From Dehalococcoides mccartyi 195 (GTDB taxonomy: Bacteria; Chloroflexota; Dehalococcoidia; Dehalococcoidales; Dehalococcoidaceae), in assembly GCF_000011905.1 (NCBI RefSeq), contig NC_002936.3:1116001-1180000 (forward strand): DNA of 64,000 nt. The letters run 5' to 3'. The position numbers and the translations under genes are program-made. Positions within the stretch are counted from its first letter, which is position 1, and the number at the start of each line of letters is the position of its first letter. The notes beneath the pieces were generated by a model that made no database searches, was not told the DNA's origin, and saw only the letters and a program-made list of their open reading frames with translations. Below are positions 1 to 64,000 of this stretch, piece after piece.

Positions 1-1385
1 AAGAGCTTTTCCGTTTCCGCTCCTGCAACCGCACCGAACCGGAAAAACGCAGCCGCCCCTGTCTGGAATACGATATCCACCAGTGCCTTTCGCCCTGCAC
101 CGGCAAAATAAGCAAGCAGGATTATGACCACCTTATCTCACAGGCCATACTCTTTCTGGAGGGCAAACAGGATAAGGTGCTGAAGCTGCTTGCCAAACTT
201 ATGAACGAAGCCTCAGCCCGGCTGGATTATGAAACCGCCGCCCTGCGCCGTGACCAGATATCATCTATAAAAGAGGTGATTGAAGGACAGCAGCTGGCCG
301 CCAGGGTAAGCGGCGAACAGGACGCCATTGCCTTTGCCCAGGAAGGAGACCTGTCCATGGTGCAGGTTTTCTTTATCCGGCGGGGCAAACTTATCGGGCG
401 GGAAAGCTTCAGCCTTCAGGGTACCCGCGAAGAAAAACCGGGGGATATCCTTTCTGAATTTGTAAAACAGTTTTACCACTCCTCCACCCAGATACCGCCA
501 AAAATAGTTACCCAGTACCCGCTTTCAGACCGCGAAATACTGGAAAAGTGGCTGTCTGAAAGGCGGGGTGGCAAAGTGCAGATAACGGCGGGGCTTCGCG
601 GACAGCCCAAAGACCTTATAAATATAGTAGCCGAAAATGCCAGGGAACAGCTGAAACAGGCACGGATAAAAAACCTGTCTTCCGCCGCTACCCTGACAGA
701 TGCGCTGGAGGAACTGCAAACCGCGCTGGGACTGCCCCTGCCGCCGCAGCGGATAGAAGGCTACGATATATCCAATATACAGGGCACCAATGCCGTAGGC
801 AGCATGGTGGTTTTTGAAAACGGCAAACCCCAGAAAGCTCATTACCGCCGTTTCCGCATTAAGACCGTAAAGGGCGCGGATGATTTTTCCATGCTCAAAG
901 AAGTCATCAGCCGCCGCTTCGGCAGGCTAAACAAAGACAATGCCGGCGAAAGTTTTGCCCGGCGGCCTTCACTCATGCTGATAGACGGCGGCAAAGGTCA
1001 ATTAAGCTCGGTCAAAGAAACATTAGACACCCTGGGGCTTGAGGGGCAGGCTGTAATAGGTCTGGCAAAAGAATTTGAAGAAATCTATCTGCCCGGAAAA
1101 TCCGAACCCATCAGGCTTATGGCCAACTCCCCCGCCCTTCAGCTGCTTCAGCGGGTGCGAGACGAAGCCCACCGCTTTGCGCTGGGGTATCACCTGAATA
1201 TCCGCCATAAATCAGGGCTGACTTCGGCACTGGACGGGATTCCCGGAATCGGCCCAAGCCGCCGCCGCCTGCTTATCAAAACATTCGGTTCGGTTTCAGG
1301 TATCCGTCAGGCCAGCCTTGATGAGCTTTTACAGGTAAAGGGTATAAATCAGGCACTTGCCCTGTCTATTAAGGAACTACTCTAA
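1..1385 (+). CDS. uvrC: UvrABC system protein C, C-terminal part (5' end outside window)
   Basis: UvrC makes the two incisions around bulky lesions in nucleotide excision repair after UvrA/UvrB loading. The frame is open from base 3, so the first in-frame GTG (177) is not the real start; the N-terminal GIY-YIG catalytic region is mostly outside the window. Visible are a cysteine-rich stretch ending in [10 protein letters not shown], the UVR motif that contacts UvrB (around [20 protein letters not shown]), the RNase H-like 3' incision domain ([21 protein letters not shown]) and a C-terminal helix-hairpin-helix pair ([11 protein letters not shown], then VKGINQALA). About 460 residues are present of a usual 600. 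Identification is secure; only the 5' end is missing. Confidence 0.97.
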
Positions 1386-1462
1386 ACAAAGGTTGCCACA
1401 AGCAGGCAATCAACTACCTGATAGTGGTATAATAGGTTTCAATCTAACGGTAAGAGGTTTAT

Positions 1463-1954
1463 ATGCTGGAAATACGTACTCAAACCCCCGAAGATGCCGA
1501 AATGGTAGCCGCCTTGACTGAAGCTACCAATAGCCCCATACTGGGAGTGCTGTTTAAAAAACTGGAAGAAGAAGACCTGACCGCATTTAACGAAGTAGCC
1601 GTATGGGACGGCAAGATAGTGGGCAAGGCAGTAGCTATAAAAGCTGAGATAGAGTCTGAAGAAGCGTCTCTGCCGGTTTTGTACCTGATGCCGCTGGTAG
1701 TTATGCCGGAATACGTCAGGCGGGGCATTGCCCTGGTGCTGGTACGCAAAATACTGGAAAACTGCAAAGCCCAGGAAACAGGGGCACTGCTGGCTCACGG
1801 CAACCCGGAGTTTTTTAAGCATCTGGATTTTCTGCCGGCTGAACTTCACGGCATTAAAGATACCACCGGCGAAGCCACTGACAAGCTGATGGCCAAAGAA
1901 ATAACCGAGGGCTATCTGGCAGAAAAAGGCGGAAACCTGATACTGCCCTTCTAA
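1463..1954 (+). CDS. GNAT-family N-acetyltransferase (YhbS-like)
   Basis: This 163-residue protein has the GNAT fold pattern: an acidic N-terminal entry (TPEDAEMVAALTEA), the strand LPVLYLMPLVV and the acetyl-CoA pyrophosphate loop MPEYVRRGIALVLV at about residues 81-95. The PLVVMPEYxxxGI arrangement is typical of the YhbS-type branch. The substrate cannot be told from sequence. A TATAAT box lies at 1428-1433 and an AAGAGG ribosome site at 1451-1456 supports the ATG start. It stands alone between uvrC (same strand) and a convergent HAD gene 11 bp away. Confidence 0.8.
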   Translation: MLEIRTQTPEDAEMVAALTEATNSPILGVLFKKLEEEDLTAFNEVAVWDGKIVGKAVAIKAEIESEEASLPVLYLMPLVVMPEYVRRGIALVLVRKILENCKAQETGALLAHGNPEFFKHLDFLPAELHGIKDTTGEATDKLMAKEITEGYLAEKGGNLILPF

Positions 1955-1965
1955 ATATCCTGTAT

Positions 1966-2781
1966 CTAAATAAGAAACTTACTGAAAGCGGCTGCAAGGC
2001 CGCTTTCTTCTACATCTAGAGTAACGTAATCTGCTATTTCCTTCAGTTCGGCTCTGGCATTCCCCATTGCCACCCCGAAACCGGCCGCCCTGAAGAGCGG
2101 CAAATCATTGCTCCCGTCCCCGAAAGCAATCACATTCCTGAGTGAAATACCCATCTGGGCGGCCATTTTCTCAAGCGCCTGCCCCTTTGAAACACCCGGG
2201 CTAAGCACATTTACAAACTCCACTTCAGGATAAGCCGGAGCACGGGCTATGGAGAAATGAAAATCATCTTCAAAACGGGACATGAAAAGTTCCGCCCCGC
2301 TGCGTTCCGCAGTGTTATGCACCATCAGCTCTATCTTCTGCACGTCCTGCCGCAAGGCTATCTTCTTAAAATCAGTAACCGTGGGGGAGATATGGAAAAA
2401 TTCGCGGTGCATTTTGGCAGACCAGTTTTCATACTCCACGTAGTATTCCAATATAGTGTAAAGTTCCAGATAAATACTTTGTTCCCGCACAAAATCAATA
2501 GCCGAAAGGAGGGGCTCACGGCTAAGGGGCTGGGAATAGCAGGTCTGGGCGGTATCAGGGTTGTACACCAGCGCCCCGTCACAGAAAATATGAAACCCGT
2601 CTAGCCCCAGTTCTTTCAGCAGATAAGTGCAGGCAGGCACGACCCTGCCGGTTGACAGGGCAACCGTAATCCCCTTTTCCCTGGCCTGGGAAATAGCCTT
2701 TTTATCCGCCTCGGATATCCTGCCCTGTTTGTTTATCAGGGTTCCGTCCACATCTATAACAGCCAGTTGAAAGTCCGGCAA
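1966..2781 (-). CDS. Cof-type HAD-IIB family phosphatase
   Basis: A haloacid-dehalogenase-superfamily hydrolase of 271 residues, the usual length for Cof-type sugar-phosphate phosphatases. The nucleophile motif DVDGT (D10, D12) is near the N-terminus, motif II is STGR (S43), and the magnesium-binding motif GDGSNDLPLF lies near residue 222. The large insert between them is the C2B cap that chooses the substrate. Members dephosphorylate sugar phosphates, FMN or pyridoxal phosphate; this one cannot be assigned further. It is transcribed alone and converges on the GNAT gene. Confidence 0.88.
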   Translation of the reverse strand: MPDFQLAVIDVDGTLINKQGRISEADKKAISQAREKGITVALSTGRVVPACTYLLKELGLDGFHIFCDGALVYNPDTAQTCYSQPLSREPLLSAIDFVREQSIYLELYTILEYYVEYENWSAKMHREFFHISPTVTDFKKIALRQDVQKIELMVHNTAERSGAELFMSRFEDDFHFSIARAPAYPEVEFVNVLSPGVSKGQALEKMAAQMGISLRNVIAFGDGSNDLPLFRAAGFGVAMGNARAELKEIADYVTLDVEESGLAAAFSKFLI

Positions 2782-2924
2782 ATTAAATCCCCCCGCGTTT
2801 TATAAATGATTAACAGCCAGAGCTGAAAGCCAATTGTAACATCACTGCCGGACATATAACAAAAATACACCCGCCGCAGAGTGAACATTTTCATCCCTTA
2901 CTTCCCTTTAGGCCGCCAAGCAGT

Positions 2925-2930
2925 TAAAAT
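2925..2930 (+). promoter_or_regulatory. -10 box of mutS, close to the start codon
   Basis: TAAAAT ends 8 bases before the mutS ATG at 2939, with no purine-rich ribosome site between. A transcript starting at the normal distance would begin at or very near the ATG, so a leaderless message is inferred. No good -35 box is seen. Confidence 0.45.
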
Positions 2931-2938
2931 GTAAGCTC

Positions 2939-5515
2939 ATGGAAAATATAACTCCCCTGCGTAAACAATACCTGGATATAAAAAAGAACTACCCCGAAGC
3001 GATAGTCTTTTTCCGCTTGGGAGACTTTTACGAAACCTTTGAAGAAGACGCCCGTATAGCCGCCCGCGAACTGGAAATAGTCCTTACCAGCCGCGAAATG
3101 GGCAAAGGGCTGAAAGTGCCGCTGGCCGGCATACCTTACCACGCCCTGGATAACTACCTCTCACGCCTTATAAACCGCGGCTACAAGGTAGCCATTTGCG
3201 AACAGGTAACCAAACCGGGCGAAACCAAGGGCTTAGTGAAAAGGCAGGTGACCCGTCTGGTGACCCCCGGTACGGTAGTTGAGCCGAACCTGCTGGATAG
3301 CAAACAGAACAATTTTCTGCTCAGCCTGTACCTGACCGAAGACAGCTGCGGGCTGGCCTTTGCGGATATATCCACCTCGGAGTTCGGCTGTACCCAGCTG
3401 GATATAAACGGGCTGGAAGCCGAAATAAACCGCCTGAACCCGGCGGAAATAATACTGCCTAAAAGCCAGAGCTTAAACCTGCCACTGCATCTGAAAGCCA
3501 CTATAAGCAAGCTGGATGGATACTATTTTGAAGCAGACGTGGCCCGTGAACGTTTACTTAAGCACTTTGAGTGCCAGAACCTTTCCGCTTACGGCTGTGA
3601 AAACCTGCCGCTGGCCGTTTCGGCGGCGGGTGCTCTGCTTAACTATCTGGAGGAAACCCAGAAATCATCCCTGAAGCAGCTGGAAAGGCTGGCCGCTTAT
3701 ACTATATCTGACTATATGCAGATAGACAGCCATACGCTTTCCAATCTGGAAATCTTCCGCTCAAGCGGCGGGAACTCCCTCAAAGGGTCTTTACTGGGGG
3801 TGCTTGACCAGACCAAAACAGCTATGGGCGGCAGGCTTCTCCGCAAGTTTTTAGGACAGCCGCTGCTTAGGCAGGAAGATATTGAAAAGCGGCTTTCGGC
3901 GGTGGATTATTTTTTTGAAGAGAGTCTGGCACGCGCCAGCCTTGCCAAAGCACTGGGACAGATTGCCGATATGGAGCGGATAGCCAACCGTATCCGCCAG
4001 AAAACCATACTCCCCAAGGAGCTGATTTCACTTAAAAACAGCTTGGAAACTGTTTCCGCCATTCACCGCCAGTTCGGGCTTATGCCGCCGCCCCGTTTGG
4101 CATATTTTCTAAACGGGCTTAAACCCCTGCCCGAAATGCTGGACATTGTAAACGAAGCTATTAACGATGACCCGCCCTCCACCCTGGGTGAAGGCAAAGT
4201 AATACGGTCAGGTTTCAACCCCGAAATGGATAAACTCTGCTCTCTGGCCGGGGACGCCAGAACATTCCTTTCCCAGATGGAAGCCCGTGAACGGGAACAG
4301 ACCGGCATAAAATCACTGAAGCTGGGGTATAACCGGGTTTTCGGGTATTACATAGAGGTGTCCAATGCCAATCTGGCTGACATACCCCAAAACTATATCC
4401 GCAAGCAAACGCTGGTAAATGCTGAAAGGTTTATAACCCCCGAACTGAAAGAATACGAAAACCTTATCTTAAATGCTAAAGAACGCCTGCTGGAAATGGA
4501 AACCGGGCTTTACGAGCAGGTTTTAAACCAGCTGGGGGGCTTTTACTCCGCTTTGCTCTCAAACGCCGCCGCTTTGGCATCTTTAGACGTACTTTCAGCC
4601 TTTGCCGAAGTAGCGGTACGAAACGGCTATGTCCGCCCGCTCTTTCACTCTGAAAACAGCCTGGTTATCCATAGAGGCCGCCACCCCATGGTGGAACAGG
4701 GGCTGGGATACGGCAGTTTTGCAGCTAATGACATTTCCCTGTCCGCCGAAGACTGCCAGATAATTATCCTGACCGGCCCCAATATGGCCGGTAAATCCAC
4801 TTATCTTAAGCAGACCGCCCTTATTGTGCTGATGGCCCAGATAGGTTCTTATGTTCCGGCAGAAACCGCCGAACTCTGCCTGACAGACCGTATTTTCAGC
4901 CGCATCGGGGCAAGGGAGGATTTAAGTGCCGGGCAGTCTACCTTCATGGTGGAAATGGTGGAAACAGCATCTATACTGAATACTGCCACCAGCCGCTCCC
5001 TGCTGATACTGGACGAAATAGGCCGCGGCACCAGTACCTATGACGGGCTGGCCATTGCCCAGGCGGTTGTGGAGTATATTCATTCGCAGCCTTCACTGCA
5101 TGCCAAAACGCTCTTTGCCACCCACTATCACGAACTGGTGGAGCTGGCAAACTATCTGCCCAGAGTAAAAAACTACAATATTGCGGTCAGTGAAGACCGG
5201 GGGGAAGTGGTTTTCCTGCACAGGATAGTCCCCGGCGGAGTAGATAAAAGTTACGGTATTCACGTGGCTAAACTGGCCGGGCTGCCGGGGTGGGTTATAA
5301 AGCGGGCTTACGAAGTGCTTACAGAACTTGAAAATCCTGCTAAAAAAGAGCCGAAAATACGCAACTGCCAGCCGCAGCTTCTGCTGCCCCTGACAGAGCA
5401 GACTTCGGCGCTGGCAGAGGAAATAAAAGGGCTGGAAATAGAATCTCTGACGCCGCTTGCAGCTCTTAACAAACTTTACGAACTGAAAAAGAAGGCCGAA
5501 GAACAGGGGCTTTAA
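2939..5515 (+). CDS. mutS: DNA mismatch repair protein MutS
   Basis: MutS recognises mispaired bases and small loops and starts post-replicative mismatch repair. The 858-residue protein is full length. The mismatch-wedging Phe-x-Glu is F30-Y31-E32 in the N-terminal domain, the connector, lever and clamp domains follow, and the ATPase carries Walker A GPNMAGKST (613-621), the segment SRIGAREDLSAGQSTFMVEM, Walker B LLILDEIGRGTSTYDG and the ATHYHEL motif. The C-terminus has the helix-turn-helix dimer region. No mutL is adjacent. The gene ends in a 4-bp convergent overlap with the next small gene. Confidence 0.98.
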   Translation: MENITPLRKQYLDIKKNYPEAIVFFRLGDFYETFEEDARIAARELEIVLTSREMGKGLKVPLAGIPYHALDNYLSRLINRGYKVAICEQVTKPGETKGLVKRQVTRLVTPGTVVEPNLLDSKQNNFLLSLYLTEDSCGLAFADISTSEFGCTQLDINGLEAEINRLNPAEIILPKSQSLNLPLHLKATISKLDGYYFEADVARERLLKHFECQNLSAYGCENLPLAVSAAGALLNYLEETQKSSLKQLERLAAYTISDYMQIDSHTLSNLEIFRSSGGNSLKGSLLGVLDQTKTAMGGRLLRKFLGQPLLRQEDIEKRLSAVDYFFEESLARASLAKALGQIADMERIANRIRQKTILPKELISLKNSLETVSAIHRQFGLMPPPRLAYFLNGLKPLPEMLDIVNEAINDDPPSTLGEGKVIRSGFNPEMDKLCSLAGDARTFLSQMEAREREQTGIKSLKLGYNRVFGYYIEVSNANLADIPQNYIRKQTLVNAERFITPELKEYENLILNAKERLLEMETGLYEQVLNQLGGFYSALLSNAAALASLDVLSAFAEVAVRNGYVRPLFHSENSLVIHRGRHPMVEQGLGYGSFAANDISLSAEDCQIIILTGPNMAGKSTYLKQTALIVLMAQIGSYVPAETAELCLTDRIFSRIGAREDLSAGQSTFMVEMVETASILNTATSRSLLILDEIGRGTSTYDGLAIAQAVVEYIHSQPSLHAKTLFATHYHELVELANYLPRVKNYNIAVSEDRGEVVFLHRIVPGGVDKSYGIHVAKLAGLPGWVIKRAYEVLTELENPAKKEPKIRNCQPQLLLPLTEQTSALAEEIKGLEIESLTPLAALNKLYELKKKAEEQGL

Positions 5516-5730
5516 AGGTTTACCGTACCGACAAATTCCGGAGAATTAACGTCAAATGTCCGGCTGATAATCTCTATACCATCATCTTTCTTGACAGCAT
5601 AGCTTACAACCAAAATACCGTCTTTATACTTTTCCACCGTACAATCTTCAAGTGTCTCCAGTATAGCCTGACCGGACTGGTCCCACCCTACCCGGTAAGT
5701 AACCGAAACCATATCGCCTTTACTAAGCAT
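5512..5730 (-). CDS. Small hypothetical protein, beta-rich
   Basis: A 72-residue protein I do not recognise. It is predicted to be cytosolic, with no signal or membrane segment, and alternates short strands (DMVSVTYRV, DGILVVSYAV, GIEIISRTF), suggesting a small beta-barrel. The ATG at 5730 is preceded by little space for a ribosome site. Its stop overlaps the mutS stop by 4 bp on the other strand. The open frame is regular and rich in charged residues, so it is probably real, but function is unknown. Confidence 0.55.
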   Translation of the reverse strand: MLSKGDMVSVTYRVGWDQSGQAILETLEDCTVEKYKDGILVVSYAVKKDDGIEIISRTFDVNSPEFVGTVNL

Positions 5731-5903
5731 TCAATGCCCCCGGAATGTCCGCTATTTTTATTTCCGCAGCCAGAATACCGCCGGAAACAGGCGGGCTTTT
5801 CCTAAAAAACCGGTGCGGACTGCCCTAAACAGCCCAAACCGTGCATGATTATAGCACAATCGGTTTTGCTTTCAAGTTGACGTTCAGGCAGCACAAAAAT
5901 ATA

Positions 5904-5932
5904 TTGACTAAGGGTTTTAAGGCATCTAATAT
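5904..5932 (+). promoter_or_regulatory. Promoter of the small membrane protein gene
   Basis: TTGACT (5904-5909), a 17-bp spacer and TAATAT (5927-5932) make a near-consensus housekeeping promoter. Transcription would start near 5939, giving a leader of about 20-35 bases. Confidence 0.65.
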
Positions 5933-5973
5933 AAACCGCAGGGTTAGTAAATATCTCGGTGGTTTTTGAGTAT

Positions 5974-6336
5974 ATGGGAAAACCTGACGGCATAATTATA
6001 CTGGTAATCTGGCAGTTTTTTGCCGCTCTCTTCAGTCTGGCAGGCATACTGATAATGTTATTATTCTTTTTACCTGCAGTAGCCTGGTTATATGATTACG
6101 CCCGCACGGGAGCTATCTGGGGCTTAAGCATCTTCCTCTTTTTCATCTGCACTTACTTTGCGGCCTCAATAGCGGGGGGAATAGGTCTGCTGAGCGGCCG
6201 TAAATACGGGCGGCTGGCCAGTTTATACCAGGCTGCGGTTTCGCTGATTTTATTCCCTTTGGGTACAGCCGCCGGCATATTCGGCCTGATATACCTCAAC
6301 CGGCCAGATGCCAAACAGTATTTCCGGAAAACCTAA
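5974..6336 (+). CDS. Small integral membrane protein, unknown function
   Basis: About 120 residues with three hydrophobic spans: IIILVIWQFFAALFSLAGIL, LSIFLFFICTYFAASIAGGI and a third around LILFPLGTAAGIFGLIYL. It ends in a short basic tail (DAKQYFRKT). The frame is also open from a GTG at 5959; the ATG at 5974 is preferred because it starts cleanly before the first span. It resembles other small bacterial membrane proteins of unassigned role and I cannot name a family. A good promoter lies just upstream. Confidence 0.65.
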   Translation: MGKPDGIIILVIWQFFAALFSLAGILIMLLFFLPAVAWLYDYARTGAIWGLSIFLFFICTYFAASIAGGIGLLSGRKYGRLASLYQAAVSLILFPLGTAAGIFGLIYLNRPDAKQYFRKT

Positions 6337-6379
6337 GCCGGGAAGATTTCTTTTGAAGAGATACCCTGCCCCAAAAGCT

Positions 6380-7141
6380 TTATTTCAAAGCCAGGTGGTT
6401 TATCAAACTGCCTATACCTGAAATGCGTACTTCCACCCTGTCTCCGGGTTTCATCGGCCCGATGCCCGAAGGCGTGCCGGTGGCAATAATATCACCCGGC
6501 ATCAGGGTCATTACCTCTGATACAAAGCTGACTATCAGGGGAATATCAAATATCATATCTGCCGTAAAAGCGCGCTGTTTAAGCTTGCCGTTCAGGTAGG
6601 TCTCCAGCAACTGACCCTGGGGGTCAAGCTCAGTTTCTATCCACGGGCCGCAGACCGCGAAGGTATCAAAGCCTTTAGCCCGTGACCACTGCCCGTCCGC
6701 CTTCTGCAAATCTCTGGCGGTTACATCATTAAAACAGCTGTATCCCAGTATATAATCAAAGGCAGCTTCGGGGCTTATATTGCGGGCTTTCTTTTTTATA
6801 ATAACGGCCAGTTCCCCTTCATAATCCACCTGCCCGGATTGAGACGGTTTTATTATGTTATCTTCCGTGCCGATAATACCGCCGGCATTTTTAAAAAAGA
6901 TAAGGGGTGTCCGGGGCAGATTTTCAGCCATCTCTCCGGCATGGGCTTTGTAGTTTAAACCAATGGCCACTATTTTAGACGGGGCTGAGGGGGGAAGAAG
7001 CTTCACTGCCGAAAGGTCAAAAACCCGGCCTGAAAAAACAACTTTGGCGAAAGGATTGCCCTTTAGTTCCTTTAGCTGGGAACCTTCCAGCACGGCATAC
7101 CCGGCCCGTCTGCCGGTAAGATTAAAACGCACTATTTTCAT
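6380..7141 (-). CDS. Fumarylacetoacetate hydrolase (FAH) family protein
   Basis: A 253-residue member of the FAH superfamily, which hydrolyses or isomerises 2-oxo acid intermediates such as 2-hydroxyhepta-2,4-diene-1,7-dioate, acylpyruvates or oxaloacetate. Family signatures are present in order: KIVAIGLNYKAHA, the metal-ligand region DYEGELAVII, GYSCFNDVTARDLQ, and the C-terminal MTLMPGDIIATGTPSGIGP. The short N-terminal domain is typical of single-domain bacterial members. The exact substrate is not evident. It stands alone and is divergent from the cobalamin adenosyltransferase gene. Confidence 0.9.
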   Translation of the reverse strand: MKIVRFNLTGRRAGYAVLEGSQLKELKGNPFAKVVFSGRVFDLSAVKLLPPSAPSKIVAIGLNYKAHAGEMAENLPRTPLIFFKNAGGIIGTEDNIIKPSQSGQVDYEGELAVIIKKKARNISPEAAFDYILGYSCFNDVTARDLQKADGQWSRAKGFDTFAVCGPWIETELDPQGQLLETYLNGKLKQRAFTADMIFDIPLIVSFVSEVMTLMPGDIIATGTPSGIGPMKPGDRVEVRISGIGSLINHLALK

Positions 7142-7237
7142 ATGTACACTATTCTAGCCTGTAGCCCCGAAGGGTGCAATCAAAAGTTTTTACCCGCCTG
7201 CAAAGCCTGAGCCAAGCAGAAATACCCGGAGTTTGGC

Positions 7238-7266
7238 TTGACAGTCCCGTATGCCACTGTTAAACT
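7238..7266 (+). promoter_or_regulatory. Promoter of the cobalamin adenosyltransferase gene
   Basis: TTGACA (7238-7243), 17-bp spacer and TAAACT (7261-7266). The expected start near 7273 leaves a leader of about 32 bases before the TTG codon at 7305, too short for a cobalamin riboswitch. Confidence 0.65.
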
Positions 7267-7304
7267 TTATCTTCGGCGCTAGGCCGTATGTTGGGAGGAT
7301 TTTT

Positions 7305-7850
7305 TTGGTAACAAACCATACCCCTTACCTTGAAAAAGGCCTTATATCCATATTCACCGGTGAAGGCAAGGGTAAGACCTCGGCTGCAGTCGGCACTGCT
7401 ATCAGGGCTGCCGGTCACGGGCTGAGGGTTTGCCTCATTTTTTTTGCCAAAGGAAAACGTTTTGACCACGGCGAATTTAAAATATTGTCTTCCCTGCCGA
7501 ATGTAACTTTGCAAAGCTTCGGCCAGGCCGGCTGGATACTCAAAAATATATCCGAAGAAACCCGCACACAGGCGGAACGGGCTTTTGAGACCGCCTCCGA
7601 AGCGGTAACCGGCGGGCAGTATGACCTGGTAGTCATGGACGAAATCATGATAGCCCTGACGGCCGGGCTGGTCACCACCGAACAGGTTATCCGGATGATA
7701 AACGCCAAACCGCCCTGCGTAGAGCTGATTATGACCGGGCGGGGCGCCCCGGCTGAACTTATAGAACTGGCTGACCTGGTTTCGGAAATAAAGGCAGTCA
7801 AACACCCGTATACTAGGGGCATCAAAGCCCGTAAAGGTATAGATTACTAA
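7305..7850 (+). CDS. cobO: Cob(I)yrinic acid a,c-diamide adenosyltransferase, CobO/BtuR type
   Basis: Transfers the adenosyl group of ATP to the cobalt of reduced corrinoids, a late step in cobalamin synthesis or salvage. The P-loop FTGEGKGKTSAAVGTA sits near the N-terminus and the family motifs VVMDEIMIAL and LIMTGRGAP follow. The frame is open from 7251, but a GGGAGG ribosome site at 7293-7298 fits a TTG start at 7305, giving 181 residues. It is the first gene of a run with the FBP aldolase/phosphatase 20 bp downstream. For an organism that depends on corrinoid enzymes this gene would be important; that link is inference. Confidence 0.92.
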   Translation: MVTNHTPYLEKGLISIFTGEGKGKTSAAVGTAIRAAGHGLRVCLIFFAKGKRFDHGEFKILSSLPNVTLQSFGQAGWILKNISEETRTQAERAFETASEAVTGGQYDLVVMDEIMIALTAGLVTTEQVIRMINAKPPCVELIMTGRGAPAELIELADLVSEIKAVKHPYTRGIKARKGIDY

Positions 7851-7870
7851 TCTTCACCAAGGAGAAAATA

Positions 7871-8968
7871 ATGAAAGTAACCCTTAGTGTTATTAAAGCA
7901 GATATCGGCGGTTTTGTAGGCCATTCGGACTCACACCCGCAGTGTCTGGTCAGGGCTGAAAAGCACCTGGCGGAGGCCAAAAAGAATGGCATGCTGATTG
8001 ATTACCATATAACTAAGTGCGGTGACGACCTCCAGCTGGTTATGACCCACCAGAAAGGTATAAACAACAAAGTTATTCACGAAATGGCCTGGGATACCTT
8101 TGTAAGCTGCACCGAAGTTGCCAAAGAGCTGAAGCTTTACGGCGCAGGGCAGGACTTGCTGTGTGATGCCTTCTCCGGAAACGTAAAGGGCATGGGGCCC
8201 GGCGTAGCCGAAATGGAGCTTGAGGAACGGCCTTCCGAACCTATCATAATCTTCATGGCCGACAAGACCTCTTCCGGTGCCTGGAATCTGCCTCTTTACA
8301 AAATGTTTGCAGACCCCTTTAACACCATAGGTTTGGTCATAGCTGAAAATATGCATGACGGCTTCTCCTTTGAGGTTCATGACGTCAAGGAAAGCAAGGG
8401 CATTAGCTTTAACACCCCCGAAGAAATTTATGACATGCTGGTATTTATCGGCGCTCATTCCCGCTTCGCTATCAAGAGTGTTTCCACCCGCAAGGGCGAG
8501 ATTGCGGCTGTTTCTTCCACCCAGAAACTGGCCTTTTTAGCTGACCGTTATGTAGGTAAAGACGACCCGGTTTGTATTGTCCGCGCTCAGGGGTCTTTCC
8601 CGGCTGTGGGTGAAATACTTGAACCCTTCGCCCAGCCTTATCTGGTAGAAGGCTGGATGCGCGGCTCGCACAACGGCCCTATTATGCCTGTCTCAATAGA
8701 AGACAGCACCCCCACCCGCTTTGACGGCCCGCCCCGGGTAACCGCTCTGGGTTTCCAGCTGTCAAACGGTATGCTTATCGGCCCGCGTGATATGTTTAAA
8801 GATAAGTCTTTTGACAATGCCCGCCAGAAATCACTGGATATGGCAGATATGATGCGCTCCCACGGCCCGTTTGAGCCCCATCGCCTGCCGCTGGAGGAAA
8901 TGGAATACACCACCATGCCTCAGGTATCCAAGAAACTGGCCGGACGCTTTAAACCCCTGGAAGACTAG
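7871..8968 (+). CDS. fbp: Fructose-1,6-bisphosphate aldolase/phosphatase (archaeal-type, class V)
   Basis: A 365-residue bifunctional gluconeogenic enzyme that condenses triose phosphates to fructose-1,6-bisphosphate and then dephosphorylates it. The N-terminus has the metal and active-site residues of the family (D11, H18, and GDD at 51-53). The Schiff-base lysine region DRYVGKDDP contains Y227 and K230, matching the Tyr-x-x-Lys of characterised archaeal enzymes. The C-terminal substrate segment GSHNGPIMPV is intact. This family is known from archaea and deeply branching thermophilic or anaerobic bacteria. An AAGGAG ribosome site precedes the ATG, and rdgB follows after 3 bp. Confidence 0.95.
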   Translation: MKVTLSVIKADIGGFVGHSDSHPQCLVRAEKHLAEAKKNGMLIDYHITKCGDDLQLVMTHQKGINNKVIHEMAWDTFVSCTEVAKELKLYGAGQDLLCDAFSGNVKGMGPGVAEMELEERPSEPIIIFMADKTSSGAWNLPLYKMFADPFNTIGLVIAENMHDGFSFEVHDVKESKGISFNTPEEIYDMLVFIGAHSRFAIKSVSTRKGEIAAVSSTQKLAFLADRYVGKDDPVCIVRAQGSFPAVGEILEPFAQPYLVEGWMRGSHNGPIMPVSIEDSTPTRFDGPPRVTALGFQLSNGMLIGPRDMFKDKSFDNARQKSLDMADMMRSHGPFEPHRLPLEEMEYTTMPQVSKKLAGRFKPLED

Positions 8969-8971
8969 TTT

Positions 8972-9571
8972 ATGCCCAAGCTCCTGCTGGCAAGCAACAA
9001 CCGGGGCAAGCTGAGAGAATATGCTTCTCTCCTTAGCGGTTCGGGTTTTGAGCTTGTCACACCGGCAGATATGGGTATAGATATAACAGTTGCCGAAACC
9101 GGCACTACATTTGAAGAGAATGCCCGCTTGAAAGCCGCCGCTCTGGCGGAAGCAAGCGGGATTCTTACTTTGGCAGATGACTCCGGTCTGGCAGTAGACG
9201 CTCTGGGGGGTGAACCCGGGGTCTATTCCGCCCGCTATGCCGGGGAAAACGCTACGGATACAGACCGGAATGCATATCTTCTGTCTAAAATGCACACTAT
9301 CCCCGCTGAAAAACGCACCGCCCGTTTCTGTTGTGTAATCGCCATTGCCCAGCCGGGCCATATCATCGCCACCTTTGAGGGTACTTGCGAAGGATTTATA
9401 AGCACTGAACCCCGCGGCACTAATGGATTTGGCTATGACCCCGTTTTTTACCTGCCGGAATACGGTAAAACTATGGCCGAACTCCCGTCTGAAATAAAAA
9501 ACAGCATTTCCCACCGGTCTATAGCCGCCCAAAAAGCCAGCCGGTTTCTGATCCAAATAGCCACTAGCTAG
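8972..9571 (+). CDS. rdgB: dITP/XTP pyrophosphatase (HAM1/RdgB family)
   Basis: Hydrolyses non-canonical purine nucleoside triphosphates (ITP, dITP, XTP) to monophosphates, keeping them out of nucleic acids. The 199-residue protein carries the opening motif LLASNNRGKLREY, the catalytic acidic motif LADDSGLAVDALGGEPGVYS and the base-recognition motifs GTNGFGYDPVF and ISHRSIA. The start lies 3 bp after the upstream gene, so the two are co-transcribed and probably translationally coupled. Identification is secure. Confidence 0.96.
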   Translation: MPKLLLASNNRGKLREYASLLSGSGFELVTPADMGIDITVAETGTTFEENARLKAAALAEASGILTLADDSGLAVDALGGEPGVYSARYAGENATDTDRNAYLLSKMHTIPAEKRTARFCCVIAIAQPGHIIATFEGTCEGFISTEPRGTNGFGYDPVFYLPEYGKTMAELPSEIKNSISHRSIAAQKASRFLIQIATS

Positions 9572-9672
9572 TTAAGCTACACCAAATAAATTTACACACT
9601 CTGCTCTTTTTTTAATCCCGTTTTTATTCCTTGATAAACTATTTACTGCCTCATTTTGAGCACAAAAATATC

Positions 9673-9701
9673 TTGTTTAAGTGCTATTCTTGGGATATAC
9701 T
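9673..9701 (+). promoter_or_regulatory. Promoter of dnaN
   Basis: TTGTTT (9673-9678), 17-bp spacer and TATACT (9696-9701). Transcription would start near 9708. A G-rich ribosome site (9721-9727) precedes the ATG at 9734. Confidence 0.6.
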
Positions 9702-9733
9702 GAAAGACCAGTAAATAACCCCGGGGGGTAAAT

Positions 9734-10870
9734 ATGAAACTTACATGCTTACAGGAAAATCTGAACAAGGGTCTAAACATTGTGGGCAAAGCGGCTGCCG
9801 GCCGGACTACCCTGCCCATTACCAACAATGTCCTTATCTCAACTGATGACGGACGTTTAAAACTAGCCGCCACCAATCTCGAAATGGCTATCAGCTGCTG
9901 GATAGGAGCCAAGATAGAGGAAGAAGGGAGCACCACCGTACCTGCCAAACTCCTGACCGAATTTGTCAGCTCTCTGCCCAATGATAAAATAGAATTAAAC
10001 CTTAATGCCAAGTCAAAGGCACTCAATATCAAATGCGCCCGCTTTGAGGCACGCATAACAGGCGTTGACGCAAAAGACTTCCCGCCTGTACCCAAAGTGG
10101 AAAACGGCATCTCCACCAAGATTAACGTTGAGGCCTTCCGCCAGGCCGTAAGCGAAGTGGTATTTGCTTCGGCAACTGACGAATCCCGCCCGGTGCTCAC
10201 TGGTGTCAACGCCGAATTTGAAGGCAGCACCCTAACTCTGGCTGCAGCTGACGGTTTCCGTTTGGCTGTCTATAAACTGCCTCTGCTGGAAGCGGTAAAA
10301 ACCGCTACTAAAGTAATCATTCCAGCCCGTACACTGGGTGAGCTTTCCCGCCTGGCCAGCATGGACGAGGAAGAAGCCCTGATGATAAATGTAGATACTG
10401 CCAAGAGCCAGATACTTTTCAGGCTTAAAAATATTGAGTTGGTATCTCAGCTGGTACAGGGAAATTTCCCCCAGTACAACCAGATAATCCCCCAAAGCTT
10501 TACTACCAAAGTGGTAGTAGATGCCAACCAGTTCCTTATGGCCACCAGAACGGCTACAATCTTTGCCCGTGACGGCGGCGGCATAGTCCGGCTGATGATG
10601 AACCCCGGAGGCAATAATACCCCCGGTAAGCTCACCATCTCCGCCCGCTCTGAAGAAGTGGGTGACAATACCGGTGAACTTGATGCCGTAGTTCAGGGTG
10701 AGGAAGCTAAAATAGCCTTCAACGGCAAATATCTTCTGGACGTCCTGGGAGTACTTAAAGCCCAGCAAGTATCACTGGAAGTAACCAGCCCGTCAAGCCC
10801 CGGTGTGATAAAACCGGTGGGGGCGGACAACTACATCCACGTTATTATGCCCATGTTCGTGCAGTGGTGA
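9734..10870 (+). CDS. dnaN: DNA polymerase III beta subunit (sliding clamp)
   Basis: Forms the ring that tethers the replicative polymerase to DNA. The 378-residue length and three repeated clamp domains fit. Recognisable segments include LNIVGKAAAGRTTLPITNNVLI at the N-terminus (shown across 9776-9841), VSEVVFASATDESRPVLTG in the middle and the C-terminal PVGADNYIHVIMPMFVQW. Unusually, neither dnaA nor recF is adjacent; the gene follows rdgB and precedes an accessory stretch. Its last codons overlap the open frame of a recombinase relic on the other strand. Confidence 0.97.
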   Translation: MKLTCLQENLNKGLNIVGKAAAGRTTLPITNNVLISTDDGRLKLAATNLEMAISCWIGAKIEEEGSTTVPAKLLTEFVSSLPNDKIELNLNAKSKALNIKCARFEARITGVDAKDFPPVPKVENGISTKINVEAFRQAVSEVVFASATDESRPVLTGVNAEFEGSTLTLAAADGFRLAVYKLPLLEAVKTATKVIIPARTLGELSRLASMDEEEALMINVDTAKSQILFRLKNIELVSQLVQGNFPQYNQIIPQSFTTKVVVDANQFLMATRTATIFARDGGGIVRLMMNPGGNNTPGKLTISARSEEVGDNTGELDAVVQGEEAKIAFNGKYLLDVLGVLKAQQVSLEVTSPSSPGVIKPVGADNYIHVIMPMFVQW

Positions 10871-11090
10871 GTACGTTCAAATCAAGGTAACCTTTGATGC
10901 TTACACCTTCAGGAGTAGCTGAAATTTTCAAATCCAGATAGGTGTAAGCATCTTTCTTTTCAGCGTTTGAGCAATTATCTAAACAGGGTACGACTTTGGC
11001 ACAAAGTTCTTTAATACTTTCCTGCATCTCCCAGGCTTTTGCCAGATTTTCTTTAGCCTGGATAAGAACGTTGATTATACTATATATATC
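10845..11090 (-). pseudogene. C-terminal relic of a serine site-specific recombinase
   Basis: An open frame of 81 codons bounded by stops, with no start before an internal ATG at 11027 that lacks a ribosome site. The peptide ends AEKKDAYTYLDLKISATPEG followed by VSIKGYLD. This is the pattern seen at the C-terminus of large serine recombinases, where a helical region leads to a (D/E)-L-x-x-ATPEG-x-x-IKG segment. The catalytic resolvase domain and zinc-ribbon domain are absent. Its stop lies inside the antisense of the last dnaN codons (26-bp overlap). I infer a decayed integrase tail. A short orphan gene starting at 11027 is the alternative. Confidence 0.5.
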
Positions 11091-11120
11091 TTACTTTATG
11101 TTAAGATACGCCTTCGTTAA

Positions 11121-11522
11121 TTACGATACTCTTTCATATTTGAAATAGTAATACCAGGCAGTTCCTGAATGCGTAACCAAGAGAACTTTAAACGCAATTG
11201 CCTCTTCGGGTTTTACTCCATCTATAGAGTAAATTACGGGATTAAGCCTGCCACAATCGTCCGGAGATAATAAGCTGCCAGTTGTATATTCAGCGGCAGT
11301 ACTAGTTGCCGCATCATAAGTTCCTAAAGGATGTATATTAGTTAATACCTGCTGCTTAGCTACTATTTTGCCTGTATTAAGATATAAATGCCCCTGGTAA
11401 GTTATTTCCGAAGGCACTGGGGTTGTCCCCCATAACACTTCGTCACTATCGCACCCGGTAAAACTTAATGCGGAAAAAGTGAGTATACTAAGTATTCCCA
11501 ATAAGATTATTCTGTTTTTCAT
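11121..11522 (-). CDS. Small lipoprotein, unknown function
   Basis: Starts MKNRIILLGILSILTFSAL and continues FTGCDSDEVLWG: a signal peptide with a lipobox-type FTGC, so a membrane-anchored lipoprotein of 133 residues is predicted. The frame extends to a TTG at 11540, but the ATG at 11522 begins the signal peptide cleanly and has GGCGGG upstream. The mature part has no family I recognise. Its base composition is more AT-rich than the flanking housekeeping genes, consistent with accessory DNA. Confidence 0.6.
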   Translation of the reverse strand: MKNRIILLGILSILTFSALSFTGCDSDEVLWGTTPVPSEITYQGHLYLNTGKIVAKQQVLTNIHPLGTYDAATSTAAEYTTGSLLSPDDCGRLNPVIYSIDGVKPEEAIAFKVLLVTHSGTAWYYYFKYERVS

Positions 11523-11623
11523 TTTAATCCCGCCCGGCAATATAATATTGCGTAAACAAATAGCACCACTTCTGTATTGTCTGGATTATCCATGGCAAAA
11601 AACTGTCAGCAGCGCTGCATGAT

Positions 11624-11833
11624 TCATTTACGCAGGATAAGATACGCTATTGAACCCAGAGGGGGGAGCAAAAAGGTAAAGATACCCCAGAATAGGTATG
11701 AGGACATCTGATAGCCACGTTTTTTGGCATCCCGCACAACAAGTATAGTGAACAAAACACTCATAACCAGCCACAAGAAAATTGGCGGGCTCAGCAAAAT
11801 AGACCATATTTCATGCCAACCGAATACCGGCAT
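11624..11833 (-). CDS. Small two-span membrane protein, cardiolipin-synthase N-terminus-like
   Basis: A 69-residue protein with two hydrophobic spans (IWSILLSPPIFLWLVMSVLFT and SYLFWGIFTFLLPPLGSIAY) separated by a basic loop VRDAKKRGYQ. The pattern span - DAKKRG - FWG..T...P..G-x-x-x-Y-L resembles the short membrane domain found before phospholipase-D-type cardiolipin synthases and in stand-alone small proteins. An AGGAGG ribosome site sits 7-8 bases before the ATG, so it is very likely translated. Function unknown. Confidence 0.65.
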   Translation of the reverse strand: MPVFGWHEIWSILLSPPIFLWLVMSVLFTILVVRDAKKRGYQMSSYLFWGIFTFLLPPLGSIAYLILRK

Positions 11834-12015
11834 TTTTTAATTCCTCCTGTTATTTTTCAGAATGTAAGGCAGTATCTTAAGATTAATTATCAGGCTTATC
11901 CCCTTTTACAGCAACTGACTTAGTTTACAAACTTAATCTGAACTGAAAATGAATAACCCGGATAAACTTTCTACAAATGCAGACATTTTCGTTAATCTGC
12001 ACCCGGACTGAATGC

Positions 12016-12021
12016 TATAAT
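12016..12021 (+). promoter_or_regulatory. -10 box of the orphan response regulator gene
   Basis: A perfect TATAAT lies just before two candidate ATG codons (12024 and 12030), with no ribosome site. Transcription would start near 12028, so a leaderless message read from the second ATG is likely. No convincing -35 box is seen, which fits an activator-dependent promoter. Confidence 0.5.
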
Positions 12022-12023
12022 AT

Positions 12024-12701
12024 ATGCTGATGAAACTGCTGTTAATCGAAGATGATGCCAATCTGGCAAAAGTCATTACTTCCGGTCTTGAAGAAAATGG
12101 ATATGCAGTCAATTGGGAGTCCAATGGCAAACTTGGAGCTGAAATGGCTTTGGCCTATACCTTTGATGTCATCATCCTGGATATAATGCTGCCTGAACTT
12201 GATGGTTTCGCTGTATGCCATAAAATCCGCTCCAATGGCAATCAAACCCCCATCATAATGCTGACCGCCAGGTATCAGGAAGCTGACAAAGTAAATGGGC
12301 TTAACTGCGGAGCGGATGATTACCTGGTGAAACCTTTCAGCTTCCCCGAACTGCTTGCCCGCCTGAGAGCCTTGCTAAGACGGGCCAATAACCAGCATTC
12401 TCCCTCTATCAAGCTCAGGAAACTTACTTTAAACACAGTGGACAGAAGAGCTTTTTACGATGGCAGGGAAATAGAGCTTACGGCTAAAGAATACGGCATT
12501 CTTGAATATTTGGTACTGAACAAGAACTGCATAATTACCAAGAATATGATTGAAGAGCATATCTGGGAATCTGAAAGTGACATTTTTTCCAATGTCATAG
12601 AAGTGTTAATCAGCCGTATCCGCAAGAAACTGGACAACAATAATAAAAATTCTCTTATAAAAACGGTAAAAGGGTTAGGGTATATTATTGAGGATAAATA
12701 G
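12024..12701 (+). CDS. OmpR/PhoB-family response regulator (orphan)
   Basis: A 225-residue regulator with an N-terminal receiver domain and a C-terminal winged-helix DNA-binding domain. The acidic pocket is IEDD (9-11), the phosphorylated aspartate is D53 in ILDIMLPELD, and the switch lysine is in YLVKPFS (about 104). The winged helix ends SNVIEVLISRIRKKLD and VKGLGYII. Start could be ATG 12024 or 12030. The stop overlaps a 25-codon stub that looks like the N-terminus of a histidine kinase, so the partner kinase has apparently been lost. The product should still bind DNA; how it is phosphorylated now is unknown. Confidence 0.92.
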   Translation: MLMKLLLIEDDANLAKVITSGLEENGYAVNWESNGKLGAEMALAYTFDVIILDIMLPELDGFAVCHKIRSNGNQTPIIMLTARYQEADKVNGLNCGADDYLVKPFSFPELLARLRALLRRANNQHSPSIKLRKLTLNTVDRRAFYDGREIELTAKEYGILEYLVLNKNCIITKNMIEEHIWESESDIFSNVIEVLISRIRKKLDNNNKNSLIKTVKGLGYIIEDK

Positions 12702-12765
12702 CCTGCGAACTAAGTCAGCCGTCTTTTTCGCCGTTATCATCAGCTTTCAGACTGAAACAGCCTGA
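12688..12765 (+). pseudogene. N-terminal stub of a histidine kinase
   Basis: A TTG at 12688, overlapping the end of the response regulator in the way such gene pairs usually do, opens a frame reading MRINSLRTKSAVFFAVIIS before a stop at 12763-12765. The basic SLRTK stretch followed by an aromatic hydrophobic span is how many membrane sensor kinases begin. The rest of a kinase is absent from the next 170 bases, which hold only stop-filled sequence before the convergent kinase gene. I infer a deletion that removed nearly all of the cognate kinase. The match is short, so chance similarity remains possible. Confidence 0.45.
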
Positions 12766-12934
12766 TATATTTTTCTTAATAGGCTTGTTAATTACCTGAT
12801 TAAAAAACCTTGCAGGCTTCTTCTTCTTTGGATTTGAGCAGTTATCTATTCGGCTAAATTAAACCCGGTTTTGCTGAAAGAATGCCCTTAGGAGTAGAGC
12901 TGTATTAAAAATTTAACTGACACTAATGACTTTT

Positions 12935-14281
12935 CTATACCGACTGCTTGGGCAAAAATACCTTAAAGACAGTGCCTTTGCCCGGTTCACTTTCCACCTC
13001 AACCCGCCCTTTGTATATCTCAGAGGTACTCTTTACTATAGATAAACCTAAGCCAGTACCTTCTGCACTCCAATCAGCCCGGTAAAACCTGTCAAATATA
13101 CGGGGGAGGTGCTCCTTACTTATCCCAATTCCGGTATCTTTTATGGCAAGCACCATAAACCCGCTTTCGTCTCTAAGGGAAATCATTACCTGCCCTCCGT
13201 CAGGGGTATACTTGGCAGCATTTGAAAAAAGATTATCAAAGAGACGGCTGAACTGTTCGGGCTCTCCGTATATGTTTAAACCGGGCTGGATATCCCGAAT
13301 CAGCTTAATCTTTTTCGTTTCAAAAGCGGTCTGCCATTTATCAGCACTGCTTTCCAGGGCAGCACCCAAATCTATTTTCAAGCTTAGAGCCGGACGCGGA
13401 CCGGCATCCAGACTGGCCAGAGCCATCAAATCATCAATAATCAGCGCCATTTTCTCAACTTGCTTTACAATATTCTTAAAAGCCTGACGGTATTCCTCGG
13501 TATTCCGCTCTTTGCGAAGCGCCAACTCGGATTCCGCCCTAATTACCGTAAGCGGGGCTTTCAAATCATGGGAGGCATCAGAAGTAAAGCGGTGCTGGCT
13601 TTGAATAAACCCGTAAACCCGGTCAAAAAGTGAATTTAAGGTTGCCGAAAGCTGGCCTAATTCATCATTTTGTTTCACCGGAATACGGTCTTTCAGGTCA
13701 GACGGATTTATATTATTGGTGGTATGGGTGATTACCTGAACCTGTTTTAAACACCGGTAAGCCAAAAAATAGCCTAAGGCAGCGGCGATAATAAGGACAA
13801 AGGGAATGGCCATAAAGAGAATCTGTTTATACTGATCCAGAGTTTTATAAATATACCCGGCATCACCCACAAGTATAAGGAGCTGGTTGGGCTTATAATC
13901 ATTATCATACCAGGCTACATAAAACCTTAACTGGGAATCCGGAATTTCCAAGCGCATGGCGGGCATATACTCATTTATGGCGGTTATGTCGGCAATGGAA
14001 TCCTGGATAACAGATTTGTACCTTTCACTCCCGGATATAAGACCGGTTTCAATATCATATATATAAACCACTTCCGCAAACACATCCCCCGCATAATACA
14101 GGCTATTGCCCTCAGATCGGATAATTTCTCCGGCTGCTTTTTCAGCATCAGCCGCCAAAGAATCATTCAGGCTGCTGAATAAATGGTAAGACAAAAAGAA
14201 GTACGATATGAGACCAAAAAACCCAAGTACCGAGAGCAATACCAGGGCATTAATAATGGTCAGCTTTATCTTTACGCTCAT
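12935..14281 (-). CDS. Membrane sensor histidine kinase with HAMP domain
   Basis: A 448-residue two-span kinase. Span 1 is about residues 8-30, an extracytoplasmic sensor region covers about 31-152, and span 2 about 153-175 is followed by HAMP. The phosphorylated histidine is H238 in DASHDLKAPLTVIRAESEL. ATP-binding boxes follow: N box FDNLFSNAAKYTPDGG, G1 IKDTGIGIS, F box FDRFYRADWS and G2 GTGLGLSIVK. The start codon overlaps the stop of the response regulator by 4 bp (ATGA), so the two form an operon. The signal is unknown. Convergent to the orphan regulator. Confidence 0.95.
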   Translation of the reverse strand: MSVKIKLTIINALVLLSVLGFFGLISYFFLSYHLFSSLNDSLAADAEKAAGEIIRSEGNSLYYAGDVFAEVVYIYDIETGLISGSERYKSVIQDSIADITAINEYMPAMRLEIPDSQLRFYVAWYDNDYKPNQLLILVGDAGYIYKTLDQYKQILFMAIPFVLIIAAALGYFLAYRCLKQVQVITHTTNNINPSDLKDRIPVKQNDELGQLSATLNSLFDRVYGFIQSQHRFTSDASHDLKAPLTVIRAESELALRKERNTEEYRQAFKNIVKQVEKMALIIDDLMALASLDAGPRPALSLKIDLGAALESSADKWQTAFETKKIKLIRDIQPGLNIYGEPEQFSRLFDNLFSNAAKYTPDGGQVMISLRDESGFMVLAIKDTGIGISKEHLPRIFDRFYRADWSAEGTGLGLSIVKSTSEIYKGRVEVESEPGKGTVFKVFLPKQSV

Positions 14282-14946
14282 CTATCCAGCCTGTATCCCG
14301 CCCCGCGCAAGGTCTTAATAGGGCCGCTTTTTGCATCCCAGCCCAGCTTTTGGCGCAACTTTTTTATCAGGGAATCAATAGTATTGGAGACAGATGTGCT
14401 TTCCGCCCCCCAAAGATGCTCCTCCAGCATGGACCGGGTGATAAGAACACCGGGATTGGTAATAAAATATTCCAGTATTTTATATTCTGCCGCTGTAAGC
14501 TTTATCTCGGTTTTCCCGCCGCAAACCCGGTGGGATACATTGTCAAAAGAAATGCCGGCTGTTTCAACAACCGGCAATACCCTCAGAGGCGGCCTCCGCT
14601 GAAGTGCCCGTATCCGGGCAAACAGTTCATCACAGGCAAAAGGCTTGCAAAGGTAGTCATCCGCACCGGCATCCAAACCCTTTACCTTTGAATCAAGCGA
14701 ATCTCTGGCGGTAAGCATGAGCACAGATGTAACTATGCCGTCAGCCCTGAGCTTCCGGCAGACCTCAATACCATTTTTATCCGGCAAGCCGATATCCAGA
14801 ATCAATAGGTCAAATTCAGAATTTGCGGCAAAGTATTCTCCCGAAGCCCCGTCACAGGCATATTCAACCACATGCCCGGCCTCACCGAGAGCCCGCTCCA
14901 GGGTTTGGCAGAGACACTTATCATCATCAAGTAATAAAATCCGCAC
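14278..14946 (-). CDS. OmpR/PhoB-family response regulator, partner of the adjacent kinase
   Basis: A 222-residue regulator: receiver domain with LDDD (6-9), phosphorylated D51 in LILDIGLPDKNG and lysine in YLCKPF, then a winged helix ending SLIKKLRQKLG and LRGAGYRL. The GTG start at 14946 has AAAAGG upstream. It is first in an operon with the kinase. The divergent gene at 15093 encodes a secreted protein and its upstream region holds four 11-bp-spaced TCAT repeats, which fit the tandem direct-repeat sites used by this regulator family. I infer this regulator controls that gene. Confidence 0.95.
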   Translation of the reverse strand: MRILLLDDDKCLCQTLERALGEAGHVVEYACDGASGEYFAANSEFDLLILDIGLPDKNGIEVCRKLRADGIVTSVLMLTARDSLDSKVKGLDAGADDYLCKPFACDELFARIRALQRRPPLRVLPVVETAGISFDNVSHRVCGGKTEIKLTAAEYKILEYFITNPGVLITRSMLEEHLWGAESTSVSNTIDSLIKKLRQKLGWDAKSGPIKTLRGAGYRLDR

Positions 14947-15010
14947 GCCGCAAAGCCTTTTACCTGTTAATCATTCATAATTCCTATAATAGCACTATTT
15001 TGGCCTCAGC

Positions 15011-15054
15011 GGTCATCCAATAATCATCTTTTGGTCATTTATTGTTCATCTTTA
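15011..15054 (+). promoter_or_regulatory. Four tandem 11-bp repeats, likely OmpR/PhoB-type operator
   Basis: Four consecutive 11-bp units each carry TCAT at the same place (15013, 15024, 15035, 15046): ggTCATccaat, aaTCATctttt, ggTCATttatt, gtTCATcttta. The spacing equals one helical turn, as in PhoB boxes, where each repeat binds one winged-helix monomer. The array ends directly before a -10-like TATGCT (15055-15060) of the gene at 15093, where a -35 box would otherwise lie. It is read as an activator site. Confidence 0.72.
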
Positions 15055-15092
15055 TATGCTAGGCTTGTACTAATCAGCTATGAGGAGTAATT

Positions 15093-15764
15093 ATGATTAG
15101 AGTATTAGCCTCGGTATTACTCGGTGTCATGGTATCCGCCCTGCCGGTTGCAGCCAATGTATCAGCGGCAGAAATAGCAAGCAAGTATTATCCGAATCCC
15201 CAGGTCTTTGACAACACTTATGGCACTATCCTCAGCCCTTCGGAAATAGTGGCCCTATACCCTATGTCCGCAGAAGATGAAGCCAAACTAATTCAGGTTG
15301 TACCCCAATGCCCGGTAAATGTAGACGGAGTATGGTATAAAGCAGAGGAAATCACCCTTTTCAACGGGCATCAGCTTCACTTTACTACAGATAAAAAAGG
15401 CGGGTTATACGCTTTTACTGATGCCAGAGCCATGGAAATATTCCTTGAAGCAGAATACGGGGATATATTCAATACTTCCACTGACAAAGCGATGCAGATG
15501 CTGCGGCTGGACCGCAGCGAACTATTTGCAGACTGGCTGTACTCAGGCAACCTTATGCTGCTTGACCCTTATGCCCAAATATCTAATCTGGCAACGCTGG
15601 GCTGGGATAACCAAATCTCCTCCGCTCAGATTTGCAGTTCCGCACCGGTTACACTTTGGGAGTATTCCGGTTTTCAAGGCAGCAGCTTTACCATGCTGGC
15701 GGATTCAAGCCATGCGGCTTTGACTTTTGAAGGCTGGAACGACAGGGCATCAGCTATATCTTAA
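15093..15764 (+). CDS. Secreted protein with C-terminal beta/gamma-crystallin-like motif
   Basis: A 223-residue exported protein. Residues 1-26 form a signal peptide (LASVLLGVMVSALPVAANVSA, cleavage near 25). The middle (about 30-180) is unrecognised and contains two cysteines (C73, C181) that could pair outside the cell. The last 38 residues match a beta/gamma-crystallin Greek-key motif: W189-x4-F194-x-G196 and the calcium-binding pattern N216-D217-R-A-S220, with alanine at 221 where serine is usual. Only one motif is evident, whereas a full domain has two. A GAGGAG ribosome site precedes the ATG. The divergent two-component operon and upstream repeats suggest signal-dependent expression. 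Confidence 0.7.
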   Translation: MIRVLASVLLGVMVSALPVAANVSAAEIASKYYPNPQVFDNTYGTILSPSEIVALYPMSAEDEAKLIQVVPQCPVNVDGVWYKAEEITLFNGHQLHFTTDKKGGLYAFTDARAMEIFLEAEYGDIFNTSTDKAMQMLRLDRSELFADWLYSGNLMLLDPYAQISNLATLGWDNQISSAQICSSAPVTLWEYSGFQGSSFTMLADSSHAALTFEGWNDRASAIS

Positions 15765-16069
15765 TGATTACTTTAAAGCAGGTATCTGTTTTAAAGATTG
15801 GCTAGACCTGTTTCAGGTAAGGCACGGAAATTCAAGGTAAGGGTTTGCTGTAGATTTGATATCCGGCAGTCTAACCCTTACCTTAAAAATTTAAAAAAGC
15901 TAATGACTATTTAAAAAACCTCTTCAGAAACAACCGCAAATGCAGGGCGAACTAACAAACTCTCTGTATATACACCCCCAAAACCAAACCAGGGATTGAA
16001 CCTGCCCTGATTTAACCTTAGAATAAGATGGTAAATGTCTGGCTACTTTTAACCAAACAGGAATAAGAA
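15765..16069. other. Non-coding gap with a long inverted repeat
   Basis: About 305 bp without a convincing gene. It holds a perfect 12-bp inverted repeat (15834-15845 and 15873-15884) and a smaller hairpin ACCTG-TTT-CAGGT near 15806-15818. A GGAAT/AATAAG stretch directly before 16070 serves the next gene. No tRNA, promoter of consensus quality or coding relic was recognised in the rest. Confidence 0.4.
15834..15884. repeat. 12-bp perfect inverted repeat with 27-bp loop
   Basis: Arms AAGGTAAGGGTT (15834-15845) and AACCCTTACCTT (15873-15884) are exact reverse complements. Neither side has a T-run of the kind a simple terminator needs. It may be an RNA hairpin at the 3' end of the secreted-protein transcript or a protein-binding site. 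Confidence 0.6.
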
Positions 16070-16432
16070 ATGCAAAATACACCTGACAAAAGTATAGATA
16101 AATATATCCAGGGGTTCCCTGAGAATGTTCAGGTTATTCTCAGGGAGTTAAGGCAGGTTATCAGTGAGGAGGCACCTCAGGCCGTTGAGACTATCAGCTA
16201 CGGCATACCTACATTTAAGCTAAAAGGCAATCTGGTGCATTTCGGTGCTTTCAAAAACCACATAAGCTTTTTCCCCTCATCATCAGGCATCACCGCTTTT
16301 GAAAAAGAGCTGTCAGCTTACGAGATATCCAAAGGCACAGTCAGGTTTCCGCTGGATAAACCGCTGCCATTTCCGCTCATCAGAAAAATTGTGGCTTTCA
16401 GAGTAAACGAAAACTTAGCGAATAAAAAATAA
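16070..16432 (+). CDS. DUF1801-family protein (YdhG/iron-chaperone-like fold)
   Basis: A 120-residue protein with the DUF1801 pattern: an N-terminal helix DKYIQGFPENVQVILRELRQ, the motif ETISYGIPTFKLKGNLVHFG, the turn KNHISFFPSSSG and the closing SKGTVRFPLDKPLPFPLIRKI. The fold resembles CyaY/YjbR-type small domains; members are widespread and poorly characterised. No partner gene is linked. The ATG is preceded by a weak GGAATAAG site. Confidence 0.85.
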   Translation: MQNTPDKSIDKYIQGFPENVQVILRELRQVISEEAPQAVETISYGIPTFKLKGNLVHFGAFKNHISFFPSSSGITAFEKELSAYEISKGTVRFPLDKPLPFPLIRKIVAFRVNENLANKK

Positions 16433-16577
16433 GAGTGATACCTAAATAGCCGGCAAGAATACTCCACCAAAAGGCCAAACTCCGGCTGGCTATTTGGCAA
16501 GCTATATCATTTTAGTTTATGATGCACCCGTCCGGCGCACCCTTCCCGCCTGCTAAATATATAAACGGTAAGGTAAA

Positions 16578-16832
16578 ATGACAAAACTGGTCCTGGATTT
16601 ACACGATATTTACAATAAAAGCGGTCAGATTGAGGCTGAACTGCACAGGGTAATCAACCAGGCGGTTGAAAAGAAAATCAGCCCGGTGGAGATTATCCCC
16701 GGCAAGGGCTCAGGTCAGCTCAAGAAACATGTTCTCAGGTTTCTGGCCCAGCCCGATATTAAAAAACTCTACCACCGGCTGGAAAAAGACGATAAAAACT
16801 TCGGGCGGGTGTTTGTCCATTTCAAGTTTTAG
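16578..16832 (+). CDS. Stand-alone Smr-domain protein
   Basis: An 84-residue single Smr (small MutS-related) domain. It shows the conserved LDLHDIYN start, the helical segment HRVINQAVEK, and the nuclease-associated loop IIPGKGSGQLKKHVLRFL. Smr domains in MutS2 and related proteins have DNA- or RNA-cleaving activity; short stand-alone versions are found in many bacteria and their targets are mostly unknown. The C-terminus VFVHFKF closes the domain. Monocistronic, start at ATG after GGTAAGGTAA. Confidence 0.88.
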   Translation: MTKLVLDLHDIYNKSGQIEAELHRVINQAVEKKISPVEIIPGKGSGQLKKHVLRFLAQPDIKKLYHRLEKDDKNFGRVFVHFKF

Positions 16833-16864
16833 CCGCCCCAAAATGCGTAGCTGAAAAGATTGTC

Positions 16865-16893
16865 TTGACGATAAATAACTGCTAGAGTATGTA
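16865..16893 (+). promoter_or_regulatory. Promoter of purU
   Basis: TTGACG (16865-16870), 17-bp spacer, TATGTA (16888-16893). An AAAGAGAAG ribosome site follows at about 16904-16912 before the ATG at 16917. Confidence 0.6.
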
Positions 16894-16916
16894 ATAACTT
16901 TTTTAAAGAGAAGAAT

Positions 16917-17771
16917 ATGCCCAGCGCTATACTTAAAATTCACTGCACAGATAAAAAAGGCATTATTTCCAGTATTTCCAGCTTTATCTGCCGCAATAAC
17001 GGCAATATTATTACCCTGGACGAATTTGTAGACCACCCGTCCAATACTTTTTTTATGCGCCTGGAATGGGATATTTCTGCTTTTGCACTTAGCCGTGAAC
17101 AGATGGAAGCCGAGATTGCACTAATGGGGCAGGAATACTGCTACGCAGACAACTGGCAGATATTCTACTCTGACCGCAAACCCCGGCTGGCAGTATTTGT
17201 ATCTAAATATGACCACTGTCTGTGGGATATAATGCTGAGGTATAAAGCCGGAGAACTTAAGTGTGATATTCCCCTGATTATCAGCAACCACCCTAATTTA
17301 AAACCGGTAGCCGACTTATTCGGCATTGATTACAAAGTAGTCAAAGTCACCCCGGATAACAAGCTTGAAGCCGAAAATGAGCAGACCTGTCTGATCAATG
17401 AGTACAGTATAGACTTCATGATACTGGCCAGATATATGCAGGTGCTTTCACCCGAATTTGTAGCCCGCTTTGAAAACAGGATAATAAATATCCACCATTC
17501 GTTCCTGCCGGCTTTTGAGGGGGCGCGCCCCTACCACCAGGCGATTGAACGCGGGGTAAAACTGGTGGGTGCTACCGCCCATTTTGTAAATAACAATCTG
17601 GACAAAGGCCCTATAATCTGCCAGTCCACCATGCCCATAAGCCATGAGGATAGCGTAGAAGACCTTATGGTAAAGGGCAGAGATATTGAAAAACTGGTGC
17701 TTTCACAGGCAATGAAGGTATTTTTAGACCACCACATCTTCGTGCACAACAACCGCACTATTATCCTCTAG
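16917..17771 (+). CDS. purU: Formyltetrahydrofolate deformylase
   Basis: Hydrolyses 10-formyltetrahydrofolate to formate and tetrahydrofolate, balancing one-carbon pools. The 284-residue protein has an N-terminal ACT domain (ILKIHCTDKKGIISSISSF) that senses amino acids in characterised homologues, then a formyltransferase-type catalytic domain: RLAVFVSKYDHCLWDI, the segment IINIHHSFLPAFEGARPYHQ with the catalytic Asn/His region, GATAHFV, and the downstream acidic ISHEDSVEDL. Full length. The gene stands alone with its own promoter. Confidence 0.95.
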   Translation: MPSAILKIHCTDKKGIISSISSFICRNNGNIITLDEFVDHPSNTFFMRLEWDISAFALSREQMEAEIALMGQEYCYADNWQIFYSDRKPRLAVFVSKYDHCLWDIMLRYKAGELKCDIPLIISNHPNLKPVADLFGIDYKVVKVTPDNKLEAENEQTCLINEYSIDFMILARYMQVLSPEFVARFENRIINIHHSFLPAFEGARPYHQAIERGVKLVGATAHFVNNNLDKGPIICQSTMPISHEDSVEDLMVKGRDIEKLVLSQAMKVFLDHHIFVHNNRTIIL

Positions 17772-17959
17772 GTATTGCCAGCCGGAGAAAATCTGAAACC
17801 GGCTTAAGGTATACCCCAAAATGCCGCCTGATGCTTTATATTTATGGTAAGGTTTTGTTATACTTACTTAGGTTGGTTTGGCCAATTGACCCCAAGTGCC
17901 ATAAAGGTGCTCTCCCGCATACATTCCAAACTGCCAATATTTTTTAAGAGGGATAGTTT

Positions 17960-18778
17960 GTGAAAAAAAGCCTCAGACGTATTGCCTTTATGAGCCTTGT
18001 TTGCCTGCTTTTGGTACTCTCTGCCTGTGGCGGAGGAAATGACCCTGACAGTAACGCATCTAATCCCCCCCCAGATGATAACTCCAACAATTCCTCCAAT
18101 CCGCCGCCTGTATATGACCCCTATGCCCAGTATGAGGGATACCTGCTGCAAGGATACCCTGAGCAGATGTGGCCGCTTTATGAGAGCAAGGCCATAAGCT
18201 CCTGCAATTTAGATGTGTTTTTCCCCGGTTTTAATATGAACCCGGGATATGTATGTACGTACAATGTTGTTTACTACAGCGAAAAGCCCAAAGCCGAGAT
18301 TGTAGCTTATTATGCCGGGCTTGCCGGAAGCCTGAACCCTTCCAGCTTTTACGACGTGGACACTGATATAAATAATTATCACTTTACCGCCAGAGTTGTA
18401 GAAGAAGGCAGCCGTAATCTGATTTACCTGGCGGCTGATATGCCTGATAACTTTTATACCGAACATCCTCTTTGGGGGGATTTCCCGTCAGATGTATTCC
18501 CCGTTTTTAACCTTACCCAGCAGCGATACCATGACGTAGCCTGCCGGAGCAACGGAGACGGTGAACTTCAGTACACCAATCACTATAATTTCAGCGGCGG
18601 CAGACAGGCCGCAGTGGAATACTACCGCGCCCGGCTGCAGAATATGGCTGAATATGCCGAAACTACAAATTCGGATAGTACCTGCACAACTCTTTCCGGC
18701 GTAGTACGCGGCTTTGACTTTCAGGTATTGATTTACGATGACAATATTGCAGTTTTCCTGGAAAAGCCGTTTGACTAA
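17960..18778 (+). CDS. Lipoprotein of unknown function with proline/asparagine linker
   Basis: A 272-residue protein with a signal peptide and lipobox (LLLVLSACGGG, Cys at 23). A low-complexity linker rich in Asn, Ser and Pro (about residues 27-52) separates the anchor from a soluble domain. That domain contains two similar stretches: an FPGF/FPVF segment, then a YNVVYYS or YNFSGG strand, then a helix with (E)-x-VAYYAGLAGSL or AAVEYYRARLQNM. This hints at a duplicated alpha/beta unit of about 100 residues. No family recognised. A terminator follows directly. Confidence 0.75.
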   Translation: MKKSLRRIAFMSLVCLLLVLSACGGGNDPDSNASNPPPDDNSNNSSNPPPVYDPYAQYEGYLLQGYPEQMWPLYESKAISSCNLDVFFPGFNMNPGYVCTYNVVYYSEKPKAEIVAYYAGLAGSLNPSSFYDVDTDINNYHFTARVVEEGSRNLIYLAADMPDNFYTEHPLWGDFPSDVFPVFNLTQQRYHDVACRSNGDGELQYTNHYNFSGGRQAAVEYYRARLQNMAEYAETTNSDSTCTTLSGVVRGFDFQVLIYDDNIAVFLEKPFD

Positions 18779-18796
18779 TACTCAGGCCTAAAACTA

Positions 18797-18824
18797 AAAG
18801 GGGCGGCTGTGATGCCGCCCTTTT
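18797..18824 (+). terminator. Rho-independent terminator after the lipoprotein gene
   Basis: GGGCGGC (18801-18807) pairs with GCCGCCC (18814-18820), followed by TTTT and preceded by AAAA, so it could act on both strands. Confidence 0.85.
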
Positions 18825-18960
18825 CTATGCAGCCAGCCTGTTTTCAAATATAAAATACCAAACAGCAGTTGGAAAAACACAGCTTTTTCTGATACCATGA
18901 ACAGGTACAAATTTCTCAATACAGCCCGAATATTTTAATTTATATCAGAAAGGTAAACTA

Positions 18961-19590
18961 ATGAAATCCACTAAAGCCCTTATTTTGGCTACACTTTTCC
19001 CCGTAACCCTGTTTGCCAGCGGCTGCAACGGCGGAGATGCCGCCCCTGAAGTAACCCCCATGTCCTGGGATGCTGCCCCGGCCATGCAGATAGACCCTGC
19101 CAAGCAATATTTCGCCACGGTGGAAACCACTTTGGGCAGCTTCAAGATTGAGCTTTTTGCCTCCGAATCCCCCGTGACGGTTAATAATTTTGTATTTCTG
19201 GCTAAAGAAAACTACTACAACGGGGTAATCTTCCACCGCATAATGAAAGCTTTTATGATTCAGACCGGTGACCAGACCGGCACCGGCAGAGGCGGCCCGG
19301 GTTACCGCTTTGCTGATGAACTGCCGGTAAAACATTCGTATGACCCCGGTATAGTTGCCATGGCAAATGCCGGCCCCAATACCAACGGCAGCCAGTTCTT
19401 TATCTGTACCGGCGCACAAGCTAAAAACCTGGACTACCAGCCCAACTACACCCAGTTCGGCCGGGTGATTGAAGGAATGGATGTGATTACCAAGCTGGCG
19501 TCAGTACCGGTAGTAGCTAACAGTTATGGCGAGGTAAGCACCCCCTCCAATCCCCCCAAGATTATCAAGATAACTATAACCGAAGGCTAA
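18961..19590 (+). CDS. Cyclophilin-type peptidyl-prolyl cis-trans isomerase, lipoprotein
   Basis: A 209-residue exported isomerase, likely a folding helper at the outer face of the membrane. The signal peptide ends in a lipobox FASGC (Cys21). The cyclophilin domain has FHRIMKAFMIQTGDQTGTG with the catalytic Arg of FHRI, then PNTNGSQFFICTG and the closing FGRVIEGMDVI. The usual C-terminal KI-x-I strand is present. An AAAGG ribosome site precedes the ATG. Monocistronic, ending at a strong terminator. Confidence 0.95.
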   Translation: MKSTKALILATLFPVTLFASGCNGGDAAPEVTPMSWDAAPAMQIDPAKQYFATVETTLGSFKIELFASESPVTVNNFVFLAKENYYNGVIFHRIMKAFMIQTGDQTGTGRGGPGYRFADELPVKHSYDPGIVAMANAGPNTNGSQFFICTGAQAKNLDYQPNYTQFGRVIEGMDVITKLASVPVVANSYGEVSTPSNPPKIIKITITEG

Positions 19591-19621
19591 AAAAGCCTTT
19601 AACCTAAACTGAATATAAACT

Positions 19622-19651
19622 AAAGGCGGCTTTTAAAAGAGCCGCCTTTTT
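19622..19651. terminator. Bidirectional terminator between cyclophilin and msrA
   Basis: AAAGGCGGC (19622-19630) pairs with GCCGCCTTT (19641-19649), flanked by T-rich sequence on the right and A-rich sequence on the left. It serves the convergent genes on either side. Confidence 0.85.
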
Positions 19652-19667
19652 ATTAGTCCGGATAAAC

Positions 19668-20198
19668 CTATTTCTGCATACCGCCGAAGTGTTCTTTCAG
19701 CTTATCCAGCTTCGGCTGGATAACAAAACGGCAGTAAGGCTGGCGGGAATGTAAGGCATAATACTGGCGGTGATAATCTTCGGCCGGGTAAAACTTTTCA
19801 AGGGGCAATACCCCGGTCACTATCCGCTCTGGAAAGCCGGCGCTTTCGTCAAGTTTCTTGATAGTCTCCTCAGCCTGCACTTTCTGGGCAGGCGTAGTAT
19901 AAAAAATAACCGAGCGGTACTGCGTGCCTATATCTTGCCCCTGGCGATTTGGGGTAGTAGGGTCATGCATTTGAAAAAAGACATCCAGCAAATCAGTATA
20001 TGAAACCAGAGCGGGGTCAAATTCCAGCTTCACAACTTCGGCATGCCCGGTATCTCCAGCGCAGACTTGCTGATAAGTGGGATTCGGCAAAGTCCCCCCG
20101 GCGTATCCGGGTTCAACCTTGAGTACCCCCGAAAGACGGCTGAATACTGCCTCCATACACCAGAAACAGCCCCCGCCGAATACGGCTGTTTCAGTCAT
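19668..20198 (-). CDS. msrA: Peptide methionine-(S)-S-oxide reductase
   Basis: Repairs the S-form of oxidised methionine. The active-site motif [10 protein letters not shown] places the catalytic Cys at 11; downstream are GYAGG, the GDTGHAEVV segment and [23 protein letters not shown] (positions 19905-19975 region), all conserved. At 176 residues it is full length. The start overlaps the end of msrB by 4 bp, so the pair is one operon and is translationally coupled. For a strict anaerobe this points to defence against brief oxygen exposure (inference). Confidence 0.97.
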
Positions 20199-20566
20199 TT
20201 GCCGCCGCTCTCAGGCATAAACTTAATCGAAAGTGAATTTACACAGTGGCGGGTATTTTTGGGGGTAAAGCTCTCACCATTAAAGACATGACCCAGATGT
20301 CCGCCGCAGGCAGCACAGAGTATCTCAGTCCGCCGCCCGTCCGGGTCAGGCTGGCGTTTAACAGCTCCCGGCAGTTCATCATCAAAGCTTGGCCAGCCGC
20401 AGCCGGAGTGGAATTTGTCTTTGGCGGAATAAAGGGGCGCACCGCACCGGCGGCAAACATATGTGCCGTCTTTAAACAAATTCACATATTCGCCGCTGAA
20501 GGCCGGTTCAGTTCCTTTGCGGATTAACACCGCTTCTTCTTCGGGGCTTAATTTATTGTATTCCAT
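20195..20566 (-). CDS. msrB: Peptide methionine-(R)-S-oxide reductase
   Basis: Reduces the R-form of methionine sulfoxide, complementing msrA. The 123-residue protein has zinc-binding CxxC pairs (C38/C41 and C84/C87), the GCGWPSF motif and the catalytic cysteine C108 in RHCVNS. It is first in the msrB-msrA operon. It is a stand-alone domain, not fused to msrA as in some bacteria. Start ATG at 20566, after an AAGGAATAAAAC ribosome region. Confidence 0.97.
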
Positions 20567-20644
20567 ATGTTTTATTCCTTTTGCTCCTTTATACTTTTAG
20601 CATAATAAGCCGCAGGACAAAACACAATACTTTTTTACTTAAAA

Positions 20645-20679
20645 AATTAACGGGGCTGACCTATCCAAGTACAGCCCCG
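20645..20679 (-). terminator. Terminator of the iron-sulfur flavoprotein gene
   Basis: CGGGGCTG (20651-20658 on the plus strand) pairs with CAGCCCCG (20672-20679). On the minus strand the hairpin is followed by TTAATTTTTTAAG, giving the U-run. Confidence 0.8.
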
Positions 20680-20699
20680 TAACCCCCAGATTCAGAAAC

Positions 20700-21272
20700 C
20701 TAATTCAGTTTTTTAAGCAAATCCGCCATATTTTTACCGAGCTGGATAAAGGTATTTTTGCCCTCTTCGTCTTTTTCAATATCACCCGGCGCTCCGCCCA
20801 GAGTCATATTCCAGTAAATAGAGCCCGGAACTATCATCTGGTTAATACCAAAGAAAAAGTTGATAGCCGAATAAACAAAGGTAGCCCCCGCCCGTCTGGC
20901 AGCCACCAGCGGCGCACCGACCTTACCCTTAAGGGCATGGTCATTAGCCCTGGCTACCATGCCTGCCCGGTCAATCAAGGCTTTTACCTCGGCATTTACA
21001 TTGCTGAAATAGGTGGGTGAACCTATAATGATGCCGTCTGCCTCAAACATTTTAGCTATAAAAGCATTCATGTCGTCATCATTACGGGCACAACGGAGAT
21101 TTTTATTTATTTTGCACTGGCCGCAGGCCAGACAGCCGAATACCCTCTTGCCGCCCAGCTGAACAATCTCAGTCTGAATACCCTCTTTCTCCAGCTCAGC
21201 CAGAACCATTTCCAGCCCCCGGCGGGTATTGCCCTGCGCCCGCGGACTGCCGTTAAACGCCACCACTTTCAT
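20700..21272 (-). CDS. Iron-sulfur flavoprotein, NADPH-dependent FMN reductase family
   Basis: A 190-residue flavodoxin-fold protein. The FMN phosphate loop is NGSPRAQGNT (8-17). A compact cysteine motif C47-x2-C50-x2-C53-x7-C61 matches the cluster motif of archaeal-type iron-sulfur flavoproteins (Isf), which bind a 4Fe-4S cluster and FMN. GSPTYFSNVNAEVKALIDR is the second flavin contact region. Members reduce oxygen, peroxide or unknown acceptors with electrons from ferredoxin. An inverted repeat upstream (21310-21348) may regulate it. Monocistronic. Confidence 0.88.
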   Translation of the reverse strand: MKVVAFNGSPRAQGNTRRGLEMVLAELEKEGIQTEIVQLGGKRVFGCLACGQCKINKNLRCARNDDDMNAFIAKMFEADGIIIGSPTYFSNVNAEVKALIDRAGMVARANDHALKGKVGAPLVAARRAGATFVYSAINFFFGINQMIVPGSIYWNMTLGGAPGDIEKDEEGKNTFIQLGKNMADLLKKLN

Positions 21273-21309
21273 GTCTTACCCCCAAAAATATTGATTACTA
21301 TGTTAGCCC

Positions 21310-21348
21310 GGATACGTTTAAACCTGTTATAGGCCCTTAAACGTATCC
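21310..21348. promoter_or_regulatory. 12-bp inverted repeat upstream of the iron-sulfur flavoprotein
   Basis: GGATACGTTTAA (21310-21321) and TTAAACGTATCC (21337-21348) are exact reverse complements with a 15-bp spacer. A -10-like TATAAC on the minus strand falls within the spacer (21325-21330), so a repressor bound here would cover the promoter of the gene starting at 21272. The rest of 21273-21560 shows nothing further. Confidence 0.5.
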
Positions 21349-21560
21349 CACACTATTTACTATACCACTTAGCCTGAGACCGCTGTCAAAACCGGCAAAT
21401 ATAGCTTTAACTTTTTTCACCGGATATTTTTTCAGACGCCAAACTAAACCTTGATTTAAAAAGGAAACCTGTTCCCAGGCATAAGAGAGTGAGCCTTTTA
21501 AGAGGAGGATTTTAAACTTCAGCCACCTTCACAGCTTGGCTTAGCAGTTTTGGGAAATAG

Positions 21561-21890
21561 CTATTTTTTGGAAGCCTTTTTGGCAGCTGCCTGCCTGGCC
21601 TGTATAACCGAACGTTCTGCCCATTTAACAAACAGAACCTCATCTTCAAATACCTCCGGCGGCACTTCGTAATACAGCATAGGTTTGAACTGGCGGCTGC
21701 CGTATGAAAGGTAATCAGCCAGGTTGGTTTCTCCGGCCTTGAAGTACAGGCTATTTTCATCTGCCAGCAGCCCGAACATAAGCCCCTGGGAATAAATGCC
21801 ATAGCCGCCAAACATAGCCCGGCTATCAACTCCGGGCAGGGCGGAAAGTTTATCCAAGACCAACTGGAGAAATTCTTTGGTGGCTCTCAC
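21561..21890 (-). CDS. TfoX N-terminal-domain protein
   Basis: A 109-residue stand-alone TfoX_N domain: a helix KEFLQLVLDKLSALPGVDSR, then the signature AMFGGYGIYSQGLMFGLLAD, LYFKAG, and YYEVPPEVFED. The C-terminus is a lysine/alanine-rich tail (QAAAKKASKK) that may bind nucleic acid. A longer frame reaches 22052, but it would run through the upstream gene; a GTG at 21890 with GGAAAGG upstream gives the standard domain length. TfoX is a competence regulator in gamma-proteobacteria; the role of single TfoX_N proteins elsewhere is unknown. Confidence 0.82.
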   Translation of the reverse strand: MRATKEFLQLVLDKLSALPGVDSRAMFGGYGIYSQGLMFGLLADENSLYFKAGETNLADYLSYGSRQFKPMLYYEVPPEVFEDEVLFVKWAERSVIQARQAAAKKASKK

Positions 21891-21910
21891 CAGAGTATCC
21901 TTTCCGGCGG

Positions 21911-22378
21911 TCAGGCCTTTTCGTACAGCCCGCGAGCCTTGTTCTGCTGGACAATATTGTAATACTCCTGGTCTACACTGACCCCTTTTTCCCGCAGGAC
22001 CCGCTCGGTCATTTCTACCGCATGATTCAAATCCAGAAATTGGTGCAGCCATTTCTGGTGGTCTTCGGGGTTAGCGGAATAGGCCTGGGCAAATTCGGCA
22101 TACTCTTCAGATATTTTTTTATACTGGTGGTCCAGGGTGAAGTTGCCCTTTACCCGGGGAAACTTGAATATCTCTTTGACCCGGTTAAAATGCCGCTGAA
22201 ATATATACTTATCTACGTACCAGAAAACACAGGCCAGCACAAACTGGTTTAAAAGGAAGGCAGGAATAGTGGCAATGCCCAGTTTATCTGCAAATACAAA
22301 CTGGATAAGGGCACCGGCAATGCCGGAAAGCAACAACCAGCGGCCAATTACATATACAAACCACTCTTTGGAAAACAT
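21911..22378 (-). CDS. Membrane protein with two spans and a helical cytoplasmic tail
   Basis: A 155-residue protein with two N-terminal hydrophobic spans (about residues 9-30 and 38-56) and a charged, mostly helical C-terminal half (about 75-150) rich in Glu, Lys and Gln. No family recognised. An AAGGAGG ribosome site 6-8 bases before the ATG is one of the best in the region. Located 20 bp upstream of the tfoX-like gene on the same strand, so they are likely co-transcribed. Confidence 0.7.
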   Translation of the reverse strand: MFSKEWFVYVIGRWLLLSGIAGALIQFVFADKLGIATIPAFLLNQFVLACVFWYVDKYIFQRHFNRVKEIFKFPRVKGNFTLDHQYKKISEEYAEFAQAYSANPEDHQKWLHQFLDLNHAVEMTERVLREKGVSVDQEYYNIVQQNKARGLYEKA

Positions 22379-22566
22379 CTAGATTTCCTCCTTGCGCACC
22401 TTTTACAAGCCAAAACCGGGTGATTTATTATAGCTCTAATCCGCAAAACTTACACTTAATCCCGGCGGATATTCCAGAATTTATACCTGCCAAAAAATGC
22501 CTTTCTCCCCCGCCGCTAAACCCCTTTCGGATACTTAAAATAAATGCCTGGCAGGTTTGGCTGTCT

Positions 22567-22595
22567 TTGACAAAAACCAGGCCTGATTATATACT
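22567..22595 (+). promoter_or_regulatory. Promoter of the sdpR-sdpI operon
   Basis: A perfect -35 TTGACA (22567-22572), a 17-bp spacer and TATACT (22590-22595). The last base of the -10 box is the first base of a 22-bp palindrome, so the operator covers the transcription start (about 22602). Confidence 0.85.
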
Positions 22596-22616
22596 ATTTC
22601 GGTATATACCGAAATA
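22595..22616. promoter_or_regulatory. 22-bp perfect palindromic operator over the transcription start
   Basis: Left arm TATTTCGGTAT (22595-22605) is the exact reverse complement of the right arm ATACCGAAATA (22606-22616). It begins at the -10 box and spans the start site, the place where an ArsR/SdpR-type repressor would block its own operon. Confidence 0.82.
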
Positions 22617-22636
22617 CTTTTTGGGAAGTGCAACCT

Positions 22637-22933
22637 TTGGACAATCTGGTCTTCAAAGCCCTGTCAGACCCGAACCGGCGGCAGATACTGAAGCTTCTCA
22701 AAGATACCCCTTTAAGTGCCGGTGAAATAAGCCGCCAGTTTGACCTGGCTTTATCCACCCTTTCGGGCCATTTTAAACTCCTCAAAGAAGCCGGGCTGAT
22801 ACGGGAGGAGAAAAAGGGCAACCATATATTTTACAGCCTGAATACCTCGGTGCTGGAAGAGGTACTGAACCTGATGATGGAAATATTCAAAAAGGACAAA
22901 CCAAACCTTCGCAATATAAAACAGGAAGGCTAA
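22637..22933 (+). CDS. sdpR: ArsR-family repressor, SdpR-like
   Basis: A winged-helix repressor of about 98 residues. The opening LVFKALSDPNRRQILKLLKD, the helix-turn-helix LSAGEISRQFDLALSTLSGHFKLLKEAG and wing EEKKGNHIFYSLN are those of the SdpR branch; the metal-binding cysteines of ArsR/SmtB are absent. The start may be GTG 22628 or TTG 22637; the TTG is favoured because GGGAAG lies 9 bases upstream and the product then starts as homologues do. It probably represses its own operon through the palindrome at 22595-22616. sdpI follows after 2 bp. Confidence 0.88.
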   Translation: MDNLVFKALSDPNRRQILKLLKDTPLSAGEISRQFDLALSTLSGHFKLLKEAGLIREEKKGNHIFYSLNTSVLEEVLNLMMEIFKKDKPNLRNIKQEG

Positions 22934-22935
22934 TA

Positions 22936-23601
22936 ATGCATATAAACTGGAAAGAACACCGCCTGAGTCTTTTTATTATACTGGCCATGTTTGTAACCGG
23001 GCTGATTACCTGGCCTAATGCCCCGGACTTGCTGCCGGTACACTGGGGGATTGACGGAAGAGTAGACCGCTACGGAGGCAAGTTTGAGGGCTTGCTGCTG
23101 ATGCCCCTGATATGTCTTGGCATATTTCTGCTGCTTATATACCTGCCCTACCTTGACCCCCGCAAGGCTAACTACCTGAAGTTTGAAAAAGTATACAGCC
23201 TGATTATCCGCCTGATAGTGGTCTTCTTCGGGGGCATTTATGGCATAACCATACTCTATTCGTACGGAGTAGTCGCCAATACCAGCACCTTTATTCTGAT
23301 AATGGTAGGGCTGCTGCTGGCACTGCTGGGAAATATGTTCGGCAAGCTCCGCCCCACCTGGTTCGTGGGCATACGCACCGCCTGGACATTAAGCAGTGAC
23401 CTGTCATGGGATAAAACCCACCGTCTGGGCGGCAGAGTGTTTGTGGGTGCGGGTTTGCTGATGATACTGGCAGGCATTACCGGTTTTGCATGGCTGATGA
23501 TAGCCAGCCTGGCCTGTTTGTTACTGGGGATAATAGGCCTGTTTGTCTACTCTTACCTGGTATGGAAAAAAGACCCGAATGCCAGGTCTTCCCGCCTGTA
23601 A
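22936..23601 (+). CDS. sdpI: SdpI-like immunity/DUF1648 membrane protein
   Basis: A 221-residue membrane protein with about six hydrophobic spans. It has the DUF1648 N-terminal signature PVHWGIDGRVDRYGGK and the SdpI C-terminal signature NMFGKLRPTWFVGIRTAWTL. In Bacillus subtilis SdpI confers immunity to the SdpC killing peptide and holds SdpR at the membrane when the toxin is sensed. No sdpC-like toxin or its processing genes are visible nearby, so the operon may respond to toxins from other cells or to another membrane stress (inference). Confidence 0.88.
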   Translation: MHINWKEHRLSLFIILAMFVTGLITWPNAPDLLPVHWGIDGRVDRYGGKFEGLLLMPLICLGIFLLLIYLPYLDPRKANYLKFEKVYSLIIRLIVVFFGGIYGITILYSYGVVANTSTFILIMVGLLLALLGNMFGKLRPTWFVGIRTAWTLSSDLSWDKTHRLGGRVFVGAGLLMILAGITGFAWLMIASLACLLLGIIGLFVYSYLVWKKDPNARSSRL

Positions 23602-23741
23602 AACACCTTAGGCTACCGCGCTAAAGAATGCTTAAACTGAAAACAGGGTAACCGGAGATTCCGCTTATACGTATATCTACGTATTGCCCTTGGTGTTGCA
23701 AAGAGTAAAAATAGTTGCAAATACCGTCAAGGAGTGCGAAT

Positions 23742-23936
23742 ATGCCTAAAAACATGAGCAAAGCTGACCGTATTATACGCATTATTCTTGGCATCATTGC
23801 CCTGGCACTGGCTGTTTTTGTAACCACAGGCGGTTGGTCGGTATTACTTTATATAGTAGCGGCAGTGTTTATTGTCACTTCACTGGTAGGTACCTGCCTG
23901 CTGTACATACCCTTCAAAATAAACACCAACAAATAG
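23742..23936 (+). CDS. DUF2892-family small membrane protein
   Basis: A 64-residue protein with two spans (IIRIILGIIALALAVFV and LLYIVAAVFIVTSLVGTC) and the DUF2892 pattern: DR-x-IR-x-IlG near the start and a Cys-Leu-Tyr close (TCLLYIPFKI). A longer frame begins at 23715, but an AAGGAG ribosome site supports the ATG at 23742. Such domains also occur attached to rhodanese domains in YgaP-like proteins. Role unknown. Confidence 0.8.
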   Translation: MPKNMSKADRIIRIILGIIALALAVFVTTGGWSVLLYIVAAVFIVTSLVGTCLLYIPFKINTNK

Positions 23937-23948
23937 CCCGATAATCCG

Positions 23949-24509
23949 TCAGGATGCACCTTTGAGTGTAGCCGCCAGCGTTTGCCCCATATCCCGAGCA
24001 AGGCTGATAAGTTCGGCGTTGTCTTTGGCGTCTCCTTCACGGGCGGCATAACCGGTCAAAACCACCAGTTCATGGGCTTTTACTTTAAAGCTGCTGTCCA
24101 GATACTGCACCAGGGTATTCAGGGTATCATCCAACCCCTGCTCTTCGGCCAGTATCACCACCCCTACAGCTTTAAATTCCAATGATATATCATGTTTATA
24201 CAGAAAATAATGGCGGTCTATAAAGGCTTTCAGCTGGGCAGTTACGTTGTAATAATAGACCGGAGTAGCCACAATAAGGCCGTCGGCTTCTGCCATGTCT
24301 TTAAAAATGGCATCCATATCATCGTGCTGGAGACACTTTTTATATTCGGCGCAGTTATCATGCCCCAGACAAGGCTTGATATTTGCCTGAGCAATGTCTA
24401 TTCTCCCGGTCTCAATACCTGCCTTTTCCAGCTCGGAAAGAACTTCATCCAGCAGAAAGGCGGTGTTACCTTGCGGACGGGGACTACCCGATACGGCTAA
24501 AACCTTCAT
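23949..24509 (-). CDS. Flavodoxin-fold NAD(P)H-dependent FMN reductase family protein
   Basis: A 186-residue protein related to the flavoprotein at 20700-21272. FMN loop SGSPRPQGNT (7-16), a cysteine cluster region C47-x5-C53-x5-C59, the acidic HDDMDAIF, and ATPVYYYNVTAQLKAFIDR. The cysteine spacing is wider than in the Isf motif, so a 4Fe-4S cluster is less certain here. The C-terminal half continues the flavodoxin fold with GYAAREGD. Monocistronic. Confidence 0.85.
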   Translation of the reverse strand: MKVLAVSGSPRPQGNTAFLLDEVLSELEKAGIETGRIDIAQANIKPCLGHDNCAEYKKCLQHDDMDAIFKDMAEADGLIVATPVYYYNVTAQLKAFIDRHYFLYKHDISLEFKAVGVVILAEEQGLDDTLNTLVQYLDSSFKVKAHELVVLTGYAAREGDAKDNAELISLARDMGQTLAATLKGAS

Positions 24510-24630
24510 CTTAAACCCCTTATATAAAACAGATATATCATAATACCTTAAACTTTATAAACCGGCTATATATATTGACAAATAATCTGCTTCGGTTGAT
24601 TATTATAGTGCCGTGGTTTACGAGGTGAAT

Positions 24631-24858
24631 ATGTATAGTAGTGTAGTTGAGCAGGCCTGGCAGAGGTGCGGCGGCAAATGCGAATGCAAAGACCAATCTC
24701 ACGCCCACACTTATATCCGCTGTAACCGCAAGCTTGTTTATGAGAACAAAGACAAATCCCGTATTGACGGCTGGAAGGTAATTTACCTGACCGGCGCAGC
24801 CGCCGATACCGCCGAAAATATCCGTATTTACTGCCAGAGCTGTTTCAAACAGGACTGA
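24631..24858 (+). CDS. Small cysteine-rich protein, degenerate HNH-like zinc fold
   Basis: A 75-residue protein with CGGKCEC near the N-terminus, a Cys-Asn-Arg-Lys-Leu turn, a GWKVIYLTGAAADTAENIRI segment and a final C-Q-S-C. The layout (cysteine pair, GW, a spaced loop, -NI-x-x-C-x-x-C) is that of the HNH/zinc fold in small nuclease-like proteins, but the catalytic histidines are missing, so it is probably a structural zinc protein. The GAGGTGAAT site supports ATG 24631 over the upstream GTG at 24613. Confidence 0.6.
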   Translation: MYSSVVEQAWQRCGGKCECKDQSHAHTYIRCNRKLVYENKDKSRIDGWKVIYLTGAAADTAENIRIYCQSCFKQD

Positions 24859-25003
24859 GCTGACAAACCTGCCCTTTTGAAGTCAAAAGAGACCCCTGTT
24901 TTGCCCTGCCCGTTTTGGCCAAATTACGTACTCCCACTAATAGCAATCCCGCAGGATATAACATAAAATATATTTAGACACCCTGTCCTGCAAGGAGACT
25001 ATT

Positions 25004-25204
25004 ATGGGACACACCCATGAATGGGTAAAACAGGAAAGCGGGGTTTATACATGCCTTTGGTGCAAGCGCTCTATGACCAAAGATGACCTGTACCTGTGGC
25101 TGACCGGACAACGCAGCAGCCTTTCCCGAATTTGGCTGGATTCGCCGGTCCGGGAGGAATTCCTGAACCTCCGCAAAGCTGTCAAGACCCATAACCATGA
25201 TTAA
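25004..25204 (+). CDS. Small zinc-ribbon-like protein
   Basis: A 66-residue protein with one C-x2-C knuckle (YTCLWCKRSM) and histidines at both ends (MGHTHEW, KTHNHD), possible metal ligands. The helix SPVREEFLNLRKAVKTHNHD closes it. An AAGGAG ribosome site lies 8 bases before the ATG. No family recognised; monocistronic. Confidence 0.6.
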   Translation: MGHTHEWVKQESGVYTCLWCKRSMTKDDLYLWLTGQRSSLSRIWLDSPVREEFLNLRKAVKTHNHD

Positions 25205-25335
25205 GCACTTAGTAACGCCCTGCCCCCAAACAGGGTAACTGACCCAAACCCGCCCTCATAACGGATTTGGCAAAGCGGATATTGTGTATTTTGGCTTTCA
25301 CCCTTCAGCCCAAACCTGCTTTAAAATCACTTCTC

Positions 25336-25363
25336 TTGACATATGTGTATTATAGGTTATTAT
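25336..25363 (+). promoter_or_regulatory. Promoter of the pilT-like gene
   Basis: TTGACA (25336-25341), 16-bp spacer, TATTAT (25358-25363). The spacer and the following bases are AT-rich with short matching arms (ATATGT at 25340-25346 region and ACATAT near 25364-25370), a possible weak operator. Confidence 0.6.
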
Positions 25364-25428
25364 ACATATAATAATTTTAAATATTATCAGCCTGAGTAAT
25401 ATCTGTCTGCAGCTTGGGAGGTGCGACC

Positions 25429-26505
25429 TTGATAGAGGTATATGAACTGCTGAAACTGGTAGTAGACAACGACGCCTCAGATTTACATATCAAAGCCCCT
25501 ACCGCACCGGTACTGCGCATAAACGGGGACCTAATACGCCAGATGCAATACCCGCCAATTACTCCGGAAGATGCCGAACAAATTTTCACCGCTATTACTA
25601 CCCCCCACCAGCAGGAGATATTTGCCGCCGAAAATGAACTGGATTTCGTCTATTCGGTTACCAATCTGGCCCGCTTCCGGGTCAATGTACTCCGCCAGAG
25701 GGGCAGCCTGAGTCTGGCTTTCAGGGTAGTCCCCTTTGCTATCCGCAACATAGATGAACTTAAGCTGCCGGTTATCCTTAAAAACCTGATTATCCGCCCG
25801 CGCGGGTTGCTGCTGGTTACCGGCCCTACCGGCAGCGGCAAATCCACCACCCAGGCCGCCATGATAGAGCACCTGAACAACTGCCGCCGGTGCAACGTGA
25901 TTACTATTGAAGACCCCATAGAGTACCTGTTCCATGACAACGAGTGTATCATATCCCAGCGTGAGCTTGGGGGAGATACCCATTCCTTTGCAACGGCCTT
26001 AAAACACGCCCTCCGCCATGACCCCAACGTAATAGTCATAGGCGAAATGAGAGATTTGGAAACCATATCCACTGCCATTGCCGCCGCCGAAACAGGCCAT
26101 CTGGTAATAGGCACCCTCCACACTACCGATGCCCCCCAGACGGTTGACCGGCTGATAGATATGTTCCCGCCCTCCCAGCAGCAGCAGATACGCCTCCAGC
26201 TTTCCCAGGTACTGGAAGCCATTATCTCCCAGACCCTTATTCCCAGACTGGATAATAAAGGCCGGGTGGCCGCTTTTGAAATATTGATTGCCACCAATGC
26301 CGCCCGCAACCTTATCCGCGAAGGTAAAACGTTTGAACTGCTGACCATAATGCAACTGGGCAAAAATGAAGGTATGCAAACACTGGATAATGAACTGACC
26401 CGCCTGGCAAAAGACGGGGTAATAAGCACCGAAAACGCTGTTTTGAAAAGCAGTAACCCCGAAAGACTGCGTAAGACCCTGTGCGGTGTGAACCGGGGGA
26501 CTTAG
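25429..26505 (+). CDS. pilT: PilT-like type IV pilus retraction ATPase
   Basis: A 358-residue secretion-superfamily ATPase. N-terminal domain with DASDLHIKAPTAPVLRINGD, then Walker A GPTGSGKSTT, the Asp box ITIEDPIEYL, Walker B VIVIGEMRDLETI and the His box TGHLVIGTLHT, followed by the family segment DRLIDMFPPSQQQQIR. Start is taken at TTG 25429 with GGGAGG 7-9 bases upstream; a further TTG lies at 25414. PilT depolymerises type IV pili, driving twitching or DNA uptake. No other pilus gene is in the window, so its machinery must be elsewhere or the ATPase has another role. Confidence 0.9.
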   Translation: MIEVYELLKLVVDNDASDLHIKAPTAPVLRINGDLIRQMQYPPITPEDAEQIFTAITTPHQQEIFAAENELDFVYSVTNLARFRVNVLRQRGSLSLAFRVVPFAIRNIDELKLPVILKNLIIRPRGLLLVTGPTGSGKSTTQAAMIEHLNNCRRCNVITIEDPIEYLFHDNECIISQRELGGDTHSFATALKHALRHDPNVIVIGEMRDLETISTAIAAAETGHLVIGTLHTTDAPQTVDRLIDMFPPSQQQQIRLQLSQVLEAIISQTLIPRLDNKGRVAAFEILIATNAARNLIREGKTFELLTIMQLGKNEGMQTLDNELTRLAKDGVISTENAVLKSSNPERLRKTLCGVNRGT

Positions 26506-26557
26506 AAACCCTGCTGACAGGCGGGTAAATTTCACCTTGTCCAGGTGCCTTTTTAAA

Positions 26558-26586
26558 TTGCCCTCCGGCTTGGGAAGTGGTATATT
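26558..26586 (+). promoter_or_regulatory. Promoter of the arginine operon
   Basis: TTGCCC (26558-26563), 17-bp spacer, TATATT (26581-26586). The ATG at 26595 is 9 bases after the -10 box, so the argJ message probably starts at or beside its start codon. Confidence 0.5.
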
Positions 26587-26594
26587 CTAGTGCT

Positions 26595-27812
26595 ATGAAA
26601 AGCAGTATAGATATTTTGCCTGACGGCAGCATTACCACACCCAAAGGTTTCAAAACCGGCGCTATTTATGCGGGTATCAAAAAGAAGTCCAAGAACAATC
26701 TGGATTTAACTATTTTGTACTCGGATACGCCCTGCGTGGCCGCAGGCATATTCACTACCAACAAATTCCGGGCTGCCCCGGTCTATATTTCAGAACACAA
26801 TCTGGGTTTCCCGGATAACCGGGCTATTGTAGTCAACAGCGGCTGTGCCAATGCCGGAACAGGTGAAGCCGGTATGGCAGATGCCATTGAGATGGTAAAG
26901 ACTACGGCTGAAACCCTGAATATGCAGCCCAAAGATGTGCTGATAGCGTCTACCGGGGTTATCGGCCACCGCCTGCCCATGGATAAAATCAAAGAGAGTA
27001 TCCGCCTGATAGGTCTTTCCCAGCGCAACGGGCATGATTTTGCCCGGGCAATAATGACTACCGACACCCGCAGCAAGGAGATTGCAGTCCGGGTAAATAT
27101 AGAAGGTTTCCAGTTTTACATAGCCGGAGCGGCCAAAGGGGCGGGAATGATTCACCCCAATATGGCTACCCTGCTGGGTTTTATAACCACAGATGCCTCC
27201 GTAAGCAAGGATTTTTTGCAGTTTGCCCTTAAAGAAGCGGCGGATATCAGCTTCAATATGATAACGGTAGACGGTGATACCTCTACTAATGACAGCCTCT
27301 TCATGCTGGCAAACGGCCAAGCCGAAAACCCCACCTTTGCCGGAGATACCGAATATTCGCTGGTATTCCAGCAGGCACTTAACATTGTCTGCCAGTCTCT
27401 GGCTAAGAGTGTTGCCCGGGACGGTGAAGGCGCTAAACGGCTGATTGAAATACAGGTGGAAGGCGCAGCCAGCCTGGAAGACGCCAGACTGATTGCCCGC
27501 GCGGTAGCCGGCTCACCGCTGGTGAAGACCGCTGTCCACGGGGCTGACCCCAACTGGGGACGGATACTGGCGGCCGCCGGACGGTCCGGGGCTGATTTTG
27601 ATATAGAACGGGTGGACTTGTACCTTGGCGAAAGCCGGGTACTCCAAAAAGGCCAGCGCACAGGTGCAGACGAAAAAGAACTGTCTTCGTGGCTTAAACA
27701 GGTAGAAGTTATTATAAAACTGAACCTGAACCTGGGCGAAGGCAAATCTACCGCCTGGGGTTGTGACCTTTCAGCCGAATACGTAAAAATAAACGCGGAC
27801 TACACCACTTAA
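26595..27812 (+). CDS. argJ: Bifunctional ornithine acetyltransferase / N-acetylglutamate synthase
   Basis: Recycles the acetyl group from N-acetylornithine to glutamate and may also acetylate glutamate from acetyl-CoA. The precursor cleaves itself before the Thr of the motif [10 protein letters not shown] into two chains; that motif is intact near residue 190, and [14 protein letters not shown] is in the second chain. 405 residues, full length. The frame opens at GTG 26577, but ATG 26595 fits the family start. First gene of an arginine cluster; argC and argF are not in the window. Confidence 0.96.
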
Positions 27813-27818
27813 ACTGAA

Positions 27819-28637
27819 ATGAATGTATCCCAAGTGAGTAACCATATAGTTGTAATAAAGCTGGGGGGTTCAGTCCTTAGTTCCAAGGACACCTCCCTGA
27901 AAGATATTGCCGCCCTAAAACAGCTGGGGCTGAAGCCGGTGCTTATCCACGGCGGTGCCAGCACTGTCAGTGACTGGTCTGCCAAGCTGGGGCTGGAAAC
28001 ACGCCTTGTTAACGGAGAACGGGTGACAGATGACCCTACTCTGGACGTAGTTGCCGCTGTTTTAACGGGGCTGGTGAATAAGGAAATTGTGGCCGCCCTG
28101 CTGGATATGGGCGTACAGGCCGCCGGTATATCCGGAGTGGACGGGGCTACCATAACCGGGCAAATGCGGGCAACCGAAACCGGCTATCTGGGAGATGTGA
28201 CCGCAGTAAATACCGGGCTTATTAACGCCCTGCTGGATAAAGATATTACTCCGGTGATTTCACCGGTCAGCTTCCACCATACAAAACGCCCGTCCGGCAG
28301 CCGCCGTTTAATCAATATAAACGGAGACCCGGCCGCCGGAGAGATTGCAGCCGCCCTTCAGGCCGAACGGCTGGTCTTTATGACAGATGTACCGGCCGTA
28401 AAGGGCAAAAACGGGGAGGCACTGGGTGAGATAAGTGCAGAGCACGCCGCCGAACTGCTCTCTTCAGGCACAGCCTCAGGCGGGATGATACCCAAGCTCC
28501 GCTCATGCCTTAAGGCGACTTTGGCAGGTGCTTCCGCCTGCATAATAGACGGCAGAATACCCCATATGCTGGTGCGTGAGCTTACCGAAGGCAATTGCGG
28601 CACTACCATAATAGGCCAGCATCTTAGGCGCAGTTAG
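27819..28637 (+). CDS. argB: N-acetylglutamate kinase
   Basis: Phosphorylates N-acetylglutamate in arginine synthesis. Amino-acid-kinase fold of 272 residues: KLGGSVLSSKD at the phosphate site, LIHGGASTVS, the substrate loop around NGERVTD, INGDPAAGEIAAAL, FMTDVPAV and the closing GGMIPKLRSCL. The argJ stop is 6 bp upstream. Compared with the common ArgB, GGS replaces GGN in the first glycine motif, a variation seen in related kinases, so the substrate should be confirmed by context, which strongly favours ArgB. Confidence 0.92.
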   Translation: MNVSQVSNHIVVIKLGGSVLSSKDTSLKDIAALKQLGLKPVLIHGGASTVSDWSAKLGLETRLVNGERVTDDPTLDVVAAVLTGLVNKEIVAALLDMGVQAAGISGVDGATITGQMRATETGYLGDVTAVNTGLINALLDKDITPVISPVSFHHTKRPSGSRRLININGDPAAGEIAAALQAERLVFMTDVPAVKGKNGEALGEISAEHAAELLSSGTASGGMIPKLRSCLKATLAGASACIIDGRIPHMLVRELTEGNCGTTIIGQHLRRS

Positions 28638-28709
28638 ACATAGTAACCTGTTAACCCGGCAGATTGCCTTTTTAAAAAGGCGATAATACTATTAATAAAA
28701 GAGGTTAAA

Positions 28710-29906
28710 ATGGATAACTGGCAAGAGCTTGAACATAAATATTACATGCAGACTTTTTACCGCGCACCCATCACTATTGTTAAGGGGCAGGGAGCAAAGG
28801 TCTGGGATGATAAGGGTAAAGAATATCTGGATTTTGTAGCCGGCTGGGCGGTAAACAGCCTGGGGCACTGTCACCCGGCAGTAGTCAAAGCGGTCTCAGA
28901 GCAGGCTGGCACACTTATCCAGACTTCCAACAATTTTTATACCATTCCCCAGCTTAAACTGGCCAAACTGCTGGTTGATAACAGCGTACTGGACCGTATT
29001 TTCTTCTGCAACAGCGGCACCGAAGCTACCGAAGGGGCAGTTAAGCTTGCCCGCCGCTACGGTAAACTCAAACTAAAAGGGGCTTACGAAGTAATTACCG
29101 CCACCGGTTCTTTCCACGGGCGGACCCTGGCCATGGTTTCGGCCTCCGGCCAGAGTAAATACCAGGAGCCGTATACCCCCCTGCCAACCGGTTTTATAAA
29201 CGTGGAGTACAATAATCCCCAGGCTATAAAAACGGCCATTACAGACAAAACCTGTGCCGTTATGCTTGAACCCATACAGGGTGAAAGCGGGGTAAACGTA
29301 CCTGATAAAGGCTACCTTAAAGCTGTCCGCCAAATATGTGATGAGGCTGGCATACTGCTGATACTGGATGAAATCCAGACCGGTATCGGCCGTACCGGCA
29401 AACTTTTTGCTTATGAACATTCCGGCATTGAGCCGGATATTATTACTCTGGCCAAAGGGCTGGCTGGCGGCATACCCATAGGTGCATTTATGGCTAAGGA
29501 GAGCGCTTCGGTCTTTGCCAAGGGGGAACATGGCTCTACCTTCGGCGGCAACCCGCTGGCCTGTGCCGCCGGATATGCGGCTATGAAGTTTATTCTGGAC
29601 AACCATATCTCCGAAAACGCCGGCAGCATGGGCAGCTACCTTGCTGAAGGGCTTGAAAAACTTAAAATAAAACACAGCCTTATACAGGGCTGCCGCGGCT
29701 GCGGTCTGCTGATGGCACTGGACTTTAAAACCAATATTGCCAAAGAAATAGTCGAAAGCTGCCTGGAAGAAGGGCTGCTGCTGAATGCGGTTAAGCCCAA
29801 TGCCCTGCGGTTTATGCCCCCGCTGAATATCACCCAAGCAGATATAGATGCGGCAATTGCCAAGCTGGATAGTGTGCTTACCCGGCATGAAAGCTGCGGG
29901 GTTTAG
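28710..29906 (+). CDS. argD: Acetylornithine aminotransferase
   Basis: A class-III PLP aminotransferase of 398 residues converting N-acetylglutamate semialdehyde to N-acetylornithine. FCNSGTEATEGAVKLAR lies near residue 100, SFHGRT follows, ILDEIQTGIGRTG carries the PLP-contacting Asp, and the Schiff-base Lys is in TLAKGLAGGIPIGAF. An AAGAGG ribosome site precedes the ATG. It sits between argB and an unrecognised membrane gene 6 bp downstream in the arginine cluster. Confidence 0.95.
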   Translation: MDNWQELEHKYYMQTFYRAPITIVKGQGAKVWDDKGKEYLDFVAGWAVNSLGHCHPAVVKAVSEQAGTLIQTSNNFYTIPQLKLAKLLVDNSVLDRIFFCNSGTEATEGAVKLARRYGKLKLKGAYEVITATGSFHGRTLAMVSASGQSKYQEPYTPLPTGFINVEYNNPQAIKTAITDKTCAVMLEPIQGESGVNVPDKGYLKAVRQICDEAGILLILDEIQTGIGRTGKLFAYEHSGIEPDIITLAKGLAGGIPIGAFMAKESASVFAKGEHGSTFGGNPLACAAGYAAMKFILDNHISENAGSMGSYLAEGLEKLKIKHSLIQGCRGCGLLMALDFKTNIAKEIVESCLEEGLLLNAVKPNALRFMPPLNITQADIDAAIAKLDSVLTRHESCGV

Positions 29907-29912
29907 GGGTAG

Positions 29913-30803
29913 ATGGACTGGGACATACTGAAAATTATTTTAGGAGTAGCCGTACTGCTGGCGGCAGGCGCTTTTTTGATTTTGCTGGCTAATCCCCTGA
30001 CCATGCCGGGATTATTTCGCACCAGCGCAGGTGACAAACTCAAAGAACCTAATCTTTCGGAAGTACCTGAAAGTATAAGCGCCGAAGCCGCTAAGCTTGC
30101 CGCCCGGTTTTTCCCCAAAAACCTGTCCAAACAGGCAACCTTCAGAAATAATCTGCTGGCGGCCTATCTGGCGGTCAAAAACATTGATTTATTGCTGCTG
30201 TTTAATCCCGGCGGTTTCGGTTATGCCCGGATTTCGGCCTCAAAGGGCTGGGAGAGCATTACCCGGGGCATATACGAACTTACCACAGACTGGGGGTTTG
30301 AAACCCTGATAATGGACTATCAGCGGACTGCCCGCAGCCTAAGCGGAAAATTCAGTGAAGTGCTGGCCTCAAGCAGCCATTCGCTAAGCAAGTCCAATGA
30401 GCTTTCAGCCAAACTGGGTTTCCTGCTGAAACACCTGCCGGATTTGAAAATAGTGCTGGGCAGTGAGAGCAACGGAGCGGTTTCGGCCAATAATACCCTG
30501 ATGTTCCTCAGGGATATGCCTGAAGTATTCAGTATTGAAACCGGCCCGCCGGTCTGGCACAAAGGGTTTGACCATGAAAGGCGGCTGCTGATGCGAAGCA
30601 ACGGGCTGGTGCCGGATTCGTTCAGTTACGGGGATATAAAAACCATACTCTCCGCCAATTTTATGGCACTCTTCGGGCGCTCACCTAAAAGCCCGGGCAA
30701 CGTGCTTTTGTATATAGGTGCTCCCGGACATGAGTATTCGTGGGAACACGCCGAAGTAAAGAAACAGATAACTGATTTTTTAACAATAAACTTAAAAACG
30801 TAA
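29913..30803 (+). CDS. Membrane-anchored protein of the arginine operon, possible alpha/beta hydrolase
   Basis: A 296-residue protein with one N-terminal span (ILKIILGVAVLLAAGAFLILL, about 5-25) and a soluble domain. I do not recognise a close family. The domain suggests an alpha/beta hydrolase: a strand LLLLFNPGGFGYA, a later strand-turn IVLGSESNGAVSANN with a nucleophile-elbow-like S-x-S-x-G, and near the C-terminus YIGAPGHEYSWEHAEVKKQI with a histidine where the catalytic one would be. It starts 6 bp after argD and argG follows within 64 bp, so it is made with the arginine enzymes. Hydrolysis of a substrate is inference only. Confidence 0.55.
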   Translation: MDWDILKIILGVAVLLAAGAFLILLANPLTMPGLFRTSAGDKLKEPNLSEVPESISAEAAKLAARFFPKNLSKQATFRNNLLAAYLAVKNIDLLLLFNPGGFGYARISASKGWESITRGIYELTTDWGFETLIMDYQRTARSLSGKFSEVLASSSHSLSKSNELSAKLGFLLKHLPDLKIVLGSESNGAVSANNTLMFLRDMPEVFSIETGPPVWHKGFDHERRLLMRSNGLVPDSFSYGDIKTILSANFMALFGRSPKSPGNVLLYIGAPGHEYSWEHAEVKKQITDFLTINLKT

Positions 30804-30866
30804 AAAATGACTGGACTTCAAACCAAGGTTAGTAGATAATAAAACAATTGCTTAAGGAAGGTTTTT

Positions 30867-32087
30867 ATGTCTGAAAAAGTTGTACTGGCATATTCCGGCG
30901 GGCTGGATACATCGGCCGCCGTCAAATGGCTTCAGGAAAAATACGGCATGGACGTTATTGCCGTTACCATAGACGTGGGTAATGAGAAAGACTTTACCCT
31001 GATAAAAGAAAAAGCCCTGAAGGTAGGGGCTAAAAAGGCCTACGTACGGGATGTACGCAAGGAATTTGCCGAGGATTATATCTGGAAGGCTATCAAGGCC
31101 AATTCCATGTACGAGGGTGTCTATCCGCTGGCTACCGCCCTTGCCCGCCCCCTGATTGCCAAGGTTATGGTAGACATAGCCATGGAAGAAGGGGCTACCG
31201 CCATTGCCCACGGCTGCACCGGCAAAGGCAATGACCAGGTACGTTTTGACGTGGGCATAAACACCCTTGCCCCCCATTTGAAGATTATTGCTCCCGCCCG
31301 CCAGTGGGGCATGACCCGTGAGCAAACTATGGAATACGCCCAGAAATGGGGCATTCCCGTACCTATTTCAGTCAAAAACCCTTTCTCCATAGATGAAAAT
31401 CTGTGGGGGCGGAGTATAGAGTGCGGTCTGCTGGAAGACCCCTGGAACGAGCCTATTCCCGAAGTATTTGCCTGGACCCGCCCGGTGGAAGCAACCCCGG
31501 ACGCACCTGAGTACCTGGAAGTAGAGTTTGAACAGGGCGTGCCGGTAGCTGTAAACGGGGAAAAACTGTCTCCTTTAGCCCTTATACAGAAAGTGCATGA
31601 TATTGCCGGACTGCATGGGGTAGGCCGTATTGACCACGTGGAAAACCGTCTGGTAGGCATTAAATCCCGCGAGATTTATGAAGCCCCGGCGGCGGTGGTG
31701 CTGATTGCCGCCCACCAGGCTCTGGAAGCCATGACCCTTTCCAAGAGCCAGTTACGCTTTAAGCAGATGGTGGAAGCCACCTATTCGGATATTATTTATA
31801 ACGGGCTGTGGTTCTCTGCCCTGCGGCAGGATTTGGACGCTTTTATAGAATCCAGCCAGCGCTTTGTCAGCGGCACAGTCCGCTTAAAGCTTTCCAAGGG
31901 CAGCTTCCGGGTAGTGGGACGCAAATCCCCCTATTCCCTGTACCACAAGGGTATGGCCACCTATGATAAGGGAGACCAGTTTGACCCGTCTTCGGCAGTG
32001 GGTTTCATAACCCTGTGGGGACTTCAGGCCAAACTGCAGGCCCAGCTCCAGCCTATTCTGGAAGAAGAAAAGGGGAATAAATCCTAG
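30867..32087 (+). CDS. argG: Argininosuccinate synthase
   Basis: Joins citrulline and aspartate using ATP. 406 residues with the PP-loop ATP motif AYSGGLDTSAAVKWL at the N-terminus, TAIAHGCTGKGNDQVRFD in the middle, and SIDENLWGRSIECG. Full length. AAGGAAGG ribosome site. The argH start follows immediately after the stop codon, so the two are translationally linked. Confidence 0.98.
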   Translation: MSEKVVLAYSGGLDTSAAVKWLQEKYGMDVIAVTIDVGNEKDFTLIKEKALKVGAKKAYVRDVRKEFAEDYIWKAIKANSMYEGVYPLATALARPLIAKVMVDIAMEEGATAIAHGCTGKGNDQVRFDVGINTLAPHLKIIAPARQWGMTREQTMEYAQKWGIPVPISVKNPFSIDENLWGRSIECGLLEDPWNEPIPEVFAWTRPVEATPDAPEYLEVEFEQGVPVAVNGEKLSPLALIQKVHDIAGLHGVGRIDHVENRLVGIKSREIYEAPAAVVLIAAHQALEAMTLSKSQLRFKQMVEATYSDIIYNGLWFSALRQDLDAFIESSQRFVSGTVRLKLSKGSFRVVGRKSPYSLYHKGMATYDKGDQFDPSSAVGFITLWGLQAKLQAQLQPILEEEKGNKS

Positions 32088-33473
32088 ATGAGCCATATCC
32101 GCAGCCGCTTTTCAAAACCGGCAGATGAACTTGTGGTCAGATATACCACCTCGCTGCCGTTTGACTGGCGCTTATACCAGGAAGATATAAAATGCTCAAC
32201 CGCCCATGCCCGCATGCTGGGTAAGCAGAGCATTATCTCCGCTGGGGACAGCCAGTCCATCATAAACGGGCTTTCGGATATCCTGACAGAGATTGAAACC
32301 GGCAGTTTTGTGTTTAAACCCGAAATGGAAGATATCCATATGGCCATAGAGGGGCGTCTTTTTGAACTTATCGGCGAGGCGGCCGGCAGACTGCACACCG
32401 CCCGCAGCCGGAATGACCAGGTAGCCACCGATGTACACCTGTTTGTAAAAAACACCTGTACCAGCACTATCAATAAAATACGCACCCTTCAGGGGGCTTT
32501 GCTGAAACAGGCGGAAGCCCACCAGCAAACCGCTTTGCCCGGTTATACCCATTTGCAGGTAGCCCAGCCGGTGCTTCTTTCACACCACCTGCTGGCTTAT
32601 TTTGAAATGCTGGAGCGTGACTGCGGGCGTTTTACAGACGCAAAAAAACGCTCAGATGTGATGCCTCTGGGCAGCGGGGCTTTGGCTGGCGTACCTTATC
32701 CGCTTGACCGCAAAATGGTAGCCGAAGAGCTGGGTTTTACGGCTATCAGCCAGAACTCGCTGGATGCCGTTTCAGAGCGGGACTTTGTACTGGAATACCT
32801 TTCAGACGCCGCTATCTGCCAGATGCACCTCTCCAGACTGAGTGAGGAAATGGTGATATGGTCTTCGGCGGAATATGCCTTTGTAGAGCTTGATGATGCC
32901 TATACCACCGGCTCAAGCATTATGCCCCAGAAGAAAAACCCTGACGTAGCCGAGCTTTGCCGCGGCAAGACCGGGCGGGTATACGGTTCTCTAAATACCA
33001 TGCTGACTGTCATGAAGGGTCTGCCCCTTTCCTATAACCGTGACCTTCAGGAAGATAAAGAACCTCTGTTTGAATGCGCAGATACTCTGGGTGACAGCCT
33101 TGAGGTATTTGCCGGTATGATAAAAACCGCCACGTTCAAACCCGAACGTATGCTCCGGGCTTTGGAAAAAGGATACGTGCTGGCAACCGATATTGCCGAC
33201 TATCTGGTGGGCAAAGGTGAAAGTTTCCGCAGTTCCCACGGCATAGTAGCCCGTCTGGTGAGCTACGCCATCTCCCAAAATAAAACCTTTGGCGAGCTGA
33301 GCCTTGAGGAATACCGCCAGTTTTCAAACCTGTTTGGAAACGATATTTATGCAGTAGATATAAAGTCTGCTTTAAACGCCCGCAACCTGACCGGCGGAAC
33401 TGCCCCAAAACAAATAGCCCAGGCAATTGCCCGGGCTAAGAAAATACTGGCTGAAGCTGGAGTTAAAAACTAA
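32088..33473 (+). CDS. argH: Argininosuccinate lyase
   Basis: Cleaves argininosuccinate to arginine and fumarate, the last step of the pathway. 461 residues; TARSRNDQVATD, GYTHLQVAQPV and the superfamily signature GSSIMPQKKNPDVAE are all present. Its ATG abuts the argG stop. It ends the cluster 9 bp before the convergent rpmB gene. Confidence 0.98.
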   Translation: MSHIRSRFSKPADELVVRYTTSLPFDWRLYQEDIKCSTAHARMLGKQSIISAGDSQSIINGLSDILTEIETGSFVFKPEMEDIHMAIEGRLFELIGEAAGRLHTARSRNDQVATDVHLFVKNTCTSTINKIRTLQGALLKQAEAHQQTALPGYTHLQVAQPVLLSHHLLAYFEMLERDCGRFTDAKKRSDVMPLGSGALAGVPYPLDRKMVAEELGFTAISQNSLDAVSERDFVLEYLSDAAICQMHLSRLSEEMVIWSSAEYAFVELDDAYTTGSSIMPQKKNPDVAELCRGKTGRVYGSLNTMLTVMKGLPLSYNRDLQEDKEPLFECADTLGDSLEVFAGMIKTATFKPERMLRALEKGYVLATDIADYLVGKGESFRSSHGIVARLVSYAISQNKTFGELSLEEYRQFSNLFGNDIYAVDIKSALNARNLTGGTAPKQIAQAIARAKKILAEAGVKN

Positions 33474-33482
33474 ATGTCTGTA

Positions 33483-33671
33483 TTAGGCAGTTTTAGCAAG
33501 CTTGGCCTGAGAGCGGATGCAACGGGTGCAGAGCTTCATACGAACCTCAGCGCCGTTGACTGTAACCTTGGCGGAATGGATATTAGGCATCCAGACGCGG
33601 TTAGTGCGCCTCTTGGAATGGCTTACATTATGCCCATATGTAGGGGTCTTGCCACACATTTCACACTTCAT
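33483..33671 (-). CDS. rpmB: 50S ribosomal protein L28
   Basis: A 62-residue L28 of the zinc-binding type: MKCEMCGKTP with C-x2-C near the N-terminus, GHNVSHSKRRTNRVWMPNI, and LCTRCIR with the second cysteine pair. It stands alone on the minus strand, divergent from the fakA-like gene, an arrangement also known beside this gene in Firmicutes. Secure. Confidence 0.97.
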   Translation of the reverse strand: MKCEMCGKTPTYGHNVSHSKRRTNRVWMPNIHSAKVTVNGAEVRMKLCTRCIRSQAKLAKTA

Positions 33672-33799
33672 AGTTTTAAAAGATTTACTCCTTTGACTGA
33701 ACCACTAAATTCATATAAAATCCGACAAGTAAATATATCATAGCAGATTGGCCTTTACAAGTTTGCCCACTTAGAATTGCTATAAGCAAAGGTGAAAAA

Positions 33800-35434
33800 A
33801 TGACACAGAACGGAAATATCAGCGGCGACCAGTTTAGAGATATGGTGGCTGCTGCTACAGACTGGCTTGAAAAAAGCTCCCAGGATATAGATGCTTTAAA
33901 CGTGTTCCCTGTCCCGGACGGGGATACCGGTACAAATATGTTACTGACCATGCGCTCGGCAGTAGACGAAACATTCAAATACAACGAACCTAATGTTTCA
34001 ACCGTAGCCTTAGCCATAGCCAAGGGTGCTTTGATGGGTGCCCGCGGCAACAGCGGCGTTATCCTCTCCCAGATATGGAGGGGTGTTTCCATTGCCCTTA
34101 AAGATAAAACTGACATTTGCGCCTCTGACTGGGCGGCAGCCATGAAACAGGCCTCTGAGACAGCCTATCAGGGGCTGAATAACCCGGTGGAAGGCACTAT
34201 CCTGACCGTACTCAGAGATGTAGCCACCACCAGCCAGCAAGAGCTGGAGAACGGTGTCCAGAGCGTAAGTGAACTGGTGGAAAAAGGCATGAATGCGGCC
34301 GGTGAATCCGTAGCCAATACCCCCAGCCTGCTGCCTGCCCTGCGTGAAGCCGGGGTAGTAGATGCCGGAGGACAGGGTTTTTATACCATACTGGAGGGGG
34401 CTCTCCATTTCCTGCGGGGCGAAATTGAGGACATGCAGTTCCGCAAATCACGGGTTATTACCGGAAACATACCCACCGGCAACCTTGCCGGACAATACGT
34501 GGTAGATGACGAAGAAGCCTTTGGCTACTGTACCGAGTTTTTGCTCAAAGGCGAAAATATGGATATTGACAAGATACGTGAGTGGCTGAAGAAAAAGGGC
34601 GTTTCGCTTATAGTAGTGGGTGACCCCACCACCGTAAGAGTGCATATACATACCCTCAAACCGGGCAGTGTTATGAACTACGTGTGTGACCTGGGTACTA
34701 TGCACAAGGTCAGCGTACGCAATATGGACGAACAGCACGAAGACTTTTTAGCCCTGCAAAAGGAACGCATGCCGGCAGTGGATACCGCTATTGTGGCCGT
34801 AGTTGCCGGTGACGGGCTGAAAGAGGTTTTTAAAAGTCTGGGCGCCCAGAGCATTATCTCCGGCGGGCAGACCATAAACCCGTCTACCAAAGACATTTTA
34901 CAGGCAGTGGAAGCCGCCCCTTCGGACAAGGTAATAATACTGCCTAACAATAAAAACATTATCCTGACAGCTATTCAGGTGGAAAACCTGACCAAGAAAA
35001 AGATAAAGGTTATACCCAGCATCACCATACCCCAGGGCGTAGCCGCCCTGCTGGCTTTTGACTATGAAGCAGACTTTGAAACCAACTTTAACCTGATGAA
35101 GGAAGCCAAAGAAAACGTTAAAACCATTGAGATAACCAGGGCAGTCCGCTCTACCAAGCTGAATGACCTCAATATAAAGAAAAAACAGGCTATTGGTTTG
35201 CTGGATGACGAACTGTGTGCGGTGGGTGATGAACCCAAAGCGGTGCTGGATGAAATAATATCCAAACTGGACCTTTCCAAATCAGAGGTTATCACCGTCT
35301 ATTACGGGGCGGATACGACCGAAGACGAGGCCAAAATACTGGAGACTGAGCTTATAGAAAAGTATCCGTCGCTTCAGGTTGAGATGGTGAATGGGGGACA
35401 GCCCCATTATAACTACACCGTTTCTATTGAATAG
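33800..35434 (+). CDS. fakA: DAK2-domain protein, fatty acid kinase FakA-like (YloV)
   Basis: A 544-residue protein of the DAK2/YloV family. The N-terminal ATP-binding DhaL-like domain has LNVFPVPDGDTGTNMLLTM and GARGNSGVILSQ, GGQGFYTILEG ends the DAK2 part, then a middle domain with conserved EFLLKGENMD and SLIVVGDPTTVRVHIHT, and a C-terminal DegV-like domain (IILPNNKNIILTA). In Firmicutes FakA phosphorylates a fatty acid presented by FakB, a DegV protein. Here four DegV genes follow directly on the same strand, which strongly supports that role. AAAGGTG ribosome site. Confidence 0.9.
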   Translation: MTQNGNISGDQFRDMVAAATDWLEKSSQDIDALNVFPVPDGDTGTNMLLTMRSAVDETFKYNEPNVSTVALAIAKGALMGARGNSGVILSQIWRGVSIALKDKTDICASDWAAAMKQASETAYQGLNNPVEGTILTVLRDVATTSQQELENGVQSVSELVEKGMNAAGESVANTPSLLPALREAGVVDAGGQGFYTILEGALHFLRGEIEDMQFRKSRVITGNIPTGNLAGQYVVDDEEAFGYCTEFLLKGENMDIDKIREWLKKKGVSLIVVGDPTTVRVHIHTLKPGSVMNYVCDLGTMHKVSVRNMDEQHEDFLALQKERMPAVDTAIVAVVAGDGLKEVFKSLGAQSIISGGQTINPSTKDILQAVEAAPSDKVIILPNNKNIILTAIQVENLTKKKIKVIPSITIPQGVAALLAFDYEADFETNFNLMKEAKENVKTIEITRAVRSTKLNDLNIKKKQAIGLLDDELCAVGDEPKAVLDEIISKLDLSKSEVITVYYGADTTEDEAKILETELIEKYPSLQVEMVNGGQPHYNYTVSIE

Positions 35435-35443
35435 AGGGAAAAT

Positions 35444-36283
35444 ATGGCAGTCAAAATAGTAACCGACAGCACTTCGGATATCAGCCAGAAGCTGGCCGCT
35501 GAACTGGGCATAACCGTAGTTCCGCTGACAGTTTCGTTTGACAATGAACACTTTAAAGACGGCCTAAGCATAACACCTGACCAGTTTTTCAGCCGCCTTA
35601 CTTCCCAGGATGTATTCCCCACTACCACCCAGCCTTCACCGGGAGTGTTTCTGGAAACATTTGAAAAGCTGTGTGAAGAAACAGATGAGATATTGGTTAT
35701 CACCCTTTCCTCAAAACTTTCCGGTACTTACTCGTCTGCTAAAAATGCCGCCGAGATGATACACGGCCGCTGCCAGGTGGAAGTGATAGACTCCGAAAGG
35801 GTTATCATGGGGACAGGGCTGTTGACTATTTATGCCGCCGAACTGGCTAAAACCGGGCTTGGCCTTAAGGAGCTCAGCCAGACTATCCGCCAAAAAATGG
35901 CGGACTGCCACCCTATTATGTATTTTGACACCCTGACTTACCTCCACAAAGGCGGGCGAATGGGTAAAGCCCAAAGTCTGGTGGGGTCGCTGCTTTCTAT
36001 CAAACCTATCTTGAAAATGGAAGACGGGATTATCTGCCCCCTTTCCAAAGTACGTTCCCGCAGGGCCGGCATGGAATACCTGTATAAATTTATTACCGCT
36101 TTCCCCAAGATAAAATATCTGGCGGTAGAGTACGCCACCAGCCCGGAAGACGCCGATGAGCTGGCAGCCAAGCTAATGGAGATATTACCCAAAGTAAAGA
36201 TATACCGGTCACAGATTGGGCCGGTGGTAGGCGCCTATACCGGAGCGAATGCGGTAGCTGTTACCGTTCTGGAAGATAAATAA
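35444..36283 (+). CDS. DegV/FakB-family fatty-acid-binding protein, copy 1
   Basis: A 279-residue DegV protein: VTDSTSDIS at the N-terminus, the TTTQPSPGVFLE loop, ITLSSKLSGTYSSAKNAAE, FDTLTYLHKGGRMGKAQSLVG and the closing QIGPVVGAYTGANAVAV. DegV/FakB proteins bind one fatty acid in a buried tunnel and present it to FakA. It follows fakA by 9 bp with an AGAGGG site, so they are one operon. Acyl-chain preference cannot be read from sequence. Confidence 0.92.
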   Translation: MAVKIVTDSTSDISQKLAAELGITVVPLTVSFDNEHFKDGLSITPDQFFSRLTSQDVFPTTTQPSPGVFLETFEKLCEETDEILVITLSSKLSGTYSSAKNAAEMIHGRCQVEVIDSERVIMGTGLLTIYAAELAKTGLGLKELSQTIRQKMADCHPIMYFDTLTYLHKGGRMGKAQSLVGSLLSIKPILKMEDGIICPLSKVRSRRAGMEYLYKFITAFPKIKYLAVEYATSPEDADELAAKLMEILPKVKIYRSQIGPVVGAYTGANAVAVTVLEDK

Positions 36284-36299
36284 TTTTAAGGAGCTGGAT

Positions 36300-37145
36300 A
36301 TGGCGGTAAAAATAATAACCGACAGCACTTCGGATATTCCGCCCGAAATGGCTACAAATATGGGGATTACAGTAATCCCCTTAACTGTCTCTTTCGGCAG
36401 TGAACACTTTCTGGATAATGTGACCCTGAAACCGGATGAATTTTACCGCCGCCTTTCCCAAAGCGGTATTTACCCCCAGACTACTCAGCCGTCACCGGCC
36501 GTATTTAAAGACAACTATGAAAAACTGATGCCGGAAGCCGAAGGCATACTGGTTATTACTATCTCATCCAAGCTCTCCGGCACTTACCAGTCTGCTTTGA
36601 GCGCCGTAAGTATGCTGGAAAACCCCACCTGCCCCGTAGAAGTAATAGATTCGCAGACAGTCAGCCTGGCACTGGGACTACTGGCGGTAAAAGCAAGTGA
36701 GCTGGCCAGAAGCGGAAAAACCCTGGCAGAGATAAAAGAAGCCATAACCCAAAGCCTGCCTGATGCCCAGCCGCTTATGTTTTTTGATACCCTGACCTAT
36801 TTGCAAAAGGGCGGACGCATAGGCCGCGCCCAGAGTATGCTGGGTTCGCTCCTTTCAGTAAAGCCCCTGCTGACTGTACGGGACGGGGTGGTAACCCCCT
36901 TGACCAGAGTGCGCTCACTTCAAGCCGGTATGGACCAGCTTTACAACTTTGCCGCCCAGCACAGCACCCTTGAATATGTAGGTATCGGTTATGCCACCTC
37001 TACTACCGATGCCCTGAAACTGAAGGAACGCCTCGCTCCCCTGTTTCCGCCTGAAAAGATATATATTACCCAGGTGGGGCCGGTAGTAGGCACATACACA
37101 GGGCCTAATACCCTGTGTTTAAACATCATCGGGAAAAGCCGGTAA
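36300..37145 (+). CDS. DegV/FakB-family fatty-acid-binding protein, copy 2
   Basis: A 281-residue paralogue of the preceding gene: ITDSTSDIPPEMA, TTQPSPAVFKDNYEKL, ITISSKLSGTYQSALSAV, FDTLTYLQKGGRIGRAQSML and QVGPVVGTYTGPNTLCL. All DegV signatures are intact, so it is a working copy. AAGGAG precedes the ATG. Similarity to copies 1 and 3 points to tandem duplication. Confidence 0.92.
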   Translation: MAVKIITDSTSDIPPEMATNMGITVIPLTVSFGSEHFLDNVTLKPDEFYRRLSQSGIYPQTTQPSPAVFKDNYEKLMPEAEGILVITISSKLSGTYQSALSAVSMLENPTCPVEVIDSQTVSLALGLLAVKASELARSGKTLAEIKEAITQSLPDAQPLMFFDTLTYLQKGGRIGRAQSMLGSLLSVKPLLTVRDGVVTPLTRVRSLQAGMDQLYNFAAQHSTLEYVGIGYATSTTDALKLKERLAPLFPPEKIYITQVGPVVGTYTGPNTLCLNIIGKSR

Positions 37146-37166
37146 CAGGATTTTGGAGGCTTTAAT

Positions 37167-38012
37167 TTGAATGTCCAGATTGTGATTGACAGTACTTCGG
37201 ATATAACCCCCCAGATGGCCAAAGTCATGGGCAATGTGCATATAATGCCGCTCACTGTATCCTTCGGGAACGAACACTTTCAGGATGGCATAGATATAAC
37301 CCCGGAAACATTTTATACCCGTCTGGTTCATGACAGTAACGTTCCCACTACTACCCAGCCCCTGCCCGGATATGTGATGGAACTGGTAAGCCGTCTTTCA
37401 AAAGAAACCGACCAGATACTTATTCTGACTCTGTCCCAGAAACTCAGCGGCACTTATCAGTCTGCACTTTACACTAAAAAAACGCTGGAAAGCCCTGGCT
37501 GCCGCATAGAGGTGCTGGATACCCAGCTGACTACCCTCGGGCACGGGCTCAGGGCAGTCCGGGCATCGGATATGGCCAAAGAAGGGGCTAATCTGGACCA
37601 GATACTGGAAGAACTCAGAAAACCCCATAACTATCTGGCGGGGGTTATGTATTTTGACACCCTGAAATACCTGGCCAGAGGCGGGCGGATTGGCAAAGCC
37701 CAGAGCCTGCTGGGGGCTATGCTTTCATTCAAGCCCATTATTACCGTTCAGGACGGAGAGGTCAGCCCGGTAACCAGAGTGCGTTCCCATCAGGCGGGTA
37801 TGGATTACCTTTACAACTATGCCGCCAGCCGCAAGAATATCCACTATCTGGGGGTTGAACACGCCAACACACCCGAAGTAGCCGAAAGTCTGATAGACCG
37901 TTTGGGTAATATCTTCCCCAAAGAAAAGATAATCCGTTCACGGATAGGCCCAGTCATCGGCACATCTATCGGCCCTAATGCTGTCTGCGTGGTAGCCTGG
38001 GCAGATGCCTAG
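37167..38012 (+). CDS. DegV/FakB-family fatty-acid-binding protein, copy 3
   Basis: A 281-residue paralogue starting at TTG 37167 with TTTTGGAGG upstream. IDSTSDITPQMA, TTTQPLPGYVMEL (Leu replaces the usual Ser after Gln-Pro), LTLSQKLSGTYQSAL, FDTLKYLARGGRIGKAQSLL and RIGPVIGTSIGPNAVCV. The Ser-to-Leu change in the lipid-carboxylate loop may alter ligand binding; in FakB that loop helps hold the fatty acid head group. Confidence 0.9.
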   Translation: MNVQIVIDSTSDITPQMAKVMGNVHIMPLTVSFGNEHFQDGIDITPETFYTRLVHDSNVPTTTQPLPGYVMELVSRLSKETDQILILTLSQKLSGTYQSALYTKKTLESPGCRIEVLDTQLTTLGHGLRAVRASDMAKEGANLDQILEELRKPHNYLAGVMYFDTLKYLARGGRIGKAQSLLGAMLSFKPIITVQDGEVSPVTRVRSHQAGMDYLYNYAASRKNIHYLGVEHANTPEVAESLIDRLGNIFPKEKIIRSRIGPVIGTSIGPNAVCVVAWADA

Positions 38013-38041
38013 ATAAAAATCTGATTTAAAGGTATGAATAA

Positions 38042-38977
38042 TTGAGCGTAAAAATAGTCACTGACAGCACCGTGGATTTACTCCCGGAAACTATAAAAGA
38101 ACTGGGCATAACGGTAGTGCCGGTATATGTAATGTCCGGCAACAAGACCTACAGGGACGGGCTGGATATCAGCCAAACCGAAATCTACAACCGTATGCTT
38201 GAGGGCGAACAGTTCACCACCTCCCAGCCTACCCCGGCTGATTTTGCCAATGCATATAAAACACTTTCAAAGGAAACTGACCAGATAGTCTCCCTGATTA
38301 TGGGTGCCAAACTATCAGGCACTTATAATTCGGCGTTGCAGGGGCGTGAACTGGCACAAAGCAGCAGCAATATAGAGCTGATAGATACCAAGGCTACTTC
38401 CGGGGCTTTGGGTTTGCTGGCTACCCAGGCGGCTGAAATGGCAAAAATGGGTGAAAGCGCCGGGAATATAGTAAACAGCATCAAGAGCTATATCCCCCAG
38501 GTACATATCTGGGCTTTGCTGGATACCATAAAATATGTGCTGAAGAGCGGGCGTCTCAGCAGCGCCTCCAACCTTATCAGCGGGGTTTTGAGTATCCGCC
38601 CCATGCTTACCCTTAGAGACGGCTCTCTCTGGCCGGCCAGTATCCACCGCACCCGCAATAAAGGTATTGAAAAACTGACCGAACTGGTAAAAAATAACCG
38701 CAATCTGGAAGCAGTCCAGATTGTCCAAAGCGTAGATTTGGCAGAAGCCCATGGTATAAAGGAAAAGCTGGCTGATTTTATTGACCAGAGCAAAATCCAT
38801 ATCTCACAGCTTGGGCCTGCTTTGGGTGTCCACGGCGGCCCCGGCACTTTGGTAGTGGCTATCAGGGAAAAGCTGAGCGGTATAGGCACAGCGTCTCCAG
38901 ACGAAACGGAAGACAAGAAATCATTTAAGCTGCCCTCTATCCACCTGCCCAAGCTGGGCTTTTCCAGCCTGCACTAG
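38042..38977 (+). CDS. DegV/FakB-family fatty-acid-binding protein, divergent copy 4
   Basis: A 311-residue, more divergent paralogue starting at TTG 38042. VTDSTVDLLPETI, FTTSQPTPADFANAY, LIMGAKLSGTYNSAL, LDTIKYVLKSGRLSSASNLI, and QLGPALGVHGGPGTLVVA. It has a C-terminal extension of about 30 residues with charged and Ser/Leu-rich sequence (DETEDKKSFKLPSIHLPKLG) that the other copies lack. It ends at a strong terminator closing the fakA-degV operon. Confidence 0.9.
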   Translation: MSVKIVTDSTVDLLPETIKELGITVVPVYVMSGNKTYRDGLDISQTEIYNRMLEGEQFTTSQPTPADFANAYKTLSKETDQIVSLIMGAKLSGTYNSALQGRELAQSSSNIELIDTKATSGALGLLATQAAEMAKMGESAGNIVNSIKSYIPQVHIWALLDTIKYVLKSGRLSSASNLISGVLSIRPMLTLRDGSLWPASIHRTRNKGIEKLTELVKNNRNLEAVQIVQSVDLAEAHGIKEKLADFIDQSKIHISQLGPALGVHGGPGTLVVAIREKLSGIGTASPDETEDKKSFKLPSIHLPKLGFSSLH

Positions 38978-39001
38978 TTTTTAAAAACATATTAGGCTTG
39001 A

Positions 39002-39028
39002 AGCCCTCCTTAAAAGGAGGGCTTTTTT
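39002..39028 (+). terminator. Terminator closing the fakA-degV operon
   Basis: AGCCCTCCTT (39002-39011) pairs with AAGGAGGGCT (39014-39023), followed by a run of T. It also shows that the recG reading frame open from 38998 does not mark the recG start. Confidence 0.9.
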
Positions 39029-39099
39029 ATGCAGGGATAGTGTGGACAAGTGAGGGTATATGGTCTATCATTTTTAAAAACCAAAGGCGGAGTATAAAT

Positions 39100-41553
39100 T
39101 TGGGAGCAGATACCGGCGCCTTTAAAAAAATACTTCAGCTGGAAGTGCAAAAAGGCTTTGCTGATAACGCCGTTATGGGCGGGCTAGACCACTTCCTGTC
39201 CCGCTGGGCAAAAGAAGCCGCAACGGGTATAAATAACCCTGATGACCTGCTTATTTTTCACAAACTGAAACTCTCTGACCCGGGTTATGCCCGAATGACA
39301 GAAGATAAACGCCGTAAGTGGGTAACCGAGGTGCTGGCATTTCTGCCCAAACTGGAAAACCAGCCTGCCGGCATACCTGCACCCCGCAAAACAGTCAAGG
39401 CAAAGCCCGCCGCTAAAACTGCCAGACCGAAAACAGACGGCTGCCCACCAGCCCTTGACGGGGATATTTACTTAGTAAAAGGCATAAGTGCCGCTACCGC
39501 CCCCAAATTTCACAAAATGGGCATCAACACAGTACGGGACCTGCTTTATTATTTCCCAAACCGCCATCTGGATTACAGCCGCCTGAAAAAAATATCCCAG
39601 CTGGAAGCAGGGTCTGAACAGACCATAATTGCCAATGTCTGGCAGTCCAAGGTGAACTATATGGGAGGACGCCGCTCAACCGAGGCGGTACTGGGGGACG
39701 ATACCGGCAATATGCGGGCGGTCTGGTTTAACAACCCCTATATGGTGCGTAACCTGAAACCAAATGCCAGAGTAGTCCTTTCGGGGCGGGTTTCCATATT
39801 TAATGGCAGGCCTGTATTTGAATCCCCCGAATGGGAGGAACTGCCTGACGAAGCTGACCTTATTCATACCGGGCGTTTAGTGCCGGTTTACCCCCTGACC
39901 GCCGGTCTCCACCAGCGAAGCCTGCGCCGCCTGATGAAAAACTTTATAGATATTTCCACCCCCGGTATTTCAGATTTTCTGCCGGAAGATACCCTTAAAA
40001 GAACCCGCCTGCTGCCGCTTGCCGAAGCTATCCGGCAGGCACATTTTCCTGATACCGAAGAATTGAAAGACGCCGCCCGCAACAGGCTGGCATTTGATGA
40101 GCTGTTTATCCTCCAGCTGGGAGTGCTGGCTAAGAAAAAACGCTGGCAAGAACAAACCGGACGGGCTTTAAAGATAAACCTGCCCGCTATAGACCATTTT
40201 ATTTCACAGTTGCCCTTTAAACTGACTGATGCCCAGACCAAATGTCTGGCTGATATAAAAGCCGATATTTCTAAGAGTGTACCCATGTCCCGCCTGCTTC
40301 AAGGGGAAGTGGGCTCGGGAAAGACCATAGTCGCCGTTATTTCCCTGTTTACTGCCGCTGCCAACGGGCTTCAGGGAGCATTTATGGCACCTACCGAGAT
40401 ACTGGCTGAACAGCATTTTAAAAGTGTCACCCGCCTGTTTGCCTCTATTGCCAAAGTGAGCACCCTTCTGGACGGGGTGTATACCTTTGAAGGGTTGCTA
40501 GACCGCCCGCTCAGGGTAGCTTTGATGATAAGCGATATGAAATCCAGCCAGAAAGATATCCTGAAGGAAAAGATTAAAAAAGGCGAGATTGATATAGCCA
40601 TTGGCACCCATGCCCTTATCCAGAAGGAAATCCGCTTCAAGTCCCTGGGGCTGGCTGTTATAGACGAGCAGCACCGCTTCGGGGTGGAACAACGCTCTGC
40701 CCTTAGGAGCAAGGGGCTGAACCCCCACATACTTATCATGACCGCCACCCCCATACCCCGCACTTTGGCTTTAACCCTATACGGAGAGCTTGACCTTTCA
40801 GTTATAGATGAGCTGCCGCCCGGACGCCAGAGCATAAAAACCCGCTGGCTGAAACCCGAACAGCGTAACAGCGCTTATAACTTTATACGCAAACAGATTG
40901 AGGCAGGACGGCAGGCATTTATAATCTGCCCTTTGGTAGAAGAATCTGAGGCTATACAGGCCAAAGCCGCCACCGCCGAATATGAAACCCTGTCTTCAGA
41001 GGTGTTTCCGGAATCCAAAGTAGCTTTGCTGCACGGGCGGATGAATGCCGCTGAAAAAGAAAGTATCATGAAGCACTTTAACGAAGGCAAAATGGACATA
41101 CTGGTTTCCACCCCGGTTGTAGAGGTGGGTATAGACATACCCAACGCCACCGTAATGCTGGTGGAAAGCGCCGACCGTTTCGGCCTTTCCCAGCTGCACC
41201 AGTTCCGGGGGCGGGTGGGCAGAGGAACAGAACAGAGCTACTGCATGTTTCTGGCCGAAAATCCGTCTCTGCTGGGGCAGGAACGCCTGTCTATCATAGA
41301 AAGCACCCAGGACGGCTTTAAGCTGGCGGAGGAAGACCTGCGGCTGCGGGGGCCGGGTGAATTTTTCGGCACCCGCCAGAGCGGCCTGCCTGACCTGCGC
41401 ATGGCCAGCATATCTGACGTGGGTTTGCTGGAACAGGCACGCAGGGAAGCTACCCGTTTGTTTGAGTCTGACCCTGAACTAAACCTGCCTGAAAACAAGG
41501 CTTTGGAAGAGGAAATAAGGCGGGTATGGCCCAAAAAGAGCGAGTGGAGCTAG
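39100..41553 (+). CDS. recG: ATP-dependent DNA helicase RecG
   Basis: Remodels stalled replication forks and Holliday junctions. Start is taken at TTG 39100 with AAAGGCGGAG 7 bases upstream, giving 817 residues; the frame is open further up, through the preceding terminator. An N-terminal extension of about 110 residues precedes the usual wedge/OB domain (VNYMGGRRSTEAVLGDDTGN). Helicase motifs: Walker A GEVGSGKT, APTEILAEQH, DEQHRFGVEQR, MTATPIPRTL, STPVVEVGIDIPNA, QFRGRVGRG. It has more N-terminal sequence than E. coli RecG (693 residues), as in many Chloroflexota (from memory). Confidence 0.96.
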   Translation: MGADTGAFKKILQLEVQKGFADNAVMGGLDHFLSRWAKEAATGINNPDDLLIFHKLKLSDPGYARMTEDKRRKWVTEVLAFLPKLENQPAGIPAPRKTVKAKPAAKTARPKTDGCPPALDGDIYLVKGISAATAPKFHKMGINTVRDLLYYFPNRHLDYSRLKKISQLEAGSEQTIIANVWQSKVNYMGGRRSTEAVLGDDTGNMRAVWFNNPYMVRNLKPNARVVLSGRVSIFNGRPVFESPEWEELPDEADLIHTGRLVPVYPLTAGLHQRSLRRLMKNFIDISTPGISDFLPEDTLKRTRLLPLAEAIRQAHFPDTEELKDAARNRLAFDELFILQLGVLAKKKRWQEQTGRALKINLPAIDHFISQLPFKLTDAQTKCLADIKADISKSVPMSRLLQGEVGSGKTIVAVISLFTAAANGLQGAFMAPTEILAEQHFKSVTRLFASIAKVSTLLDGVYTFEGLLDRPLRVALMISDMKSSQKDILKEKIKKGEIDIAIGTHALIQKEIRFKSLGLAVIDEQHRFGVEQRSALRSKGLNPHILIMTATPIPRTLALTLYGELDLSVIDELPPGRQSIKTRWLKPEQRNSAYNFIRKQIEAGRQAFIICPLVEESEAIQAKAATAEYETLSSEVFPESKVALLHGRMNAAEKESIMKHFNEGKMDILVSTPVVEVGIDIPNATVMLVESADRFGLSQLHQFRGRVGRGTEQSYCMFLAENPSLLGQERLSIIESTQDGFKLAEEDLRLRGPGEFFGTRQSGLPDLRMASISDVGLLEQARREATRLFESDPELNLPENKALEEEIRRVWPKKSEWS

Positions 41554-41560
41554 CTGCAAA

Positions 41561-42259
41561 ATGACAGATGAGATTAAACCGGGACAGGTAATATCCTATC
41601 TTGATATGTGCCAAGCAGAGTCAGTCAATCTACAAAAAGGGATGAATTTCAAACTACGAAATGGTCACAATATTATACTTATGAGTGTGCGTAATGGAGC
41701 ACCTTACGCTGACAGATTTGAGAACGATGGAACTATACTTATATACGAAGGACATGACGTAAACAAAACACCAGAACTCGTTAACCCAAAAAACATTGAT
41801 CAGCCAATGTACACCCCAGGACATAAACTTACTGCTAACGGCCTTTTCTATGAAGCCGCTCAAAAAGCCAAGCAAACCAAGATATTTCCTAAAGTTCGTG
41901 TTTATGAAAAGATAAAACCCGGCATATGGGTTTATAATGGTGTTTTCAACCTAATTGATGCTTGGCAAGAGCCCTCTGATAATCGTAAAGTCTTTAAGTT
42001 CAAACTAGAGCTAACTTCAGAGATTACTAATGAAATAGCAACGCCTACTTTAGATGCTGATATAAGGGCTATACCTTCAGATATAAAACGAATTGTTTGG
42101 GCTAGAGACCAAGGTAAATGCGTAAAGTGCGGCAACAATTCAAACCTTCATTTTGACCATGTTATCCCCTATTCCAAAGGTGGGTCATCGTTAATAGCTG
42201 AAAATATTCAACTACTATGTGCCAGTTGTAACCTCAGCAAGCATGCTAGCATCGAGTAA
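41561..42259 (+). CDS. SRA-like domain / HNH endonuclease, probable modification-dependent nuclease
   Basis: A 232-residue protein of two parts. Residues about 25-150 resemble the SRA/YDG-type base-flipping domain of SRA-HNH enzymes: YADRFENDGTILIYEGHD, a DQPMYTPGHKLTANGLFYEA stretch, and VRVYEKIKPGIWVYNGVFNL. Residues about 180-232 are an HNH nuclease with zinc cysteines: CVKCGNNSNLHFDHVIPYSKG, then NIQLLCASCNLSK. Such proteins cut DNA carrying modified cytosine (type IV restriction). No methyltransferase is linked. It starts 8 bp after recG and is clearly richer in A/T than its neighbours, suggesting horizontal gain. Modification dependence is inference. Confidence 0.82.
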   Translation: MTDEIKPGQVISYLDMCQAESVNLQKGMNFKLRNGHNIILMSVRNGAPYADRFENDGTILIYEGHDVNKTPELVNPKNIDQPMYTPGHKLTANGLFYEAAQKAKQTKIFPKVRVYEKIKPGIWVYNGVFNLIDAWQEPSDNRKVFKFKLELTSEITNEIATPTLDADIRAIPSDIKRIVWARDQGKCVKCGNNSNLHFDHVIPYSKGGSSLIAENIQLLCASCNLSKHASIE

Positions 42260-42376
42260 TCTACCAACTATTTGCTTAAATCATAAAAAACCCCTCCAGA
42301 CATTATCATCTTCCCATTATGTGATATAATCTATTTTCCAGTTTAAACCGCAATAATAAATACTCGGAGTTTAGTC

Positions 42377-44047
42377 TTGAACAGTATCTTAGCTATCAAA
42401 AATATTATTATAGAGTCTCTCAGCCAGGCTCTGGAAAAAGCCCGTCAGGAAGGGCAGATTCCGGCGCTCAGCGTGGATATAAGCATAGAGCACCCCCAAA
42501 AAACCAATTATGGTGACTATGCCACCAGCCTGCCTTTGCGGCTAGCCAAGGCTACCGGCAAACGCCCCATGGAGCTGGCTGAAATACTGGCCGGCTATAT
42601 TGAACCCGGTGAAGGCATTGCCAAAGTAAGCGTAGCCCCTCCCGGCTTTATAAATTTCACTTTCTCCAAAGAGTGGCTGTGCAATCTGGTGAAAACCATC
42701 CTCGGCGAAGCTGAAAGCTATGGCAATATAAATATGGGCGGCGGCAGCCGCGTTCAAATAGAGTTTGTCAGCGCCAACCCCACCGGGCCTATACATATAG
42801 GGCATGGGCGGGGGGCAGTGCTGGGCAGCACCCTTTCAAACGTGCTTAAAGCCGCCGGTTATTATGTGGAAGAGGAGTTTTATATCAATGATGCCGGCAG
42901 CCAGATAGACGCTTTCAAACGCACCCTGTTTGCCCGCTACCAGCAGGCTCTGGGTAAGGAGGCGGCTGTTCCCCAGGATGGTTATCACGGACAGTACATG
43001 GTAGAGCTGGCGGCCGAAATGGTAGCCAAATACGGGGATAAATACCTGCAAATGCCGCTTGAAATAGCCCAAAATGACCTGGGGGAGATAGGCATGGCAC
43101 GTATGCTCTGCCTTATCAGTGATGATTTGAAATCCCTCAAGGTGGATTTTGACGTCTGGTTTTCAGAGAGGTCTTTATATAGCGGCGGGCAGTACAAAAC
43201 CGCCATGGATATACTTTTGGCCAACAACTACATTGCCGAAAGGGACAATGCCACCTGGTTCAGCTCCACCCTGCTGGGAGACAGCAAGGACAACGTAATA
43301 GTCCGCAGTGACGGCACACCCACCTATTTTGCGTCTGATATCGCTTACCACTACAACAAGTTTATTGAACGCAAATTTGACCGGGTTATAAATATCTGGG
43401 GGGCAGACCATCAGGGGCATGTATCCCGCATGAAAGCCATGCTAAGCGCTCTGGGTATCAATCCCGAACGGCTGACTACCCTGCTTTTCCAGATGATTAC
43501 CCTGAAGCGGGGCGGTGAGCTGGTACGCCTTTCCAAACGCACCGGTGAAATGATAAGCCTGAGTGAGGTTATTGAGGAAGTGGGGGCAGACGCCTGCCGT
43601 TTCTTCTTCCTGTCCCGCTCCACCGAAAGCCAGATGGATTTTGATTTGGAACTGGCCAAGAAGGAATCGGCCGAAAATCCGGTATATTATGTCCAGTATG
43701 CCCATGCCCGTATTTGCAGTATTTTGTCTCTGGCAAAGGAAAAAGGGCTTTCTTACAGCGGCGGGGATACCGCCCTGCTTGGGGAAGAAGCCGAGCTTGA
43801 GCTTATCCGCAAGATGGCCGAACTGCCTGAGATTGTGGAGACTGTGGCCCGCACCCTTGAACCCCACCACCTGACCTATTACGCCCAGGAACTGGCCAAT
43901 GCTTTCCACCAGTTTTACAAAGACTGCCGGGTGATTTCAGATAATACTGAACTAAGCTCAGCCCGCCTGAAACTGGTAGACGCCAGCCGTATTGTGCTGG
44001 CCAGAACCTTGCACCTTATGGGTATGACCTCACCCCAAAGCATGTAA
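42377..44047 (+). CDS. argS: Arginyl-tRNA synthetase
   Basis: Charges tRNA-Arg. 556 residues with N-terminal Add-1 domain ([20 protein letters not shown]), the HIGH motif HIGHGRGAV after ANPTGPI, the substrate region around [11 protein letters not shown] and the KMSK-like LSKRTG, then the anticodon-binding helical domain ending near residue 556. Start TTG 42377 with CGGAG upstream and a TATAAT at 42325-42330. It is followed by a strong terminator. Confidence 0.97.
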
Positions 44048-44073
44048 AGAGATACTCCGTTTAAGTTGCAATC

Positions 44074-44104
44074 AGGGCAGACCATAAATGGTCTGCCCTT
44101 TTTA
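44074..44104 (+). terminator. Terminator of argS
   Basis: A 12-bp perfect stem (AGGGCAGACCAT at 44074-44085 with ATGGTCTGCCCT at 44088-44099) with a 2-base gap, then TTTTT. Confidence 0.9.
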
Positions 44105-44126
44105 GTGCCTACTTTGCCGAAATAGA

Positions 44127-44357
44127 TTAGAGGACCAGACAGGTAACGGTGCGGGTAATACCCTCTGCCGCCTGTATCTTTGAGGTGATAAAATCACCTA
44201 TTCCGGTAAGGGTGTCCCGCTCTACCACGGCAATAATATCATACGGGCCGGTAACCGCATCTATACTGCATATACCGCTAATCTCCCTGAGGTTGTCAGC
44301 TATTTTCCCCGCCTGGGCAGGAGCGGCCTCAATAAGGACAAAGGCTTTGGCAGACAT
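44127..44357 (-). CDS. Stand-alone RAM domain (Lrp/AsnC C-terminal ligand-binding domain)
   Basis: A 76-residue protein comprising only the ligand-binding RAM half of Lrp/AsnC regulators: AFVLIEAAPAQAGKIADNLR, the ICSIDAVTGPYDIIAVVE motif and the last strand GITRTVTCLVL. The N-terminal helix-turn-helix is absent and there is no room for it. Such proteins form oligomers that bind amino acids and may modulate full-length Lrp partners. Convergent with argS. Function unproven. Confidence 0.88.
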   Translation of the reverse strand: MSAKAFVLIEAAPAQAGKIADNLREISGICSIDAVTGPYDIIAVVERDTLTGIGDFITSKIQAAEGITRTVTCLVL

Positions 44358-44517
44358 ATTTATCCTCCCTGCATCTATTCCCCGGACTTTTTTAGGCTAT
44401 AATAAAGGCATACCTGATATTTGAATACGGCAGGCGGTATGGACTATAATATAACACACTTTTTATGCATTTTTTATTTTTGTGACAAATTTATAAAATA
44501 TTTTGACGGGAGATATT

Positions 44518-45357
44518 ATGACTCAAACGTCTTACGGATTGCTCAAGGGTAAAAAAGGAATTATATTCGGCCCCTTAAACGAGCAAAGTCTGGGCTGGAA
44601 AATAGCCCTGGCCTGCCACCGCGAAGGAGCTGAACTGGCTATTTCCAACGTAGCTACCGCCCTTAAAATGGGAAACACCGCCGAACTGGCCCGCATTTGC
44701 GGCCAAGCCCCGCTGCTGGTTGCAGATGCCACCAGCGATGATGAGCTGAAAGCCCTGTTTGCCGGACTAAAAACCAGCCTGGGGGAGATAGATTTTATAG
44801 TCCATTCGGTAGGTATGAGCGCCAATATCCGCAAGAAAATACCGTATGAATCTACCAACTATATTTTTTATAACAAAGGGCTGGAGATTTCGGCCATATC
44901 CCTGCACAAAATAATCCGTTATGCCCTTGAAGCCGGGGTATTAAAAGACAACGGCAGCATAGTGGCACTGTCTTATATAGGGGCACAAAGGGTATTTTCC
45001 CAGTACAACGACATGAACGATGCCAAAGCCCTGCTGGAAGCTATTGCCCGAAATTTCGGTTCCCGCCTGGCAGACCGGGGAATAAGGGTAAACACCGTTT
45101 CCCAGTCACCTACCCGCACCTCCGCCGGTTCGGGAATAAGCAATTTTGATGCCATGTACGAATACGCAAATCTGCTTGCCCCCTTGGGCAATGCCAGCGG
45201 GGAAGAATGCGCTGATTATGTGGTAACCCTGCTTTCAGACCTCAGCCGCAAGGTTACCATGCAAAACCTTTATCATGACGGGGGGTTTTCCAGTGTAGGT
45301 ATTTCCGAAAAACTGCTTGGCCTGCTGGAACGCAGCCAGCCCGAAGCAGGTGTATAA
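44518..45357 (+). CDS. fabI: Enoyl-[acyl-carrier-protein] reductase, FabI type
   Basis: NADH-dependent last reduction of each fatty-acid elongation cycle. The 279-residue short-chain-dehydrogenase fold has the FabI opening GLLKGKKGIIFGPLNEQSLGW, the IDFIVHSVGMS strand, and the FabI catalytic pair Tyr-x6-Lys in QYNDMNDAKALLEAIA, and VNTVSQSPTRTSAGSGISNF. ATG 44518 has GGGAG upstream; a longer frame opens at 44503. A small membrane-protein gene follows 29 bp downstream. It is the nearest fab gene to the fabD-fabG cluster. Confidence 0.93.
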   Translation: MTQTSYGLLKGKKGIIFGPLNEQSLGWKIALACHREGAELAISNVATALKMGNTAELARICGQAPLLVADATSDDELKALFAGLKTSLGEIDFIVHSVGMSANIRKKIPYESTNYIFYNKGLEISAISLHKIIRYALEAGVLKDNGSIVALSYIGAQRVFSQYNDMNDAKALLEAIARNFGSRLADRGIRVNTVSQSPTRTSAGSGISNFDAMYEYANLLAPLGNASGEECADYVVTLLSDLSRKVTMQNLYHDGGFSSVGISEKLLGLLERSQPEAGV

Positions 45358-45386
45358 TAGCTTAATCCTTTGAAAGAGAGGGTGTG

Positions 45387-45590
45387 ATGGCCAAAAACTT
45401 CAGCCGCCTTATGTTTATATCTGTTTTAGTGTTTCTGGTCAGTTTCTTTATCCACCTTATGCTGGTCAGGCTGTTTGAGATTGATGACACTTTTTGGGTA
45501 ATTCTGGGCATGGTGGCAGCACCGGCTGGTTTTGCTGTCGGCGCCATAGGGCATCTGGTGCTGCGTTTTTTAAAACCTGATACTAAGTAA
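45387..45590 (+). CDS. Small two-span membrane protein
   Basis: A 67-residue protein with two spans (LMFISVLVFLVSFFIHLML and FWVILGMVAAPAGFAVGAIGHLVL) and a basic tail FLKPDTK. GAGAGGG lies 6 bases before the ATG. It follows fabI closely on the same strand. No family recognised. Confidence 0.65.
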   Translation: MAKNFSRLMFISVLVFLVSFFIHLMLVRLFEIDDTFWVILGMVAAPAGFAVGAIGHLVLRFLKPDTK

Positions 45591-45666
45591 AACTGCCCAC
45601 AGGCTCTTAACTTGCATGTGGTATAACCTTAATCTATAATAAACTCTGTTTTGTACGAGGACGATA

Positions 45667-46110
45667 GTGCTGCAATATAATGTAGCCCAGCTGCTGAAGT
45701 CACCCATCGGTGCCACCCGCACCTACCAGCTGGACGATGAAATAAATCTGGAGGGCAGCCCTGTCAGGGTATCCGGGGAAGTTACCTTTACCCGTATTGA
45801 CCGAGGCCTTTTGGTTACCGGACTGCTGGATACCCATATGAACCTTAGCTGTGTCCGCTGTCTAAAGGACTTCAGCTGCCCGGTCAGTATCCGCCTTGAA
45901 GAGCGGTTTCTGCCCACCGTGGATGTAATCCACGGGTTCGAAGTGGATAATTCCGAAGAGCTGGACGCTTTTTTTATTGACGAGCACCATATATTGGATT
46001 TGAGCGAGATTATCCGCGAAGGTGCTATAATGGCAACGCCCATGAAACCCCTGTGCTCCGGTGAGTGCCGCGGTTTTGAATATAAAACGAATACTAATTT
46101 AACGGAGTAA
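45667..46110 (+). CDS. yceD: DUF177 / YceD-family protein
   Basis: A 147-residue protein of the YceD (DUF177) family, almost always found directly before rpmF and implicated in 23S rRNA/ribosome assembly. The signature SCVRCLKDFSCPVSIRLEERF and the C-terminal CSGECRGFEY carry four cysteines that may bind a metal. GTG start, only 4 bp before rpmF. Confidence 0.9.
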   Translation: MLQYNVAQLLKSPIGATRTYQLDDEINLEGSPVRVSGEVTFTRIDRGLLVTGLLDTHMNLSCVRCLKDFSCPVSIRLEERFLPTVDVIHGFEVDNSEELDAFFIDEHHILDLSEIIREGAIMATPMKPLCSGECRGFEYKTNTNLTE

Positions 46111-46114
46111 AATA

Positions 46115-46333
46115 ATGGCTCTACCTAAAAGAAGACTTTCCCATGCCCGCCAGGGTAACCGCCGCGCCCATGTCGCCCTGAGTGCCCCGGCTGTAATGGA
46201 ATGCCCCCAGTGCAACAGCCCCAAGCTCTCCCATCAGGCCTGTTCCGTCTGCGGTACTTACAACGGCCGGACAGTGGTTGATGTGGACGCCATAGCCAAG
46301 AAAAAAGCTGACAAATCCAAGGGTCAGCAGTAA
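46115..46333 (+). CDS. rpmF: 50S ribosomal protein L32
   Basis: 72 residues: MALPKRRLSHARQGNRRAH and two zinc cysteine pairs (CPQCNS, CSVCGTY). Fits L32 of bacterial type. Located in the common order yceD-rpmF-fab, coupling ribosome synthesis with lipid synthesis. Confidence 0.97.
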   Translation: MALPKRRLSHARQGNRRAHVALSAPAVMECPQCNSPKLSHQACSVCGTYNGRTVVDVDAIAKKKADKSKGQQ

Positions 46334-46356
46334 TTTCTGTTGGCCGGTTTTAAGGC

Positions 46357-47289
46357 ATGACTGAGATTAAAACAGCTTATGTCTTCCCCGGTCAGGGTGC
46401 CCAATTCGTGGGCATGGGCCGGGACTTGTATTCGGAGTTTCATTCCGCCAGAGAGCTTTTTGACCTGGCGGATAAAGCTTTGGGATTTTCACTGTCAAAA
46501 CTGTGTTTTGAAGGGCCGGAAGAAGACCTTAAGGACACCCGCAACTCCCAAAGCGCCATTGTCGGCCACAGCCTGTGCGCCCTTGCTGCTTTTATAGAGA
46601 GCGGCAAGTCAAATCTCCTGCCAGAGCCTTCTTTTGTAGCCGGGCATTCGCTGGGTGAATATTCGGCTTTGGGAGCAGGCGGCATACTCCCCTACCCGCA
46701 GGCTATTTTGCTTGCCCGCAAACGGGGGGAACTGATGGCGGAAGCAGCCGCCAAAACACCCGGTGCTATGGCTGCCGTTCTCGGCCTTTCGGAAGAAATA
46801 CTGGCGGATATCTGCCTTAAAACAGGCTGTTACATAGCGAATTACAACTCCCCCGGACAGCTGGTTATCAGCGGCCTGAAAGAGACTGTAGAAAAAGCTT
46901 CTGCCCAAGCCGCAGAGAGCGGTGCTATGAAGGTGGTACCCCTGCAGGTAAGCGGAGGGTTTCATACCCCGCTTATGTCACCGGCTTCTGCCGGTTTAAA
47001 AGCAGTACTGGATTCTACCGGGTTTGATACGGCCAGAATACCTCTGGTAGCCAATACCAGCGCCAGCCCGCTTACCAATCCGCAGGATATAAAAAGCGAA
47101 CTGGTCAACCAGCTGACCGGCGGTGTCCAGTGGCAAAAAAGCATAGAAAACATGATTGCTGCCGGGGTAAATACCTTTGTTGAGATTGGGCCGGGCAAAG
47201 TGCTGGCCGGACTGATTAAAAGAATTAACCGCAGTGTCAGTATCTACAATATAAACGATGCCGCTTCTATCCAAAATTTTAGCGTATAA
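46357..47289 (+). CDS. fabD: Malonyl-CoA:ACP transacylase
   Basis: Loads malonate on acyl carrier protein for fatty-acid synthesis. 310 residues with GQGAQFVGMG, the catalytic Ser in GHSLGEYSAL, the Arg-containing ARKRGELM, and the His-containing GGFHTPLMSPA. The TAA stop shares its last A with the fabG ATG. Confidence 0.97.
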   Translation: MTEIKTAYVFPGQGAQFVGMGRDLYSEFHSARELFDLADKALGFSLSKLCFEGPEEDLKDTRNSQSAIVGHSLCALAAFIESGKSNLLPEPSFVAGHSLGEYSALGAGGILPYPQAILLARKRGELMAEAAAKTPGAMAAVLGLSEEILADICLKTGCYIANYNSPGQLVISGLKETVEKASAQAAESGAMKVVPLQVSGGFHTPLMSPASAGLKAVLDSTGFDTARIPLVANTSASPLTNPQDIKSELVNQLTGGVQWQKSIENMIAAGVNTFVEIGPGKVLAGLIKRINRSVSIYNINDAASIQNFSV

Positions 47290-48041
47290 TGGGTAAGATG
47301 CTGAGTTTAGACGGCAAAACAGCCCTGATTACCGGCTCCGGCAGGGGCATAGGCAAAGCTATAGCTTTACGGTTTGCCGAAGCGGGGGCAAAAGTGGTGG
47401 TAAACAGCCTTTCGCCCGCCGGTGAAGAAGTGGCCGCCCACATACGTTCCAATGGCGGTCAGGCCGTATTTGTTCAGGCAGATGTAAGCCAGAGCAGTGG
47501 GGTAGATGCCCTCTTCAAAGCCGCCCAGGAAGCCTTCGGCGGGGTAGATATACTGGTAAACAATGCCGGCATAACCCGTGACCAGCTGACCATGCGTTTA
47601 TCCGAAGAAGACTGGGACAGTGTAATCCAGACCAACCTGAAAAGTGTATTTTTGTGTTCCAAAGCAGCCCTCCGCCAGATGCTGAAAAACCGCTGGGGAC
47701 GGATAATAAACCTTAGTTCCATAGTGGGTTTAAAGGGCAACCCCGGTCAGGCCAACTATGCCGCAGCCAAAGCCGGCATTCTGGGATTCAGCTGCTCTCT
47801 AGCTAAAGAAGTGGCCAGCCGCAATATAACCGTGAATTCCATTGCCCCCGGTTTTATAGAAACCGATATGACCGCCGCTTTGTCTGAAGAGCAAAGACAG
47901 GCCATAACAGAGCGTATACCCATGCAAAAACTGGGCACAGTGGAAGATGTAGCCGCTTGTGCATTATACTTGGCGAAAGAAGATGCCAAATACATTACCG
48001 GACAGGTAATCAGCCTGGACGGCGGTATGTCTATAATATAA
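47289..48041 (+). CDS. fabG: 3-oxoacyl-ACP reductase
   Basis: Reduces 3-oxoacyl-ACP with NADPH. 250 residues with the TGSGRGIG Rossmann loop, NNAGITRD, the catalytic Ser in NLSSIVG and Tyr-x3-Lys in NYAAAKAG, and closing ITGQVISLDGGM. Start overlaps the fabD stop by one base. Confidence 0.97.
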   Translation: MGKMLSLDGKTALITGSGRGIGKAIALRFAEAGAKVVVNSLSPAGEEVAAHIRSNGGQAVFVQADVSQSSGVDALFKAAQEAFGGVDILVNNAGITRDQLTMRLSEEDWDSVIQTNLKSVFLCSKAALRQMLKNRWGRIINLSSIVGLKGNPGQANYAAAKAGILGFSCSLAKEVASRNITVNSIAPGFIETDMTAALSEEQRQAITERIPMQKLGTVEDVAACALYLAKEDAKYITGQVISLDGGMSII

Positions 48042-48052
48042 GAGAGTAAAGA

Positions 48053-48749
<697 letters not shown>

Positions 48750-48930
48750 TACCGCCTTTAAAACCACCATATTCAAAAGGGTTTTAAAACAGCTGAAATC
48801 CGGCTCGGGCATTTTATTGCCTTTTAATCCGTTATTTTTATATCTCGGACAGCAAAAAGGTATATGCCCTGAAATTCCGGATAGACAGTCTATAGTGCTG
48901 TTGTCTTGAAAAAATGTAAACCAAAAGGGT

Positions 48931-48965
48931 AACCCCTGCCCGGCCGCATGGCCAAGACAGGGGTT
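48931..48965 (-). terminator. Probable terminator of the radical SAM gene
   Basis: AACCCCTG (48931-48938 on the plus strand) pairs with CAGGGGTT (48958-48965). On the minus strand it is followed by ACCCTTTTGG, a short U-stretch only, so termination may be weak. The rest of 48750-49011 shows no gene. Confidence 0.5.
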
Positions 48966-49011
48966 CCTTAAATAATCCGCTTTACTGGCTAGATTTGGGT
49001 TAAGACCGCTC

Positions 49012-50523
49012 TCAGGCGGTATCCTGCCCGAACTTACACCCTGTATAGCGTTCCACTACCTTGCGGAAATGGTATCCATAAATAGACAGGGTAACGGCCA
49101 GAGGAAATGCCTTGGGGTTTTTTATCAGGGTAGAACCCAGAAGCTTCCAGTAATACTTCCGGCTGTTATCCACAATACCCAGATGCCACACAGACCGCAT
49201 AAATGCCCGCAGGCGCTGGGCGGATACCGGTTTGACCCTCCCTTTGGGCTTGGGATGATACCGGGATATAAGCACGGCTACCCGCTGATAATATTCGCGG
49301 GGGGCGTAGATAACTGAAAGCACCCGGTTATAGCCATTTATAAGGACCTCGGTCTTCATGCGGGGTATGAAGTTCAGGCTGCAGTCTGTATTGTCTCCCC
49401 GGAAATCTTCCAGCAGGCGTTTTTCTTTCTTAAGACGGTTCCACAAGCGGGTGCCTCTGGGGGCATTCAAAAGCCCGACCATAGCGGTCACAATACCGCT
49501 CTGCTGAATGAAATTTATCTGGGCACGGAAGATAGAGGCCGGGTCACTGTCAAAACCCAATATGAAACCGCCTTGCACCTGAATACCGGCCTGCTGAATT
49601 TTTTCAATTGAACTCAGCATATCCCTGTTGGTATTCTGGTGTTTGGAACACTCCGCCAGACTTTCCGGGTTGGGTGTTTCCACCCCCACAAACACAGTAT
49701 CAAAGCCGGCTTCTACCATAAGGTGCAGCAGTTCTACATCATCTGCCAGATTGATAGATACCTCGGTATTAAATGAAAAAGGATAACCCTTTCGTTTCTG
49801 CCAGGCTATGACTGCCGGCAGTATATCAGACTTGAGTTTATTTTTATTGCCGATAAAGTTGTCATCCACAAAGAAAACCCCCGAACGCCAGCCGGACTTG
49901 TAGAGGGCATCCAGCTCTGCCAGAACCTGCCCCCGGCTTTTGGAACGGGGAAGACGGCCGTTTAAAACTACAATATCACAAAACTCGCAGTTAAACGGGC
50001 AGCCCCGCGAATACTGAAGGCTCATGGAAGAGTACTCTTTTGACTTGACCAGATTCCAGAGGGGAATAGGTGTATCGGCAAGGTCAGACTTCTCTTTTTC
50101 AGGGTAGACTGCCGCCGCTTTTCCCGCCTCCAAATCAGCCACAAAATCCGCCAGAGAGTTTTCTACTTCACCCAGAATCAGGTGGTCTATATCTTTAAGC
50201 GTTTCCGCCTCAGCCGTAAAGTACGGCCCGCCGGCCACCACTTTTCTGCCAAGGGCATGGCAGCGGTCTATACATTCGTGGGCGGATTTTTGCTGGACGG
50301 CCATGGCGCTTATAAAAACATAATCTGCCGCCAGTATATCTTTATCCGCCAGGTTTTCAATGTTAAGGTCTACCAGCTTTTTCTGCCAGTTCTCCGGCAG
50401 CATGGCGGCCAGAGTCAAAAGACCCAAAGGCGGAAAAGAGGCTTTTTTAGAGATAAATTTCAAGGCATGCTTGAAACTCCAGAAGGTGTCCGGGTAGCGG
50501 GGATAAAGGAGTAAAATTTTCAT
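49012..50523 (-). CDS. B12-binding-domain radical SAM protein
   Basis: A 503-residue enzyme. The N-terminal half is a cobalamin-binding Rossmann domain (ILLLYPRYPDTFWSFKHALK, VAGGPYFTAEAETL), then a radical SAM core with the cluster motif C175-x3-C179-x2-C182 in GCPFNCEFCD, and a C-terminal domain (FIPRMKTEVLINGYNRVLSVIYAPREYYQR region) of the DUF4070 type. Members methylate or rearrange unactivated carbons using cobalamin and S-adenosylmethionine; substrate unknown. Monocistronic, divergent from nothing nearby, with mfd directly upstream on the same strand. Confidence 0.92.
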   Translation of the reverse strand: MKILLLYPRYPDTFWSFKHALKFISKKASFPPLGLLTLAAMLPENWQKKLVDLNIENLADKDILAADYVFISAMAVQQKSAHECIDRCHALGRKVVAGGPYFTAEAETLKDIDHLILGEVENSLADFVADLEAGKAAAVYPEKEKSDLADTPIPLWNLVKSKEYSSMSLQYSRGCPFNCEFCDIVVLNGRLPRSKSRGQVLAELDALYKSGWRSGVFFVDDNFIGNKNKLKSDILPAVIAWQKRKGYPFSFNTEVSINLADDVELLHLMVEAGFDTVFVGVETPNPESLAECSKHQNTNRDMLSSIEKIQQAGIQVQGGFILGFDSDPASIFRAQINFIQQSGIVTAMVGLLNAPRGTRLWNRLKKEKRLLEDFRGDNTDCSLNFIPRMKTEVLINGYNRVLSVIYAPREYYQRVAVLISRYHPKPKGRVKPVSAQRLRAFMRSVWHLGIVDNSRKYYWKLLGSTLIKNPKAFPLAVTLSIYGYHFRKVVERYTGCKFGQDTA

Positions 50524-50594
50524 TTGAATCTCCTGGGGGAGGATATTTGAATATTTTGAATAATATCATAAATACTCTTCATTTTAAACTCCGC

Positions 50595-53500
50595 CTAGCC
50601 CAGCCGCCAAACAACCTCTTCCAGCACTTCTTTCCAGCTATCACCCAGCTTTTTATACTGGACAGACACCTGATTACGCCCTACCAGCACCCCTGCCCTC
50701 AGCGGCTCAAGCAAGGTTTTGTTTATTATCAGCCCGCCCAGCATCCGCACCACTATCTGGCTGCCTTCGGTCACTATGGTATCCACGTGGGCTTTTTTGG
50801 CCAGCAAACGCAGGCGGAGGGAGTAAAGCAGGTTTTCAAGCTCCGGCGGTATTTGTCCAAACCGGTCTGCCAGCTCTTTTTCCTTTTCCAACACTCCCGC
50901 CAGATTGGTAATGGCGGATAACTGCTGGTAAATAGATAAACGCAAATCCAAATCCTGAATATAATATTCGGGTATAAAGGCATCTAAAGGTAAATCCAGC
51001 TTGGGGGCGGGCATATTCTGGATACGTATTTCCTCTTTGGAAAGCCCGCTGCCCTTGGCCTTCAGCCCGGCCACAGCCTCTGACAGCATCTGGGTATACA
51101 GATTGAAACCGACCGAATTTATATATCCGGACTGTTTTACCCCCAGCAAAGTGCCCGCACCCCGTATTTCCAAATCTTTCATGGCAATACCGTAGCCTGC
51201 CCCAAGCTCGGCTGCCTCATAAATAGTTTTCAGGCGTTTTTCGGCATCAGATGTCAGGCGTTTATCTTTTTCATACAGGAAATAGGCATAAGCCAGCTGG
51301 GAACTGCGTCCCACCCGCCCCCGCAGCTGGTAAAGCTGGGTAAGCCCGAAGCGGTCTGCCCGGTTTATGATAAGGGTATTGGCATTAGGTACATCCACCC
51401 CGGACTCTATAATGGTGGTGCATACCAGCACATCCAGCTCGTGCCGCACAAAATCAGCCATGACAGCGGCCAGTTTTTCTTCGGCCATCTGCCCGTGGGC
51501 AATGCCGATACGGGCTTCGGGGACAAGCTGCTGAATACGCTCTGCCAGCAGATTTATACCCATCACCCGGTTATTTACAAAAAATACCTGCCCGTTCCTT
51601 TCCATCTCCCGCAGTATGGCCTCACGTATCAGCCTCTCATCAAAAGCGGCTACCACGGTTTTGATGGGCAGGCGTTCACCGGGCGGGGTTTCTATAATAC
51701 TCATATCCCGCACCCCCACCAAAGACATGTGCAAAGTGCGGGGGATAGGAGTAGCGCTGAGGGTAAGCACATCTACCTGAGCCCGCAGCTTCTTAAAAAA
51801 CTCCTTGTGGGCTACCCCGAAACGCTGTTCTTCGTCTATTATGACCAGCCCCAAATCTTTAAACGTTATATCAGCCTGAATCAGGCGGTGAGTACCTATG
51901 CAGATATCCACCTCACCCCTTTCCAGATTTTCAACCGTGGTTTTCTGTTCAGACGGGCTGCAAAAACGGCTAAGCACCTCTATTTTGACAGGGAAAGTAG
52001 CCAGACGCTCACGGAAAGTGGTGTAATGCTGCTGGGCAAGCACGGTAGTAGGTACTAATACTGCCACCTGCTTGCCGTCCATAACCGCCTTGAAGGCTGC
52101 CCGTATGGCTACTTCGGTTTTACCATAACCCACGTCCCCCAGTATAAGCCTGTCCATAGGGCGGGGGTTTTCCATATCTGCCTTGATATCATACAGGGCT
52201 TTCAGCTGGTCAGGCGTTTCCAGATACGGGAAAGATGCCTCCATTTCCTGCTGCCAGACGGTATCCGTGGAAAACGGGTATCCGCTGGCCATTTTACGTT
52301 TGGCATAAATATCAAGGAGTTCACGGGCGGTTTCCTCCGCAGATTCGCTGGCCTTTTCTTTAGCCCTTTGCCATTCCTGAGTACCCAAACGGTGCAAAGA
52401 CGGCGGCTCATCCCCGCTGCCTATAAAACGGTTTACCCTGTCCATCTGGTCTGTGGGGACGTAGAGTTTGTCACCGCCGGCATAATTGAGTATCAGGTAC
52501 TCTTTATCCATGCCGTCACGGTTCAAGTGGCTGACCCCGCTGAACAAGGCCACCCCGTGGTCTATATGAACCACAAATTCACCCGGTTTTATATCCAGCA
52601 CCACTCCCTTGCGGGCAGACGGGCGTTTGGAAGGCAGACGCCGCTCTTTTACAAAGCCGAACAGTTCGGCATCAGTGAGTATGTGAACATTGCCGCTGAG
52701 ATTCCAGCCGCCGCCCAGTATTCCCTGAACCAGGCTAAGGCTGGAGGGGGGAGGGGGGTTCAAAATATCTGTTTGGACAGATGCTGAAATACCATGCTCT
52801 TTTAGAAGCTCTGCCAGACGGGCAGCCTGATGGCTGATGATAACTACCCGGCCTGTATGCCCTTTCAACTCCCCCAGTTTTTCATACAAAGCGGATAAAC
52901 GCCCCACGTAGTTATCCTGAGAGGCAAAATCCAGCTTTAAGGCCTCACTTTCCCGCCCGAAAGAGGCCATAATAAGACGTTTTTTGGTTTTCAGCTTGGC
53001 GGATATCTCTTCCCAGCTGAAATAGGGGCGGGGATAAACCGAAGGCAGCTCACCCTGTGACAAACGGTCAGAGCGCAGCTCTTCGGCTTCTTTATCCAGA
53101 TGGGAGGCCGCCTGCTCTATGGAGGCTGGTTCATCCAGCACCACCAGCGCATCTGCCGGCAGGTAATCAAATATACTTGAGGTGTTAAACAGGGGGGCAA
53201 AAAAATCAGGGTATTCGGGCTTAAGCCCTTCCTTAAGGCGGGCTATATCTGCGGACAAAGTGCGGCTGAATTCGGGATTAAGGTTATCAGTAAGCAAAGC
53301 CTCCAGCCTGGCGTTAAGTTCCTTAACGGGCAGCTGCCCCAGATGAAACAGCTCACTTGCCGGGCTTATGGTAAGTTCATTCAGGCTTTTGCCCGAACGC
53401 TGGCTTTGGGGGTCAAAAACACGCAGGCTTTCCAGCGTATTGCCGAAAAACTCCAGCCGTACCGGGTTATCTTCGGTATAGGGGAAAATATCCAGTATGC

Positions 53501-54059
53501 CGCCCCGGCGGGAATATGTACCCGGTATTTCCACAATATTTTCCTGGCGGTAGCCCAGCTGCTGAAAACGGCGTATCAGATCCTGGGGTTCGGTTTCCAA
53601 ACCAGTCCAGACCTGCAAAAATGACTGCTTGAATATTTCCGGTGATACATAACGCTGAAGAAGAGCCGGCACGGCACTGACTATTATCTGGGCGTCTTGG
53701 CTGCGGATAAACCCGCCCAAAATACCTGCCAGACGCATCTTTTCCAGTGAGGTATTGCGGTCAGAAACAGCCCGCTGGTACGGCAGCAAACTTGGGTCAG
53801 GCAAAAACCCCGGCTCTTCCCCGGTATAAGCAGCTATCTGCACCAGCAATTCCCTGGCCCGCTCCGGCTGTGAGGTAATAATAAGCATGGGGCATTTGAG
53901 TTTACGGTATACAGCTGCCAGACTGAAACCCCGCCCCGCATCCAAAACAGAAATATCAGCCTCACCTTTGTCCAGAGCTTCAAACAAGCTGTTAAATGAC
54001 GGGCTTTGGTCTATAAGGGGCAGCAAACCGCTAAGATTCAATATCTTCTCCAAACACAT
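50595..54059 (-). CDS. mfd: Transcription-repair coupling factor
   Basis: Removes stalled RNA polymerase and recruits UvrA. 1154 residues, full length. UvrB-like N-terminal part (GRGFSLAAVYRKLKCPMLII), the RNA-polymerase-interaction domain (GEFVVHIDHGVALFSGV), then RecG-like helicase motifs: Walker A GDVGYGKTEVA, DEEQRFGVAHKE, LSATPIPRTL, TTIIESGVDVPNANT, QLRGRVGRS, and C-terminal domain ending LEEVVWRLG. Complements uvrC at the start of the window. A hairpin sits just before its start codon. Confidence 0.98.
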   Translation of the reverse strand: MCLEKILNLSGLLPLIDQSPSFNSLFEALDKGEADISVLDAGRGFSLAAVYRKLKCPMLIITSQPERARELLVQIAAYTGEEPGFLPDPSLLPYQRAVSDRNTSLEKMRLAGILGGFIRSQDAQIIVSAVPALLQRYVSPEIFKQSFLQVWTGLETEPQDLIRRFQQLGYRQENIVEIPGTYSRRGGILDIFPYTEDNPVRLEFFGNTLESLRVFDPQSQRSGKSLNELTISPASELFHLGQLPVKELNARLEALLTDNLNPEFSRTLSADIARLKEGLKPEYPDFFAPLFNTSSIFDYLPADALVVLDEPASIEQAASHLDKEAEELRSDRLSQGELPSVYPRPYFSWEEISAKLKTKKRLIMASFGRESEALKLDFASQDNYVGRLSALYEKLGELKGHTGRVVIISHQAARLAELLKEHGISASVQTDILNPPPPSSLSLVQGILGGGWNLSGNVHILTDAELFGFVKERRLPSKRPSARKGVVLDIKPGEFVVHIDHGVALFSGVSHLNRDGMDKEYLILNYAGGDKLYVPTDQMDRVNRFIGSGDEPPSLHRLGTQEWQRAKEKASESAEETARELLDIYAKRKMASGYPFSTDTVWQQEMEASFPYLETPDQLKALYDIKADMENPRPMDRLILGDVGYGKTEVAIRAAFKAVMDGKQVAVLVPTTVLAQQHYTTFRERLATFPVKIEVLSRFCSPSEQKTTVENLERGEVDICIGTHRLIQADITFKDLGLVIIDEEQRFGVAHKEFFKKLRAQVDVLTLSATPIPRTLHMSLVGVRDMSIIETPPGERLPIKTVVAAFDERLIREAILREMERNGQVFFVNNRVMGINLLAERIQQLVPEARIGIAHGQMAEEKLAAVMADFVRHELDVLVCTTIIESGVDVPNANTLIINRADRFGLTQLYQLRGRVGRSSQLAYAYFLYEKDKRLTSDAEKRLKTIYEAAELGAGYGIAMKDLEIRGAGTLLGVKQSGYINSVGFNLYTQMLSEAVAGLKAKGSGLSKEEIRIQNMPAPKLDLPLDAFIPEYYIQDLDLRLSIYQQLSAITNLAGVLEKEKELADRFGQIPPELENLLYSLRLRLLAKKAHVDTIVTEGSQIVVRMLGGLIINKTLLEPLRAGVLVGRNQVSVQYKKLGDSWKEVLEEVVWRLG

Positions 54060-54062
54060 TTA

Positions 54063-54087
54063 GGGGCTTGCCGTAAAAGGCAGCCCC
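54063..54087 (-). promoter_or_regulatory. Hairpin immediately before the mfd start codon
   Basis: GGGGC (54063-54067) pairs with GCCCC (54083-54087) and TGCC (54069-54072) with GGCA (54079-54082), with a single-base bulge. In the minus-strand message it ends three bases before the ATG at 54059, occupying the place of a ribosome site. Confidence 0.4.
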
Positions 54088-54154
54088 ATTTGAAAATTGT
54101 ATCATCGGGAAGAGCCTTCCCTCAAGTCTGGCGGCAACTTATACGGGGGAATTC

Positions 54155-54183
54155 TTGTTCTGGCTTAACTTGCTTGCTATAAT
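54155..54183 (+). promoter_or_regulatory. Promoter of proB
   Basis: TTGTTC (54155-54160), 17-bp spacer, TATAAT (54178-54183). The ATG at 54193 is 10 bases after the -10 box with no ribosome site, so a leaderless message is likely. Confidence 0.65.
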
Positions 54184-54192
54184 GACTTATTT

Positions 54193-55314
54193 ATGAACGG
54201 AAATTGTTACAAACGGATTGTAATAAAGCTGGGGACAAGCCTGCTGACCGGAGGCACAGGCAAGCTTGACCATGAGCGCATGGCGGATTTATGCCGCCAG
54301 ATAGCTGACCTGACCCGTTTGGGTACGGAGGTAATTATTGTTTCCTCCGGGGCGATTGCCGCCGGACGGGCTAAAATGGGTCTCCGGCATATCCCGAAAG
54401 ATGTGCCTTTCAAGCAGGTGCTGGCGGCTATAGGCCAGAGCCAGCTTATGAATTATTATGACCAGCTGTTCAGCCCCCACGGGCTGACTGTTGCCCAGGG
54501 TCTGCTGACCAAGAGTGATTTGTCTGACCGTTCCGGTTACTTAAACGCCAGAAATACCCTGCTGGCTTTGATGGAGCTGGGAGTTATAACTATTGTCAAT
54601 GAAAATGACGTGGTGGCGGTAGATGAAATCCAGCAGGCCAAATTCGGGGACAATGACAACCTGTCTGCCATGGTAGCCAACCTGATAGAGGCTGATTTGC
54701 TGCTGATACTGACTAATATCCGCGGGCTTTATACAGCTGACCCCACCCTCCACCCGGATGCCCGGCTGATAACCGAAGTTAAAGAGATTACCGAAGAGCT
54801 GGAGAAACTGGCTGCCGGCAGTTCCAACAAGCTGGGTACCGGCGGCATGGTTACCAAGCTGGAAGCCGCCAGGCTGGCAACATCTTCAGGGGTAAATGTC
54901 ATCATAGCAGACGGGCATATACCTGATATTATCCTTAAACTGGCCAGCGGGGAAACCGAAGGTACCCGCTTTATGCCTTCACTCCACAAACCGGACAGCC
55001 GCCAGCGCTGGATGATGAGCGGGCTTTGCACCCGCGGCAATATCTGCATAGATGACGGGGCGGTCAAAGCTATACGGGAAAACCAGAAAAGCCTGCTTGC
55101 CGCCGGGGTACAACAATCCGAGGGCAAATTCGGGCGGGGGGATATTGTAAAACTGAGCGACAGCCGCGGCAAACGGCTGGGCTATGGCATAACCAATTAT
55201 TCTTCAGATGATGTTTCAAAGATAAAAGGGCTGCATACAGACGAAATAAACACAGTTCTGGCAGGCAATCAGGGCCCGGAAATAATTCACCGCAATAACC
55301 TGGTGGTAATTTAA
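54193..55314 (+). CDS. proB: Glutamate 5-kinase
   Basis: First step of proline synthesis. 373 residues: N-terminal amino-acid-kinase domain ([61 protein letters not shown]) and C-terminal PUA domain ([20 protein letters not shown]). The partner proA is separate, about 3.8 kb further on. Two small related genes follow on the same strand. Confidence 0.97.
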
Positions 55315-55326
55315 CGGAGGTAGGTC

Positions 55327-55593
55327 ATGGCACTGGGCAGTATATACCTGGGAGACCAACTGATAGGGGAGGTAGAGTACACCCTTCAGGATAGTTCTGA
55401 TTCCCGCTGGTGGGGCGAACTGGTCTTCACCGAATACCACAAGGTAGCTGACGGCGGCGGTTATTCCATCCGCACCGAAGACGGAAAACAAGGGCGTTGT
55501 ACCCTTAAAAAGAAACTGAACAAAGCCGTTTACGGTATGCCTTCACGCCATTTTTATCTCTTTCAGGGTATGAGCCCGCTTAAAACCCCATGA
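55327..55593 (+). CDS. Small WWGE-motif protein, first of a related pair
   Basis: An 88-residue protein I do not recognise, but clearly similar in pattern to the next gene: GSIYLGDQLIGEVEY strand, then RWWGEL, a spacer, and YSIRTEDGKQGRC. Likely a small beta-sandwich or barrel, cytosolic, no signal peptide. It starts 12 bp after proB (GGAGG ribosome site) and its stop overlaps the next gene by 4 bp. Confidence 0.72.
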   Translation: MALGSIYLGDQLIGEVEYTLQDSSDSRWWGELVFTEYHKVADGGGYSIRTEDGKQGRCTLKKKLNKAVYGMPSRHFYLFQGMSPLKTP

Positions 55594-55916
55594 GTATCAA
55601 ATATACAAACGGCTCAGGGCATATTTACCTGAAGGATGTGGACAAACCGCTGGCGGATGTCCAGTATAACCTGATGGAAACCAACTCCAGCCAATATACA
55701 TCTGCCAAGTGGTGGGGAGAAATAACATCCTCAAAAGAGCTGAAACCCTCTGAATACATTTTTGAAACGGAAGACGGGCGCAGGGGCAGTGTGGTTATCA
55801 GCCTTATTACCCCGCCGGGACGTAAACTTCAGAAGTACCGTTATCTGGTAAACGGCAGGGGTACGCTGGGAAACCTGTACAGCAAATACGGACAAAAAAA
55901 GCCCGGCACGCTTTAA
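55590..55916 (+). CDS. Small WWGE-motif protein, second of a related pair
   Basis: A 108-residue relative of the preceding gene: GHIYLKDVDKPLADVQYNL, KWWGEITS, then YIFETEDGRRGSVVI, with an added basic C-terminal tail (YRYLVNGRGTLGNLYSKYG). The shared order IYL-D...V-Y, (R/K)WWGE, (Y)-x-(I/F)-x-TEDG-x-x-G shows ancient tandem duplication. Start ATG overlaps the previous stop (ATGA). The terminator at 55896-55933 overlaps its last codons. Confidence 0.72.
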   Translation: MSIKYTNGSGHIYLKDVDKPLADVQYNLMETNSSQYTSAKWWGEITSSKELKPSEYIFETEDGRRGSVVISLITPPGRKLQKYRYLVNGRGTLGNLYSKYGQKKPGTL

Positions 55917-55933
55917 AGGGCACCGGGCTTTTT
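55896..55933. terminator. Bidirectional terminator after the WWGE pair
   Basis: AAAAAGCCCGG (55896-55906) pairs with CCGGGCTTTTT (55923-55933). It overlaps the end of the upstream gene and serves the convergent protease gene as well. Confidence 0.88.
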
Positions 55934-55953
55934 AGTAAGCTGCTATTTATAAA

Positions 55954-57138
55954 CTAAATGTAATATGAAGATAACGGGCGTTCATCCAGGGTTATGGTGA
56001 TAGTCCGCTCAATGCCGTTACGCTTAGTTTCAAGCACCACTGTATCTCCGGCATTCATCCTCCAGAGAAAGCGCAGCAGGTCTGAGAAAGATGTTACAGC
56101 CTGTCCGTTAAACTGGTAAATAACATCTCCATCCCTTAAACCGGCCAGGGCGGCTACACTGCCGGACTCAACATCCAGCACCTCAACCCCGGTTGAGGCT
56201 TCAGCACCGGGGAAGCCGGATATATCATCATAATAGTCGTCAATATCTATACCCAAATAGGGTTGACTGTAACTGCCGTCTGCCACCAGGCTTTCATAAA
56301 TATGCCTGGCAGTAGCCACACTTATTGCAAAGCCCATATTCTGGGCATCCAGAATACCGGCACTGTTTATCCCTATGATTTGCCCCTGAAGGTTTATCAT
56401 AGGGCCGCCGGAGTTACCCGGGTTTATAGCCGCATCTGTCTGGATTACATCAAAATAAGGCGTTTCATCTATGAAAAACCAGTTTTCCAGATTGCTAACA
56501 ATACCAGCGGTTACCGTCATACCCCCATCAAGGGGAGATATGCTCAAGGGATAACCCAAAGCCACTACCGCATCACCCACTTTAAGGTTAGCGGGGTCAC
56601 CGAAAGATGCCGCCTGCAGGCCTTCTGCATCTATTTTAACTACGGCTACATCCATAAAATCATCAGTCCAGAAATCATCGGCATCGTAAATCTGCTTATT
56701 GGGCAGAACTACGGTAACGTGAGTGGCATTTTCCACCACATGGCGGTTGGTAAGTATATAGCCGCGGCTGTCCATGATAGTCCCCGAACCGGAAACAGTA
56801 CCTCTTTCACCGGTAGACGGGTCATAATAATCTACTTCTATATACACCACCGAAGCCATTACCGAAGCAATGGCATCCACCTGAGCTGTAGAAAGTTTCA
56901 ACAGTTCGTCAATTTGCCCATCCAGAGTAGCCAAATGGCCATCTACAGCAGTCAGCTGGCTTTTAAGGGAACTTATATCAGTCCCGGCCTGACTAAGCTG
57001 GCTTTGCAAAGACGAAATTTGCCCCTGAGCTGTCTCAAGCTGGTCTTTCTGGTCAAGCAGAAGCACCGTGTTAAACGCACTTACCCCTACCAGTACCAGG
57101 CTGAGTAATACTCCTATCCATTTCTGGGCGGTCGTCAT
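55954..57138 (-). CDS. HtrA/DegP-like membrane serine protease with PDZ domain
   Basis: A 394-residue envelope protease. One N-terminal span (residues about 8-28), a coiled-coil region (about 30-85) of Q/S/L repeats, then a trypsin-like domain with catalytic triad H133 (LTNRHVVENA), D163 (DDFMDVAVV) and S243 (NPGNSGGPM). A PDZ domain follows at about 290-385 (GVEVLDVESGSVAALAGLRDGDVIY). Degrades or refolds damaged exported proteins in the family. A related gene lies directly upstream. AGGAGG ribosome site. Confidence 0.95.
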   Translation of the reverse strand: MTTAQKWIGVLLSLVLVGVSAFNTVLLLDQKDQLETAQGQISSLQSQLSQAGTDISSLKSQLTAVDGHLATLDGQIDELLKLSTAQVDAIASVMASVVYIEVDYYDPSTGERGTVSGSGTIMDSRGYILTNRHVVENATHVTVVLPNKQIYDADDFWTDDFMDVAVVKIDAEGLQAASFGDPANLKVGDAVVALGYPLSISPLDGGMTVTAGIVSNLENWFFIDETPYFDVIQTDAAINPGNSGGPMINLQGQIIGINSAGILDAQNMGFAISVATARHIYESLVADGSYSQPYLGIDIDDYYDDISGFPGAEASTGVEVLDVESGSVAALAGLRDGDVIYQFNGQAVTSFSDLLRFLWRMNAGDTVVLETKRNGIERTITITLDERPLSSYYI

Positions 57139-57220
57139 ACCTCATCCTCCTTTAGATTATGCACATCTTATAATACCCTTTTGGGGTATATTTAGGAAAG
57201 GGATGCACAGCCATATTTTT

Positions 57221-58069
57221 TTAGCCCGGCAGATACAAGGCAAGAAAACTTAGAATATCATCTACCGGTATAACCAGATTTATATCTTCTATATCCTCGC
57301 CATAAGGTACTATCCCGGCAGAGGGTATACCTATCATAAGCCCAGCCATATTCACCATGCAACCGCCCGAATTGCCGGGGTTTATGGCCGCATCTGTCTG
57401 CACGTACAGATAACCTTCATAGGTGCGCATAGCCGAAACAATGCCCTTGGTGAAAGTAGCCGGCCCGGCCAGGTCAGTCCCCAGAGGAAACCCGGCTGCC
57501 ACCACATCCATGCCCACTTTTATATCTGCCATGGTTGCCAGAGTAACGGCAGGAAATTCCTGCCCGCCGGTGGCACTCATCCGCAGCAAAGCTATATCCC
57601 GACCCACGTCACTGCCTACCACACTGGCTGAGTATATAGCCCCTTCCATCAGGGTTACCCTGATAGTAGTTGCCCCTTCAATAACATGGTAATTGGTCAG
57701 TATAAAGCCCCGCTTATCAATAATAGTGCCGGAACCGGAAGCACTGAAATTGCGCCCGCTCACGTCTACCCGCACTATTGAGGGTTCAATCAGGCTGACC
57801 ACGTCAGCAACAGCACATACATGGCAGGTCAGGTCTGTATTTATCTGCTGAAGCTGGCTTTGCAGGTCAGAAAAATCCTGCTGCAGGCTGGAAATATCTC
57901 CGCCCAGGCTGTTTAGTGAAGCCAGGCTCTGGGTCAAAGAATTTATTTGGGTTTCAGCCTGGCTAAGCTGGTCGGATTTTTGAAAAAGCATCAGGGTATT
58001 AAACCCGGTAACCACCACCAGAAGGGCAATAACTGACATACTTACCCAGCGAAATCTGGCACTTTCCAC
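57221..58069 (-). CDS. Trypsin-like membrane protease, HtrA-related, without PDZ
   Basis: A 282-residue paralogue of the next gene: one N-terminal span (about 10-29), coiled coil (about 33-80), a C82-x2-C85 pair that is absent from the sister protein, and a protease domain with H128 (LTNYHVIEGA), D158 (GRDIALLRM) and S234 (NPGNSGGCM). It stops after the protease domain, so there is no PDZ; it may be regulated differently or act on small peptides. Same strand as the sister gene, 83 bp apart. Confidence 0.92.
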   Translation of the reverse strand: MESARFRWVSMSVIALLVVVTGFNTLMLFQKSDQLSQAETQINSLTQSLASLNSLGGDISSLQQDFSDLQSQLQQINTDLTCHVCAVADVVSLIEPSIVRVDVSGRNFSASGSGTIIDKRGFILTNYHVIEGATTIRVTLMEGAIYSASVVGSDVGRDIALLRMSATGGQEFPAVTLATMADIKVGMDVVAAGFPLGTDLAGPATFTKGIVSAMRTYEGYLYVQTDAAINPGNSGGCMVNMAGLMIGIPSAGIVPYGEDIEDINLVIPVDDILSFLALYLPG

Positions 58070-58195
58070 AGCGGCCTCCGTTAGTATAAATTCAAACCGG
58101 ATACTCTATAATAACTCTTTCAAATGCCGAAATGTTAAAACGCCGGAAAATAATTTCCCGGCAGTACTCAAAACTTACTCTCTGGAAATAAAACA

Positions 58196-58216
58196 GGGGG
58201 CTGTTCTTCAGCCCCC
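58196..58216 (-). terminator. Terminator of the MerR gene
   Basis: GGGGGCTG (58196-58203) and CAGCCCCC (58209-58216) form an 8-bp stem. On the minus strand it is followed by TGTTTTATTT. Confidence 0.75.
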
Positions 58217-58248
58217 ACCCCCCCGCTCCTGCGGTATTTTGCAGATTG

Positions 58249-59001
58249 TCACACTGACTTTTTAAAATACACCTCGACTGCATCTGCAATAAAAGCGGCC
58301 AGTCCGGGATGGATTTTGTCAAAAAAGGCCCTGAACTCAGGGTCATCCCGGTAACCTCTGGCCAGGCCAAGCAAGCCTTCGTCAGTATACCGGGCAAAGT
58401 TTTCAAGCCATTTCCGCCATTTGGATATCAGCTCCTGAGCGATAGGCTGGGCAGGGCCACCCGGTATATTCTCAGCCAGTTCTTCAAATATAGACTGCCC
58501 CTGTGCCTGAAGCTCTGCCATTTTGGTTTTACCCATTTTTACCACCATCTCTTCGGAACGCTGCACTGTCTCTTCGCCATAACGGCGGCGGGCTTCACGG
58601 CGGTAATAATCAATCTTCTCCTGGGGCAGACCCTGATAATATTCGTTTATTTCCATTTCTATTTTCCCTTCCAGACTGGATATAGTTTTCTGAATTGTAT
58701 TTTGCAAATCTAAGAGCTGTTTTTCCCTGTCCTTTAGCAGGCGGTTCTGGCGGCGCAGGTTTTCAAGCAGGCTGACAGCCGGGTCATCAACCAGCTTTTT
58801 TACCTCTTCCAGTGAAAACCCCAGCTCACGGTAAAAGAGTATCTGCTGAAGGCGCAAAGCCTCATCCCGGCCATACTGCCTGTATCCGGCAGCAGTATAA
58901 CTGCGGGGTTTCAGCAGTCCGTGCACATCGTAAAAGCGCAGAGTGCGTATACTCACTCCGGCCATTTTGGCAAGTTCGCCCACTGTCAGCAGTTTTTCCA
59001 T
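58249..59001 (-). CDS. MerR-family regulator with TipAS-type C-terminal domain
   Basis: A 250-residue regulator. N-terminal MerR DNA-binding domain: LTVGELAKMAGVSIRTLRFYD, HGLLKPRSYTAAGYRQY, then a long dimerisation helix (SLLENLRRQNRLLKDREKQLL). The C-terminal part (about 115-250) fits the TipAS antibiotic-binding type: Y-Q-GLPQEKIDYYRREARRRYG and a later LARGYRDDPEFRAFFDKIHPGLAAF. Such proteins bind drugs or peptides covalently and activate transcription. A longer frame opens at 59019, but the ATG at 59001 lies directly at the predicted transcription start. Confidence 0.9.
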   Translation of the reverse strand: MEKLLTVGELAKMAGVSIRTLRFYDVHGLLKPRSYTAAGYRQYGRDEALRLQQILFYRELGFSLEEVKKLVDDPAVSLLENLRRQNRLLKDREKQLLDLQNTIQKTISSLEGKIEMEINEYYQGLPQEKIDYYRREARRRYGEETVQRSEEMVVKMGKTKMAELQAQGQSIFEELAENIPGGPAQPIAQELISKWRKWLENFARYTDEGLLGLARGYRDDPEFRAFFDKIHPGLAAFIADAVEVYFKKSV

Positions 59002-59007
59002 AACCCT

Positions 59008-59038
59008 ATCATAAAGCATTACCTAAGGTAACGGTCAA
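59008..59038 (-). promoter_or_regulatory. MerR-type promoter with 19-bp spacer
   Basis: On the minus strand: TTGACC (59033-59038), a 19-bp spacer containing the near-palindrome TTACCT-T-AGGTAA, and TATGAT (59008-59013). A 19-bp spacer is the hallmark of promoters that MerR proteins activate by twisting the DNA. Transcription would start at about 59001, the A of the ATG. Confidence 0.8.
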
Positions 59039-59124
59039 GAGCCAAGGCTAGTCTAACTTTAACCTTGCCATTTTCCGGCCCAGAGTTTAATATTTGTGTA
59101 TCACCGCGGCTTAGAGGAGAGACA

Positions 59125-60399
59125 ATGGAAAAAGCACTGCTGGAAATAGAAGAAAAAGCCCGTCTGGCCAAAGCCGCTTCCCGCCCTTTAAGCTATGCTT
59201 CATCCGCCCAAAAAGATGCCGCCCTTAAAAATATTGCCGCCTGCCTGCTTAATAACGCCCCGGCCATACTGGAAGCTAATTTGAAAGACCAGACCGAAGC
59301 TAAAGCGGCGGGTATGACTGCTGCCATGCTGGACCGCCTGATTATTACCCAGAGCCGGCTGGAAGGGATTGCCAAAGATACGCTGGCTATTGCCGCCCTG
59401 CCTGACCCGGTGGGTGAAATATTTGATATGAACACTATGCCTAACGGACTGGTGATAGGTAAAAAAAGAGTGCCGCTGGGTGTTATTGCGGCTATTTATG
59501 AAAGCCGCCCCAATGTCACGGTGGATATTGCCGCTTTGTGCCTGAAAGCCGGGAATGCGGTTATCCTGCGCGGCGGCAAGGAAACTATCCACTCAAACAC
59601 CATTCTGGCAAGGCTGATACGCCAGGCGGTTGAAGAGGCAGGCCTGCCCCAAGAAGCTGTCCAGTTTATAGAAAATACTGAGCATAGTCTGGTAAACCAC
59701 CTGCTCAAACTTTCAGACCAGATAGATTTGGTCATACCCAGAGGCGGCGCCGGGCTGATTAGTTATGTTAAACAAAACTCGTTTATACCGGTGGTTGCCG
59801 GCGGCATAGGGGTAGTCCACATATACGTGGATGCAGATGCCAATATAGCTGATGCGGTAAACATAGCTTACAATTCCAAAGTACAGCGCCCCACTGTCTG
59901 CAACGCCATGGATACCCTGCTGGTACACAAAGATATAGCCGCCGCTTTCCTGCCGGTGGTTGCCGCCGAATGGAGCAAAGCCGGAGTGGAAATACGGGCA
60001 GATAAAACGGCTATGGAAATACTGGAAAATGCCTCCAGCTGCAAGTTGATACCCGCCGCCGCAGATGACTGGGGCAAGGAATTTCTGGCACTGGTTGCCG
60101 CCGTAAAGGTAGTAGACAGCTTGGACGAAGCTCTTTCGCATATTGCCAGATACGGCTCAGGGCATACCGAAAGCATAGTCACCCAGAACTATACCTCTTC
60201 CCAGCGTTTTCTGAACGAAGTGGATGCGGCTGCCGTTATGGTAAATGCCTCCACCCGTTTTACAGACGGTTCGCAGTTCGGGCTGGGAGCGGAACTGGGC
60301 ATAAGCACCCAGAAGATGCACGCCCGCGGCCCCATGGGGCTTAAGGAGATAACCAGCTACAAATGGATAGTCTACGGGAACGGCCAGATACGGGGATAG
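59125..60399 (+). CDS. proA: Gamma-glutamyl phosphate reductase
   Basis: Second step of proline synthesis. 424 residues. ALDH-superfamily fold with KKRVPLGVIAAIYESRPNVT, AVILRGGKETIHSN, IPRGGAGLI, the catalytic Cys in RPTVCNAMDTLL, and NASTRFTDGSQFGLGAELGIST. AGAGGAGA precedes the ATG at 59125; the frame opens further up at 59065. Separate from proB; divergent from the merR gene. Confidence 0.97.
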   Translation: MEKALLEIEEKARLAKAASRPLSYASSAQKDAALKNIAACLLNNAPAILEANLKDQTEAKAAGMTAAMLDRLIITQSRLEGIAKDTLAIAALPDPVGEIFDMNTMPNGLVIGKKRVPLGVIAAIYESRPNVTVDIAALCLKAGNAVILRGGKETIHSNTILARLIRQAVEEAGLPQEAVQFIENTEHSLVNHLLKLSDQIDLVIPRGGAGLISYVKQNSFIPVVAGGIGVVHIYVDADANIADAVNIAYNSKVQRPTVCNAMDTLLVHKDIAAAFLPVVAAEWSKAGVEIRADKTAMEILENASSCKLIPAAADDWGKEFLALVAAVKVVDSLDEALSHIARYGSGHTESIVTQNYTSSQRFLNEVDAAAVMVNASTRFTDGSQFGLGAELGISTQKMHARGPMGLKEITSYKWIVYGNGQIRG

Positions 60400-60433
60400 C
60401 TTATTACGCTACTTCCGTAACTGAATATAATCT

Positions 60434-60458
60434 AAGGGGGCTTTAAAGCCCCCCTTTT
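60434..60458. terminator. Bidirectional terminator between proA and rph
   Basis: GGGGGCTTT (60436-60444) pairs with AAAGCCCCC (60445-60453), followed by TTTT and preceded by AA. Serves the two convergent genes. Confidence 0.85.
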
Positions 60459-60485
60459 AAATATCTGCTACACGGCTGACTAAAG

Positions 60486-61205
60486 CTACGGCCGGGTAAT
60501 ACTATTCTGAATATCAAAAAGCTGCCAGATACCGGCTTCGCCCAGTTTAAGTACCTGGTCAAGGGTATCACGGGAAAAAGTTTTGCCCTCAGCCGTACCC
60601 TGTATTTCCACAAACTCAGCCCGGTCATTCATAACCAGGTTAAAATCCACTTCGGCCTGAAAATCCTCATCGTAACAGGGGTCAAGCACAATATTGCCTT
60701 TGAAAATACTGACGCTGACCGCCGCCACCTGAGAAGTAAAGGGCATTTTGGAGAGAATACCCATATCTACCATCTTTTTAAATGCCAGATACAGGGCAAT
60801 ATAAGCACCGGTTATGGAAGCGGTGCGGGTACCGGCATCTGCCTGAATAACATCACAGTCTATAATAAAAGACCGCTCACCCAGAGCCGCTAAATCCACG
60901 CAGGAACGCAGGGAGCGGCCTATCAGACGCTGGATTTCCTGGCTCCGGCCGGATATTTTGCCGGCAGATGAATCTCTCTGGGTGCGGGTAACAGTAGAAC
61001 GGGGCAGCATGGAATATTCAGCCGTAACCCAGCCGGTACCGCTGTTACGCAGAAACTGAGGGACTTTATCTTCCATACTAACCGAGCAGATTACCCGGGT
61101 CTTGCCCTGCTCTATCAAAACCGAACCCTCGGCAAAGCTCTGGAAACCGGGAGTAATTGTTATCGGCCTTAGCTGGTTGAAGTTGCGGCCATCACCTCTT
61201 TGCAT
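60486..61205 (-). CDS. rph: Ribonuclease PH
   Basis: A phosphorolytic 3'-5' exoribonuclease that trims tRNA ends. 239 residues from ATG 61205 (GGAG 9 bases upstream); a longer frame opens at 61220. Signatures: RGDGRNFNQLRPITITPGF, SAGKISGRSQEIQRLIGRSLR, DCDVIQADAGTRTASITGA, and the closing FVEIQGTAEGKTFSRD. Last in a minus-strand run with the nudix and pncC genes. Confidence 0.96.
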   Translation of the reverse strand: MQRGDGRNFNQLRPITITPGFQSFAEGSVLIEQGKTRVICSVSMEDKVPQFLRNSGTGWVTAEYSMLPRSTVTRTQRDSSAGKISGRSQEIQRLIGRSLRSCVDLAALGERSFIIDCDVIQADAGTRTASITGAYIALYLAFKKMVDMGILSKMPFTSQVAAVSVSIFKGNIVLDPCYDEDFQAEVDFNLVMNDRAEFVEIQGTAEGKTFSRDTLDQVLKLGEAGIWQLFDIQNSITRP

Positions 61206-61282
61206 GAATACAGACTCCATTTCTAAACTAGTTTATACCCGCAAGTATAACACCCTGAAGTAAACGGGGACAACGCAGCCGT

Positions 61283-61699
61283 TTATCCGCTCAGGCTTTC
61301 AAACGCCTCTTTCAGCAGGGGAACAGTAGCAAGGGAAGCTATTTCAGACGGCAAAACCCAGCGGAAATCCGTATGCTCCCAGTCTATCTTAGGCGGCCTG
61401 TCAATTTTCAGGTGAAAAAGGAAGGGATGTATCTGCCAGAGGATACCCAGCGCAGTATCATGGTACTCAAATACCTGTCCTTCTTTGAGCAGCACCAGTT
61501 CTTCGGGAGTGTAACCGGTTTCCTCGGATATTTCAGTGTAAACCTGTGCAAGGGGTGAGGTATCCATATGCCCGGATACAGCCGCCCAGCGCCCCCGGTA
61601 GCTGCCCACCCGCTGGCTGCGTTTAAATAAAAGCACTTTGCCATTTTTTATAAGAAAAGCAGTTACCACCGGCTGGATACGGGGCAGGTTATTCACCAA
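61283..61699 (-). CDS. NUDIX hydrolase with degenerate Nudix box
   Basis: 138 residues. Nudix fold: TAFLIKNGKVLLFKRS, then the box region GHMDTSPLAQVYTEISEETGY. Compared with the canonical G-x5-E-x7-REUxEExGU, it has Thr for the Arg and no Glu at the first acidic place, and the helix is two residues shorter, yet the EExG catalytic core is kept. Substrate unknown. Starts inside the end of pncC (11-bp overlap). Confidence 0.85.
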   Translation of the reverse strand: MVNNLPRIQPVVTAFLIKNGKVLLFKRSQRVGSYRGRWAAVSGHMDTSPLAQVYTEISEETGYTPEELVLLKEGQVFEYHDTALGILWQIHPFLFHLKIDRPPKIDWEHTDFRWVLPSEIASLATVPLLKEAFESLSG

Positions 61700-62198
61700 A
61701 GGTATCTTTCAGGTATTCCTTCAGTATCTCTAAAACAGCCATAGCCGCCTGATATTTTATTTCCTCACGGCTGCCCGCAAAACGGCGTTCAAATGCTTTG
61801 ACACCCTCCGGGGTGGACAATCCCAAATAAAAAAGCCCCACCGGCTTAGACGGGGTTTCACCCCCCGGCCCGGCAATGCCGGTATCCGACAAACAAATAT
61901 CGGCACCCAGCAGCTGCCTGCCCCCCGAAGCCATCTGGCAGGCGGTTTCAGCACTTACCGCACCCTGACTTTCCAGCGTTCGGGTGGATACACCTAAAAG
62001 TTTTTGTTTGATACTGTTAGAGTAACTGGTGACCGAGCCCAGATAATAAGCCGAACAGCCGGGAATATTGGTAATGGCGTGTGAAACCAGCCCGCCGGTT
62101 GCGGATTCCGTAACGCCCAAACTGAGCTTGCACTTATTAAGCAGCCGGCCTATTTCCCCTGCCAGAAGAGTTAGTTTATAATCTGGGTTATCAATCAT
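61689..62198 (-). CDS. pncC: Nicotinamide-nucleotide amidohydrolase (CinA C-terminal domain)
   Basis: 169 residues, the stand-alone CinA C-terminal domain that deamidates NMN to nicotinate mononucleotide. LGVTESATGGLVSHAITNIPG, AYYLGSVTSYSNSIKQKLLGV, and ICLSDTGIAGPGGETPSKPVG. The N-terminal MoCF-like half of full CinA is absent. First gene of the pncC-nudix-rph operon; divergent from DUF167 by 30 bp. Confidence 0.93.
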   Translation of the reverse strand: MIDNPDYKLTLLAGEIGRLLNKCKLSLGVTESATGGLVSHAITNIPGCSAYYLGSVTSYSNSIKQKLLGVSTRTLESQGAVSAETACQMASGGRQLLGADICLSDTGIAGPGGETPSKPVGLFYLGLSTPEGVKAFERRFAGSREEIKYQAAMAVLEILKEYLKDTFGE

Positions 62199-62228
62199 AG
62201 TATTATATTACCTTTTAGAGGGTTTAAT

Positions 62229-62522
62229 ATGCCAGCCAAAGAAAGCCCGTTTAGGGTAAATTTAAAAATATTGCCTTCTGCCCAGAGGAATGAGCTGACC
62301 GGGTATGAAAATGGTCTGCTGAAAATCAAGATAGCTGCCCAGCCGGAAAAGGGCAAGGCCAACAAAGCCCTGGTAGACTACCTGAGTGAGCTGCTTGATA
62401 CCCCGAAATCAGAAATAGAAATATGCCGCGGGCTTAGCGGCAGAAACAAAGTGGTAGCCTTTTACTCACTTAGTCAGGCAGATTTTGAGGCAAAGATTTC
62501 GGCAATTTTGCGGGGGTCTTAG
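62229..62522 (+). CDS. DUF167 (YggU) family protein
   Basis: 97 residues: FRVNLKILPSAQRNELTGYENG, KIKIAAQPEKGKANKALVDYLSELLD, and IEICRGLSGRNKVVAFY. Widely conserved small protein of unknown role. AGAGGG precedes the ATG. The last 53 bp run antisense to the end of the kinase gene, both stops lying inside the other gene. Confidence 0.92.
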   Translation: MPAKESPFRVNLKILPSAQRNELTGYENGLLKIKIAAQPEKGKANKALVDYLSELLDTPKSEIEICRGLSGRNKVVAFYSLSQADFEAKISAILRGS

Positions 62523-63654
62523 CGTTTACCTTCACCACCACTACTTCGGCGGCCTTTTTCCGGGATATCCGGCTGTTTTTAACAGGCAAATCTATAATAA
62601 ACCGCGTTCCCTGGCCCAGCTTGCTTTCAAGCTGTATCTTGCCGTCATGTTCCATAATAATACCGTAACACACACTCAGTCCCAGCCCCGTACCCCGGCT
62701 GTCTTCCTTAGTGGTGAAAAACGGGTCAAATACCTTTTCCGCAATTTCTGGTGAAATACCCGGCCCGTTATCTTCTATTATCATGCGGATATAATTGCCC
62801 ATATTCTGGGTCTTAATAAGCAGCCTGCCCCGCCCGTGAGCCTGATACATGGCCTGTTCGGCATTAAGTATCATATTAACCAGCACCTGCTGTATCTTGT
62901 AAAAATCCAGCAAAGTAGCCGGCAGATTTTCCGCCAGTTCCAGTTCCACTACTATATTCTGCACAACCAGCTCGTATTCACGCAGTTCCACAGATTTACG
63001 GATAATTTCATTAAGTCCGCACAGCTTCTTTTCCTGCTGGTAGCTGCGGGCAAATGTGCGCAGGTTATCTATTACCTTGGCCGCCCTCAAGGCTTCCGTA
63101 TGGATACGCTCAATATCCCGGTGCTGTTCTTCGCTGGTGCATTTACGGGCCAGCCTTTCCGAAAAACCGAGAATACTGGTAAGCGGGCTGTTTATCTCAT
63201 GAGCTACTCCGGCTGTGAGCGCACCCACCGAGGCTAAGCGGCTGGAAAGATTAAGGTCTTTTTCTAATCTGCGTTGCTTCTCTTCAGCCTTTTTGCGTTC
63301 AGAAATATCCCGGATAGTTAAAAATACCAGATTTCTTTCATCCAGCTGGAATAAATGATAATGTATTTCTATAGGTACAGACCTGTTGTCTTTGGTATTA
63401 TACAGGTATTCTATTGAAAGGTAACGGCTTTCCAGCAGGTCCAGCCATACAATCCGGTTTATATTGAAACACTCAAAACTGACATCCGCAGGCTGTATCC
63501 TTAAAAAATCTTCATGGGTATGGCCGAGGTAACGGCACATTTGCCCGTTGGCCTCCAGGAATTTGAGCGGCTTTCCTTCCCCAGAGGCTTCATAAACCGC
63601 CACCGCATCCAGCATATTATCTAAAAATAAATGAAAAAGTTCGGCTTTTTCCAT
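62470..63654 (-). CDS. PAS-domain sensor histidine kinase, cytosolic
   Basis: 394 residues without a membrane span. PAS domain about residues 1-115 (LDAVAVYEASGEGKPLKFLE start, SIEYLYNTKDNRSVPIEIHY, FLTIRDISERKKAE), then the phosphorylated His in TAGVAHEINSPLTSILGFSE, N box VNMILNAEQAM, G1 IEDNGPGIS, F and G2 FFTTKEDSRGTGLGLSVCYG. NtrB/AtoS-like HATPase order. It ends with a basic Lys/Pro/Ala tail. The end of a response regulator gene lies upstream on the same strand. Confidence 0.95.
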   Translation of the reverse strand: MEKAELFHLFLDNMLDAVAVYEASGEGKPLKFLEANGQMCRYLGHTHEDFLRIQPADVSFECFNINRIVWLDLLESRYLSIEYLYNTKDNRSVPIEIHYHLFQLDERNLVFLTIRDISERKKAEEKQRRLEKDLNLSSRLASVGALTAGVAHEINSPLTSILGFSERLARKCTSEEQHRDIERIHTEALRAAKVIDNLRTFARSYQQEKKLCGLNEIIRKSVELREYELVVQNIVVELELAENLPATLLDFYKIQQVLVNMILNAEQAMYQAHGRGRLLIKTQNMGNYIRMIIEDNGPGISPEIAEKVFDPFFTTKEDSRGTGLGLSVCYGIIMEHDGKIQLESKLGQGTRFIIDLPVKNSRISRKKAAEVVVVKVNAKTPAKLPKSLPQNLPD

Positions 63655-63856
63655 CAGTAATTCCTACAAAATATACGGTATCCCGTGCCAAATCTGAGTA
63701 TCCCCGGAAGCAGTATCAATAACGGCCTTCCCAAATACAGCCGGACTTTCTGACACCGCTTAATTTACCCGGATATGTTTTACCCCGCTATACAGATTAT
63801 TACGTCTTTTATTATACATGTTTAAAAATGCCTAATAAAGTACAGAGTTGAAAAGA

Positions 63857-63881
63857 AAAAGACCAGCCTGAGGCTGGTCTT
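63857..63881 (-). terminator. Terminator of the response regulator at the window edge
   Basis: AGACCAGCC (63860-63868) pairs with GGCTGGTCT (63872-63880); on the minus strand a T-rich run TTTTTCTTTT follows. The 63655-63856 stretch between it and the kinase shows nothing further. Confidence 0.8.
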
Positions 63882-63907
63882 CTTTTAGAGTGAAAAATTA
63901 AAACTGC

Positions 63908-64000
63908 TTAAGCTTCGGGGGAAATGCGGAGAAAATTCTTGGTGGCGTTTATGATATCCATCTCACCGAAGGGCTTGTTCATAACACCAAAGGGACCTTG
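63908..64000 (-). CDS. Response regulator, C-terminal end (5' part outside window)
   Basis: The minus-strand frame from the window edge reads QGPFGVMNKPFGEMDIINAT then KNFLRISPEA and stops at 63908. The G-V-x-N-K-P-F segment with a following amphipathic helix is how CheY-like receiver domains end (the conserved Lys-Pro). It is therefore probably a single-domain response regulator, the likely partner of the kinase at 62470-63654. Only 30 residues are visible. Confidence 0.6.
   Translation of the reverse strand, partial: QGPFGVMNKPFGEMDIINATKNFLRISPEA

Follow-up and report, generated by a model that had tools for sequence, protein, structure and literature searches.

The 64-kb window (the whole stretch of DNA analysed, positions 1116001-1180000 of a 1,469,720-bp genome) contains four TCAT repeats that are very probably the operator of the adjacent two-component system, an OmpR/PhoB-type activator site that would drive the gene at 15093. 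This gene encodes an exported protein predicted to end in a beta/gamma-crystallin domain. Judged by its sequence and its relatives, the TCAT array is a real operator, conserved across Dehalococcoidia, yet the general type of site is already well known. The features of the locus are given in Table 1.

Table 1. Coordinates within the window of the array, its promoter and the neighbouring genes and sites
Feature	Positions	Strand	Basis
Putative operator: four 11-bp direct half-sites, core TCAT	15013..15056	+	Sequence; conservation in G002 and G005 (L004)
Extended -10 TGCTAGGCT (TG-C-TAGGCT): TG 15057-15058, hexamer TAGGCT 15060-15065	15057..15065	+	Predicted from aligned promoters
Likely ribosome-binding site GAGGAG of the 15093 gene	15082..15087	+	Sequence
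Exported protein, 223 aa: signal peptide-like N terminus, conserved middle, predicted C-terminal beta/gamma-crystallin / I36-like domain	15093..15764	+	Domain search and structure model
Extended -10-like TGCTATTAT for the regulator/kinase operon	14986..14994	-	Sequence; equal in G002
OmpR/PhoB-family response regulator, GTG start, proposed to bind the array	14278..14946	-	Pfam Response_reg and Trans_reg_C
Sensor histidine kinase (HAMP, HisKA, HATPase_c), overlapping the regulator gene in the same operon	12935..14281	-	Domain search
Second OmpR-type regulator, 43% identical to the first; kinase apparently reduced to an N-terminal remnant	12024..12701	+	Sequence
Second, weaker site TCAT-N7-TCAG-N7-TTG-TAAACT, divergent from the 12024 regulator	11922..11952	-	Sequence
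69-aa membrane ORF downstream of the second site	11624..11833	-	Sequence

The array and its promoter

A preliminary description of this DNA placed TCAT cores at 15013, 15024, 15035 and 15046 on the forward strand; these positions were confirmed by reading the sequence, with a step of exactly 11 bp, and no other fourfold TCAT array of this spacing exists in the genome (one occurrence, none in the reversed control, against a chance expectation of about 0.0007 per genome). On the forward strand of the window, TCAT is the sole 4-mer with four copies at a constant spacing (9-23 bp), while in sequences generated under a dinucleotide model such arrays, whatever the word, numbered 0.125 per window and never had the 11-bp step. 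When one mismatch was allowed, no further sites were found in this genome (G000), and the few matches in G001 and G002 resembled chance. The array can also be read as two 22-bp units, GGTCATCCAATAATCATCTTT and GGTCATTTATTGTTCATCTTT, which are 76% alike.

The array was also said to end exactly at a -10 box. The conserved -10 is not at 15054; the element that relatives share is the predicted extended -10 TGCTAGGCT further on, which begins seven bases past the last TCAT, that is, after one more 11-bp step, and this distance is conserved in relatives. In an alignment of 12 promoters anchored on TGNTANNNT, the half-sites come into register, and the extended -10 lies at an equal distance in all twelve. 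None of the aligned promoters has a -35 element, so that the extended -10 stands alone, and in each the proximal site overlaps the -35 position at a fixed distance from the predicted -10. The hexamer TAGGCT is a weak -10.

The neighbours on both sides are those named earlier, a kinase/regulator operon and a divergent gene for an exported protein, and both the receiver and the winged-helix (Trans_reg_C) domains of the regulator are present by Pfam. The kinase would sense a signal and phosphorylate this regulator, which would then occupy the direct half-sites head to tail, with one monomer per helical turn and two dimers on the four half-sites. From the -35 position, the proximal pair would recruit RNA polymerase to the extended -10 and replace the missing -35 contacts, in the manner known from PhoB (PMC3348028, PMC4415409), and the exported protein would be switched on as a result. 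The same array may also control the operon of its own regulator, because 22 bp (2 x 11) separate TGCTATTAT from the half-site closest to it and both the word and the distance are identical in G002. A fourfold array is not unusual, since most ArcA sites have three to five repeats, mainly with 11-bp centre-to-centre spacing (PMC3798270).

Related genomes and the extent of the regulon

Homologues of the 15093 gene are found in G002 (70%), G003, G005 and G007, as well as in G246, G177 and Dehalococcoidales MAGs, two of whose loci with such homologues (L043 and L044) show the promoter layout. The shared layout, in promoters that precede these genes and are divergent from a regulator, consists of a half-site, 7 bases, a half-site, 7 bases, TG, one base and TANNNT. 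Four TCAT copies occur in G000, G002 and G005 (L004), and the other aligned promoters have two half-sites. The letters of the half-sites drift (TCAT, TCAG, ACAG, TAAT), but neither the 11-bp step nor the spacing to the -10 changes, which makes these sites a natural resource for work on the evolution of regulator specificity. Between G000 and G002, 16/16 core bases are kept versus 19/28 spacer bases (p = 0.016).

Orthologues of the regulator elsewhere are likewise divergent from such sites. In the 200 bp divergent from the start of the 15 closest regulator homologues, TCAT-N7-TCAT was present in ten, compared with a mean of 0.15 and a maximum of 2 in 500 dinucleotide shuffles, and the full pattern of two TCAT half-sites and an extended -10 was present in 8/15, compared with none in the 500 shuffles; related promoters are not independent samples, and these shuffle statistics overstate the evidence somewhat. 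Among spacings of 6-23 bp tested in the same homologues, 11 bp gave 10 matches and 22 bp gave 6, while 10 and 12 bp gave none. The regulator, the target and the array are all absent from G001, a sister species in the same genus. The preliminary description had considered the array an OmpR/PhoB-type site, and had proposed to look in relatives with both genes for loss of the 11-bp spacing. The spacing is retained there and, together with the joint absence from G001, supports this assignment.

The array does not accompany every relative of the regulator: G004 and G008 encode homologues (about 49% identical) without such a site. In G006 and G177 (L073) the site precedes a different protein with an exported-looking N terminus, and therefore tracks the regulator and not the crystallin gene; the single G006 match is divergent from a regulator homologue. 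In the exported protein at G006 L019 a CxxCH motif comes after a very long run of PT repeats, and this may be a heme protein anchored at the surface. In G177 the crystallin gene (L051) is located next to the kinase gene, at its far end, and is preceded by a four-unit array of its own, TTCAT/TTCAT/TTAAT/TTCAT; the array in front of the regulator on that contig (L079) shows the same pattern. These twin arrays are the best sequence evidence that a regulator of this type would control a gene of this type. In G011 an array (L075) is divergent from the regulator, while a separate pattern match on contig 4 has no adjacent regulator and was taken as chance. Two more four-unit arrays in G005 (L011/L031 and L012/L028) precede only C-terminal fragments of crystallin genes, and are duplicated, decayed copies of the module.

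Counts of the full, strict pattern were one each in G000, G002 and G006 and 10, 7 and 8 in the sister-genus genomes G003, G005 and G007, and the reversed controls gave none. With a single perfect site in this genome, the regulon may comprise just one target here. Genes downstream of the sister-genus sites encode crystallin-type proteins, DUF6612 lipoproteins, ABC-2 permeases, small membrane proteins and a sigma-factor-like protein, and many of these sites have an extended -10 close to TGGTATAAT. Judging from the types of gene, the cell envelope would be the common theme of these targets. The proposal of a signal-response module is supported by the co-occurrence of array, regulator and target, with the refinement that the sister-genus sites serve several envelope genes and not one dedicated target. 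We tentatively entertain, as possible rather than probable, a Dehalococcoidales-wide envelope-response regulon in which a family of regulators reads TTCAT-type 11-bp arrays to control secreted crystallin-domain proteins, lipoproteins and ABC-2 exporters, and which has shrunk to one or two targets in Dehalococcoides; such a regulon could respond to calcium or to surface-layer stress in bacteria that lack a normal cell wall. In G003 (L018) the gene for a sigma-70-like (ECF type) protein is preceded by a TCAT-type site with an extended -10, and the regulon could in this way be tied to a sigma cascade. In G007 (L085) another regulator paralogue and an ABC-2-like permease gene diverge from a site that has the 11-bp geometry but TTAA-type letters (GTTAAGGTTAGGTTAATGTCGGGGTGGTACAAT), hinting at paralogues with altered specificity.

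The exported protein

No Pfam or NCBIfam family matches the 15093 protein at the standard threshold. Its C terminus has a weak match to Inhibitor_I36 and beta/gamma-crystallin, and the match is clear in some homologues. A structure model built from 16 sequences (mean pLDDT 83, above 90 within the domain) superseded a poor model from 7 sequences (pLDDT 63.7), and predicts a fold of two Greek-key motifs. Foldseek paired the modelled domain with beta/gamma-crystallin domains of known structure, among them Protein S and a Clostridium domain, at a best E of 5e-6. The likeness to Protein S, clostrillin and spherulin 3a is in the C-terminal fold, with E values of about 5e-6 to 5e-4 and a TM-score to the target of about 0.8 for single-domain chains. 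In contrast to the known beta/gamma-crystallin proteins, the 15093 protein carries a conserved stretch of ~90 residues (about 45-125) ahead of the domain and reaches the cut-off of no Pfam family. The calcium motif of beta/gamma-crystallin domains is N/D-N/D-X-X-S/T-S; in the 15093 protein the first candidate for it (DNQISS) fits, and the second is NDRASA here and NDRASS in most relatives. A search of the literature for a crystallin protein or for such repeats in Dehalococcoides found none.

Known systems and competing readings

Several OmpR-family systems resemble the array. The HssR repeat, GTTCATATT with an 11-bp step, presumably shares the TTCAT core with the array; a literature search for this consensus found nothing useful. 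The window locus differs from HssR/hrtAB in having no hrtAB heme exporter, the neighbour being the exported crystallin-domain protein, and heme sensing is not indicated. The HssR and HitR systems of Gram-positive heme and envelope stress also pair a kinase and a regulator with a direct repeat, in which a few bases set the specificity (PMC3968170). The sites of ArcA in E. coli, three to five direct repeats mainly 11 bp apart and bound by an OmpR-family regulator (PMC3798270), are alike in form, but ArcA is a global redox regulator whereas the array is divergent from its own regulator gene. Promoters with PHO boxes, for example in E. coli, share tandem 11-nt direct repeats over the -35, letters that diverge between species and activation through sigma (PMC4415409, PMC3348028); the array differs in its regulator, its targets, its TCAT core and its extended -10, and the genome has its own PhoB elsewhere.

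PHO boxes consist of two 11-nt direct repeats (PMC4415409), and the equal geometry could suggest that the array is itself a pho box under phosphate control. This is very unlikely and the identity was rejected: this genome has its PhoB/PhoR-like pair next to pst and phoU, at about 133-135 kb, the 14278 regulator scores below the NCBIfam PhoB cut-off (177 vs 296 bits), and the likely pst promoter has 11-bp repeats whose core is different and of CTTAA type (CCTTAAC/CCTTTAT/CCTTAAT), with TAAACT following at the same distance. A repressor operator, at which a regulator in the -35 position would block polymerase, is improbable. The overlap of the sites with the place of the -35 speaks for it, but an extended -10 without a -35 is what would be expected if an activator replaced the -35 contacts, and the fixed distance to the -10 fits the contact with sigma modelled for PhoB, whose sites overlap the -35 (PMC3348028).

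A site read mainly by the other OmpR-type regulator (12024-12701), or by both through cross-regulation, is also unlikely. This protein is encoded nearby, is similar to the 14278 regulator, has apparently lost its kinase, and has a divergent site of equal geometry with TCAT and TCAG half-sites; across genomes, however, the array accompanies homologues of the 14278 regulator (78-45% identical), and G002 keeps the array without a close counterpart of the second regulator, its next-best match being 41% identical and far away. Chance repetition or a functionless, decaying tandem duplication is hardly credible, even though the likeness between the halves may stem from a 22-bp duplication: the cores are conserved, the spacing is fixed, and the pattern recurs in related genomes versus zero in controls. 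The reading of the array as an activator site of the 14278 regulator matters for the wider group. Dehalococcoides and Dehalogenimonas are key organohalide-respiring bacteria in which most targets of two-component systems are still to be assigned, and a 2026 comparative study calls for verifying the role of the two-component systems near dehalogenase genes (PMC13390414). With a sequence-defined site, a named regulator and a target, one such system becomes directly testable.

The pst cluster offers an internal comparison. A candidate pho box upstream of it (L091:3400-3460, at about 135.4 kb in G000) has three 11-bp CCTTAA-type repeats before TAAACT. If this stretch is the pst promoter, as its placement suggests, it would share its architecture with the TCAT array and differ in letters and regulator. 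The 12024 regulator seems orphaned. After it, at 12701-12765 of the window, is a short open remnant (RINSLRTKSAVFFAVIISFQTETA, then a stop) of about 25 codons that resembles the start of a deleted histidine kinase. On the other side, beyond the 69-aa ORF, is a lipoprotein gene (11121-11540), and in G002 relatives of these two genes directly follow the crystallin gene.
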